A program made the translations under genes and the position numbers. The notes beneath the pieces are model-generated. The model searched no databases, had not been told where the DNA came from, and saw only the letters and a program-made list of their open reading frames with translations. Positions 1-64,000 of a stretch of 64,000 bases of DNA are shown piece by piece (position 1 is the first letter of the stretch; each line of letters opens with the position of its first letter). The DNA lies in contig NC_056547.1 in the NCBI RefSeq assembly GCF_910596095.1, forward strand, positions 25,873,647 through 25,937,646, in the 5' to 3' direction. This stretch comes from Thunnus maccoyii. Its lineage: Eukaryota > Chordata > Actinopteri > Scombriformes > Scombridae.

Positions 1-1516
1 AATCAATAACTCTTTCTTGTGTACATATGACATATGAGTCTGGAATTAAGATAGGCTTGATCCTTGAAATCCAAATGTATCCTTTAACTTTATCTATGAA
101 TTAAATATGACACAGGTGCAAATCAAGCCATGTCTGCAATATTCAGCTGTATCAATGAGCTAAATATAGAAGAGGTAACTTTATTAGATTGTCAAAAAAA
201 AAGGTAGTTTTTTAACTTTTCTGAAGCTAAAAGCATAGATTGTGTTCTAGACTGTCATTTCAAGTGCAGGTCAGAATATCTGAAAAATATATATAAAATA
301 CACACACTGAAAGAGGCGAATGGCAGTTGAAATCCAAGTGCTTGAAGAAGTATAGTTTCAATGAAAACACTAATTGTGAACTCAGCAGCTTCATGCTTTT
401 AAAAAATGGCTGCTTGACCGTCGACAGAGGTTTCCAATATCAGGGCTTTCCATTAGACTCAAAGGAAGAATACAAAATAAACTGTGCCATCAGCTGTATG
501 ACCGTGATAAAGTAACCCAACAACAAGATGCATTAATGGACAGACTGACATGCAGTTAGATTTATACATGGAAAGATACTGAAACCAGTGGCTGTCAGGA
601 GGGTAGCAAGATTGGCAGTAATTTAGAGTATCCATGATTTGTATTAAATGGGTCTTAACACAGAAAAATACAGGTATGGTCCCATAACTGACAACCATGC
701 AAATAGTGTAAATGTAGCCAAGACTGAGAAAAGTGATCACTGTGTCTCTGTGAACTCCTGGTGGTCAGCTGAATGTAACTTTGCCATCGTCTTTCTTGTA
801 TTGTACTGTAGAACTACTTCAATAAATTGTAGTGTAGTGCTGCAAATTATTCATCGTTTACCATGAATTAAAATACAATTCATGATACAGTATAGTGGGT
901 TTTGCAGTTTAATGAATTTGGATCAACTTGCATGTGATTCAGAATCTTTTGTTTTTGTAGACTTGATTATATTGCTGATATTATCTTAAAGCTTAGGGAA
1001 GATCTTTGGCCTGTTTCTCCCATCAAGCCTTTCCAAAGTGGCCTGTGTTTAAGCTGAAACCTCAGGAGGAGTGATGAGTTTGGCTTGCAGTCATGAGCAA
1101 ATGTACAACAGCACAGAGGTCTGGTTGTGGCCTTCGGGGCAGAGCTAAAGCTGATGGGACTGGAATGGTTTAACTACACTTATGAGTCTAACATCTCACC
1201 TTTTCACACCCAACAATAAACTCACAGGACAGTATGAAAGAAAAAAAAAAGAAGAAAGACAGATAAACCAAGGTAAACAAACGGAAATGAACGCAGCAAA
1301 AATCAAAAGACAGATTTTTGAGGAAGATTTTCGAGCAGGCGAGGCTGGTATGCGACTAGCAACCTGACACACAAGAACACACACTTCACAACGACAATGC
1401 AGTCTATCACATGTACTGACTACAATGAAAACTACATTCAAGCAATACTAAGCCTAAAAAGCTGAAGCGCTTTTGAAAAAAAAAAAAAAAAAAGTGCAGC
1501 TAACAGAAAAACTCAC
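1..1516 (-). other. trappc9: trappc9 intron following coding exon 1
   Basis: This stretch lies immediately 3' of the trappc9 exon on the minus strand, beyond its GTGAGT donor at 1511-1516, so it is intron; the next exon is outside the window. It is AT-rich, with a run of 18 A at 1476-1493. No recognisable exon, RNA gene or full repeat was seen in it. Confidence 0.7.
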
Positions 1517-2100
1517 CTGCTATCAGTGTCCAAACCCACAAAGTCCTTCTTTTCAAAGGGCACACAGAGCAAAGGGATCTTATCACCAGATTTGTCTGTG
1601 GCTCGGTCAAGCCGCTTGGACTCCAGAACGATAAATATCGACTCCACAAAGTCTTCCACTCTCTTCTCCACATCAGAGCAGTCTTCAAAGCTGGGATAGA
1701 AGGCCACATCTGTCCGCTGCTGCTCTGCAATCTCCCCCTGGAGCCCAAACACCAGCAAGCGTGAATCGTACAGCGTGGAGCTGTACACCTCCTTCTGGCC
1801 GTGGAAACGCTCAGCCGTCTGGGGCCACTCCTTGCCCGAGCCGCAGGTGGTGATGGAGATGAGGCCCACCACCTTGCGGTGTGTCTGGAAGTCACCCCAC
1901 TCGTTGTTCTCTGGCAGGTAGTGGTGGCGGTAGCGGATGTAGAGGAGACGCTGAGAGTCCCTGATGCTCACCTGGCTCACGCTGGCGATGCGCTTATAGA
2001 TCTTGAAGAACTGGTCCTCGGGTACAATGCCGACTGGCTGGACCACCACCAGTACTGTCTGGTGGTCCTCGGCACATTGCATGTAGTCTGGGACACTCAT
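1517..2100 (-). CDS. trappc9: trappc9 (NIBP), first coding exon, partial gene
   Basis: TRAPPC9 (NIK- and IKK-beta-binding protein) is a core subunit of the TRAPPII tethering complex, which acts as a Rab exchange factor in ER-Golgi and endosomal traffic. The exon encodes 194 complete codons, starting [15 protein letters not shown] and ending [11 protein letters not shown] plus a split Arg codon. It is near-identical in pattern to the vertebrate TRAPPC9 N-terminus (Trs120 region), including [24 protein letters not shown] and [19 protein letters not shown]. The start is ATG at 2098-2100, with no earlier homologous residues. The splice donor is GTGAGT at 1511-1516. The exon begins at 2112 after a pyrimidine-rich AG acceptor, so 12 nt of 5' UTR are included. 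The full protein is over 1,100 aa, so most of the gene lies left of the window. Identity is very secure; the start is well supported. Confidence 0.96.
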
Positions 2101-2112
2101 CCTCACATGTGG

Positions 2113-3157
2113 CTTCATGGGACAGAGAAAACAAAGACATTTATTAGAGCAGATTATATTCCTACTTTTTGTCTCATCAATGACCTTTTCAAGTTTTAAC
2201 TGATACCATTTCTTTAGTAGGATGTAGATCCAATGAAAACTGTCCACAGAAAAGACATGTTGCTGTTGATTTTTTCTGTCATTTTCAATGATGTGAGAAC
2301 CACAAACAAAGGTCCATTCATCTCCATTGTATTGGTGTGGAGAAGGAGACATTTCAGGAGCAAATATCTCAACACTTGGGCAGACAAAACCAAAACTATC
2401 TGCATGAATAGACACCAGATAGTCGCTCTAGATACGGTCAAATATCTCATGAAACAGAACAAAAGAATGCATACATACATAACAACGATCAGTGAAAAAG
2501 TGTTTTGATCTCAGGTTATATCATCATTGTCAAAATACATAAAGAATAATATAAAATTATTTATACAGTCAGACAGTCTTATATTGTTAGTCCAATGAGT
2601 GTCCTCTGTGGTATCAAAGCCTTTAACCTTAACAGACATCAGCTGTGTTTGTGTACAGTGTGACGTGTACTCCAAAACAACAACAACGTTTGAATGAAAA
2701 AGTGTTGTTTGGAGTTTCTTGTGTATGCAGGATGGAAAACTGAATCCCAGCGACTGCAAATTAGTCCAAAAAGTAATGTTTCTAACAAATGTATCTTTTC
2801 CCGAAAAGCAAAGCAACACCTGCTGCTGTCTTCTGGTTAAACATAAACACAGCAGTATCAGTTATAAGTGGCAATATCAATATCAACACCTGGTACTTAC
2901 TAAAACAATGGCTCTCACTTCGTTAGTTTCCTTTTTTAATTAATTCTATACCACTGCAAATAGCTTACGTTAAGATATTACCCTGCTTGTGTCAGCTAGC
3001 TTAGCTCAGCTAGCTAACCTATGAACAGTCTGCTCGTGACAGTCACACAGTAACAACGCTGACTGCAACAAACAGGTCATTACTGCACATATCAGCTTCG
3101 TACGGTCTGGTGTCTTTAACACTTATGCCATTAATATATAACTTTATCTCGCGTTAC
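2113..3157 (-). other. trappc9: trappc9 intron 1 (5' UTR intron)
   Basis: This spacer separates the acceptor of the first coding exon (AG at 2113-2114 on the minus strand) from the proposed noncoding exon 1 at 3158. No supported coding sequence was seen; the open frames here lack conserved features. Confidence 0.5.
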
Positions 3158-3245
3158 CTTAGCAGTAAATTGTCAGGTTTCACAGCTTCCTCCTTTGGAC
3201 CAGTGTTTATCCACACTGAAGTAACAGCAAAACTTCCGGCCAACA
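3158..3245 (-). promoter_or_regulatory. trappc9: Proposed trappc9 noncoding exon 1 and core promoter
   Basis: Read on the minus strand, a consensus-like donor (CTAAG then GTAACG) lies at 3151-3158. About 75 bp upstream is CCGGAAGTT, an ETS-family site (3234-3242), typical of TATA-less housekeeping promoters near the start of transcription. The position 1.05 kb upstream of the acceptor of the first coding exon fits a 5' UTR exon. The right boundary is approximate and is inferred. Confidence 0.5.
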
Positions 3246-3284
3246 TTTTCAGAATAAAACCCTCACAGGATAATACACCTGAGT

Positions 3285-3860
3285 GAAGTAATGTACTTAA
3301 GTACGATTCTGAGGTACTTGTTCTTTACCCCGAGTATTTCCATCTGATGCTACTTTATACTTCCACCCCACAACATTTCAGAAGGAAATATTGTACTTTC
3401 TACTCCACTACATTTATTTGACAGCTTGAGTTACTTTTCAGTTGAATATTTGACACAATTGATAATATAACAAGCTTTTAAAATACAACATATTGTTAAA
3501 GATGAAACCAGTGCTTTCCAACCTTTTTGGCTTTTGACGTCTTACAAAAAGCAGTGTGTAGTCAGGGTCACATTTCACATGTCTATGAGTTGTTAACAGC
3601 TCCACCAAATAGCGATTTTTCCCTCTAAACTTCTCACATGCTTTCATTTCAATAAATGTTCAAATGATTCAATATTTCACCAAAAATCAACGATTAGTTA
3701 AATATATATCAGTCAGAGGGACCAAACAACTACTTAAACTGCATTTTGCTGCTAATACTTATTTACTTTTACTGTAGTAAGATTTTTCATGCAGGACTTA
3801 AATTGCTGTATTGGTACTTTTAGTTAAGTAAAGGATCTGAATACTTCTTCCACCACTGGG
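3285..3860 (-). repeat. Dispersed AGTGGTGGAA-ended element, copy A (inverted relative to copy B)
   Basis: This is a roughly 576-bp copy of the family seen complete at 15201-16074, in the opposite orientation. The two share long stretches, including an internal segment (3438-3647 here, 15686-15895 in copy B) with only scattered substitutions. One end carries CTTCCACCACTG at 3849-3860; the other is shortened. No intact transposase is present, so it is most likely a non-autonomous DNA transposon. The apparent open frame inside it is only a by-product of repeat similarity. Confidence 0.75.
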
Positions 3861-4669
3861 GTCAGGATGATATTAACTTATTATAACTAGTATTTATTCT
3901 CTCTAACCAAATAGTGAACCTCATTTTTTTTTAAATCCAAATTGCCCAGTTGTATGAAAACACCAGTTCACAACCAAAATGTCATATTATCAATGTCAAT
4001 TATTACATGAAAAATATCTGATAATATCTGAAAAATAGCCCAAAGTTACCATCTGTCCCTGTTTCTTTGTTAAGGGGTTAAATCACAAACTTGGTCATTT
4101 GCACTTGAACTGCTTCTTTATTGTTGCCACATTTGAAGCTGTATAGGGACAAGTGTGTGTGTGAATGATATGTACATGTTAAGGAGGAAATTATCACTAA
4201 ACTTATCAGCCAAAGTAATGAAAATTAGTCTATCGCAAGGAAGTTCAAATAAAACTACTACCCAAATTATATAACAATGCAAATGATCATTACTATGCAC
4301 AACATAAAGAGAAATTGTGATGTTTAATAACTATGAGCGCTGACTCAACAGTACGGTATTTAACTTCTCTAATTAACGCACACCGGGTCTTAATTGGTAA
4401 CACCTGCACATCATAAGACTCATGCTCGTGCTTCATCATTCACCGGTTAAGCAATTATGGCAATTAAAAGCAAATCAATTTTAATGAATTCACTTCACTT
4501 TTACATGGAATTTAACACAGAAATACTTCAAAAACTGTAACTAACAAAAACACTACGATTTAAAGGCAATTAGAGGCTCACAGTATCGTCCTTTTTCTAA
4601 ATTGGTAGGCTAATTAACAATTTGTTTCTCAAACTCGACAGACAGAACAGGAAGACCTTCCTCACTTAC
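3861..4669. other. AT-rich spacer, no feature seen
   Basis: This is AT-rich noncoding sequence between a dispersed repeat and the promoter-like block at 4.7-4.9 kb. No gene, RNA or full repeat was recognised. Confidence 0.5.
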
Positions 4670-4935
4670 TTCTGTTGCACGCACACAACGGACCGCACAC
4701 CAACAAAATGAAGCAACATAAGTTGTAAATTAAGTCCCACAACCAAGCTATCTAATGTAACTTTTCTCTATATATTGTTACTTTTCTCTGCCTGTATCTG
4801 TAGGTGCCGTTCAGTTCGCTTACAATCGCTAATTAGCAGAAATTTGAGCTGCGCAGTCTGACGTCACGTTAGCTGTAGGCTACATGATTGGTGGAACAAA
4901 CGACAATCAGCAAAATAACCAATCAGAACCATAAC
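4670..4935 (-). promoter_or_regulatory. CRE/CCAAT promoter-like block with a possible minus-strand first exon
   Basis: A perfect cAMP-response element TGACGTCA lies at 4859-4866. It is followed by ATTGG (inverted CCAAT) near 4889 and CCAATCAG near 4919. On the minus strand, 190 bp downstream of the CRE, there is a strong donor (CAGAA then GTAAGTGAG reading leftward across 4661-4672). The arrangement suggests a transcription start around 4850 with a noncoding exon ending at 4670. It could be an alternative first exon of trappc9 or of a noncoding RNA. No transcript data are available. Confidence 0.4.
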
Positions 4936-5744
4936 ATATAGAACAGTCCTGCCTTGTCATTAAGTGCCCTTATTTAAAATATTTCTAATGTGTTTCAATT
5001 GTGTTAAGCATGCCACAACCGACTGTCTGTTTTTGCTTTTAATTAGAAAGTGAATCCCTCCTTTCCTGCTAACTCTCGGTAGCTTGATTATTTTCTTCTT
5101 CTTCGTCTTCCTCTTCTTCTTTAAAGGTAGAAGTGAAATGTGCTACATCAGCTCCACCTAGAGGATATAAGAAGTAATATTCATTTTAATATTACTTCAT
5201 TGATACAAACTGTAGTTTTCAAATAACTTTTTCATGTAAGTGACCTCAGGACACAATTATATGAAACTAGACTTTTACCTTTAAATTTAGACTAACTAAC
5301 TCAGTCTGTGTGTAAAAAATTAATATGTTTATGCTCTGGTCCTGACATTCATTGTTGACAGTCATTAGATTTTCAATATACAATATATTTGTATGGATTT
5401 AGTGTTGTCATGATACAACACAGCTATGAGCTACTGACACTGCAAAGCCAGAGGGCGGGAGATTTGTCATCCGTGTGACTGTATTGGCAATCAGAATATT
5501 CCACTGACTTGCAAATTAGAAATGTGAGTGGGAAATGTCTCCACACTATCCTGTAAAATTCCACATTGAAACGGGGACTGAAACTTATGTATAGAAAACC
5601 ACACAAATCAAATTTAATTTACACTGATGCTGAATCTTGAAACTGGAGTTTTTTCTGTTTTCAAGATGAAATTCAAACTTGAAATTCATGTAATGCCCAA
5701 GTTGGTTGGTCCCACAGATGAATAAAAAAAAAATTCAGACAGGT
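4936..5744. other. Spacer between promoter-like block and sh3bgrl3 3' end
   Basis: This AT-rich spacer contains a pyrimidine-rich CTT-type stretch at 5090-5122. No gene or full repeat was recognised. Confidence 0.5.
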
Positions 5745-8261
5745 AGATTCAACTCCATTTTATTTTTTTACCCATAAATCACTTTTCACAATCTTCTTGG
5801 AAGACATCAGCATTTTATTCCCTATTTTCTTCTTTTTTTGGCCAAGGGGAATTGGTCCAAAAGCAAAGCAGGAGCTCAGAGAGAGAGACATGGAATGTCT
5901 AAAACATGGTTCATAGTGAATATACATCAATAACAGGCAAACATCTACAACCATCGACTTACAAAACAGTGCACAAACATTGTGTGTAAAAGCTGTCATT
6001 ACTAGGGATCCCAAACCGTAACAACACAATTTTGAAAGCAGGGGGGGTTGACAGATGTTACAAGAGAGGGAAACCATGTTGTCCTCAATTAAAAAAAAAA
6101 CAAGACATGAGACCTGATACATGAACAGTGTATTCCGAGTGAGATCAATCAACTGAATGAATGTAAATACATAAAAAGCACAAATAAGTGAAGCCTTCAT
6201 TTTTCCCATGTGGTGAGTGTTCCCTAGTTGAAGACTGAGTCAGGTCCATTTAAACACACCAGCTTTGAGCTTTATCTCTGTTCAGAATGAGGCAGGGTTT
6301 CAGTGCATAGTCACATTACTGCATCTTCATGCCCAGGACAAATCAGTGTAACTGTAACATAAAAGAAACAGAAGTAGGAGAAGCTACGTTGTCAAAAGCT
6401 AAAAGATTCACATCTTTTCAGTCCGATCATTTACACGCCATTCTAAATGTTTGGCGCCAATCAGCCAACAATACAGAGCACTCCTTGGTGCCAGAGATGA
6501 AGCTTTCAAGTTATACAGTAAAATTATGGAAAACGTAGAAGATGGCAGGTAAGTGCTATTACTACAGTGAATATCCACCTGCAAAAGCGCATTACAGATA
6601 TATATTGGCACCAAATGTGACATTAGGAACTACGTTCATCCTGTTTTAGTGGATGCTAAAATTAAACAGCTATCTACTGAAATGTTTAACCACTGTTTCC
6701 TTTTGTAATTTTGGACCATTGGAGACCATAATGAATACTGACGGTGTTTGGATCCCAAATGCATTTTTTTGATACTAGTCACCAACATGTGCGTAGCAAG
6801 GAATTTAAAATACTGAGTCCAAGTCCCTCCACCGCACAACTACCCCCCTCAGAAAAGTTTTGAGTTGGACTTTTCATATTGTGTTTATTTAGTTTTTATT
6901 TTAACTATTCAATCATCTTTAAATTTGATTTCTACATAAGGGTCAAACCCTTCTCCAAAATGCCAGGAATACATTTTGGGAAATACTGAATCCTTTTCTT
7001 GTTTCTTTTCCTGTTGGCCTAAAGGTAGTAAACTTTTGACCACTGGTAGCGCTATGGAGCAATGTTTTTACAAGTGGGTTTGTATCATGCACGAGGACGC
7101 ACACGCACGCTTGCAGGTGGTGCAATTCACATCCTGCCACTGCTTCCATGAAAAAACCACTGAAAAAACAGTCGGTAATAACATGTCAGCACACAGAGCG
7201 ACGTGCTAACAAATGCAGTGAAGAAGAAGACTAGAAAACAAACATATATGTAAACAATGCATGATTAAAAAAAATTGTTTCAATCAGCTTTGGAAATGTT
7301 TTATGAAGGATATGTACTCAACACGTTTGTTCGACCTCAAGATAAAAAAAACACTGGATGTAAACTTAACTTCTGTTTCAAAAAACTTGACAGATAACCT
7401 TTAATGTGTCAGACAAGTACTAGTTTCTAGCTTGTTTGGTTTTTTATATATATTTTTAATTTTGTCCTGAAATGCACTTTTTGAGTTCTGGTGGCATTAT
7501 TGCCCCTTCACACTGTTCAGATCAGTGCAGGACCTCAGTGGACTACAGTCTGGTCCCATTTCAGTACCAAACTACTTATCACATACTACACAAGGTGACC
7601 AATGGACCAAAATCACAAAAAGTTGTAAAGGCCAAAAAGGCCTCTTTTAGCTGCTATAATTGAAAATGTACTAGGTTTAAAGGACATCACGATCCTTGCT
7701 ACTTCAGTGTGCATTTTCATCCATATGAAGTACAAATAGAGTGCCGTCATGTGCAACATGGGAACTTGAAGGCTACAGATAAAGACAACAAAGTAGTTAA
7801 GACTGAGTGATTATGGTGTGTTTGGTCTGCAGAGGATCAGGAAGATTCTGGGTTGAATGTTGTCATCCAGTGGATTAGTTAAATCTCCAGCGATCATGTG
7901 GCCGCAGCCAAGATTAGTCGACCTAATTACTGCACATTTAGACACCCCGTTGATTCCTAGGATCACTTTGTAACACTAGTGTGTCAGACAGGAAAGAAAA
8001 GTTTGAGAGGAATCAAAGGAAAGAACAGAAAAGAACAGAACACAAAAATAAAACAGATTAAGACTGATTGAGAGTCAAATGGTGCAGTAGGGGGAATGTG
8101 TGTCTTCTGATTATTTGGCATTATTCTTCATTATGGCATTGAACATGGGTGGACACTGCCAGTGGTGTCAAGAGAGACTGGATAAAGGGGGTCCTTCAGG
8201 GCAAAGGGTGGGCGAGGGGTGGGTACTGTAGGTAGTTGTGGGGATGGACTAAGTTGGAGAA
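5745..8261 (-). other. sh3bgrl3: Probable long 3' UTR of sh3bgrl3
   Basis: Downstream of the sh3bgrl3 stop there is no competing gene. AATAAA-type signals occur on the minus strand near 5757-5765 and 5812-5818, which would end a UTR of about 2.5 kb. The left end is inferred and shorter forms are possible. Open frames here show no conserved protein features. Confidence 0.4.
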
Positions 8262-11200
8262 TCACACGCCGCCCTCAGTCAGTTTCAGAAATTGTTCCAC
8301 TGTATCTGCTTCCACCGCCTCAGAAAACATTTCATAGTTCTGTGGAGAAGAAAATGCCATGATAGTCAATCAGCACACAGGTAAACAAAGACATTTTAAA
8401 ATGCAGACAGGCTGTTGTCAGGTTTGTGTGCTTTCTGCAGCCTGTGTGCGTATCCAGCTGAAGATCAATTGTGAGGGAAAAAACTCCTCTCTGTAACACC
8501 ACTGGACAATCCAGAGATGATTGAGTGTTTCTGTTGTTCCAACAACTCCAACAGACTGAGAAGTACTCCCTAGTAGAGCTGCAACAAACGATTGTTCTTA
8601 TTATCGATTAATCTGTCCTTTATTTTCTCGATTAATCCATTAGTTGTTTGGTCCATAAAAGGGCAGAAAACGTCCTTGAATGTCTTCTTTTGTCTCGACC
8701 AACAATCTACAACCCAAAAATGTTCAGTTTACAGTCATAGAGGACTAAAGAAACCAAAAAAATATTCACATTTCAGAGGCTAGAATAAGAGACTTTGGAC
8801 ATTTTCTTCTTAAAAAAAATGACTCAAAATGATTAATCAATTATCAGAATAGTTGGCGATTAATTTAATAGTTGGCAACTAATCGATTAATCGACTACTC
8901 GTTGTAGCTCTACTTCCTAGTAAAAGTACATTTCAGCAATCTCAAGTCAAACTTTCATTCATATCAACCAGGACCATCAGTATTTGAATCAAGTTGCTCT
9001 CAAAATATAAGGTGTGCAAAATTTAGAAGGGTTAGTGGGGTTTAGTGTCAGCTAAACATGAGAAGCTGCTACCTGAACGTTTTATACACTTTGCTAATAA
9101 GGAAGAAAGAGGTGAGATAAAAGATCTGATAACAAATATATTAATTCCATGTATTTTGCCAATCTGGGTGTAAGAACTCAGAGTCTCACACACACTGATG
9201 CACCCAAATGATCTTGAAATGAGGTCATTTCATTTTCACTCGCATATGCAGCAAAATGCAGTGTTGTAAAGGAGAGCGGCTTTGATATCAGTGAAGAAAG
9301 GATCTGTGTTTGATCAGGTTTATCTTAGCCAATACCGATCATTTCACAATCCGATCAATCAACATCTCTCTGTCCTAACTACAGTGTACATTGTTGAAAC
9401 ATAGCAAACATACAAATAAACAGAAATGTGCTGAGGGAACCATGAAAGAGGAACAAACTTGTCAGAGCTTCCTTTCAGGCCTGCAGGAACTCAGTGTTTA
9501 ATATCCCTTTAATCACCAGAGAGGGCCACCCTCGCCCAATCCAAGTGATCTCTACAAATTCAAGCTATTCCATCATTTTAATTCATCCTACTGTAATTAT
9601 CCCAGAGTTAAGCGTCAGCTAGATTTCTACAGTGACATTCAAAAGTTATTGTATTAGAAAACCGATGGAGAGGTTAAAAATAAGCCTCACCCCGCAGTAC
9701 TTGTCTTCGTTGAACAGCTGGGGGGGGACAGCCGTGGGGTTTCCTGCTTTGCTTCTCATTTCATCGCGAAGCTCGCCGCCCACGGAGATGTCGATGAGCT
9801 CATACTGGATGCTTTTACTCTCGAGGATTCGGATCACTTCTGCCTGTTGAGACTTCACCTGGAAAAACAACAGCTCCCATCAGAGATTCGCTCGGCGCCA
9901 ACGTTAACAGCAATCAACTCGTTCAACCGTTGCAGCAAAGTCAACAACTTCTAATCCTGTTTTTACTAACAACATTTCTAAGAACAAAGAAGAGAAAAAG
10001 ATGATTTTTCTGACTGTTGAGCTAGTAGTCTGTGTGATTAATACTATGCAATCAAAAGGCCAGCAAACAGCTTTGAGGAACTATTCAAATCAACCTTATG
10101 ATATTATCTATTCAAGGGCAGGGGCATAGAGACATTACTCAGAGCAAAGTGCTGTAGTAAAAAGAAGGAAAAAAAAACATTATATGATTTAAGGACCTTT
10201 TTTACTATGCGCCTTTAAAAAGCACTAGTGTTATCTGGTTTGTGGGTGGTGATTAATAGACCTGGTGAACACTCTGCTATCTTTTTGGGCGACTGAGGAA
10301 GTTGGGAGGGGGGTTTTCGTAAAAATGACCACACCTAAGCAAAACACTAACTGGAAACCCACAAGCTGGCATTTAGTTTTCCCCACACACACACACACAC
10401 ACTCATTGTGAGGCCAGTTCCATGTTCTTAAATAAAAAAAGGGAACTGTGTGTGCGTGTTTCACTAAATTGTGGAAGCAGTTAAACGTTCCTCTGAATCA
10501 TTGGAGCTGTGGCCGGCAGTGGCTATTTTGAAAAATGTTACTCAATACAAGTAATCAGCACATGCATATGAATATGAAAATACATCACTGGCTAATATAT
10601 GACATGTGTTGAAGACAGCGGACAGAGGATTGAAACTGGGTGTCAGTGGGGAATGACCAATCAAAACCTCCCCGATGCTTTATCTAAAAGGTTTCTACAG
10701 TAAACCGGGTATAAGCACATACAAATAGGTATCACTGCACATGAGAGGGTTAAAAACTCATGCAGGTCACAGAGCTTTTTCACTACATGAATTCCTCACA
10801 TGTAATAGATAGCAGATGTTTGACCCCGTGTGTAGTCATGCGCTGTTTTCATAAAGTGCTGCAAAAATGAGTCTAACAAGGAATATTGTGTTTTCCAGCA
10901 TCTGCACATTTACTGATATCTGCAGAGTCTTAATGCCTACCAGTTCAACTCCATCCATCCTACTGTAGTGTCTGCAAATCTACTGCAAAACTACATTACA
11001 AAATCTAACTATTTTATCTTATAGTGCTTATCAGCGAAATCAGTCAACAAATAATGTGAACTTCTGACTTCTTTCCTAATTAAAGGATCTACTGGTTAAT
11101 TCGGCTTACATATAATCCAAAAGGCAGCTTTTACTAAAGTAACATTTGTAATTGTATTACTGCTTCTCATGCTGGCTTAACACAAACCTGCTGTAATATG

Positions 11201-11926
11201 GACTAGTTAGCAGGTGTACCCATTTCAAACGATGAGCTTCCTTTAAAAAAAAAAAAGTGTTGTTTAGAGTATTTGGTGAATGCTGGACTGATAACTATCT
11301 ATCTAAAAGGGTTATAAGGATTACTTGTCATAAGCAAGGTTACCTTAAACTGCCTGATTTTTAAATGAAGTTTGGTTTCTCGGTACAGGAAGCGGATATA
11401 TGGTCGGTACACTTAGCTCTATGACTTAGCTATTGAGGCCAGCCTTACGTACCAAAATGAGACAATAATAGTGTCAGTTTTAGAATAAGTAACACGGTTG
11501 TTGTTATTGTGTTGGAGAAATTTCTGGAAACATAGCTAGCCAAACATGCTAAATAAAAAAAACACCTAGCCTTTACCAAGATGAAGGAAATGAAGTGGAG
11601 TGATGCACACTGGCTCGTCTTCGCACCTCCTTAATGTTTTTGTTAAATTTACAACTTTCATCCTCATTACGCCTACAGTCTGGTAATGCTGACGTTACAA
11701 TAGCGATATAAATGAGTAGTGGGTTGCATAGGCCCGCTGCACTGTTAGTCAGCAGGAAGCTATTACTGATAGGGTGCTGGGTGTGTCTGTTGGACTGAGC
11801 TTTGTTAGCTGCTGCCTCTGGAGCCAAAAACACAAACACAAGGTTCAATTCATTAAATTCACTTATGGCTACTTGACTCACCGTCCGTGAGGCAGTAACG
11901 GTGGTGTAATACAGTTTGATCCCCAT
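8262..11926 (-). CDS. sh3bgrl3: sh3bgrl3, SH3-domain-binding glutamic acid-rich-like protein 3 (3 coding exons, 96 aa)
   Basis: SH3BGRL3 is a small cytosolic thioredoxin/glutaredoxin-fold protein thought to act as an adaptor or modulator. The coding exons are 11882-11926 (15 codons, MGIKLYYTTVTASRT), 9691-9858 (56 codons, VKSQQAEVIRIL to EDKYCG) and 8262-8339 (25 codons plus TGA, NYEMFSEAVEADTVEQFLKL, then TEGGV). All junctions are phase 0 with GT..AG borders (two GTGAG donors). The blocks RDEMRSKAGNP and DKYCG closely match vertebrate SH3BGRL3 (human 93 aa) better than SH3BGRL. The redox CxxC of true glutaredoxins is absent, replaced by TTVTAS, as is normal for the family. One Cys (CG near residue 70) remains. 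Identity and structure are secure; the function is from the family. Confidence 0.95.
8574..8912. mobile_element. hAT-type miniature element (MITE) in sh3bgrl3 intron 2
   Basis: This 339-bp element begins TAGAGCTGCAAC and ends GTTGTAGCTCTA, forming terminal inverted repeats. GATTAATCGA-type AT-rich subterminal repeats lie inside both ends. The flanks CTCCCTAG (left) and CTTCCTAG (right) form an 8-bp target-site duplication with one mismatch, which is the hallmark of hAT transposition. There is no transposase. A related half-element is at 13300-13370 and a longer relative at 35345-36140. Confidence 0.8.
9859..11881 (-). other. sh3bgrl3: sh3bgrl3 intron 1
   Basis: This is a 2.0-kb AT-rich intron between the first two coding exons. 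It contains a short CA run near 10385-10402. No other feature was seen. Confidence 0.85.
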
Positions 11927-12125
11927 AGCTGCAGGTCCTTGTGCTCCCTTTGTGTATCTGCGGGCGTGTAGCTCTGCGCTCTCTGTCGTCAAGTTCAACT
12001 CTCATCGATCATTACAAGGAAGAAGGCGACAGTGCTTTCAAAATAAAACACGTTTTTACTTCGAGGGAAATGGGGGTGAAACAAGGCGGAAGTGCCTTAA
12101 ACCTGCATTCTCTCTTTTGGCCAGC
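11927..12125 (-). promoter_or_regulatory. sh3bgrl3: sh3bgrl3 5' UTR and promoter
   Basis: This sequence lies directly upstream of the ATG at 11926. A GCGGAAGT ETS-type site at 12084-12091 sits in a locally GC-richer block. There is no clear TATA box. The start of transcription is probably near 12000, by inference only. Confidence 0.45.
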
Positions 12126-12279
12126 AGGGGACGACTCCACTGGTTGCAGAAAGAAGTCCAATTGTATGTAAGTTTAAGTTTCTTTCTCACTTAATTTATT
12201 ACCTCAGTAAACAATTTCCTAATGAGTTTATGGTCTCAGTCACTGGGTTCAAGTCTTCTTCAATACAGCATGATGTTCA

Positions 12280-12660
12280 TTTTGTAAATCATGGTCCCAT
12301 TTAGAGTGAAATAGATGATAAAGCAGGCTATGCTTTAGGGCGTGGCTAAATTGTGATTGACAAATTGCTACCACACGACAGCATTGGTTATGTATGTTAT
12401 GTATCTTAACCCCAGATTAGGGTTAGGGTTAGGGTTAGGGGTGCACTGTGCTAACCAAGCTAGCACCTAGCGGCTAGCGTTAGCATCATCTCCACCCTCT
12501 CATCCAAATCATGGTCCAAATATGGTCACTTGTGGCTCCAAAAATCCAAAATGGCAACAGTCAAAATTCCAAATTCAAGGCTTCAAAATGGAAGTCCACA
12601 AACCAATGGGTGACGTCATGGTGGCTATTATTTTTTTAGTCTATGGGGTGAAACAATAGG
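12280..12660. repeat. Dispersed repeat containing an interstitial telomeric motif
   Basis: This is a transposon-derived segment with four exact TTAGGG units at 12417-12440. It shares ACCTAGCGGCTAGCG (12466-12480) and the GTCTATGGGG ending with the element at 35591-36070. Boundaries are approximate. No open gene is present. Confidence 0.5.
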
Positions 12661-13850
12661 CAAACATGAACATTGTGAAAGGTACAATATATGATTGTTT
12701 CCTGCATTAAAAATGTTGCTGTGTGGCAACACATTCTGAAATCTCATATATGGAAGCATCCATGAATCATGGTAAGATTAACCTTCTAGAGAGCCCTTGG
12801 GCACAAATGTGGCGCTGGACCCCTATTAGCCCACCATTCCTTCCCTTGCTGTGTGAACTATGTACAGTGTTAGAGATATTAAATGGTCCCAGATTTGCTG
12901 ATTGTAAGCACAATATCAGCTCAGCTAATGAAGGTCTTAAAACTAGATTTTAACAGAGACTTTCTTCAAGACAGGACCTCAAGATCAGGTAATAAAGCAG
13001 GATCCACCTGAAGACCTGTATCATGTCAGCTGACATTATGCTTCAATAGTGCATTTTTACATATTCCCAAACAAAGTTACAATTAATCAAATTATCACAA
13101 GACAATGCCATACAGTAAAGACGGGGCTTGTGGGAGCACCTTGAAGTATGGGGACCTCAGGACACTGCTCACTTTGCCCAGTTCATAATCCAGCCTTCTG
13201 TTGAACCCAACAACTGGATGAGCTTGTTCAAAACATAACTGGCTGTAAAATAGGTGGCATATAGATACTAATAATAATAAACTTTATAGTTCCAGAGCTG
13301 AAACAATTAACTGATTGACAGAAAATCAATATGCAACTATTTAGATTATCGATTAATTGTTTAAAATCCCCCTACACTCAAATATGTGAGTAAAATTGTG
13401 AGTTAAATCTGAGTTTAAGGCATGTACCTACTGTGTGGATACTGACATAATTTGAATTTCAGCTGATCATCAACTAGCCTATATATTATGACATGTCAAT
13501 AATCTTTGAATGTTGAAAATGATGACAGGAAATGTTTCATTGTATTGTGGTTAACTTGACTCTCCTCCCCTTCACTACACAGGACATCTATTTGCTGCAC
13601 TGTTTAAAGAGACACATTAGAACTTAATTCATATTTTCCATTTGGCGCTTTTTAAAATTTTATTCCATTTACGCCCAGTAAAAGGGTAATATTCTACATT
13701 TTAAGTGCTAATCGTCATATAGTAGGCTACCCTCTCTCCCTCTCATGCTTGTATAGTCCTTCTATAGTGTTGTCCTTCTTTTCCTTTTCCCTTTCTCTTC
13801 TTTTTCCTCTCTATAGACCCTACCTCCCTTTTTCCCCTCCACAACTACCT
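12661..13850. other. Intergenic spacer
   Basis: This AT-rich spacer holds a half-copy of the hAT-type MITE at about 13300-13370 (GATTATCGATTAATTG-type sequence) and a pyrimidine-rich tract at 13730-13860. No gene was recognised. Confidence 0.5.
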
Positions 13851-14038
13851 AATTTTCTCTTTTATGGTTCATCAATCTTTCAGACAATTCCAGACAATTG
13901 CACACGCACGCACACACACACATATATAGTTACAGAGACCCAAACACTGCTTGTGGAAATAAGTGGAAACCAGTGTGTGTGAGTGTGTGATTGTCTGGAA
14001 TTGTCTGAAAGATTGATGAAACATAAAATAGAAAATTC
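13851..14038. repeat. Long foldback (inverted repeat) with CA/TG inner arms
   Basis: The left arm (13851-13924) and right arm (about 13970-14038) are reverse complements with few mismatches. They share TCATCAATCTTTCAGACAAT and its complement, then CA-repeat/TG-repeat segments. About 46 nt separate them. It could be a foldback transposon or the product of template switching. Confidence 0.7.
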
Positions 14039-15200
14039 ACATAAAAAATATGCTGTAAGATGAAAACAGCAGCTATGAAAGAAATATGCCAATGCAGAGT
14101 GCTGAGTTTAAAAAAAAAGACCTGTTTATTGGATTTGTTGATTGATTGATGATCCAACATTTCCAGATAACTGAAATGGTCAATTTATGGTTTATTCAAA
14201 TTATTTTGGATCATTTACCCAAGCTCCTCTTCTGTTGCTTTGTTGACAGTGAACAGTAAACTATGCTCTCACAAAGGATTGTTGCACAGTGGCACAAACA
14301 TTTCTAAGCCAGCCAGAGTCCATCTGTCCCTCTCCCCATACAAAGCCTTTCTACAGTGTGCACAACATTGAAAGTTGTACTCACAAATCTAGAAAGGCTG
14401 GAAAATCTCTTGTTGTTTTTAGATTTACAAACACTGTCTGTCTAGCTGGCTGGGTTATCATTGATGGTGGCACAAACCCGTAGAAGTCACATCCAATGTT
14501 AACAGCTTGTGTCTGTTGTTTACAATGAATTCAAGCTGTAACTCGGTTTAAGGTGTTGGACAGTAGATTTAATTTCATAAATATATAATGTTTAACAGAA
14601 GCCAGAATTAAACTAAAACATTCAGCTAGTGTGTTGATTTAATTTTGACATTTACTTGCCATTTCATTTTGACAGTTTGGTACCTTTCTGGCATTCTGAG
14701 CAGCTCTCTCTTATTTGGGTTGGTTTTTGATCCAAAAGCTGAGACTACAACCAACGTTTCTTTAAACACGGGATTCTACTCTGATCCTGCTGTCTGCAGA
14801 CAAACACCTCTGGAGAATGGATCCACTGGGGCAGAGGAAGCCCTCATTCCAGGCCAGCAGCCACATCACACAATGAGCCTTGTAATGTGTGTGATCACAA
14901 GTGTCACAGTGGAGGAGTGCTCACACTACAAGCCAGAAATGCAAAATAATATTGCTGAGGATAGTTCTGAAACTCGATTCTGTATCTTAAAACGCATTTC
15001 TTTACAGCTTCCTGCTGATTCTGTCTAATTCCAAAGTGTGTGACAACAAGGCTACAGCCTACAGCCATCCACACATACAGATAATGTTTACCGTATTCAA
15101 TCTAGTTTAGTGTTTTGTTAGCATGCTAATATTCACTAATTCTCACTTAACACAAAATACAGCTGATGGGAATGTTTATTCTGTCTAACCAGTAGAAGCA
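14039..15200. other. Intergenic spacer, no supported gene
   Basis: An open frame of about 127 codons lies at 14645-15028 but begins without ATG, has no recognised domain and lacks supporting splice sites. Nothing else was seen. Confidence 0.5.
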
Positions 15201-16074
15201 GCAGTGGTGGAAGAAGTATTCAGACCCTTTACCTCAGTAAAAGTACCAATACTGCAATGTAAAAAAACTCCATTACAAGTCAAAGTCCTTCATGGAAAAG
15301 CATTATCAGCTTAATGTAGTAAAGTATTGCAGTAAAAGTAGTGGTTTGGTCCCTCTGACTGATATATTATTATATATGACATCATTAGATTATTAATACT
15401 GAAGCATCAGTGTTGGAGCAGCATGTTACTGTTGTAGCTGCTGGAGGTGGAGCTAGTTTCAACTACTTTATATACAGTTAGCTAGTTTAGTCCAGTGGTT
15501 CCCAACCTAGGGTTCAGGCCCCTCCAAACAGTCACCAGATAAATCTGAGGGGTCGTGAGATGATTAACAGGACAGGAAAGAAGAAAAAACAAAGTTCTGA
15601 TGCACAAATCTGTTTTCAGTTTTTGGATTTTTTCTCTGATCTTTGATTTTTGGTGAAATATTGGATCATTTGAACATTTATTGAAATGAGAGCATGTGAG
15701 AAGTTTAGAGGGAAAAATCATTATTTGGTGGAGCTGTTAACAACTCATAGACATCTGAAATGTGACCCCGACTACACACTGCTTTTTGTAAGACGTCAAA
15801 AGCCAAAAAGGTTGGAAACCACTGGTTTCATCTTTAACAATATGCTGTATTTTAAAAGCTTGTTATATTATCCATTGTGTCAAATCTTCATCTGAAAAGT
15901 AACTAAAGCTGTCAAATAAATGTAGTGGAGTAGAAAGTACAATATTTCCCTCTGAAATGTAGTGAAGTGGAAGTATAAAGTAGCATCAGATGGAAATACT
16001 CAAGTAAAGTGCAAGTACCTCAGAATTGTACTTAAGTACAGTGCAGTACTGTACTTAGTTACTTTCCACCACTA
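15201..16074 (+). mobile_element. Dispersed AGTGGTGGAA-ended element, copy B (complete)
   Basis: This is a roughly 874-bp element with inverted ends AGTGGTGGAA (15201-15210) and TTCCACCACT (16065-16074). It contains the internal segment shared with copy A at 3285-3860. No transposase frame is present, so it is a non-autonomous DNA transposon of unassigned superfamily. Its orientation is opposite to copy A, so the two copies bracket sh3bgrl3. Confidence 0.75.
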
Positions 16075-17690
16075 GAAATGATTATCTAGATTCCCCAAAC
16101 TGTCAAAATTTTAGTGACAGTGCTCCTGAGGTTTAGCTGTACTAACAACTTCCACAACTGTTGACCAATCAGAAGCAATGGTAAGCGTTCTGAGCTGGTT
16201 CCAGGAATCATTATATTTCCAGGCGCACACAGCACAAATAATTAATGTGTTTAAATTAAAAACCTCACAAGTAAGTTGACTTACACGTTGGTCTTAGAAG
16301 ACGTCATGAGTCAGAGTGCAAACTAGCTGTGTAATGCAGCTTGCTAATGCTCTGAGTATTTTGAGCCCCATTAAGTCTAATGAGCAGTGATGAAATTTAA
16401 TTTGGAAGTTATCACATGGGAAGCAGGCTGGCCCGTTCTATTGTGAGTCAGACAGGAGGAATGTGGGAGAGAGTCCAACAGCGCCATAATTCAGCTGATT
16501 CAGGGTTTTTAGTGAGTAACTGAGCCGTGCAGCAGGGACTAGTACACACCGCCACACAGTAAGAGAGGAGCCAGACTACAGAGCCAGCCTGGACGGTCAA
16601 TAAATCTGATATCTGCAAGCGAGGTGAACATTATGAGCTCTGAGGTTTGCACCAGAGGAAGTAGAAAACCAATTCTGCTCATGACATGAGAAAATAATCA
16701 AGGCATTCCTCCAGCTTAACAGTATGTGTTTACCTGAAATAAATGTTCCTTCATCACCACTTGGTGGCAGCAGAAAGATATATTTCACTTGGGCTAGATC
16801 CATCTGAGAGCAAGTGGGGTCTTATATTCAACAATGTCTTATTGAAAAATGGTTTGTGGAATATTGCCAACAGTGCAACTATAGGAAGAAACTGTGGAAC
16901 TTAAATGAAGCCTTTATAGAAAATGGTTGTTGCAACAGCAAGTGCTTACAGAATATATAACAGAGTCTAATATAAATATATCTATATCTATATATATATA
17001 TAGATCTGGGGGAAATTAAACATAAAGAATATATATCTGTAAAAAGGTGAAAATAAAGAAATTTATTGTATATTGTACAAAAGTTTGGTATCACAATGTT
17101 GATGTGAATGGATCTTTTTGTTTGTTTGTTCCCATAAGTTAGATGCAAAAGAGCACATACATAGCTGAGAGAAAAAAAAAAACATTCATTTGGTGTTAAC
17201 TCTCTTTAACAGAAAGGGCTTTATTAGTATGTTTTATATTTTTATACACATTTGAATAGCATAAAATATGACTGATATCCAAAATATTTTTAAGTGATTC
17301 ACATTGAAGCACTGGTTTTCAAACAGTGTGCGGTCCAGCATTACATACTTTATATGGCACAAAGTAGATCTAAATACAATGGGGGACTATAACTCACAAA
17401 TGAAAGAAAAAAATGTACAGTGAAGTGAAAATGTTTAGCCCATGATCATTTATATAACCTATACGCCTCTATAATGATAACAGTACACATTATTCATCAG
17501 CTCTTATCATCCATCAGTGCAAGGTTATTTGATTATCTACAGTATATCATCCACGTCCTTTAGTGACTCATGTCAGCACAACATCCATTTCTTTTACTGG
17601 TTCTGTTTAAAGGGAATGGGAAAAGGAAAAGAATTGTCAAACTCAACACAGAGGAGCCTGAGATATCCTGACTTTTAGTCCCTAATATGG
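16075..17690. other. Intergenic spacer
   Basis: This AT-rich spacer contains a TATATC/TATA simple repeat at 16976-17004. No gene was recognised. Confidence 0.5.
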
Positions 17691-17990
17691 GTCAAGCTCC
17701 AAAAACTAGCCTGACTCTGCTCAAGAGTAAAAAAAAGTCTGCCTACCAGCACCTCTAAAGCTCACTTTTTAGCACATTATATGTTGTTTGTTTAATTTGT
17801 ACAAAAACCAAAGTGCACAAGTGACAAGTTGCTGTTGGGGGTACTGGCTGGGCTATTTCTTGGCCAGGACAACAGACTTGCTGGAGTCTTGTCGTCACTG
17901 TGAGGTTACCAAGCAACCAGCAGAGACTTGGGAAGTCACTGTAACCAGGGTCTTAGCATCCCTCCCATGGTGAGACCATGGATCTGCCCA
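17691..17990 (+). repeat. Dispersed repeat, CTGCCTACCAGCACCTCT family, copy 1
   Basis: The segment around 17738-17815 matches the reverse complement of 28235-28320. It shares TCTGCCTACCAGCACCTCT and CAAAAACCAAAGTG in the same order and spacing. It is probably a MITE. Outer limits are approximate. Confidence 0.6.
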
Positions 17991-20433
17991 GCAGCACTTC
18001 AAGCCCTCTTCCTCAAAACAAACAAACTAAAAAAAAGACGAGGGTGGAACGTCAAAGGATGGAACTGGATTACCAACTGAGTGAGCACCTAGATCATCTA
18101 GTCCAGTCTTAACCAGGGCTTCACACAGTGTCACCTACAGTGGGCAGAGTCCCTCCCACCTCTATGCTCAGCCATCCTTGGCCTGTACACTGGCAGGCTC
18201 AGCTCCATGGCATGATAGTTCTGGAGATGGATCTGCCCTTAGGGATAAATGCACCTTCACAGTCTTGAAACACAGAGGTTGAAGCCTGTTTCCTCATCCA
18301 AGTCTCATGTATTTACCTCAAAGTGGGAGCCCACACTAGTGCTTCAAGGTGCTCTATTGAGAGGGACCCTGGGCTCCTGCTGCCCCACAAGACTGAGGGT
18401 CATCTCCACATACAACACTATCCCCTGACGCAGCCTTTGTTGGTGGAAGGATGTTGCAGTTAATACATGGGTCAGACAGGGCTTTCCTAAAGTGACCCGC
18501 ACCCAGACAGTACAACTCATTGCCTTGGGCTCCAGCATCAATTTCAACAGAGATAGGGAGCCAGGTTAGGAAATGTGAGCTAGAACTGTGAATGGGCCAC
18601 AGGACATGTATCAGAACATCCAGCGGACCTATTTCACAAACGCAAACAAGACAAACAACTAACCCCAAGTGGGCAGCCAGCCAGGCACGTAGCCAACAGG
18701 CCACACACATGACTTTGTTGATACAAGATCTCCACCTGCATGGAGTGCAAAGGGACATTCTGTTTACTGCCGCTGGCAGTCAGGGAGGGATGAAACAGAA
18801 CATCAGTTTCCTACGGTGACTGAGGTTACAGCTGCCACTGTGACATCCTTTTCTTTTATTGGTTCTGTTCAATGGATCCTTGACACATATAGTGAGGTAC
18901 ATTTTTATGATGGCAGGTCACCTAACTGGTCAGATGTAGCATGAAAGGAACATTGTTATTTACTCAGCCAGCTAAGAAAATATCTTCCATTACAGTGGAC
19001 ATGCTTCCTTTGTATCTAGTCCTCACTCAGTGTCTTGGCCAACAGGCAGTTTTTACATGTTGACTCAGTGCAATAAGGCACAGATTTACTTAGTGCTAAT
19101 AGCTAGTCTGAGATTACAAATTATACAACATTGCAGTATCAAGTGTATCTGTACAGTATGTAAATAACAGCTGAGGCCCTGCTGAGAGGAACACTGTTTA
19201 ACTGGTTGCTACGGAGACCAATTAACCATTGAGAGACATCCATAGACAAACAGCCATTCAGATTTGGCATGCTGTCTGTTTTGCATCAGAGCATTGTCCT
19301 GGTACACAATTCTTCTCCCATCAAAAAGATTACAGAACCTGCATTAACAAAGATATCCTTCACAAACAGAACAAATTCAGTTTTTAAAATGTCATGATGT
19401 AAATGGTTTTTTTCTTTCTTTTTTTATGGTTGCAATGATACCGTACATTTTAATGCTAATAACCTTTACAATCAATATCATGTCATCTCTTTCTCCAGCA
19501 CTTGGAGCAGCTGTTTTGCTGACAGTGGAAGGGAAATACAAAAAAAATCTACTGTATGTCTAAAAAGCATGCAATAACAACAACAGACAAAAACCTGTGG
19601 GTTACACATGATGTCAAGAAAAGTGCATTAAGAGAAAGAAATCTGCAGCAGTTTCATAACAATAACAGGCACAATAAGGTAGACATCCCAGTTTCTTTTC
19701 CCAGTTGGAGTTTCAGTTAATCAAACATTACTCAGAGGCAGAGTGTAACATTAGATCAGACACTGTAGGTGAGGTTTAACTTTTACTTGTGACTGTTATC
19801 ACTGAAAATATAGTTTGCTCTATTATACTGTATTCTATCAGCCTGGAGGTAGGCTACATGAATATTATATTTTAAAGATAACAATGAAGATAACATTGCA
19901 GCACGCTGTTCCTTGCACAGTGTGCAAAGGTCAACATGCCTGGTACCTCACAGTCATTTTCAGTTAAGTGTGATATTTTGTAGCTGATCATAGTAGCAGT
20001 GACGAAGGTATTTGACACAGTGGACAACAAGACATCAGCAGATAGGATGCTGTTAAACAAAAAGAAAAAAAAAATATATACATATATATATATGTTTCTG
20101 CCTCCAATAAATGTTTCTTCAACTCAATCCCACTGTCTTTGCATCTTGGTCAGTAGTAGACATTATTATCTCCCAAAGACAAACATTATCATGGTACCTT
20201 TATATTTAATTACACCCATGTAACACCCACACTCACTTTTCCCTTATGACTCAAAAGGCACAAACAAGATTTCCAACAAGACACATTGCAGTGATCGCTG
20301 ACAACCTAATATACATAACACACAACAGTCAACACATACTGTACTGCATGTCTAAAGTGATACATATTCATAGAATTATAAAATTAAGACTTTCATTATA
20401 TATTAAATCCCTTATAGAAATACTCAGCATTCT
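17991..20433. other. Intergenic spacer, partly moderately GC-rich
   Basis: The 18000-18840 segment is less AT-rich than its surroundings and has open frames of about 134 codons on the minus strand, but none has an ATG, domain or splice support that holds up. It may be an old transposon remnant. The rest is AT-rich with a TATA-type simple repeat at 20075-20093. Confidence 0.4.
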
Positions 20434-21006
20434 TAAAGGTGCAATATACAACATTAGATAAAGTTGTTGTCACCAAACAACTATATCTAGTGTCAGCAAA
20501 TAGTTGTTTTCTGACACTGGCTGTCAGCAAACAACTATTTGCAATGTAAAGATATAGTGGAGTAATATCATCCAGAGCAGAGAATGAAGTCACACTCCCT
20601 CTGTGTGTGTTGTTATCTGAGCTTCTCTGTTCTTTGTTTTGGAAGCCGGTATAGCTGTGCGTGCATATCAGTGCATGTGAGTCTCTCCCTGTCCTCCTTG
20701 CATCCGTCTTCAACATGGCAGCCAGGTCACAAAGTTTCCCATATTACAGCAAAACAGTAAATATGTTTCTGAAAAAAATTTGAGGCAGAAATAGGCAACG
20801 CAGTAAGAGAATCTTTATACATATTTGATCAGGACTGCCTAGTTTGACAGTTTGATCTGAGTTTCGTGAGCCGTGTGTTCAGATGCTGCTTTCTTTTTTT
20901 CCTCAACATTATTGAGTAAACTATGTATGCATTTGTTTTGGTCTGAGATGCTGGTGCTGTAGTGCGACATCTAGTGGGGCTAAATGTTGTATAATTGCAC
21001 CTTTAA
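20434..21006. mobile_element. TTAA-ended miniature DNA transposon with internal hairpin
   Basis: This 573-bp element has terminal inverted repeats of about 25 bp. The left end reads TTAAAGGTGCAATATACAAC and the right end, read inward, TTAAAGGTGCAATTATACAA. Both ends carry TTAA, which fits a piggyBac-like target site. It encodes no transposase. Near the left end, 20496-20542 forms a 21-bp stem with one mismatch and a 5-nt loop. Confidence 0.75.
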
Positions 21007-21952
21007 ATAGTGTAAAAGCACTACATTTAGTTCAATCTAAAAGAGCTGTGAAATTGGACTTGCGCTACTACAACAACAACAAAATAAAGGGTTTTCAGGC
21101 TAGCAATGAAAAATATATCATGTCTTTCAAACCTATAAAAACATGAAAATGGCAACTTGAATCCAAAGGCTTTAGCTTCTGAAGAACCAACACATTCTGT
21201 CATCATCTGATGATGTTTAGGCATCAGAAAAGTCAAAGTCACATTTGAAAATACAACTGCAAAGAAGGCAATACCCAATCAGCACCCATTCAAAACATGC
21301 AATGAGCTCTCAACGCACAACGACAAAGGCCCTGCAAGGTACTGCACTGCAAAATGGTAGATTGTTTTCATGATACTGTATCATATTGTGTGAACCTCAA
21401 TTATGAAGAACATTTTTGCTGAAGGAGAAATGTTGCCAGTCTTCTACAAGCTGTCATCAGTGTTATCACCTTTAAACCATTTCAATGATTATGATTTTTA
21501 AAAAATCAAAAATTTGCTTGGGTGAAATATGTCAACATAGTTTTAGCATAACTGCAAAACCTAAACCAAAAATCCCAACAACCTTATAATTAAACAACTC
21601 CAACCGCACATCATCTATTTTTATCAGTAACAGCAGTGACACCTATAAATGACAAAATACTGTCAGCAGTGATATATAAGTTCTGATAGTCTGATTTTGA
21701 TTATATTAATGTGCTTTTCAGCTGATACATTCATTCTGATGCTATGAATTGTTCCAAAGATTCTAAATACATATGAGCATCAAAATACTAATATCAAATA
21801 TCCTTATGTATGCCTCTTGTAATCTGCCACGTACTGTTATGAAATGTTCACATTTCAGTGGTCGTATACATAATACTAAATAATTAGTTCCCTTTCTATC
21901 ACAGCAGTAAGTCTGGAGGGAAAGGCACGTGGTTCCTGCAGCATCGTGTCTA
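21007..21952 (-). other. paqr7: paqr7 3' flank, probable 3' UTR
   Basis: This AT-rich sequence lies downstream of the paqr7 stop on the minus strand. It plausibly holds the 3' UTR, but the polyadenylation site cannot be fixed by eye. No other gene was seen. Confidence 0.4.
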
Positions 21953-23017
21953 TCATTTGGACTTGGGTTTGAGACCTAGCACGTGTTTAGCTTTCCTCAG
22001 CATGAAGGCAACAATTAGTGCACATACAACCAGAGTGACCCCATACAGTCCCACAAAGACAGCGGCCTCACCGCTCCTATGCAGACGTGAGTACAGCTTT
22101 CTACGGCCCACGTAGTCGAGGTGCGAGGCATTGATCTGACACAGGGTGCAGCAGGATAGAAAAATATGGAACATCTGATGACTCTGTCCCACAAAATCGC
22201 ACCGTCCAGGGAAGCAGCGCTCTAGCAGGGGGAAGGAGAAGAAGAAGGCACAGCTGAGAAAGAAGGCTACCTGGCCAAAGTGGTAGATAATTGCTGGGTC
22301 ATTGCTGGCTGTAGACCAGGATAAGAGTCTGTGAGCCACAGGGCTGCTGTCCCAGATATAGGCGAGGGCTGAGGGCACCACCTGGCCCACCTTGCGCACC
22401 CACGTCGGTAGGCTGTGGTTACGGTATTTGCCGTAGCAGCATCCCAGGCATGACAGACCGCTGAGGATTGTGGCAGTAGGCATGAAGATCCCATGCACGT
22501 GTCTGTGCAAGCTCTCATCCACAGCATAATAAAAGTGAACGACAGCACTGCCGTACTGATACTGCGCCACCCCAACATAGTCCAGATAGAAGAAGGTATA
22601 GTGATACAGCTCAGACTTGCCACCCAGTAGGTGAGCTGCTACACTGAATGCCGAGTAGGTCAAGGAGGACATGATGAGGATCAACAGTGGCCACGAATGA
22701 GCATCGCCAATAAAGTCCACCGTCTCAGAAAGTTGGCGCAATTTAACCAGAAAAACTAAAAATGCCAGCAGGTGCGTCCAGATGTTGATGGTCTCATTGT
22801 GGCGCTGGAACAAGGACAGGAGGTAGTAGCGCCAGTTTTGGTGGAGCGGTCGGTAGCCGGTGCAGACATAGCGCTCCCTGAAGTAGTAGGGAACGTCAGT
22901 GTCTCTCACGGTGCCGGGCATGGAGGGCGCCGCCTTAGTCAGCATCTGGGGAACCTGCCTGATCTGCTGCAGGCTGATGAACACTCGCCCGATTCTCTCC
23001 ATTACAATCGTCGTCAT
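21953..23017 (-). CDS. paqr7: paqr7, membrane progestin receptor alpha (354 aa, single coding exon)
   Basis: PAQR7 (mPR-alpha) is a seven-transmembrane progestin receptor at the cell surface. In fish oocytes it mediates maturation-inducing steroid signalling, and it also acts in sperm. ATG at 23015-23017 begins MTTIVMERIGRVFI; the frame opens a few codons earlier without ATG. An AG acceptor at 23055-23056 marks a 5' UTR intron. PAQR hallmarks are present: YVCTGYRPLHQNWRYY, HNETINIWTHL (about residues 73-82), SVAAHLL with a putative metal-site His near 129, KSELYHYTFFYLDYVGVA, ISPVAHR-type SSPVAHRL, and GQSHQMFHIF with paired His near 280 and 284. The seventh helix and a basic tail end at LGLKPKSK. 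Length matches the family (about 350). Alpha is preferred over beta by overall pattern and by synteny with sh3bgrl3 and tmem222; which teleost duplicate (a or b) cannot be settled. Confidence 0.92.
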   Translation of the reverse strand: MTTIVMERIGRVFISLQQIRQVPQMLTKAAPSMPGTVRDTDVPYYFRERYVCTGYRPLHQNWRYYLLSLFQRHNETINIWTHLLAFLVFLVKLRQLSETVDFIGDAHSWPLLILIMSSLTYSAFSVAAHLLGGKSELYHYTFFYLDYVGVAQYQYGSAVVHFYYAVDESLHRHVHGIFMPTATILSGLSCLGCCYGKYRNHSLPTWVRKVGQVVPSALAYIWDSSPVAHRLLSWSTASNDPAIIYHFGQVAFFLSCAFFFSFPLLERCFPGRCDFVGQSHQMFHIFLSCCTLCQINASHLDYVGRRKLYSRLHRSGEAAVFVGLYGVTLVVCALIVAFMLRKAKHVLGLKPKSK

Positions 23018-23054
23018 AACTGTCAGTAGCTGACTGATGCACACTGGATGGTTC

Positions 23055-26000
23055 CTGCAGAGAGGATTTTAAGAGTTAAAATTGACAAAAATTATGACAA
23101 AAATTTTTGTTGTGTTGTATCATCAGTAATCAGCATTTGTGATTTTTTTTTTTAAAATTTCGTTTCATATTAAGAAGTGATGAAATGATATCCAAATGTG
23201 TTGGTGCTCATAAATGCTACAAAACCACTAACACACTTTAAATTTCACAGCAGCCATACACACTGGCTGTGACTACAGAGTGAGTGGGCCCACCCAGTGC
23301 TGAGGCTGGCAGTAAAGGTTGTGGGGATGGGTGCAGGTTGGGCTCTGAAAAAAAACTTTGCTCATTAACAGCAGTTGGCATGTATTGGGTAAAAGATAAG
23401 GCTAGTCTATCTCAAAACAATTCTCACATACCCATATATACATTGAAACAGGTTTTGGTTGCTGGCATTGTTCCTACTTTCCATAGTGGCTGTGAAGAAA
23501 TCCCTTCTGAACACGTTCCAATGTAAGTGATGGGTGATAAGGTCCACAGTCCTTGTTCTGTGTGAACATGCCTTCTTAAGTTCAGCCACAGCTAGTATGA
23601 GGCTTCAGCAGTCTGAGATAGTCAAATTAAGTGGCTATTTACCAAAGTTACCATCTTTTTGATACAATGTTCCCTATTTGCATTTCCCTAGACAGTGTTT
23701 CCTTGATGAGCTGTGGTGGAAGGACAGTAACACAAAGAGGGAATTACATACCAAAAACACTGTAACTTACACCCACTGCTAACTCAGACTGGTGAAGCCT
23801 TTGTGAATCAGCCAATTTTTAAATCAAGCAGCAACCAGTCTCGATGACAATCAACTGCTGCCAATACATTTTTCCCTGGTAGAGGCAGGCCTAACTTAAA
23901 TCCGTTAGCCAATCCAACACTTTGTTCAAGAGTGACATATCTTGGCTGCTACTGGAAACATAAAAACTGATGTGGATATTAATTACAGGATGAATCCTAA
24001 TGTTTTTGGTGACCCTCTGACCTTTACTATAGCACCACCAGACCATAATTCCATTTGAACACAAGAAATATCAAAATCTAATAGGCAGATTGTCAAGAAA
24101 TTCACTGAACACATTCATATTTCCAGAATGGACAGAGGTTTAACCAACTGAGACTTGATAGAGTAACCAGTGTAACGATGCTTATCAACCTAGCTGGACC
24201 AAATGTCTGGGTAGGACATCACCTCATGTCCAGTTTAGAAAGTGTTTTTCTCATTCAAAGGTCTAACAAAAGTAACTGTGTACATAACCTTATTTTATCA
24301 GTTTAAAATATTTCACTACAACAGAGCCTAAACAAAGCAAATGTGGCTATTAACAAAATGAGCAAAATGGGAACATCCTTAGAAGAGGTGAATAGAGTAG
24401 CCAAACACTGTACAGCAGGCCTTACTTCCTATGTAAGTAACAATTACTAAGGTAGAATAATTCAGGGCTTAATACTGTTTGGCATGCATCTTAGCACTGT
24501 GGCTTGGGTCACAGTGCTAAGATAAATAGGGAGTAGTTAAAGATTTAGTTTATTTGTGTACAGTTTAATAATCACAGTGTAGACAGACTGTCTGTTAGCT
24601 CAGTGTCGGTGCAGTAATCTGATTTACTGCCCCCAAGCAAGAGATCACCACCTGAGCTGGAGTCTGAGTTATGCTCTGTTAGCATGCACAGCTACTGCTG
24701 TTTGAAAGTGATACTCCCATCGAAGACAATGTTTAAAAAGCATAGCTGAAGTTGAGTCATGGCACCTGATTTAAAAAGCCAAAGCAGAGCAGGGATCAGC
24801 AGATCTTCACGCTCTCTAAACACACAAAACATGCACTAAATACATAAATGCAAACAATAGTTACAGCACTCCCCATAAAATAACAAATGGTTGCTTTTAC
24901 ATTTCTGTTTGAGTATGAATTTAACTAACAAGATTCATTGGTGATCTTTGGTACAGCTGTGGAAGGCAGAAGACAGGAAGCTAGTCTGGGTGTAATTAAC
25001 AGGATAGTGTTATTTAGCTTTGATGTCTGCTTTGGTTTTATCAGAAATTCTAGAGGCGGACCTCAGAACTGCATTACAGAAGGATTCAATGAAGGAAGAA
25101 AAGCTACTAAAATTTAAGGATACATTCACAATTTTTAGAGTGTGGCTTAAAACAACAGTTAGATGTCCATATGAATAGTGAAAGAGGTTTTCCTCGCTGT
25201 AAATATTCCTCCTGTTCATACCAGCTATTAAAAGATCCCCCTCAACTTGCTGAACATTTGCAAATGCAAAAATGTATTTAAAAGTGTATCTGAAGCTTAT
25301 ATGAGGCTTCAGCAGTCTGAGTTAATCATATCAAGTGCATATCTGCTACATTTTGTCTTTTTTGCATAACATTCCCTCTTTGTGTTTCCTCGAACAGTGT
25401 TTCCCTGTTGAGGAAGTATAGAAATAAAAAGAGGGACTTAAATTAGACTTACATTACTTACACTTTCACTGTGAGTGCATTATGAAGGGATCTTCTAGTG
25501 GCCAGTATGAACAGGAGGAATGATCATAGCAAGAAAAGAAAAACCTGTTTCAATACTCACTGCGCACCTGATTTGTTTTAAGACAAACTTACAAAATTGT
25601 GAACTCGTCTTTTAAAATATTTGGTGCTGTATTTACTGCTGTACTGTCCACTTTGAATCTTGTACTAATACATGAAACATGAAAAATAGAAATGCATGTA
25701 TAATTTAATACAAATGTTACTGCTGTAAATACCAGTTACTTTATTAATGTTCAGTTTACTATTGTTTGTGATTTGACTCACTTATATGGCAGTATTTGAG
25801 ACTGTACTTTGTTGTAGTGAATAGGTGGATCTGATAGTGTAGTTCATACATTTATAAAAAATTACCATGAATCTGATTTGGCACAATGTGAATAACAATT
25901 AACATTACAATATTTTTATTACAATTGTTTCATGTATTGTTTCACAAACGGTCGCATTTAATTTATTCACAGTTTACTACGCAATTGTTGTGAAGTGTGA

Positions 26001-26489
26001 TTGTGCGTCTTCAGGTGACTTTTGGCGACATTTACTCCCATTCCGTCTCTAAAAAGGTGTTTTGAATGTATTTCCTACTGTTTTTTCACATTATTTAGTT
26101 TCATGTTTTACCAGCAGTAGTATAAGTTGCAGTGTTGTGGCAAGCAAACAGGAATGAGGGATTTTTTTTAAAGTTGAACGTGACATGAAGACAAATTTTC
26201 CCCCTCCTTAATTAGTGCCCCTTTAAGCCCTTTAGGAAAAAAAAATCTGTATTATTTATTAGTGCCCGCCCCTGGGAACGTGCTGCTGTGTGTCGAATAT
26301 CAAACACCATCAAACTGGCTTCTTCTGGATTCAGATTCCCTCTTCATCTGTAAGCTGCTGTGAAGGTCTGAGACTTTAGAAAAGTTCTGCTACAGCCTGA
26401 AACAAAGGCCTTACTCATCCCGGTGCGCATCACTTTCTCATGTCAGCTACTGTTGCTAAAAGCGGATACATTAACGATGTCAGTCTCAC
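23055..26489 (-). other. paqr7: paqr7 5' UTR intron with two direct repeat copies
   Basis: This 3.4-kb intron lies between the proposed exon 1 and the coding exon. Two related segments in the same orientation at about 23600-23760 and 25295-25450 share ATGAGGCTTCAGCAGTCTGAG and an AGTGTTTCC..GAGGGA pattern. A perfect 14-bp-stem hairpin lies at 24488-24523. No coding exon was recognised. Confidence 0.6.
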
Positions 26490-26645
26490 CTTGTCGTGAT
26501 TGCTCGTTTCCTTCACTTTCCGCTGCTGAGATGACCTCTTCCACTCCCTCCGCCCGCCGACACAAATATTCAACAGATGAATCGTTGCTCTGCTGTGAGA
26601 AGGCAGAGTCAAGCTACTCGACGTCAGGAGCACATAACCGGAAGA
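26490..26645 (-). promoter_or_regulatory. paqr7: Proposed paqr7 noncoding exon 1 and promoter
   Basis: On the minus strand a strong donor (GACAAG then GTGAGACTG) ends an exon at 26490. CCGGTTATG preceded by CTTCTT (plus-strand ACCGGAAGAAG, an ETS-type site near 26637-26647) marks the likely core promoter. The acceptor at 23055-23056 is the natural partner. There is no ATG-initiated conserved peptide here. Confidence 0.5.
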
Positions 26646-26818
26646 AGAGTGATTCAGCCAAAAATAAAGCATAATTCTCTGACTTGGTTTAGTTAGAAAT
26701 AAAGCTACAGGCGAGACAAAACTGGCCTGATGGACATGTGAACCATCCCATAAATAATACACTGACATATTTATCAATTCAAATATAATAGAAATCAGAA
26801 CTAGTGCAAAGAACGGGC

Positions 26819-26864
<46 letters not shown>
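26819..26864. repeat. (TTA)n microsatellite
   Basis: About 15 uninterrupted TTA units lie just upstream of the proposed paqr7 promoter. Confidence 0.95.
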
Positions 26865-26865
<1 letters not shown>

Positions 26866-28224
26866 ACTACATTTTGATACAGTGCAGGTTGACAGCAGAT
26901 ACATGCAGATGTGGATAAAATGCAGATGTAGATTGAATTTGTTCAAATGTACTTAACAAAATTTGTGTTTTGATTTCCTAACTCTAGCTTATATAAACTT
27001 AGTATTGGCAGGTATACAGATTGGCTTGGCCAGTACACAGAAGGTCTGTAGGCATGTAGACGTGTTGTGTCACCCTATCAAATATATTCATGTAATGCAG
27101 GGGCGGCCCCTGCCATCGATCACGTAGGTGGTTGCTCAGGGTGCCAAATAAGGGAGGGGGCACCAAATGAATGGGACATGTTTTTTTTTCTTGTTGTTTT
27201 TTTCTAAATGACAGGTGTGCATGTACACAGTTTTTGGAAACACACTCTTATTCTCCCTCTTTTCCCTTATAGACTTGCATGGGTTTTCATTTTCATTTGA
27301 TTTTCAAAGCCAGAAAGTCAGTTTTCACTCAACAGCCACTAATCTTCATGTGCTACCTCAAGCCATGCCACCAAAAACCTCACTGAATGGTGCCTTAACC
27401 CCCGCTTGACTTTTTGTCTGGAGGACTTGGAGGTCTTTGTCTGGATTGGAGGAACCATTGTTGTTGGGCTCCAATGTAAATGTAATGTAAATATAGCTGG
27501 CTCTCTGGAACAGTAAACCCAGGTGTTTTATTTTGAAAACTCATACCGGAAATGCACTGCACTTCTTATTCTGCAAGACACCGTACATCAGGAGGAAGAA
27601 GGTGGTTTTCAATAAACTAAAAAAAAAAAAAAAAAAAAGGACTTACGGGAAGAAAAGTTCATTCGGACGTGAGGAGGCTTCACCCTTTACAGTCCTCCTA
27701 CAGCAGACAGCTGGGCAGATGTTTCATGATGTGCTCATCTGTAAATGCATATTCTCCTCTTATCTGAGAGAATATAACAAAAAACGTGCTCCAACGTTCG
27801 GGAGTCTTTCACGACTTTCTTTACTTCATTCAAACTGTTATCTGGATGCGAAGTTTCTCACTTAAATGTACACATGTCTAATAAGAGCAAAAGGCGGAGC
27901 AGGTATTCAGACTGTGTGGGTGTGAACTCCTGGAACATTCTTTCTCAGTGACAAGCTGCCCAGGAGTTTTTTTTTTTTTTTACTTAAACAGATATCATAC
28001 AGGCAGCAGCAGCTATAGTCACACTCCACTCCACACAGTTAAGATACTTATCAAATTTTACTTAGGTAAACAGGTGTGATAGGAGATAAACCAGGCAGGC
28101 ATGTGAGGATTAGTTAAAGGTGTTATACTGTAGGCAAAGTTTGAAGGCAACAGAATCCCTTTTCTCACTTTAAAACCCCTGAGTGATTTCCTGCTAAAAC
28201 AATAGCCAGCACAGAATCCCCCAT
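26865..28224. other. Intergenic spacer
   Basis: This AT-rich spacer has A runs near 27620-27638 and T runs near 27967-27982. Around 27100-27180 there is a GGGGCGGCCCC-type palindromic, repeat-like sequence. No gene was recognised. Confidence 0.5.
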
Positions 28225-28420
28225 CAAACCAGAACTTGTTGGTTTTACACTTTGGTTTTTGAACAAAATATACATGAAGCCTGCTGTTAGTGAATTTAAG
28301 AGGTGCTGGTAGGCAGATTTTTACTGACAGAGACAGGCTAGCTTTCCCATGTTTCCAGTCTTTGTGCTAAGTTAAGCAAACCATCATATTTACCGTACAG
28401 ACATGAGAGTGATATTGATC
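28225..28420 (-). repeat. Dispersed repeat, CTGCCTACCAGCACCTCT family, copy 2
   Basis: The reverse complement of this segment matches the element at 17691-17990, including CTGCCTACCAGCACCTCTTA and CAAAAACCAAAGTGTAAAAC. It lies in the opposite orientation to copy 1. It is probably a MITE fragment. Confidence 0.6.
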
Positions 28421-30250
28421 TTCTCCATCCATATTTCCCAATATGTTGAACTATTGACTTGACCAATTCAGCATTTCACCAAAGTTGAACTGGCAGTCGA
28501 CAGATTTAAAAAATAGTATCAAAATTGATTCATCAGAGCCAGAGGTATCTCTTCTATTCCATGCATTCTTTTTCTTGGCCACACCTGGCACCTACATTGC
28601 CCACAGTGCAATTGACAGAGCTTTGGGTGTGTTAGTAGCAGATAACAGTAGCCTTCAGCAGAGATGAGGAGCATGCTACTGAAATCTGGTAATTCCACTT
28701 CCAGTCCAACTCCAAATACCTCAAGTTAGGCCACTTTAGGCAATTTATCAGACTTTGCTAAGATTCCTCTGGAGCCACAAAAGGCTCTATACAACTCTAA
28801 ACAGACTTTGATGTGTAAAATTGGTGCACTTTCCCTTTAAAGGGCTTGGTGATATTTCAGGAGATTGTTTTGAATCAAATCCAGCGTGTGTAAATAATAA
28901 TGGCTCTGGCACATTGCCAAAAGATTTCTGCATCCCAGTTGGTTATCAAATCCATCAAAGGTCTCCATTGTTGTTTGGATCTAAAGCAACAGAACTTGTT
29001 GCATAATCAGTTAGTCTGAAGCAGTAGTCAGAGTTGGCTCTGGAGTTTGAGCTCTGCTCAATGTAAATTGTCCAGTGCACTTACATATTTCTTAACACTT
29101 CATTTTACCCTTAGAACATAAGAACACTAATAGCTGTCTCCAACAGAAGAGGTTTAGACATTTACAGTGTCTGTGAGTCACTGATTTTACATTTGATTAC
29201 TGAGGACTAAAAAACACAACACACAACACAACTTTTGGACATATATGTATGCATGTGCATGTGTTTTGGGGTTTAAAAAAAAAAGCCTTTTCTTATAAGT
29301 ATGTCATCATCCACAGGAGTTAGATAATGTAACAAAGTACAAAGTATTGTGAGGCTCATTTTTGGCTTTGGCTTGTGTTGACTTGTCACTTCCTCAAAGG
29401 GCCGTTTGACAGTTAAGACGTGGTTATTGCGCCAAGGTTGGAGTTGAATTTAGGTTAACATAAGGCATAGTGTTGAGGCACGTGGTTAATGGTTAGTGGT
29501 TAAGGAGTGCCTTGTGTTGAAGAAAGTCTTCGCAAGTATAAAAGTTGTTAGAGTAAGAAAGGGGGAATGCACTCATTTGTTTGCATATTTGTGAGTATGT
29601 GTGTACTGGAGGATGACAAGAGGAGGAGGGGAAGAACAACAGCACAGATGTAAAAGATCCTCACACTCTGAATGCACATGTCACTGAAATAACATCAGAA
29701 ACTGCAGATTGAGATCTAGGTTTAGCATTTCCCAGCTTCTCACAGTGTTTGCAATAATCAACACTCCTGTCCTGTCCTGGAGGAAATTAGTTCACAGTGT
29801 ACTGGACACCAGAAACTGTGGTCCACTTACAGGTTCAGACTAAATCTGGCCTGACCAGTTTTCCTCTACAGACAGGATTTCATCTGAAAAACTGGCGCCG
29901 TTTAAATATGTAAAGTGCTGATGGGAGCAAGTGCATAATGTTAAATTAGTGATTCATTTGCACACTGGGCAAATTAAAGCTGCAGTTGCAGTTGCATCTA
30001 ATCTAACAGATGAGACTCATTTGAAACACCTCAGTGGTAATTTGAATTGGTGAAACATTCCTGTTGTTAAAATTAAATTCAAATTATAGGTCTGCATGAC
30101 AAATACCTAAGTCTAGAACAAGTGTAATCTATGAAAATTGGTTCAGTTGTGAGGTGTCATCAGCAAAATTGAGCATTTACTGTAGGTCTGATTTATTTAT
30201 TTATTTATGAACAAAATATTCAATCTCCATCTAATTTTATAGAGTTTATA
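28421..30250. other. Intergenic spacer
   Basis: No gene or RNA was recognised in this AT-rich stretch. Confidence 0.5.
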
Positions 30251-31140
30251 CTTTTTTTATAACTTTATTTTTCAAGATGTGAGGCAAGATAGTAACATAC
30301 AAAACACAACCAATGTAACACCCCACACTCACCTCCAAATCCCCTCAGCAATTCATCCATGTATACATTCAAATTCATATTATTCACAGTCTTTCTCTCT
30401 CTAATCTATCACCTCATCCTCCCCACCACCGAAAGCAGCTCATACAATGATACAAGCTGAATTACATATATGTATCATTAGGGAAAGTTTCATTCTAAAA
30501 GCTACAAAACAAATAACCAATCAGTATTAATTCCATAAACATAATACAACTGAGAAGAGAGAGACAAATCATAGAAATAAATAAATGCTTGATAATAATG
30601 CTGATAAAGTAATTAATTAAAAAAGAGTGAAAAGAATAAAAGGATGTGCCCCCCCTGTTTGGTTGTTGACTCCTCCCAATATCTCTATGCAAATCTCCCA
30701 TTTGGTCCACAGTATGCGTCTCATTTCAAGATTTCTTCTGGTTTTATATGTTAACTGCTCCATTTCTTTTACTTGTTCCATTAGGTTCCTCCATTTCTCT
30801 ATACTAGGGCTCTGAAGCCAGTTTTTGTTATAAGTGCATCCTTAATATTCTAGTAAGTTACTTGTCTTCAGTTCCGACTATCCTCTTTGACATTTTTCCT
30901 TGCAAAATATATTCATGGGTAATTTTGAGGTCCATTTTCAAAACATAAATGATTTTTGTACAAATATCTTCCCAGTACATTTTCAAAGGACAGGACCAGA
31001 AGATGTGGCTATAATCAGCATGGTGTTCTCCACAGACCCTCCATCATTTTGGTGATACTGATTGTTGGAGTTTTGCTTGTTTGCTTGGTGTTACAAAATA
31101 TCTAATCTGAAACTTCCATGCATATTCTTGCCAGAACTGA
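30251..31140 (-). mobile_element. L1/Tx1-like LINE, decayed 3' end of ORF2
   Basis: Translation of the minus strand from 31130 leftward gives WQEYAWKFQIRYFVTPSKQ, a stop, then CGEHHADYSHIFWSCP and MYWEDI. This is the Cys/His-rich C-terminal pattern of L1/Tx1-type ORF2 proteins (C..H.aDhsHIFW.CP). Stops and frame breaks show it is dead. The 3' end at about 30251 has an AATAAAG-type signal followed by an A run on the minus strand, fitting target-primed insertion with 5' truncation. Confidence 0.75.
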
Positions 31141-32916
31141 GAAGCTGTTGTCTTATGTGAAGATAGACTATAGAGTATAGACTTTATACTTGATCATCAG
31201 TATAGTATTAGCTCTGAATTGGAAGGATCTCTTAAAATGTTGCACTCACATCACCAGTAATTCTATTTCACAGTTTGAAATAGATCTTTTGAGTGTGAGG
31301 CTCACATTCTTTCTGTTTATCTTACAAATTTTTATTTCCTGCTGTTAACCACATGCACTCGCTCAATAATTTCACTTCCTGTGACAGGCCCATTTTATTT
31401 TTGTCTCTATACTTTCTTTATTATCCGTCCAATTGTATTGATTGATTTTATTTTAGATGTTGTTTTAGGTAAGAGGTCAACATATTATATTTCCTTTTTT
31501 AAAAAAATACTCTGATGATACTGGTGATACTTTTTTATCACAGCATCTTGAGTTGTATTTCTCAGTACATCATTGAGTCAGCCTTTGCTGCTATACTGTG
31601 TATACTTCGTACATGTTGAGTGTTACTTACGCTACTTTGTTGATTTGTTAAAAATTAAAGCATAAAGTTGAAGACATGGATTAGAAAAGGATTCACTCTC
31701 TGGGCAAGACTAGGTAAAGCAAGCAACTGCTTCAAGGCCCTTAAAGACCTCCAGGCATCTTAAGACGCCTAGGTTTGCTGTGTTTGTTTTATCAGCATAG
31801 GTGGCATACCTTTCTCTGATGTGTTATTATCTCATTTTGTGGCCCTGTATTGTTGAGGGGCCCTGTGTCAAAACAGGTTTTAACATGTGTGCTATTTTAG
31901 TTCATTTTGTGTTCAAAAGGGACACAATAAGTTCAACTTTGAGGTGTCATAGTAGCAGAGGTACAAGAATAGATACATGGTAAAGATTGGTAACGAAAAA
32001 AAACTATAATACCAAATCCATTATGAGCATTTATTGTATACAAAATGAAGGATTAATAACACAGAATAAAAAATACTAAATACTGTAAACACCAATATAG
32101 TGACTATAAAGCCACAAATTAGTGAGGAGATGATGCATTGATCAAATTGCCACAAACTAACTGACACACAGAAAAACTAGCACTAGGTAATATTATGCTA
32201 GCATAATAGTACTATTTTTGTCTTTCAGGGCATACAGTAATGAAGCTGCACTGTATAGTCTGCTATGTGCTATGTGAACTTGGAGGCGACAGGCTAAACT
32301 CATTGCACAGGGTGCAGGAGGTTAGGAGTCAATTTGCCCCAGGGTTTCTTAACAGTGTTATCCTCCCATGTCAGCATGTTTTGTTTTCTCTTCCACCCAA
32401 TATCTACTGTACTTTAAGTTGTACATAGATCACTTTAACTTGTTCAACCAGTTTTCAACCAGTTTCCCAGTAAGGTGACTCTTTTTTGTTTGTATTTCTC
32501 TTGAAGACTCTCTTGTTTTTAGCAAGATTCCCATACCGTGTCCTGTTATTGTCCATTATATCCACAGAGGGGCAGTGTTTCTTCTTGTAAACCTGTTGAT
32601 TGTAGCAGATAGTAACTCATTCATAAAGGAGCAAATGACATTGGATCTATGAAGACCCCAAACTGGAAAAAACTGTTGGGAAATTTTGTAGGTGTGTGTT
32701 TTGTGAACACAGTTTACATTTCATTAACCGTGATGATGTTTGTCCTGTTTTATAGGTTATGACCATTTGTTGCAAACATGTTGCAGACTCCAACATCAGC
32801 TTTTAGGAAGCATATGTATATACAAAACATAAGTGAGTAAACCAACACTGCACCACAGCCAGATTAACCCTTAGGGTACCTTGGCGCAAAAATGAGTTTG
32901 CATGACAAACTGTGGG
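31141..32916. other. Intergenic spacer
   Basis: This is AT-rich spacer. No gene, RNA or clear full-length repeat was recognised. Confidence 0.5.
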
Positions 32917-33875
32917 TTAAGGGGAACCTATTATGCTCACTTCCAGCTCTATATTTTTATTCTGTGACTCCACTAGAGTAGCTTTGCATTGTTCACAGTT
33001 CAAAAACCTCATTATTTATTTTATACTGGCCCTTTATGCAGCCCCTCAGTTCAGCCTCTGTCTCTTAACAGGCAGTCTTAGCTCCTGTCTCTTTAAGGCC
33101 CCCCTCCAGATGAGCCCGCTCTGTTCTGATTTGGCCAGCTTTCCAGAAGCCTGTTGAGGAGCAGCCGTATCAGAGTTGTGTTAAGTTACTGCCGATGCAA
33201 ACCCAAAATGTCCTTCTTTACTGCTTCATATTAAAAGCTTTTGAATTACTAAATAATGAGAGACTTTCATTGTGAAGAATTTACAGGAAAAATTTCCCTC
33301 ACCAAGTTAGCAGAGCTTCGTTAGCGGCGCTAAAATCTAATCGACACAACAACAAATGGAGATATTTGGAGTTCTTTGTTCAGCGGATGAGTTGATGAGA
33401 AAATAATGCAGGGAGGAACAGTGCAAGCAGTGATGATGATGTCTGATGAAGAACTGCAGACAACCAGCACACCTCCAACAGGTAAACTACTTATTTTACT
33501 TTGCTGTGCTGTGTGATGGAAAAACACTCACAGCATGCCAGCTCGACTCATGTCATGGCTCGGCATGACTACCCCCAAAACAATGGAAAAACACCATAAC
33601 ATTAGCAGAGTGGAGCAGTGAACTGGCACGATGTGCATGGAACAGATGACCACATAAAGAAATCTGTCACAAGCTGACATTAGCCCAGACTTTAAGTAGA
33701 AAAAAACAGTGGAAACCGAGTATTCAGAGCAGTCTGAGGCCAGTGCTTCTTGCTCACAGGGATAACTTCTACATATGTTTCCCTCATTATTTGGCCATGT
33801 TTAATATGAACATCTGACGTTGTAACATAATGTATATGAGAGAAAATAAGGAAAAGCATAATAGGTCCCCTTTAA
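32917..33875. mobile_element. TTAA-ended miniature DNA transposon (959 bp)
   Basis: The left end reads TTAAGGGGAACCTATTATGC. The right end read inward (TTTAAAGGGGACCTATTATG) forms a terminal inverted repeat of about 20 bp with a small length difference. TTAA occurs at both termini, consistent with piggyBac-type insertion. There is no transposase frame, so it is a non-autonomous element. Confidence 0.75.
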
Positions 33876-34376
33876 ATTGTAACCTCCTTCTTGTCCCCAG
33901 GAGGTCTAAAAGCCGCAGCATGGTGTACTATTGAACAGAAAATCAATATCACAATATCAACAAATTACACTGAATCAATGGATTGATTCATGATGGTGTT
34001 GTATCTGTGTGTGTGTTTTAGTGACACATTTCACAAGGTTTTAATTAGCATTTAATGAAGAGTTTTTAACCCCATGGAAGCTTTTTAAGTGTCATGTCAG
34101 AAAGTGCTGGCTTTATAGTTAACAGCATGCAGAATTGTTTTTCTTTGTCTCTAACCAGGGCCTTTTTTAACCAGTAAAAACACAACTTTTTGCCTTCTTT
34201 ACTCCTTTATACAACCTTTCTGATAAATTCACATGCGGCTCTAAAACTGTAGAATCAGACCCTCATTTCATGTTGCAGCTGGATAATCACAGTCCAGGGA
34301 TCTGGACTGGAAACTAGCGGACACTTGACATTTTACTTTTCAAACCTTTGACTGAAAAGGATACCATGTCACCGAG

Positions 34377-34810
34377 TTACAGTCCCAGAAGCAGCACATC
34401 TTCTGGCCTAATTGGGTTGGATGGCTCAGCCAGATATCGAGGTGGCATTTTGCCGGAGAATTCCCTCCGCTCCCTGATGATGAGCCCAGTGTGCCTTCGT
34501 TTATCAACGTCTGCTTGCTTTTGCTGAGTAGTTTGTTTTTGCCCTTCGCACAATATATCACCTGTCACATCTAATGGGACCCAGTATGGAGTACACAGGG
34601 CCCCAGCAGATCCCTTGGGTTCATCTTTGTTTCCATTTCCACCATTGCCATAGATAACTGCTTCGATAGCTGCAACCCTCTGGCTCCACTGTACTGGAGA
34701 GCTCTCTTTGTGCTGGTATGAAAACAAATAGTGGCTTTTTTGCACTAAACTGGATAGAAGTCCCATTAAAGCACTTGTGGTAGGATTGAATTTGGATAAC
34801 AACAATAGAC
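34377..34810 (-). CDS. Unrecognised terminal-exon candidate
   Basis: A pyrimidine-rich acceptor (ACTGTGTTGCAG read on the minus strand, AG at 34811-34812) is followed by 144 codons without a stop, ending in TAA at 34377-34379. The encoded C-terminus contains SSPVQWSQRVAAIEAVIYG, LCTPYWVPLDVTGDIL and RRHTGLIIRERREF, and ends RPEDVLLLGL. Composition is protein-like, with charged and polar residues spread evenly. There is no in-frame start at the left limit and no upstream exon could be identified between here and tmem222. Chance open frames of about this length do occur in the window. I do not recognise a family. Confidence 0.3.
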
Positions 34811-35344
34811 CTGCAACACAGTAAAACTACAGATGATGCACAATGCCCAAACAAATATCTGTTCCTGCCACAAAAATGATAAAGTCAGGTTTTAGGATTA
34901 TCTCTACGATACTAATCATATCATTCTCTTATGTATAGGACTGTTTTTGCTTTTCTTTCTGGTTAAGATATCAGTCTAACAATTTAACCTGATCAGTTGA
35001 CAGCATTCCATACACTGTGTAGTATGGAATGCTGTAAGTTAGGCTTAAACAGTGTGTGGAATATCTATCTATATGTCAATAATCTTGTTCCATAAGTGTA
35101 AAATGAGCTAACTTGCTTTGCCATAACCGATATTTGTGTGTTGTTATGGCTATCCAAGCAACATATGTACATCAAGTGTAGGGTTAACTATTGCTAATTT
35201 GAAATTGTTGCCTATACCAATCTTTTTGGCTCAGAACTCCTTAAAATGAATCAATATCTTCCCGTGACACCAGTTTGGAAACCACTGGTATATATGATGC
35301 TTTTGTAAATAATTCACATCACCCTTGACACCTATGAAGTCAGA
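34811..35344. other. Spacer with a perfect hairpin
   Basis: This AT-rich spacer carries the 36-nt hairpin at 35000-35035 (14-bp perfect stem, 8-nt loop). Nothing else was recognised. Confidence 0.6.
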
Positions 35345-36140
35345 AAGACTATGGCTGTAACTGATGATTATTTTATTACAGATTAATCTGCCAATTATAT
35401 GCTTGATTAGTTGACTATTTGCTTGGTCCAAACACCAAAAAAGTAAAAACAGTAAAGTAATAGTAATTCAAGTTTTCCCAAAGGCAAGGGTGACATCTTC
35501 AAATGTCTTGCTTAGCCTGATCAGTATTTCATAAGAAAAACAGCAAATCCTCAGATAGAAGAAGCTGGAACCAGAGACAGTTTTGTGTTTTTACCATAGA
35601 CTGTAAAAAATATGGATGTAGCCACTGTGCTGTCACCCAAATGTTTCTGAAGAGTGGTTTTGAAGATCAAAGTGCGTGGCTCTGGCCATCGCCATCTTGG
35701 CAGTGCTTAACCCCGCCTAACTCCCGGCTAATCCAGAATGGGCAAAGAGGTGGAGCTGAGGTGGGCCGAATGAAGCCTGGTTGCTGAAACAAGCCACCTA
35801 GCGGCTAGCGACCTGTCACTCAAAGCCGCCACATCCTAAATTATGCAACTTTACAGCTTAATAAAAAGTTGTCATGAAAGGGGAAATTAGCCATAGAGAA
35901 CAAACCGTATTTTGTACCAGACTGTAAACATGTTTATTTCTGCTGTAAAGTTGGGCATTTTAACATGGGGGTCTATGGGAAATGACTCGCTTTTGGAGCC
36001 AGCCTCAAGTGGCCATTCGAGGACCTGCAGTTTTGGCACTTCCCCAGAGGTTGCTGCTTGGTTTCAGAGATTCACTTTTTTCAGATTAATTTGCTGGTGA
36101 TTGACTTATTTATTTATTGATTAGTCCTTTCAACTGTATA
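35345..36140. mobile_element. Nested miniature elements: one repeat inserted into a hAT-type relative
   Basis: The outer parts (35345-35590 and about 36071-36140) resemble the ends of the hAT-type MITE at 8574-8912: GATTAATCTG and GATTAGTTGACTATTTG on the left, GATTGACTTATTTATTTATTGATTAGTC on the right. Between them, 35591-36070 begins TTACCATAGACTGT and contains ACCTAGCGGCTAGCG and GTCTATGGG, matching the repeat at 12280-12660. The younger element therefore split an older one. Junctions are approximate. Confidence 0.55.
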
Positions 36141-36909
36141 GTGACAAGGTTTGACTGTGGTAAAAGATGCGTAAAAGTTAAAATTTGTTTCCATTTGATC
36201 AGTTTTTGTCCACATTATTTATTGGTTATGATGCTTTTCTAAGCCCATACTTTGCATCTGTTTTCTGTTACACCAAAAACCTCACAGATTCAATTCATTA
36301 TTTGGGTAACTTCTCTAGTAGTAGTATCATAGTTCACACCTTCAGAATTCTAATAAATGCATTTTTGTAACTGGATTTTTTCTCTTTTTTGGATATTCTG
36401 CATGTAATATATCAGAAATCACATAACTTTTTACTCTCAAAAGAAAATTATATATGCATATATGTGTACTAATAATTAATTCTAAGAGGGATTGATTAAA
36501 ATAAGCATTACTAGCACGTAAATGTCTGGCCTGCATTGAACAGTTAAATCAACCAGCGTCCATTCCAACTTTTAGCCTAAATGACTTGACCGTTTCATTA
36601 TCCAACAAAATAAAGTTAGCTGTCATTTCCCTGCAAGTGGTGTGTGTGCGTGTGTGTAGTCCAGGTATTTCTCATGTTGTGGGGACTCACCTCCCTAATG
36701 GGGACAAAAAGCACGCCCCCTTAATGTAAATCTTTAATTTTAGGGTGAGGGCCTGGTTTAAAGTTAAGGTTAGTTTAGGGAAACAGGGTTTAGGGGTTAT
36801 GACTTCAAGCCACATGCAGGGACACGAACCAGATTTAAGACCAGTTGAGGATAAGTCTCCAGGAAATGAATATAAGTCTATGTAAATACCCCAAAAGTGA
36901 CTTAGGTAA

Positions 36910-36972
<63 letters not shown>

Positions 36973-37421
36973 GAAGTTGAAGTTGAAATTAATGTTAAAT
37001 GCACTGTTGTGTGTTTTATTGTTTGTCTACATTGCACCGGACTTATCTGTTCCTTTTGCGGGCTCGCAGAGATCCCGGAAGCTGCTGTTGCCGTCAAAAA
37101 AGATAACAGTAACAGGGCAATAGCTTCCGGTGGTTTCTTTCAAATTAAAAGGCATGCTGAACTACTATATTGCAATGCTATTCATGTAACATCTCTGTGC
37201 CTCTTCTGTTTTTATTTCCCCAAGATAATCATAACAACGAATATTTAATTGGAGATACGGCGTTTACCCCATCGACTGTCCCCATATTTATGACCAAAAA
37301 CGGACAGATGTTCAGTTTTATTCTGAGGCTAAATCTTATATTTCCCGTTGTATTCGGTGTTTGTCGTGGACTTGATACAGCTGTAAGTGGGACAAATGAA
37401 GTTCATTTTCCACAGCTGGTG
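36141..37421. other. tmem222: tmem222 upstream region and promoter
   Basis: This region contains GT-type satellite-like sequence at 36630-36800, a (TG)29 tract, then two CCGGAAG/CTTCCGG ETS-type sites near 37075-37082 and 37123-37130. The tmem222 start of transcription probably lies between 37130 and 37400. No TATA box was identified. Confidence 0.45.
36913..36970. repeat. (TG)29 microsatellite
   Basis: An uninterrupted 58-bp TG tract lies about 450 bp upstream of the tmem222 ATG. Such alternating purine-pyrimidine DNA can adopt Z-form. Confidence 0.97.
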
Positions 37422-40400
37422 ATGGCGGATGTTGTCGAAAAAGACACCATGAGGAATTACCATATAGCGTCAGAGAAAATGAACCCAGAGGCCAGCCGCT
37501 ATCCGTACTGTATTGTGTGGACTCCCATCCCCGTGTTATCGTGAGTTATCGCCGCCGGTGTCGCAGGTCGGACATGGGACGAAGTGACGACTTCATGAGC
37601 TAACGTTGACGTTAAGCTAACGTTAGCTAGCAGCCAGACGTAACATTACAGCAGCATCCTGTTGCTGATACACTTTAATAAATCTGTCTGTGACTTCGCT
37701 TTTAGTAAAAGCCACAGTCACCAATATCACCTCAGAATATTGAAAACTTATGAGTAACGTTAAATTGTAAAGTAGACACTTCGGTGCATATATGATTAGA
37801 CAGTTTTACAAATAACACCAACTGAACCAAACAAAACGAAAACACGGTTTTACAAAACCGAAGCTTTGTCTACAGTTCATTAATCTTAAAGTTACTCTTC
37901 TAATATTGTTCTAAAGCATTTTCAACTTGCAAAACTGTCAAAATCATACAGTTGTGTATATTAGTCACAAACAATGACTCTCTAAATGTGTGGTGTTGGT
38001 GGCAGAAAATATGTAACCATTGTTTTGTTTTTATTTTTTAATCAAACTTTTGCTTAATATGATGTCATCTGTCATTGCAACAGTGATTACAGTTGTGTAA
38101 TATGTGAGTCCCTGGCATGTGTGGATTTGAGTCTTACCTCCAACTACACTAAGTTTAAAGCATTATTAGTAATAATTTAATATAGTATAAGGCTGGTTTA
38201 TATGGACAAAATCAAATATCACAATATTTTTGACTAAATACCTCTATCAATATTGCAACAATATTGCAGGGATGAGGCACTTTCACAAAATATTTACACT
38301 GAGAATTTTGATAAATAATCATCAGTAATGTGATATAATGACTAAGTGGGTAAAGACAAATAATAGAGCTAGAACAGTCTGGTAAGTTCAGAAAATGACA
38401 CCACTTTACTGTAATGCAGCCTTTAACACCAGGAAAAGACAACACTTATGCCACATCATGATATTACAATATCCAAAATCTAAGGCGATATGTAGTCTCA
38501 TATCATGACATCGATATAGCCCTGGTATAGTACTTGACTGACACAGCTTGTCCTTCTTGGATCTGCCCAAAGATGAGATTATGTCCACTAATATTTACAT
38601 GTGTGTTCATCTTTCTATGGTGTATTATGTTTGCTTATTGCTTGTTTTAAGTAGTAATGTTAACTTTGCATGTTTTTATTCAGATGGCTGTTTCCATTCA
38701 TTGGACACATGGGGATCTGCACTTCCACCGGTGTCATCCGCGACTTCGCCGGACCATACTTTGTCTCAGTGAGTAATGACTATAGTGCTGTGGGGTTTAC
38801 ATTAATCATTTTTGAGATAATATTGTTGGCTGTATGTAAAATGGATATACAGGGCGTATAGAGTAGAGTACAGTGACTTTACTCTCACTGGTTGTGAGGA
38901 AACACAGTTAGTATAAGGTTAAAGTGCTGACTTATAGCTTTGGGAATTCTCCACTGAAAACCTGCTGTATGTTTTGAGCATCCAACACTCAAACCATAAA
39001 AGCTGAAAGCTTTTGACACCCAACCCTACAGCTGTATTTCATGACACTTTTGGCCAGAAACACTGATTCAGCTTGATGAAGATTTCTTGGCTGAAGATGG
39101 AAACCAAACATTGTGATTTTGGTTAGAAAAAAAACAAAAACATGACAGAATATAAAAACCCAGTGTGAGTTTTGTATAAAACCTACTTTTAGCTATCTGT
39201 TCTGCAAAGATTACAACTGTTACACAGATTTTTGAAACCTACACAGTTTGTCAAATTGAACAGCAATGACACACAACCACACAGTGAAGCAATATGCCTA
39301 AAAGCTTGATGTGTGAGAGCCAAATGGGATTGACTTAAAGGTTTGACACATTCAATTATGCTTTATGAAGCCAACCGTCTAATGGAAAAGTTGAACTATT
39401 TAACAATTTCTTTAATTTCTTCCCCAAAGTTGATTCAGCTGACCACAATTTGATTTTTTTCAGAAATATTAGATTGTGATCTACACTTGTAGAGAAGTAT
39501 AATTCCTAAATACTCATATTAGAGCACTCAAATGTTATTTTAAATTGTAGCAAATGTAGCTTGGACCCATTTGGCTGCTACACCCAAACAAACTTGATGG
39601 TGAATACAAGCAAACAGGATGGGAGGCACATTTCCTAGATTCTTAATGCTAAAACCATCTAAACTACGTATTCTGGGTTGTAAAAACTCCAAAAGTGTGT
39701 TAGTGTACTTGTGTCTTCACATGAATCAAAGAAACATTTAATACTCACATGATCACTTAAACCAACATGAACAGTATTAAACATTTTCCCTTTTTTTTGC
39801 AGGAGGACAACATGGCTTTTGGAAGACCAACAAAGTAAGTAAATAACGTGTTGTGATTACGTGTTAACGTGTTGTTACGCTGACATTTTAGTGAACCAAA
39901 CCTTATCAGTTCAACACAACAATACAGTTAAGTTTGTCTCTTTATTTGAAGGTACTGGATGCTTGATGTTAGCAAAGTCTACGCGAGCGGCTCTAATGCC
40001 TGGGACACAGCAGTGCACGATGCTTCAGAGGAGTACAAGCACAGGATGGTAAGTGAGTGGTCTTGTGTCTTTTATGTACTTTATAGAAGAGTTACACCAG
40101 TAATGATCTGAACTCTTTGTTTTCTCCATAGCACAACCTCTGCTGTGACAACTGTCACTCACACGTTGCCATGGCTCTGAATCTGATGCGATATGAAAAC
40201 AGCACCTCGTGGAACATGGTTAACCTTTGCCTCCTCGCTCTGATCCACGGAAAACATGTCAGGTAAGGAAGGTGAACATGTCCCGTATTTGGAAAAACTG
40301 TTTGCTGGGTCCAGCAAGGAAAACTGATGCTGCAGAGCCTCTTGTATTTTTTTTTTAAACACAGGGCTGTTTCTGGTTGGAACACTGGCTTAATTGATGT

Positions 40401-41582
40401 TTAGCTGCTTCAGTCAGTGCGACCCAATAAGCCTATCAGCACATCTCAACAGCAGAAACAAGTACAAAGAGAAGACGGCTGCAGTACAGACCTTGCAGAA
40501 TGTCACCAGGGAAAAATATCAAGTGTCCTATATAGTTCCTCTGCTGTGGATGTGAACATCCTCAAATTAAAGCAAACAGTCAGCACTTTAAAGTCACTGT
40601 TTTGTTGTCAAATCCTGTGTGCACAAGTGGTGCTAACACAATGGAAAGTGTCTGACCGCACTGTTGTAGTTTTCTCATACAGCATCAACTGTGTTAATCA
40701 GTTCATTTTAGCATATTGTAGTTTAAGAATACCCGATTTTAGTAGCTAGTTAGCTGAGGGAATAAATAAATTCCACAATTATTGAGCAAAACGTTTGCAA
40801 GTTCAGTCTCATTGTAACTGAACTGTTGACACCAAGTTGTGTATTAAGAGTTTCATTCATCCTCAGGCAAGTTTCTACCACACAAGCACAGTAAATACTA
40901 GTAGCAGTACAGTTATACTGAACAGTATGCAGTTGCAGTGGTTTAAAATATTCTAGCAATTTAATTGTATGATTAAATGTACAAAGACTTTCATACATAA
41001 AATCGGCAATTAGCATCTTCAGCCCAGAAATCCTAGAACGTTGTCTGCTTTAAAAGCTGATACAACACAAGTCCTGTACCGTCATGTACAGCTGCTGTCT
41101 TCAAAGCCGCTGTTAGAAGTAGGACTGAAGCTTGTGAATGAGGTTTCTCTCTGGGATCCCAGGGGCTCGGGCATGATTTCACAGGTATGCCTTGAATCTG
41201 TCGGACACAAGAAAGAGAGAGAGCCCTGATTCTTAGAGAGCATGGAGAGTGTATGTAGGTCATTCCTCCAGAAATATTTTGAATACTAGCGTTGCAGGAA
41301 TGGACTACATATCCCAGTGTTTGTTCTTTTACTTCTATCACAGCTCCCTTCATTCATACCAGTCACTGTTTTTTTTTCACTCTGTGGGGGTGAATGGGAT
41401 TTCTGTGTGGAAAAAGTGACATCAGTGCATACTGTCTATACTGAAACAGTTGCCATGGTTACAGCCAGCACTGTGATATTGATGACATATGCCTTCCCTG
41501 CACTATCAGGGCACTGGATGGGGGGGAAATTGTACAAAAATGTGATTATCTCTCTATCTTTCTCTCGCTCTCTTCTCTCTCT

Positions 41583-41645
<63 letters not shown>

Positions 41646-41743
41646 CTTCATCCAGCTGTGCGGGCTTCCTGAAGACCTGGCTGCCTTTCCTGATGCTGAT
41701 GGGCATCATCCTTACAGTGGCCCTGGCCCTCAACCTCCGGTGA
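37422..41743 (+). CDS. tmem222: tmem222, DUF778/RTE1-family membrane protein (6 coding exons, 183 aa)
   Basis: TMEM222 is a small multipass membrane protein of the DUF778 family, related to plant RTE1; in people its loss causes a neurodevelopmental disorder, and its biochemical role is unknown. The exons are 37422-37540, 38684-38768, 39803-39834, 39952-40048, 40132-40262 and 41656-41743. All borders are GT..AG and phases sum to 552 nt. Recognisable blocks in order: [39 protein letters not shown] (about residues 43-64), [27 protein letters not shown], the Cys/His cluster [12 protein letters not shown] (about 113-124), then a C-terminal helix [18 protein letters not shown]. Human TMEM222 has a longer proline-rich N-terminus; here the start MADVVEKDT is the first ATG in frame with the conserved region. 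The acceptor of the last exon is preceded by a CT microsatellite. Identity is secure. Confidence 0.95.
41549..41644 (+). repeat. tmem222: (CT)n microsatellite serving as polypyrimidine tract of tmem222 intron 5
   Basis: About 95 bp of nearly pure pyrimidine, with a pure TC run of about 54 bp at 41587-41640, ends 11 bp before the AG acceptor at 41654-41655. It takes the place of the usual short polypyrimidine tract. Confidence 0.9.
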
Positions 41744-44041
41744 CCTGTGAGGCAGGTTCACGACAAAGTGGAACCCCCGCAGGTCTGATGTGGGGCTGAC
41801 CTTTTAAACATCAAGGGGGCGGGGAGGGGGGCATCACACGGTGTCGATAGAAAGCAGCCGAGGAAATAAAGACTACTCACCTCCGAGAGAAGATGTCCAA
41901 CACATGTACACCAACACATGTTTGGTCTGTGGAAAGCAGAGGCGACCTGTTACTGGCATCACTCCAGCGGTGGAGCTGGAATGCCCTAGTGACGGAAATT
42001 CATCTATACTCAGTCATTTATTTTGGAGAGACGGGACTGAACATCCCCCCACCACTACGACTAACAGGACCACACAAACACACTTAATGGATTATGATTA
42101 AAGAAAGCCTAACAGCAGGTTGAAGCCATCACCACCTGCAAAGTGTAGAAGTTAGGTAGCTTTATTAATAGTTGAATAGAGATAGGTCAGTGTTGAATTC
42201 TCTGAGGGAAACACATTCATGCCTTGCTTTCAGATTTTGATGATCTTACTTTGTAATGGATTGGGAGTGTAATCCCTTGATTCAGTGCTTCCTGAATGCC
42301 ATTTTTTCTACTGGAGAGCACAAACATGTTAAATCAATTAGATGCCTTTCTAGGGAATTTCTCGCATTTCACGCTTGATTTAACGTAGCTCTTCTACAGC
42401 ACTACAACTTAAACCGAAATACGCCAGAGCAGTTTGTATTTTTGTGCATTTTCTTACCGCATTAGATCAGTCTAACTCCGTAGGATATCAGTAAGTCTGC
42501 ATCTTCTAAAAAAAAAAAAGAAATATTTTCTCAGAGACGTGTTTGCATTATGTATTTTCAGATGGATCACCTCATGGTACTAAAAATAGGTTTACAATAA
42601 ATGTTTTCATACTATAGATCATCAGTGCAACGACTGTAGCAACCTCAACGAACGTGGCTGTGGAAAACACCTGGAGATACTCAGTAAAGCTCCTTCTGGT
42701 TTTCTATACTTGTGCCAAATGCGGGAGACCAACATAAACTGTGTCATTGAATATTTAACTCTTTTAGCGGAACAGCTCATCGATTATTCCAGTACGATTG
42801 AACGAAAAGCCTCAGAGCGATGAATCCTTTCTGTTCAACCGAAGAGAGGTTTTGTTTTTCATTAGTAATTTTGACTTGAGTCAGTGCCTAAAAATGATCT
42901 CTTTCTACAGACCCTGTATGCTTTAGTTTTGACCCGTTTTTTAAAAAAAAAAAAACATCAATTCCACTTGATGGTTGGCACTTGAAATCAGTTGCCATGG
43001 CTGTCGTGAGTAGATTCAAATCCCCTCATTGTTTGCAATCAAACAGGGAAAAAAAAAAAAAAAAAAAAAGTGTTGAGCCCTCTCTTTGTCTGCGGTGCTG
43101 CCAGAAGCAGCAGGTAGCCAGGATCCTCAGGTTTTCACGCTCACCACCCCCTGCTGAACATCCCCAGTCCCCCCCCCCCCTCCTCCAGCGTCCGGCCAGC
43201 GTCGCTCCTGCTGTTTTTTTTCCACCTCTGCAGATCAGATTGGAAGGTCATTGTGAAACGTCAGCTCCGTTTCACAAAGCTTTGATACACACTGGCCAAC
43301 ATCCTGCAATAATCCAAAGTAGATGTCATTTAAGTGTGAGCTTTTGAATTCAAATCTGTTTTGTTTTGTTTTTTTTTCTGTAGTAAGGGTTCAGGGCTAA
43401 CACAGTGCTCTCCTCATCAGGAAAGCAGATATTCTGTGGCCTTGTGTGTGTATGTTTCACCCATGTTGCCTGTAGATATTTGAACACACATCACACTGTA
43501 CACCAGGTGCTCTTTATATACTTTGCAAACTTGATCGCTCACTCAACAGTTTAATCTCCTGAATAATTTAGTCTCATTTTGTTCTTTTTTTAACTCCACT
43601 TCTTCATATCTCTGCTCTGCAGTGAAGCAGATTCGTGCCTGAATGAGTGTATGATTGTGTGTGTTAGTCATGCACACAGCAGTGATTGGAGAGAGAGAGA
43701 GAGCATATGATTGCATGCCAGCACGTGTGTATTGCATGCATGCGAGACTATGAAGTTGTCTGAGAGAGAAGTTCATGTTTGACTCATACTGTGGCTTCTT
43801 GATTAATAATCAGCTGCATATCATGGCAGCTAACTGCCTAGCGATTCAGTTCTAGGTGTACTATTCCACATCTTCCTCTTAATCTCTGAAGATTACAAGT
43901 TTTATGTGATTGCTGGTAAATCTTAGCAGGAATAAATAATGCATCAGACTGTAGCAGGCCTGTGTTAGTTGATTGGATGCAATAGCTTGTACCATAGCTA
44001 CAGATTCTGTAGATTAGAGCTGCAGAGTCATTTTCTCAAAG

Positions 44042-44110
<69 letters not shown>

Positions 44111-45170
44111 TCTGGTCTCAATTTGGAAAGTGAAAACTGTCTTAAAAAGACATTTTTTTTAATTTTTGATTTTTTTTACTGTGACTTCAAGGCTGTTTTT
44201 CTGCCTTCGAGGTCCTCGTCACTTGTAACGCGTGTCAAGAGGAAATCTCCTCTTATTGTAAATACAAACTCACACCCCAAAGTCTCAAATATTTATCTTT
44301 TAAATTATTGGGATATTCCGATTTTTGGACTTTGGATGCAAGTAGCATACTGGTAGCCCTAGATTGATGTTAGTAAAGGTAGCATGTGTTTTAAAAAAAA
44401 AAAATAAAATAAAATAAAATCTGGAAATATGCTCTTTATGCCTAAACTGCAGCAACATTTTTTACATCTCTGTCCAAAACGTGGATGTGGAAAATAGCTG
44501 TAAAAACAAACAGAGAAGTGAAAATAGCCTTGGTTCTCTGAAATTACGCTAAATGTTGGAAAGTGGGAGAACAACTCATACTGTGTCTTTGAATATGTAA
44601 GTTGTTCTTTAGTGAATCAGCTCATTCATTACACGTCGAGCTATGAAAGGTAATGAATGAATAGCTCTTTGAGATCCGTCGGTGAAACTTTGCTTTTGAC
44701 GTTTAGTTCAACATTGTCATCATCACGGCTTCTGACATATAGACATATATGTAACGTTTTAGGAGGAGAGCTAGAGAAAGGGATGATAAATAGTTTGCCG
44801 ATCCTTTACCAGAGTGCATGTGCAAGAATGCCATATTCAGCGGAGATCATTTGAATGGTTGAGACGTTGCCTGCTGCGGTGCCTTGTTGTATCCAAGAGC
44901 CAGGTCCAGGAATGTGGAGACCTGTGGTCCCAGCAATTGAGTCCGTTGACAAAAGACAGTTGGGATGCTATTATTAGTGCCACTATCCATATATACTTAT
45001 ACCAGTCTGCAATTTCAAAACCCTCTTTTGTTTCTCTAATCCTCAAAATATCTTTTATGCTGCAGATCATATAACCCATGGGGAATTTTAAGAATCCTGC
45101 AAGTGACTGTGTGAACTATGAATGTGTTTATGACTTACAGCTATAATACCAATAAAGATGTCTATTATTG
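41744..45170 (+). other. tmem222: tmem222 3' UTR and flank
   Basis: The nearest AATAAA signals after the stop are at 41861 and 42597. A strong later AATAAA at 45152, followed by a GT-rich stretch, would give a 3.4-kb UTR. The region also contains poly-A runs (42509-42520, 43050-43069) and a CA microsatellite. No other gene was recognised. Confidence 0.4.
44045..44107. repeat. (CA)31 microsatellite
   Basis: An uninterrupted tract of about 63 bp of AC units in the tmem222 3' flank. Confidence 0.97.
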
Positions 45171-45300
45171 TAGAAACTTGTGTGAGTCTTTCTTGGATTT
45201 CCATCATTGAATCATGACAACTGTGTTTCATCAAAGTTGTCAGCAGGAAGGATGATGTTAGGATTTCAAGTCTCCCTGAGCCGTGAAAGACAAAGTCTCA

Positions 45301-45318
45301 CCCCCCCCCCCCCCCCCC
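45301..45318. repeat. Poly-C run of 18
   Basis: Eighteen consecutive C. A long mononucleotide C tract is uncommon and may also be an assembly-sensitive site. Confidence 0.9.
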
Positions 45319-46307
45319 TTGAAGTTTCTATAAATACACTGAGAAGTGTTTCTCGTAATAATCATTAGAAGTTGTCAGAATACACATGGAGGAAGGGAAG
45401 CCATCGGCAGCTTTGATACTTTACTATCAATCAGCTAAAAGTCTCAGTGAATGGCGATTATCCTGCAGAGCATCACAGTATTCAAGACAAGCAGGATCAA
45501 AGGCTTTGCAGTCTGGCCCCCAAACACCCCTCCCCCACCTGGTTACCATACCACCTGGGTAGGTGGGAATGACATGGGACATCAAATTCACTAAACACTA
45601 TTAGTGAGGTGAAATTCCAGCAGCTAGAAATTCACAAAACTCTCAGGAACCTTTATATAAATGAAAATTTCAAGGATAAAGTAGAACATTGAATGACTAT
45701 ACATTTGGTCAGTGTTACAAACTAATATTCATCCCCTGATGTGACCTTTGTACAGAAAACTTATTATTATTATTATATAATATAATAAAATCTCTGCTCA
45801 GGTGTAGGGAGTGTAACCCATTGTTTCCATATTATCATATTAGGTTGACATAGACAAAATAGTGAATATTATGCAGAGAAAGAAAGCTGACAGCTCCTCC
45901 ACTTTCTCCTCCTCATCCATCCCTGATGCCAGCAGAGGCTGAGAGGAAGATCTGGAGGATCGGACAGAGAGCGGGCAGAGTAAAGCCCCTCCCCGCAGAT
46001 CATTGCACTAGTCGATGGTCGTTTTAACTTCATTGTTGAAGAAGAAGCGACGCCCCGCTTAGCCACGGCAAAGGATCAAAAACCCCCTCTGATCAGCACG
46101 ACCCCCAGTTTTGTTCTCATGGAAATCAGACTCTGCCTCCCGGCCACACTCTCCGCAGAGATGCAAAGTTGAAGCGCATTCCCAGCCGGGACAGCAGATG
46201 ATAATGATGTCTTGGAGGAGCTGATCGTTTCATTTACTCCTTCTCTGTGCGTTTCTTTTTTTTTTTTTCGTTTTTTGCTTGCCGCTTTCGGAGTGTTTCT
46301 GTCCAAC
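45319..46307 (+). promoter_or_regulatory. Upstream region of the 5T4-family gene
   Basis: The last 350 bp are clearly more GC-rich than the surrounding sequence, with CpGs and purine/pyrimidine blocks, fitting a CpG-type promoter and 5' UTR. A T run at 46256-46268 lies 40 bp before the ATG. The frame remains open upstream of the ATG but has no earlier ATG. Confidence 0.4.
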
Positions 46308-47736
46308 ATGCTGGTTCTGGCGCAGCGCATTGTTTTCTGTACGTTGCTCGGCTCCGTTTACGCGTCGTGCCCTCCGCGCTGCGAGTGCTCAGAGGCGGCT
46401 CACACCGTGAAGTGCGTCTCCAAAGACCTGCGGAGTATCCCGACCGGGATCCCCGGATACACCAGGAATCTGTTCATAACGGGGAATCAAATAAGTCGAA
46501 TCGGGCCGGAGTCTTTCAAAGGGCTGGATAATGTGACCAACCTGTCTCTGAGCAATAACAGGTAAGACTCCTGTGCCTTACTTTAATGCAAAGCCAACAC
46601 GTTACGCTGCATTCAGGACAAACCTGACCTCTGATACAATGTGTGTCAGTGGCAAAATACTGTTTTCAGTCATCAGGTGTTCCCTCTTCTCCCTGAAATA
46701 TAATAGTTAAGCAGATTTCTACATTTTTGCGCTAGAAACAGCATTTGTGTGCTTCCATGTGTATTAAATTGATGCCCATGTTCAATTTTTACCCAAAGTA
46801 CTGCAATGTCTGCAAAAATCAGTTCATTTCCCCACTTTCTGTATGTATGTTATTATAAGGTGTGAATGACATCTCATAAATCTCCTCAAATCCAGAATTT
46901 GCGAGGTGGAATCCCACACCTTCGCCGGACTCCGCAGCCTCCGCTCTCTGGATCTGAGTAACAACCAGCTGGCTGTCATTCACCCCGAAGCCTTCACCGT
47001 CCTGAACCAGTCTCTGCGGGAGCTCAACCTGAGCCGGGCCCTCTACAACCACTCGTCAGTGATGGACTTGGCCACCTCTCTCCGCTGGAGCTCCCTTGGG
47101 AACCTGCAGGGACTGGACCTGTCTGACAACAGCCTCATCTATTTACCCTCACGCATCTTCTCCCACTTGACAAGCCTGCGGCGGCTCCTGCTTTCCAACA
47201 ACTCCCTAGTGGCCATCCACAACGCCACCCTCTCGGGCCTGGAGCGCCTGGAGGAACTGGATCTGACCCTCAACGCCCTCAAGACGTTGACCGAGGAGGG
47301 CTTACGAGAGCTGGACTCACTTCCTAGAGCTGACCTGCTGCTGGGGGAAAACCCGTTCACATGCACATGCGGAATCGAACCTTTTACCGTGTGGCTCAAC
47401 AGATCACAGGGACGCATTATGGACGCTGAGGAACTGGTGTGTGCCTTCCCAGCCAGCATGAGAAACACGTCCATGCTGGCTGTGGGCATGCTGACTCTGG
47501 GATGCCACCAGAGGGATGCGGGTGCGGACCTTGCTCTGCAGACCTCATACGTCTTCTTGGGTATAGTCCTTGGCTTCATTGGCCTCATTTTCCTCTTTGT
47601 ACTGTATCTCAACCGCAAGGGCATCAAGAAGCGGATCTATGACATGCGTGACGCCTGCAGGGAGGTGTGGGAAGGTTACCACTATCGCTTCGAGATCGAC
47701 TCTGACCCCAGGTTGTCAGGTCTCCATGAGCGCTGA
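46308..47736 (+). CDS. tpbg-like: Trophoblast glycoprotein (5T4/WAIF) family LRR membrane protein (2 exons, 364 aa)
   Basis: 5T4/WAIF proteins are single-pass cell-surface leucine-rich-repeat glycoproteins; family members inhibit Wnt/beta-catenin signalling through LRP6. Exons are 46308-46561 and 46896-47736, joined in phase 2 at an Arg codon. Signal peptide: residues 1-19 (MLVLAQRIVFCTLLGSVYA). LRR N-cap CPPRCECSEAAHTVKC is at 21-36, followed by LRRs such as LRSLDLSNNQL, LQGLDLSDNSLIYLP and LRRLLLSNNSL. The LRR C-cap is at about 237-288 (NPFTCTCGIEPFTVWL to LGC). The transmembrane helix is at about 302-323, followed by LNRKGIKKR and the tail motif GYHYRFEIDSDPRL, diagnostic of TPBG/TPBGL. 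Several N-glycosylation sites are present (NVT, NLS, NQS, NHS, NAT, NRS, NTS). Human TPBG has one coding exon; here an intron splits the LRR array. The exact paralogue (tpbga, tpbgb or tpbgl/waif2) is not resolvable by eye. Confidence 0.9.
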
Positions 47737-48200
47737 CGTGTGAGAGGACAATCACCACTGGTGTATTTTCTTAAAGGAACTGACTTTTTCTAACGCATTT
47801 AACAGTAGAAAAGTGTAAAAAAAAATGTACAGATTTGTCTGTAAATATATACATACAATAGTGTTAATAATCTTTTAGCCTTGTCGGTTAAAGCATGCAC
47901 TGCCCATCGTTCCTCATTACATAACTAATAGTCTTTTTTTAATACAGAATATCTTAGATGGAGACAAATGTTAATACGGGAGTTCATTGATTGATATTTC
48001 TTATATTCATGACTGCTCTTTATGTCCACACTAGAGCAACAATAAGTGCCTGAAGTCAGCAAGGTATTGTTTTTCCTGCAACATAAGAATCCCTTTCTAC
48101 ATGGCAAACTCATTCAGTATTCTATGTCAGATCTTGACTCATATTTAGCTTGTAATAAAAAAAGGAACAAAACGCTGCAATAAAATCCTGACACTATGAA
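47737..48200 (+). other. 3' UTR of the 5T4-family gene
   Basis: AATAAA signals occur at 48154 and 48179 (AATAAAATCC), suggesting a UTR of about 450 nt. A later AATAAAGC at 49251 could give a longer form. Confidence 0.5.
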
Positions 48201-49329
48201 AACAAACCTCTGGGAATTCAAAGCACAATCACTCATTCATCTTTGAACCGTTTCAAGCCCTTTGGTCCCCCGTCCTTCAGCCCCAGGGTGCCAGAGAGGA
48301 ATTAAGCCTCCAAAAGCTTTTCCAAAGCTCTCCTAAAATCACCACTCTGCTCTTCTCTGGCTTGTTGCATTGGAAGGGGGACAATTCAGCGCAGACCAGC
48401 GGGAATATCCTAGCCCCCTCTTTTTTTTTTTTCTCCCCTTTTTTTTTTTTTTTTTTTTTTTTCATGAAACGTTGCTTTGTTTCAACTCCTTGAGTTTTAT
48501 TGTCAAAATGATGAGAACCAGTCGTAGGCCCAGGCCGCTGAAAGCAATCTCCCTCCTCCTTTAAAGACAACAGCCGCTCTGGAGGCTCTTTGAAGGAAAA
48601 GTCTCCACGTTTTTCTGTTTAGGGGATTTTTTTCCAATGATAAGATACAGATGATTCTGAAACACCAGCTACATTGTTTCATTCAGTAGTTTGCTCTGAC
48701 CAGTTGAGGAGGGAGCCTTATGAAACTGAAGAATATGCTCTTCAACCTTTTGGTTTTTCTCTTCTATGTCAAGAAAAGTGTCTTTTTAGTGGAAGTTGTC
48801 GTGGAAGATTGGCACTCAAATCCAGAGATGTATGTCTTACATTTTACATGCATGTTTAATCAAATTCAAACCATACATTGAATGAATCACAAGCCAAAAA
48901 CACGACCGTCTTCTTATCTTAAATGTCATGTGTCATCCCTGTTTTTCTAAATGGCTACATTACAAATACAACTCACTTCTTTGTGGCCTTTTAATGCTAC
49001 AAAAGTCAGACACACAGACAGAGAGAGGGGATGGCGAGCTGCCATTCCCCAATGTGTTTATTGCCTAAATTACTAGCTATCTATGTTTTAGGAAAGTGGG
49101 GAAAGGAGGCCTGGAGTTAACTGAAACAGCCTCTCATTGTTCGAAGCCAAAGTAGCATCTTCGTCCTCTCAAGATGTTCTCCAAACTGCTCTGATAGCAA
49201 TCCAGAAATGTTTATAACATGGAGCCATTTTACTGCATGTGTAATGACAAAATAAAGCTTCAGAAAGTCCTGATGTCTGTATGCTCATTTAGCGCAAATG
49301 TAATCTTGTAGGTTATGAAACAGCAGAAA
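48201..49329. other. 3' flank of the 5T4-family gene
   Basis: A T-rich block at 48421-48462 is followed by moderately GC-rich sequence. Two CTTTGAA (TCF/LEF-like) words occur at 48242 and 48588. No gene was recognised. Confidence 0.4.
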
Positions 49330-49810
49330 TACAGGGTTTCAGTAGGTATTATTTCTCCGAGCTGCAGAACCACATTAAGACGGGCATTTACTCGCTGAGG
49401 AGAAAACAATTGAGGCTCGTACGCAGTCACAGAGGGCAGCTCAGATGGCCAGACGCCTGAAATAAGCTTTGTTTTCCAGCGCCAAAAGATGCCTTGTGAT
49501 ACTCATTCTCTTTCTGTTTTCACAGACGACCATTATGCCGGCGCGTAATAGGATTCACTCATGGTGACAAAGTTGAGCGCTCTGATCCAGCTATTGTTAA
49601 AGTGTCATCATTCATGATAATTGCCTGTGGGAGAAAATCCCAGGGGAAGTTTTCATTTGCTATTACTAACTATTATTAACATGTCACAACCGGGGCATTA
49701 AGCCAGCTACGGGTTATTGGTGTCAATTGGCGGAGCAGCAGAGAGAAGAAAGATTATTGCCTGAATGTCATTACTTCCGTCTTCGGTCATTAAAGTGTGC
49801 ATTAGGAGCC
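49330..49810. promoter_or_regulatory. Possible conserved noncoding element downstream of the 5T4-family gene
   Basis: The sequence texture changes: no simple repeats, no transposon ends, balanced composition and many homeodomain-like TAAT/ATTA words (for example CATTCATGATAATTGCC, TATTATTAACATG, CGGTCATTAAAG). No open coding frame fits. Developmental genes in fish often have such enhancers. This is an impression from texture only. Confidence 0.25.
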
Positions 49811-51600
49811 GTGCCTTTTTTTTGTCTTTTTATGAGTCAGGCTGTTTGAAAAATACTGTATATGGCCTGTTTTCTATAGGCTCTGCAGGATTGTCTCAGC
49901 AGGAATGCAGTGAAAAGAGAAAAACCCTACAAATGCATCCAGACGCTTTCTATTACTCCCTGTGCAAGAAAGGCTTCTTAAAATCAGAAAAAAAATACCA
50001 ATTGGTGTTCTTTAGTATGTTGTACATGTCTGATTAAAAGATCACATCTTTATTTCAACTTTGCTTGCCATGACTTGAATTCCCACAAGCTATTTGTTAC
50101 ACCACTGAGGTTTCTTTCGAGGAAGCAGTTTTAAAAAACTTTAACAGCTTTATGTTGCTGTAGTCTGTGCAGCATGTGGTTTCAGCAATTGGAAAAGGGT
50201 AAAATACATATTTGAAGTTTTTCTTTTCAGTTTTCAGAACACTCCACTGTACCACAGCAGGCTTTTTGTTTCATACGCCTTCTGTCTCTGGGAACATCTT
50301 GGCGCCATTACATGGGTTTAATGGCCATGATAGGGAATATGCCTTAAAAGTGAACACCACATCTGTGAGGAATTGAACATGTTAGAAAGAGACCACAACA
50401 GTCAGCAGTATGACGACAGAGACAAAGGGGCATCTACCCCCTCCACTGGCATGGTATGACAAATGCAGCTGTGTCTCTCTCAACTAAGGACACATGTCAT
50501 CATTTACATTTGCCATCACTAAACACGACACAGTCATTTGATACTTTCTGCTCTACATGACACACTTTTAAAACCAAACCGTCCACAGCACAGAGAAACC
50601 AATTCTTGTCTCCCTCCTCTTCTATCTTCTCTCTACTTTTAACAATGATCTTGAGAGATCTTGTGAGATCAATGAATTCACTGGCCCTGCTTCCTGTGCA
50701 TCGCCTATCCATCATGTCCAACCAGTCTGGTCAGTGAAGGTGGCGACCAAACCGCAGAGGTGGTTCCAGTGGGGTATTACTCATTGTTCTGCTGCTCTCT
50801 TGATCAATGTGACTAATTGTGTTTGCCAGAGGATGCATGTGAGGAGGAGTTGGTACAGCTGGCCCACTACCCATTAAAGCCAACTGGCTTCTCATTTATC
50901 ACTTTCATAAAGGCTGGATCTAACAACACACAGTCAAACACACACATATACAGTATGTGCACACACACATACCTGAATCATAGTACTTATTTAAAGTTGA
51001 ACTGAAATTGAAATTTATTTTTGCTAAGAAGTCAGTACATCCTTGGGGTTTCTTTTGACTTGTGCACCTATTTGGTCAAAATTGCAATTACCAAACTACC
51101 AAAAAGAAGAAATTCAAGTTTTATTGTGTTATTTAATTTATATTAGTGTTCTCCAAGGGGCGTAAATTCTTTATTCTGACTGACAATGTCAGCACTGGTG
51201 CAATTTTGGTGTTGACGAGCACTGAAAATAGTTTGTAATGTCACTTCAATTCCATCGAACAGACTTTCAACCAGCTGCAGAGCTGATGTTTGGTCATTGC
51301 TTTGTCCCATCTGTGATTTCAACACTTCCTACGTTACTCTGGGACTTTACTCTGTGTTGTGATTGGAGTCACTGGGTAACACACAGAATGCTGAGAATAA
51401 AGGACTACCCTGTGCTGTGAGTTTTGAAAATCTAGTTATTTGTCATTACCGCAGCTGAACCCATGACAAAGAGACAACAGCCAGCTAGCTAGACCTTGTT
51501 TCTATTATCACGGACAAACAAGAAAGAAATGGTGTGTTCAGAGGTCATAAATTTCCACATTGAAAATTCCTAATTCCGAGCTTGATGTGTTCCACTACTC
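49811..51600. other. Intergenic spacer
   Basis: No gene, RNA or full repeat was recognised. A short CA-type run occurs at 50938-50970. Confidence 0.5.
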
Positions 51601-51625
51601 ACGACACAAAGTGCAAACAATCAAC

Positions 51626-51730
51626 ATGGCTGACTGTGAGAAACTCATCTTCTTATGGCAGGCAGCATATGAATATTTGCAACGTCAGCAGAGTTTAATT
51701 AAATACATCAGTGAAAAAGAGGAGGATAAG
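51626..51730 (+). CDS. Short exon candidate, possibly transposon-derived
   Basis: ATG in a favourable context (CAACATGGC) starts 35 codons, MADCEKLIFLWQAAYEYLQR and onward, ending at a strong donor (GATAAG then GTAAGTCAC at 51731). The peptide is charged and helical. No following exon could be matched. It may be the 5' exon of a domesticated or decaying transposase. Weak. Confidence 0.25.
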
Positions 51731-52722
51731 GTAAGTCACTAGATATTTTACATGACATGTCGGAATGTTACACACAATAGCCTACCAAGTACCAGTAATG
51801 ATACATGTTTCTGATAGCCTGTGTCATTTATTAATATAGCCTAAGTGAACAGTCTTCATTTTGAGAATTTTATTAATTCAACACCATTAGAAACCTACTT
51901 CTCTTGGATACTGCCATATTGAGTGGCATCAGAGCATCTGCTTCTCGGTGCATGAAATTGGCCCAAGTTTTCCAGTCAGAGTTCCAATTTCAAGAGCTGT
52001 TCCAACTTACTTTTTCAAGTAGGAGGGCGTACATTTTTGAGTTCCGAGTTGTCTGGAAAACAGCAAAAGTGCTGGGGCTGCCAAACTCAGGAGGTGAGGT
52101 GTGAAAAAAAACATGACTGAAAAGTAGCGTGTGGTAGGAATCAGTGCTAACGTTACCAAACCAGGCTAACTGGCTGCCAGTTTCAAATACGAACTTAGCC
52201 ACATGATGGCTCCTCCCGAATGTTCAATGTTATGAAGGAACAGACGTCTGAAATTGCTAACAATAACCAACACTATGTGGGCTTGTTGAAAAAAGAGGAA
52301 AATGTCTTGTATTAGTGTTCATAAGCTATACAGGAACAGGCTTCATTCAACGGTGACGGTGACGGTGTTTATACATGTACAAACAAATCTTAAAGTCTCT
52401 GCTCTGAAACGCTAGGGGTGTGTCCACTGAAGGCACTGAAAACACGGCCCAACTGAACAGCCTCTGAGTTAACAATGCTCGTACCAAACTCCCGTTTAAA
52501 ATAGGTCTTGTTTGTAGGTGTACGGTAAGCTACATGGATGATATTTTAAAAATAAAGTAACGTTAGGAGCCACTGTTTAATTCGGGACATATTTTATATG
52601 TAAATGTGGACTTGTTTCAGTAAAAACTTAAATGACTAGTTAACAAGTGAATCATCACCAATCACTGTTATGTTAAATTGTTGTTTTTTTCAATGGAGTT
52701 CAGTGCACTTAATATTACTCAC

Positions 52723-52955
52723 CTCTGTGCTGGAAAGTCCTTGGCAGCTTTGTTGTGGCCGTCACCCTTGGAGCAAAAGCTTCTCACGCTGTACTTTTTG
52801 GTGAAGTGCTGCCCAGCAAATGCTCTCCTTCTGCACAGCTGGTGCTGAAGCTGAAGCCGCGGGCGGTGGCTAGTGTCAGCCACTGTCAGTGCCACATCCG
52901 TTGACTCTACCTGTCCTCCCAGCTGAACAGCTGGTGCTGTGTCTCCACCTGTCAA
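52723..52955 (-). CDS. Exon candidate ending in a good donor, unrecognised
   Basis: On the minus strand an open stretch of 77 codons ends FCSKGDGHNKAAKDFPAQ at a consensus donor (CACAGAG then GTGAGT at 52717-52722). It is locally GC-richer than its flanks. There is no in-frame ATG and no clear acceptor at its 5' side, so it may be part of a dead transposon rather than a gene. Confidence 0.2.
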
Positions 52956-55900
52956 CGGATGCTTTAGCAGGGCTTAAAATAACTCCTTGACTGCTAACAT
53001 TAATGGAAGATGGCCCCATTCACAAGTAAATGAAAGTTTGTAAAACTACCCAGTGTAAAAATAGTAACTATGAGTACGTTCACTACGTACATATGTTTAT
53101 ATAGTGGGGGAGGGGTCATGCTAGTAACCCCTCTATGTCATAGAGCCACCATTTCAAGCCTGCCCAAAAAATCCTAAACACAGAAATGCTGAAAAACAGT
53201 TACACGGTGTAACTCCACAATTCAGTTCTACATAGTTCACAGTCTTTTCACGTTTTCAACAATTATTTTCTAACATGCATAATGTGTTTAATAAGAAATC
53301 TCTGATTTTCATTTACACAGACTTTAAACACTGAATCTTCAAACTGAACCTTGTTGACACTGAATGACAGGGCCTTACTGATGACTGAGAGCACTGTTGT
53401 CAGCTCAGCTGCAATTATTCTTGTTAAAAGTCACTGTCAAACATTCTGGTGGTATGAACAGTGATGCTTTCATTCACTGATGTATGTACTGAAGTGTATT
53501 TGAGTGGTGATGCAATCATTTAACATAGAATAAAAGTGAACTAACTACATAATGACTACAAATCTGATCTGAATGAAACGTTTGGCAAAGTGATTCGTAA
53601 TTTCTATGTCAATGGGGCACCAAAGAAGTTGACAGCATGTCTCCTTGCAATGCTGGCTCTTATCTGTCAGTCAATCACTGCCATGGGAAACAGCCACCAT
53701 GAAGGGTGAAGCTTAAACACAGTTTCCACAAATAACACAACAGTTAGATCCTTTTTAGAAATATGGAAAAATCTGCACAATAGTTCCAGCATAATTATCG
53801 TTACACAAAAAATTTGCAGAATTCAAATTTCACTTTGACTTTTATAAAACTCACAATGCAAATGGATTTGATTTGCGTTTAATTGTATAATCTATCAGTC
53901 CCCATTTGGTATGTTTACCACAGAGTTTGTACAACATGTATATGTCCACGTTTCATAATGGGATTCTTTATGCTCTTGAAATTTAAACAAAAACCTCTTG
54001 GTGCATGACCGCAATGGATCCCCAGACCCGAGGAAAATGAGAAACAAATGCGCTCAACAAAACAAAGTCCTGTCTCATATGAAAGAAAGACTCATGTAAA
54101 ACACTCCACCACAACAATGCAGCTTCCCTCTGAAGTCTTTATGACCGCGTCTCCATTGATCTCTGAATTGACTACAACTGTAAACGTAGCAACAGCACGG
54201 CTCTGCCAGTCCTTGTGGGCCCCCCCCCACCACCCCCGTGCCTTCCCCTCCTCAGGGGCCTCAGAACAGAGAGTGTCCTGAAGCCTTGTTGTGGGCGCCG
54301 CTGTCCTCCAGCTGGCCACGAATCAGTCTCTCAATCCATGTGGCTTGTAAGAAGTTTTGTTTTGTTGTTGCTGTGGTTGTTTATAGGAGGATGAGGTTAG
54401 GGAGTTTTCAATTAGCAAGACATATTTCCCTCCATGTCCCATCCTGCATCTTTCTCTCAAACTCTGAATGAGCTCCTAAAGCTGCGGCTTACTTCACGTG
54501 CAGAAACTTAAAGAAAAGCGTTTTCCTTCTCTGTTTTATGTTCTTACACAGTCCCTCAAGGGACAACAACACAGTATAAAGATGAATTGTTTCGATGGAG
54601 ACCAAACGTAATGAAGTCCTTCGATTGATTAGTCTTACCAGAGGAATAAGCCACAAGATGATTCATTAAAGACTTTCTCCTCTGGTACTCTCAGAGAAAC
54701 GGAATAAGGCCTGTTTGCCGGTTGATTATAAATGGCCTTGACCCGTTTTAAAGAAAGGACAAGATACTCACAACTCCTGAACTACTTCATCATCTGCTTC
54801 ATGCATCAATGGTTGGGTTGGAATTGAGCAGAGAGACCAGCAAATACAATAGTCTAGCTGGAAACAAGAGTCATTTGAAGACACTTGGGATCAAATCTTT
54901 CTTCAGTAGACCTACAATGATTCATATACAATTACTTAATTTATTGCTTGCTATAGTTTTCTTTCAGTTTAAGCCATTTAGAATGGTAGGCATTTCAGCA
55001 GCTTTGTTTTTATTTTTTGAGGGTTTTTCTTTTTACTAATTGGGTCTAATCTTTATTACTTTGGCCACCATTTCTAACAGCAATGGTAACATTGTTCTCA
55101 CCATTCAGTTAAAAAAAAAAAACAGGTTAGCCAAACGTATTTGGAAAAGAAAATTATAGTGAACAATATACCAATAAAATAATGATATTTATGTTTATAC
55201 AATATGATTTGGCCTTTGCTGGCTTTTTGTATGACAGTGAGTTGGTATACCTGAACCATGTGGCTGCTCTCGAGAGGCTTGATGTCAGCGAAGTGCTCTA
55301 GAACTTAATTATAGTACAGCAAGATAACTATCTGCCCTAAACAGGACTTTGCCATTCATAATCAGCTTGTCAGCCGAGTCGAAACAACTTCACATACCTT
55401 CATATTAAACTTTCTGGGAATTAGTTAACTTCAGCTTCAGGACATTGCATCTGTAAAGTGGAATGGAAAGAGTGCAACCCATCTGATGATGAATCCTCGA
55501 GCTGCTCGTGGAATGCGTTAGGTGTGAACTCTCCATAGGTAGTTTGACCTCTCGCCTTCCAGGAGAGAGGAGACGTAAGCTCATTATTATTACCTTCATT
55601 ATTTCAAATGCTGGACCAGATGCCGGAGCGGGAGGGGGCCCAATGCACCCAACAGGGATCTAAGGCACCTGATTGGTCAGGAGGAGAAGAGCGGTTCGGA
55701 GGCCAAAGGGTAGATTCTTCCGGAGAAGAGACACCATCTGCTGACCGTCTTTCTCTGACTTTACATCATCTTGCTGTAACAAGGCCTTTATGGAGATGAT
55801 GCTGCTCATGTTGAATGAGGACATCCAGCACTGTATGTTACATGATGAAATATAATAAATCTCATTACTGTAAATTAGACAAATACTGTGTATCTGGATG

Positions 55901-56929
55901 TTTAAATTATTCAATGATTCACATATCAGATATCATGTAGGTTCTTCCAAACATAAATTTAAACAAGTCTGACAAACATGTAATGCAATGAATATTTTAC
56001 ATTACTTTTTTCCTTTGGTTAAACTTAAATCATAAGGCAGATGTTAATCAAATTATTCTTAAGCACACACAGCTTCACTGTGCACAGTGATGTGTGTGCA
56101 GACTTTGTGTTTTCATATTCATCTGCTTAAAAGGGAAAGTCTGTTTTCAAATTAAATCTTGTGACTCGTACCTACAAGCATGTTTTTGTGACATCATAAC
56201 TAGTCTGGAAGCCAGTCATGAAATTATATAATTATATTTACTTCCTCATAGATTCTGGATTTTTCAGTGAGGGAGGAATTGGTGTAATTTTTAGAATTTT
56301 CTAACCAGGAAATTTATTTTTTTTTGTGGGAAAATAATATCAGACAAATTATTATTTAGAGCAGAGTATTTTTAAGTGTCATGAAATATGTCTGGAAGGG
56401 ATCTTTAACATTTTTTAAGGGTGAAACAATATATTTATGACCAATTTTCAATTATTTACATCCAATAGGAACAACTGGGTTTGGGGCTGAGTGCCACAGA
56501 CAGGGAAGGGAAGTCAGAAAATATGAAGAGCAGACTAATACTTTGTTGGTGTTGGTTTTTTTATGGAATTTATTGACTATAAGAAAATATAGAGTATAGA
56601 ACTATATGGAATAAATGACCAAAAACTGCAGTTGCATACACCTGGACAAGTTCTATTTGCTGAAGAATACCGTTAGATATTGTTGAAAACTCCATAAAAG
56701 CTACTAAGTGAATCTTAAGTTTGGAATATTATATCACAGATATGTACTTTTGTAGTCATTTAAATGATAGCAAAGCAAAGAACTATAGGCTTGATGTGGA
56801 TGGAGAGCATAAACAGAGAGAAAAAGACATATTTCAAGATTCAAGTAACACAATATAGACACAGCCTCTATCTGTGTTACTGACCCTTCTCACAAATATC
56901 CCCACATCCTGCATTGCTCTGTACATAAA
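52956..56929. other. Long intergenic spacer, no supported gene
   Basis: Mostly AT-rich. Open frames of 60-85 codons occur on both strands without ATG, splice or domain support. A CCCCCCCCACCACCCCC tract lies at 54222-54238. Confidence 0.5.
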
Positions 56930-57159
56930 TTAGATGACGACACAGTGTTTGCCTTCTCCTCCATCACACTCCATTTGTGGGTCTGTATCTAGCTTAGCAT
57001 GACCTAACACGGTATAACCTTTGCAGGAGAAAGGCTCCTCAAATGAGCATGTCATCCACTTGTCCACAGATCGGGGGTCTGTGCAGACCGAAGTGTATTT
57101 CCTTCTTTGGAAATCGCCAGCAGAAAATGTGCACGTATGAGACATCATGCAGGCAAATT
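56930..57159 (-). CDS. Cysteine-rich terminal-exon candidate, unrecognised
   Basis: An excellent acceptor on the minus strand (CTCTCTTTCAAATTCAG, AG at 57160-57161) is followed by 75 codons and TAA at 56930-56932. The peptide has seven Cys (FACMMSHTC, SVCTDP, WMTCSF, FSCKGY, MECDG, KHCVVI), as in a secreted or extracellular disulfide-bonded domain. The intron is phase 1. A possible preceding exon ends at 57826 (GGCAG then GTATGA) and reads in phase as VQDTLPGNLA, but its own 5' border is uncertain. Family unknown; the DPRSVDKW stretch is faintly chemokine-like, but the rest does not fit. Confidence 0.35.
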
Positions 57160-58479
57160 CTGAATTTGAAAGAGAGAAATCATCCACAAGGAGAAAAGAG
57201 TCACCTACTTTGATGAATAGATCTCATTTACAGTTTGATTTATGTCACCCTTCCATGTTTTGTGTATGTTTTTTTTTAAAAAGCCTGCCTCCAGTAATGC
57301 CTGTGTCATCAGGACCACTTCTGCTGATTCCAACAGAGGACTTTCACTTGCTCCATTCGCTCATATGAATGTTGATAGGAGTAATGGAAAGAATTCAGAA
57401 AGGAGGAAACTGTTCCTGCAAAAAGTTCCTCTGCGCTATTTCCTCTGACAGGAAATTGTGTCTTTGATCTAAGCCACCACACTCATCTGGTCATCGCATG
57501 CGAGGTGTCACTCCTTCCTACAGCGGAGAGGGAGGAAATTTGCTATCACCACTCGCCCATATGAATGTCTTAAACTTGAGCTGCTAAAAGATGAAAAATA
57601 AGATTGCAAAATTGAATAAATCTGGGGTTAAGAAGTGCAGGCATGTGCCCCAGAAAGTAGGACAAAATGACAGATTTACTTGTCGCCTAGAACGTGCTTA
57701 GAGCCAGACAGACAGACGGACAGACAGACTCCTGCACTTGTATCATGCTTCTCTTGGCAGCAGGAGATTGTCATTAATGAACATTATTGACCAAGCACAG
57801 TCTGGGATAGAGATTCATACCTGCCAGATTACCAGGGAGTGTGTCCTGTACATGGCTTAGTGTGTGTGTGTGTGTGTCACCTACACTGACAGTATAGAGG
57901 GTCATTTTCATGCTGAGTGCCCCACATGGTCACAGATCTGTCAAATAGACGCAGGAAGCTGATGATATCACACTTACATGCAAATATGACATCATGCATT
58001 TTGCTCATTATTTCATGCAGAGAAACAGAATTCAAATAAAGAAGTGATGTATGATGTGGATGTTGTGGAATGGGAATTACAGTCTGTGATTCATATTCTG
58101 CAAACAGAAGGTTGAAACATGCTGATCTGGATGTGTTGTTTGTCACAGTTAGGGTCGACTGCATCATTACTGCAGTATGCCGCCTGGGTCTATTCAGCGT
58201 CAGGGGGTGCAGGAGGCATCATTAATAATGTTAACAAGGCCATCATGACTTGACATGATCTTTCTCAGGGTCAGGCTTGATGCACAGAGGAGAAATCTCT
58301 GCAAAAAAGCAGACAATAGCTATTAACTGTTACTCTATGTGTAGAAAAAGCTTTATCAAGCTAAATAAAGCTTTTACTTCCCATTTTTTGCATATAAACA
58401 GAAGGAAAATGTGATAGAAAGAGGTGAAAGCTAAAAAGGTGAAAATCAGCAGATATCTTCCCATCCTGACACCACAGCA
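57160..58479. other. Spacer between exon candidate and the secreted-protein gene
   Basis: Contains a GACA-type repeat at 57704-57728 and a TG run at 57861-57878. Apart from the tentative exon near 57826, nothing was recognised. Confidence 0.5.
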
Positions 58480-58630
58480 GCAGGCACCTGTAGACAATCA
58501 GCTCATTAAGCAGTGATTGGTTGCAGGCTGCAATAAATGCTACCTGTCTGCTACACACACGCAGAGCAAGTAGCTTCAGGGTAGTTGGGCTACTGTTGCG
58601 TTCACTGGGCTGCACGCTTTGGCACACAAA
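58480..58630 (+). promoter_or_regulatory. Promoter of the secreted serine-rich protein gene
   Basis: Within 150 bp upstream of the ATG are an E-box CACCTG (58486-58491), an inverted CCAAT (ATTGG, 58516-58520) and an AATAAAT TATA-like word (58532-58538). A start near 58560 would leave a 5' UTR of about 70 nt. E-boxes of this kind occur in oocyte-gene promoters, but that link is speculative. Confidence 0.35.
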
Positions 58631-60110
58631 ATGGCTTGTGGAGTTCATTTGGGGTAAGTTGTTGCAGCTATTTTAAGTATGTGTTGAGTTGCTGTTAGCT
58701 GTCCCATTTTCTTCTGACCTTGATGTCTTGTTTGCTGTGCAGGATCTTTCTGATTTGCTTAGTTCAAGCAGAGCATGTACGCTGTTCATGGGCTACACAA
58801 GGTGAGCAGAACACAATTATGTCAAGTCTGTACATTTAGTGCTGTGGTCTGCTAGCTGTGGATTCATACTCTTGTTTCTCTTGCAGCTCAGGGACAAAAC
58901 AGCAACACATATGTTGGCTTCTCGCAACAGGATAGTGGACTAAGAAGACTTGGTGGCAGCTATCTCCAGAATCAATTCAGACAGGCCTCTGTTGCTCCAG
59001 GCTCAGCCCAAAGCAGTAGCTTCAACACGGACACTGGTTACAGGCAGGGACTTTCCAGTAGTGGTTACACACATAGTGTTTCACAGCCAGTTCAAAGCGG
59101 CTATACTTCAGTCAGGTTAGTGCAGAGCAGCTCAGTGTCAAAACCCAACTGGAGAACGACAAGCTTGAATCAGTTAAATGCTCAAAAGGTGCCCAAAAAC
59201 CAGTTTGACCTTTCTGCTCCTATTTCAAGTGGTGGTTCTGTCAGTAAATTCAGTGTTAAAAAGCAGAATGATCCTACTGTCGGCAAGAGCAGAACTTGGC
59301 CAGTTAAGCAGGGTATACAGCGTACTAACCAGTATCTGTCCAGCAGTTCTGCATCCATTCTGGGTCCTAGGGAAAGCTACTCCTTCAGGCCAGCCTCCCA
59401 CCAGTCTGCAGCACAGAAACCTCCCAGCACTGCTTTCGCAACACCAGCATACTATGGGCAAAGTTCATCCATGCTAAATCAAAAGCATGCTCCGAGAGGC
59501 TTCTCTCACAAGTCTTCCCACTTGTTCAGCCCAAGAGCACCTGCACCTGCATCACAGCGCAAATATGTTCAGATGCAAACATCAGCCAGTGCCCCTGCTA
59601 GAAGATCTTCAAGTCGCAGCTCTAAAGCATCTAAAAAGCCTTCCAGTTTCTCATATTCTCAGAATGAGAGGACTCGACACAACCCTAGCCAGACTGAGGC
59701 TGGAAACCCATACAATACCTACAAGCCTACTTCCAACAGGGCCTCAAGTCACAGTCTGAAGGCACCTACAAGCAGCAGAACTGGAACCTCTGCTCAGAAC
59801 TTCGCCCCGACTGAAATTCACAGCATCCCTCAACGTTTCGGTGGCTTTGCTATTAGACGGCTAAAAGAGCCTGACCAGAAGGAAGTAAGTGTCCAGAAGC
59901 CACAGCAGACCTACACAGCTCCCTCACAACAGCTGGCATCTTACAAGCCACCGGTCCCAAGTGTTCATCAGGAGAGCAAATGGAAGAGGGTCAGGCCACA
60001 TTTAGGACAACTCACAGGTGAGTATCTGATCACTTCTCATTCTGCTTCTGTATGTTCCAGAATATTTCTAATTTGTCTCTCTCATAGGTGCAGCAGGTGT
60101 CCTTGGATGA
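58631..60110 (+). CDS. Unrecognised secreted, serine-rich basic protein (4 exons, 411 aa)
   Basis: I do not recognise this gene. Exons 58631-58653, 58743-58801, 58887-60017 and 60088-60110 have clean GT..AG borders (GTAAGT, GTGAGC, GTGAGT donors) and close to exactly 1,236 nt. The ATG opens a typical signal peptide, MACGVHLGIFLICLVQAEHV, likely cut near residues 17-24. The rest is low-complexity: rich in Ser, Gln, Pro, Ala, Lys and Arg, basic, and without cysteine after residue 22, so probably disordered. Notable patches are ARRSSSRSSKASKKPSSFSY (about 265-284), RFGGFAIRRLKEP (about 344-356) and WKRVRPHLGQLTG (about 393-405), followed by AAGVLG from the tiny last exon. ATTAAA at about 60130 may signal polyadenylation. 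The architecture resembles rapidly evolving matrix, egg-coat or mucosal proteins, which is inference. The gene structure is well supported; function is open. Confidence 0.8.
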
Positions 60111-60950
60111 ACGTGTTTTGAAAAACTTATTAAACTTAAATCCTATCTTGTGTTAATTCATCCCCCATTATGTGGTACTGAATGTCATAGCTTGGATGCA
60201 CATGAATGTAGACTTGGTGCCATCTAGTGTGTAAAAGATGTGTTGCAAAATGGATAATCTAAAACAGGCAGTCTAGAAATGTCCCACATCACTGCAAATA
60301 CAAGTTTCTTTAACTGAAACTAAACATCTACTTGGGAGACATTTGGGCAACTGAGAATCTGACTTATTGAAAGGTGTCTTTACTCCACACACTGCATCAA
60401 ATGTTTTTGTAAATGAATGCAGAGGGCTCCTTTAAAAATAAAACTCGCTGTGTATATACAACTTGAAGCAGTTAATGCTGTTAAACTTAGAACATTGACC
60501 TGCCAACTGTTTATCACTGTTAAAACTTTAAAATCATGTTGCCTAGAGTGTGCACTGACAGCCATTGTCAGTAAGACCTGCATCAAATAACTGAGAATAG
60601 TGCTGTTGCTTTCAACTAAAACTCAACAGCTGAACAATAAGGGTCAATGGTCAAGTTCAGCACAAACTACAGCCTCAAATGGCCATAACCAGCTCTCAAA
60701 CAGATTAATTTAAATTATTTTCATGGAGGTAGGCTCTATTGGAAGTTTGTATTAATTTAGGTGTACAACAAACTGACAAGTGAGGATCAGCCAAGTGTTC
60801 ATGTATGCATTTTTAAAACATGTCCACACTGGGATCTAGCAATGAGCAGATGAATATATCTAGTGCTCCATGTAGGAGAAACCATCAGAAACTGTGGATG
60901 ATGACATCCCTTCAGTGATGCACCATAAGAATGGGGAGCGAACAAGGAAG
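60111..60950. other. 3' flank of the secreted-protein gene
   Basis: AT-rich sequence following the likely ATTAAA polyadenylation signal. No further gene was recognised. Confidence 0.5.
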
Positions 60951-61640
60951 TTACCCAGATAAGTCAAGCTCTTGGTGGATTAGTTTTGGAAGCCCTATAG
61001 CCACTACAAATATGACAATTACAATGAGTGTATAATTTGGCCAAGATTTAAAATATAAAGAGAAAAACAGAGGTCCAAGAACAGAGCCTTGAGGTACTCC
61101 ATATTTAACATCTGAATATTTAGATGTATTATAGCAGTGTTCTTTCAGATAATTACACCAAAGAGACATTTAGTCTAAGAGTATACAGTGATCAATAGTG
61201 TCAAAGACTGCACTGAGATCAAGTAGTAGAAGCACAGAGGTCAAATCTGAATTCATGGCAAGTAAAGATCATTTACCACTCTAGTTAAAGCAGGTTCAAT
61301 GGAGTGACAAGACAGATTACTGTTTGATATATGGGTCAAAAGTTGTTGAGACACAGCTCTATCTAGTATTTAGGAAGAATGGAAGATTAGAGACTGGTCA
61401 ATAGTTATGTAAGAGACCCTGGATCGAGGTGAGGTTTCTCTGTAGAGGTTTACCAAAAGCTGTCATAAAACTTCTGGGGACAATGCCAGTTGTAAGTGAT
61501 AAATTAACAGTATCTAGCATTGCAGGTCCCAGGAAAGGCTAGAGGTCTTTGAAAAATTTAGCTGGTAAAGGGTCAAGGTTTAGAAGCTGACACCAACGTA
61601 GACAGTGTTTCAAGAGAGATAGTCACAAAGTTTGTAAGAA
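60951..61640 (-). mobile_element. Decayed non-LTR retrotransposon, reverse-transcriptase fragment
   Basis: On the minus strand the stretch encodes YGVPQGSVLGPLFFSLYF, the signature of reverse transcriptase around the palm domain in L2/Rex/CR1-like LINEs. Upstream, broken frames still read LLDLSAVFDTIDH-like and NYRPIS-like patterns. Frame breaks and stops are frequent, so it is dead. Confidence 0.8.
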
Positions 61641-63690
61641 CAGGGCCTATCTGGGACTGATTATATGAACATGAATGTGGTACTACAGATTCTGCAGAAG
61701 CAACTGGAGATTAACTAATTTTTTTTAATCAATTTTACCACAGGAAAAAATGTAAAAACTCATTTTTGATAGGTGAGCAGCTAAGAGACTCTTTAGTTTG
61801 TTTTGGTTTTAGCTTTTTAGGTTTTAGCTTTTTAGTGTTTAGCTTCAGTGTCAAAGAGAGATTACTATTATTATATGTAAGATGATCAAGAAATATTTTG
61901 AAAGTTTCTCTATTTAAGTTGATTTCTGAACATTGACACGAGCAGATTGTGAGAACTACTTTTGTGTGTGTGCATGTGTGAGGAGCTTCCCAAACATACC
62001 ACCACAGAGGAGGCACATAGTGACAGCTTCATCTGCACAGGTCAGTTTGGGATGCTACTCATCCTTCATGCACTGGTTTGGGAAGCAAGTTTTGTGCACA
62101 AGACAATTTCACACAGGTCCATCACTTATATAAGATTAATCACAAAAATGTAGTCGTATTATTAACAAAAGGTACATGTATTTTGGTGTTGTTGGAATAT
62201 GCAGTCCTTTATAGCACTTGTCTTATTATAAATATAATGATACTGTATACTTCTATTGCATTGAATAGGGACTAATTTAATAAATTGGTACTCAGTCAGA
62301 TTTAGTTACATTCACATGTGGTAGTAATTTCTCATTATTGAATTATTTTTTATGACACTGTGTGAACTGTGTTTGCCTGATGATGTCACAGTCTCCAACA
62401 CCTCCATGGTTTGCAATAAGCTGCGTAAAATACCGATACAGTGGAACAGTATGATGTGCACAAAAATGAATGTGTGATAATGCACGCTAGGAATCTTGAG
62501 TTTCTGTGCAGACTATAGTCGCTTATTATTCTCACAGTTTATGGTGCAAACCATAAAGTGTGCAGAAGACGGTAGCATCCTGAACAGAGGACGTGCACAT
62601 GCAGTCACACTCACAGTTGAACGACAAACCACCAAACCACCCCTCTGTTTTCACTCAGAAGGAAAATACATGTCAGTGTTATGAACATCAAGTGCAAAGG
62701 TCCTAAATGACACTAAATTGAGCTTTCTTTGTCCAATAACAGTCAGACACTCAAGCTCATAAAAACATGAACATGGATCTGATGATTCGTTTATAGGAAA
62801 ATCTGAAAATGAGTTCACAAACTGGATAAATTAAACCTGAGGTAAACTCAGCCGTCCACACAGAGGGAACATGCCCTGGTTTGTTTAATGAGCAGTCTGC
62901 AGATCTTATATGACCTCAGTTGTGCGTCACCATTCTGTTTCCATGGCTTTTACTGATGCACGTGAAAGAGAGAGATTTTAGATATAAATGGTTGATTTTT
63001 CCATGCAGCTTTATGATTTGCCATTGTCTCAAAACTGTCATAAATGTAGCCTATAAGTCCAAAGTCTCTAAAGAAGACACATGTGATAATAACTTGTGCG
63101 AATAAGATCTGTGTCTTTGCACAAGTTATTGTCTTGTGCAAATAGTATATTAATTGTGTTCATAGGTTCGCCAACTTGCTTTCACTGAATAACTGTGCAA
63201 ACACGATCCAATCAAATCAATTCTCAGGAAACCTTTTCCTGTAGCATCTGATGCATCCATTCACAGCATGGCTGCAGCAAACACCATGTTGGGTCAGAGC
63301 ACAATTAGATGTAAAAACTGAACCATGTTAACACAGTTTTAATGCAGTCTAAATGTGCAATATACTATATATACTACATACTGTATAAGGAAAAAGAATG
63401 TCTGCAGTTAGTGGTATAGGCTGAGTTCTTGAGATGTGTATATATGCAGCTATTTTTCTGTTTTCACATATTTTTGTTTGGCCTCATGATGTTTTATGAT
63501 TATTTTTGAACACATAAAACTGTCAATTTACATTCAGAAATAGTCTTTAATTCTAGTCTGCCAATATGAAAATAATATTTGCTCCTCAGTGCCTAACACA
63601 GACATCAGATTTGTCCTCAATTAAGTGTAAAATATTTCACAAGCTCATTTATCGTTCATCTCCTCACTCCCATTTTAACAATGCTTATAA
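61641..63690. other. Spacer
   Basis: AT-rich, with tandem TTTTAGGTTTTAGC-like units at 61790-61850 and an imperfect hairpin at 63085-63133. No gene was recognised. Confidence 0.5.
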
Positions 63691-63800
63691 GGTAATAAGT
63701 TGAGCATGTCCTTGCATGTCCAGAGCAGTGATTGGTTCAGGGCTTGTTTGTGTGTGTGCTATATAAATAAGAACTGACTTGACTTGACCCATATATTTTT
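63691..63800 (+). repeat. Probable LINE 3' tail
   Basis: The string GTGCTATATAAATAAGAACT followed by TTGACTTGACTTGAC (63757-63787) is the typical ending of a fish L2/Rex-like LINE: a TATAAATAA stretch then short TTGAC tandem units. Confidence 0.5.
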
Positions 63801-64000
63801 TTTATGTATTGTCACGCCACTGTGCTGTTTTGACCAGATGAGGGCGCCATGCCTTCAGAAGAGAAAAGGGAACCAGCTGAATTAGAAGATGAATCACATT
63901 CATTGACTACATATTAGTTAAATATAAATAAAAGCAAATAAAAGTATAATACATGACTATACCCATGTGTTCAGTAAGTTGATACACAAAAGGCAAGGCA
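63801..64000. other. Right edge, no feature seen
   Basis: Short AT-rich remainder with AATAAA-like words; nothing recognised. Confidence 0.5.

Follow-up and report, generated by a model that had tools for sequence, protein, structure and literature searches.

On the forward strand of the window, by which we mean the whole 64,000-nucleotide stretch of Thunnus maccoyii DNA analysed here, four exons between positions 58631 and 60110 join into a clean frame of 1236 nt that encodes 411 amino acids and a stop codon. The three introns measure 89, 85 and 70 nt, are all of the GT-AG type and have phases 2, 1 and 1. The exons and the candidate signals around them are as follows.

58485..58490, strand not given: CACCTG E-box, possible promoter element, unproven
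58532..58538, plus strand: AATAAAT, TATA-like, about 100 nt upstream of the ATG, unproven
58631..58653, plus strand: coding exon 1, 23 nt; the ATG is preceded by A at -3 and followed by G at +4; initial portion of the predicted signal peptide
58743..58801, plus strand: coding exon 2, 59 nt; remainder of the predicted signal peptide and beginning of the mature chain
58887..60017, plus strand: coding exon 3, 1131 nt; main body, rich in Ser, Gln, Pro, Lys and Arg, with the FGGF and WKR islands
60088..60110, plus strand: coding exon 4, 23 nt; G completed, then AAGVLG and the stop
60437..60442, plus strand: AATAAA, likely polyadenylation signal, 327 nt past the stop codon

An earlier note on this DNA had proposed a gene of four exons joined in phase over exactly this span, with a large exon open for more than 1.1 kb and a 23-nt last coding exon that adds AAGVLG, and the recomputed model agrees on all of these points. 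The same note called the splice sites good. The three introns all have GT-AG pairs, but donor 1 and acceptor 1 are only moderate. Donors 1, 2 and 3 match 7/9, 8/9 and 9/9 consensus positions and are equalled by 3.7%, 0.5% and 0.08% of all GT dinucleotides in the window. By pyrimidine score, acceptors 1, 2 and 3 are equalled by 10%, 0.45% and 4.2% of all AG dinucleotides, so that the second and third are better than the first. Two variants of the 3' end can be read from the DNA. Exon 4 begins with GTGCAGCAG, and splicing to further AG acceptors, 6 or 9 nt farther on, could shorten the C-terminus; if intron 3 were retained (60018-60121), the frame would run on to a stop ending at 60121.

Outside the coding exons, an additional ATTAAA is present at 60129. 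The window's own count predicts 0.19 CACCTG boxes per 300 bp, so one box is weak evidence. The single box and the TATA-like element are too common to indicate the oocyte or any other tissue. About 0.8 kb past the gene, a short frame on the minus strand (60954-61169) contains YGVPQGSVLGPLFF and is probably a reverse-transcriptase fragment, judging by an RVT_1 match that stays under the cut-off (E 0.028).

The large exon lies inside a stop-free run of 421 codons, which is the longest of the 64-kb window; the second-longest, with 371 codons, belongs to a PAQR gene. When the 1.4-kb region was shuffled 2000 times under a Markov model and read in six frames, no open run exceeded 249 codons, and the probability of finding no stop in 376 codons is 2.4e-8 from base composition alone. 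The remaining five frames of exon 3 contain 9-23 stops each. Furthermore, the period-3 power of exon 3 is 4.56, compared to a maximum of 3.41 among 553 overlapping control windows placed outside five stretches of known genes, although three known genes reach higher values (9.7-13.3). Synonymous codon usage, scored as log-odds trained on the neighbouring genes, gives -0.18 per codon for the gene as annotated; the value is higher in three of the other five frames. The frame, the splice sites and the period-3 signal support a real protein-coding gene, and we regard 58631-60110 as a real gene whose codon bias is weak.

The first residues of the protein suggest that it is secreted. Residues 5-15 are strongly hydrophobic (best 9-mer hydropathy 3.28), the best 11-residue hydropathy at the N-terminus is 2.77 compared to at most 1.25 beyond residue 25, and the V-Q-A|E context fits the -3/-1 rule for a predicted signal peptide of 17 residues. 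Judged by hydropathy and cleavage context alone, this is likely a cleavable signal peptide. The earlier note had found it convincing; the hydrophobic stretch and the cleavage context agree with this, but of the 863 open 20-mers in the window that start with ATG, 54 also reach a hydropathy of at least 2.5, which tempers that assessment. As that note had also described, the predicted mature chain is serine-rich, cysteine-poor and basic: among its 394 residues are 73 Ser (18.5%), 39 Gln (9.9%), 31 Pro and one Cys, and 23 Lys and 26 Arg give 49 basic residues compared to 13 Asp and Glu, for a pI of 10.8 and a net charge of about +37.

Several sequence features were looked for in the protein. The predicted mature chain has no N-glycosylation sequon where 3.9 would be expected (also none in 219 of 20000 protein shuffles), RGD, SxE and RxxR motifs do not occur, and self-BLASTP at E≤10 returns only the identity, that is, no internal repeat. 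When exon 3 was submitted to AlphaFold as a single sequence, the mean pLDDT was 43.2 and 0 of 376 residues reached 70, a result to be read with the fact that single-sequence AlphaFold also scores many folded proteins low. In blocks of ten residues, the last 66 residues of exon 3, which include both islands, score 47-56 compared to 35-49 elsewhere. These values fit an intrinsically disordered exon-3 product without proving it.

The genes around the locus were named by eye from their open frames, with Pfam support where an E-value is given. Within the window these are TRAPPC9 (E 0.13; a second scan gave nothing at E≤0.01), an exon of the SH3BGR family (E 6e-17), the PAQR gene (HlyIII, E 2e-46) and a TPBG-like LRR gene at 46173-47733. 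Downstream, among the frames listed for about 150 kb, follow ARID1A (BAF250_C, E 2.5e-125), a brachyury-like T-box gene and NUDC. TPBG is mentioned in PMC8110480. For two of these genes, the closest additional copies in the genome (TPBG-like gene, 53% identity; ARID1A, 68%) both lie on contig C10, about 40 kb apart, which is what the teleost genome duplication would lead one to expect. On that contig, ARID1A is followed by frames that by eye look like PIGV and ZDHHC18, and the TPBG-like gene by frames read as KDF1 (DUF4656, E 6.9e-79) and NR0B2 (hormone-receptor domain, E 3.9e-15); further on come GPATCH3 (no Pfam match) and GPN2 (ATP_bind_1, E 8.7e-50), names likewise read by eye. On the contig of the window (C15), neither PIGV nor ZDHHC18 was noticed by eye in the stretch from the TPBG-like gene to ARID1A (47733-64000 and downstream), and this copy of the region looks rearranged. 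We take the neighbourhood to resemble human 1p36.11; the gene thus sits in a rearranged copy of a 1p36.11-like neighbourhood.

Two further observations concern this region. The TPBG-like gene of the window is split after the residues LSNNR (46562/46870) and its C10 relative is split at the identical words, so that the two copies apparently have this intron in common; a third relative is a single open frame of 396 codons. In addition, two 73-codon frames about 12 kb apart, at 3441-3659 on the minus strand and 15674-15892 on the plus strand, are very similar by eye (TFIEM.ACEKFRGKN...) and are probably inverted copies of a repeat element.

Searches for relatives of the protein returned nothing beyond its own gene. 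For exon 3 (376 aa; the 35 residues of exons 1, 2 and 4 were outside the scan), Pfam and PDB each gave 0 matches at E≤1, and NCBIfam gave only noise far below the cut-offs (E 0.19 and 0.51). The earlier note had recognised no known family and had named a profile assignment to a well-known one as grounds for dropping its proposal; for exon 3, neither Pfam nor NCBIfam provides such an assignment. The 782-Mb genome of the fish itself showed one copy: a search with exon 3 at E≤0.001 scored 5 candidates, one with the last 79 residues of the protein at E≤10 scored 2, and neither gave anything but this gene. On C10, no relative was found at E≤20 in the 19.8 kb 3' of the TPBG-like gene (best 0.32) or in the 20 kb 3' of ARID1A (best 0.21), both best values being noise; the remainder of that region was covered by the genome-wide searches alone. 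Among the phage, viral and prokaryote collections, where a match could only indicate contamination, phages gave none, viral contigs gave one pattern match that tblastn did not confirm, and prokaryote genome contigs gave 41 pattern matches of which tblastn confirmed 0. Six peptide strings of the protein had no match in the papers searched, and the papers found on egg coats, the gene name, orphan genes and synteny contained nothing on this gene in titles and the beginnings of abstracts. Since other fish genomes are not among the collections, and a protein of this kind may be missing from Pfam and PDB, the absence of homologues says little about youth or restriction to fish. In sum, the analysis confirms what the earlier note observed and supports part of its interpretation: the locus is a probable gene for a secreted protein that matches none of the families searched.

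What might such a protein do? Its composition, its likely secretion and the absence of any predicted fold suggest that it has a structural or binding role in an extracellular coat or matrix, and the duplicated ARID1A and TPBG-like neighbours suggest a teleost origin. Our tentative reading, to which we give a probability of roughly 0.4, is that the locus is a teleost gene, single-copy as searched, whose secreted, disordered, cationic and Ser/Gln/Pro-rich product would serve such a coat or matrix as a structural component or filler. The positive charge could bind acidic glycoproteins or glycans, and transglutaminase cross-links between Gln and Lys may fix the protein in place, as in hardening egg coats. 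The most plausible site would be the egg envelope or an epidermal surface coat. Gene structure, composition, the single copy and the missing family match for exon 3 are the observations that this reading builds on. Counted against it are the codon usage, which is not gene-like, and the absence of the internal repeats that are typical of many matrix proteins. Furthermore, nothing in the protein sequence marks a transglutaminase site, and a non-overlapping scan of the protein found only three Q..K or K..Q pairs.

Rather than standing outside the known families, the protein could be a fast-evolving member of one of them (mucin-like, SCPP-like or an egg-coat accessory protein), with a kinship that is visible only through orthologue profiles or synteny. 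We consider this possible but doubtful. Homology can be hidden by a composition of this kind, and many such fish proteins are annotated merely as uncharacterised; however, the intron phases and the missing SxE differ from SCPP genes, and exon 3 has no ZP module, the protein no internal repeats and no N-glycosylation sequon. It is less likely that the gene was born recently in this lineage and is transcribed and translated with little or no role for the organism. Such an origin would agree with the lack of relatives in the collections and in the roughly 40 kb searched around the duplicated neighbours, and with a codon usage unlike that of the neighbours and a period-3 signal weaker than in three conserved ones. 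Yet 411 residues, three introns and a signal-like start make this a long frame for a newly born gene, and the absence of relatives carries little weight in collections of this scope.

That there is no gene at all, and that open frame and splice sites arose by chance, is very improbable: the negative codon score and the three frames that outscore the gene's own would fit, but the open run, the splice sites and the period-3 signal all speak otherwise. We give hardly any credence to a small secreted peptide precursor, in which R-FGGFAI-RR-LKEP would be cut out at basic residues like the [YF]GGF message of opioids and nociceptin. In its favour, FGGF occurs once and is followed by RR, and some [YF]GGF arises in 71 of 20000 protein shuffles, but the motif was picked after seeing it. 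Against it, FGGF is preceded by a single Arg and no dibasic pair in a protein without RxxR, and lies in a predicted mature chain with one Cys and no Pfam match for exon 3.

Secreted proteins restricted to one lineage readily escape notice, as they diverge in sequence more quickly than family libraries can follow. Should orthologues and expression confirm the gene, it would be a well-defined test case for the role of disordered basic proteins in fish eggs or skin, since the searches found no paralogue that could compensate for it. At present, it is one more probable gene without family assignment, of moderate interest.

When comparing the gene to known systems, we find partial likeness to four of them. 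Precursors of opioids and nociceptin have a cysteine-rich N-terminal domain and a [YF]GGF core with dibasic sites on both sides. The protein shares FGGF followed by RR, but it has QR ahead of the motif, lacks the cysteine-rich N-terminus, with one Cys past the predicted cleavage site, and has no family match; the genome's 13 matches to the opioid family (PF01160) at E≤1, five of them above the cut-off, are all at other places. Actinodins, proteins of the fin-fold fibres, are described in PMC13120675 as fish-specific structural proteins that were lost in tetrapods, and And2 carries 10 repeats according to the same paper. Membership is contradicted by the self-comparison of the protein, in which no internal repeat was found.

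The resemblance to genes of the SCPP family (secretory calcium-binding phosphoproteins of enamel and bone) includes predicted secretion, probable disorder, a Ser/Gln/Pro-rich composition and small first coding exons. SCPP genes have phase-0 introns throughout and SxE phosphorylation motifs, whereas the gene described here has phases 2, 1 and 1, no SxE in 411 aa and a strongly basic product, which speaks against membership. Of the egg, skin or bone matrix that the earlier note had suggested, the bone part is thereby weakened. With the ZP proteins and choriogenins of teleost egg envelopes, coats that become cross-linked at hardening, the protein shares predicted secretion and Gln/Pro-rich segments. 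It differs from them in that exon 3 has no ZP module (PF00100) and the mature chain has one Cys; a ZP-domain egg-coat protein is further contradicted by the missing Pfam match for exon 3 and by the 78 ZP-domain matches of the genome, which all fall at other loci. The bolder proposal, for which the odds are long, is that the protein would be a new coat component beside the ZP proteins: teleost-specific, disordered, cationic, built without a ZP module and cross-linked in the egg or skin coat.
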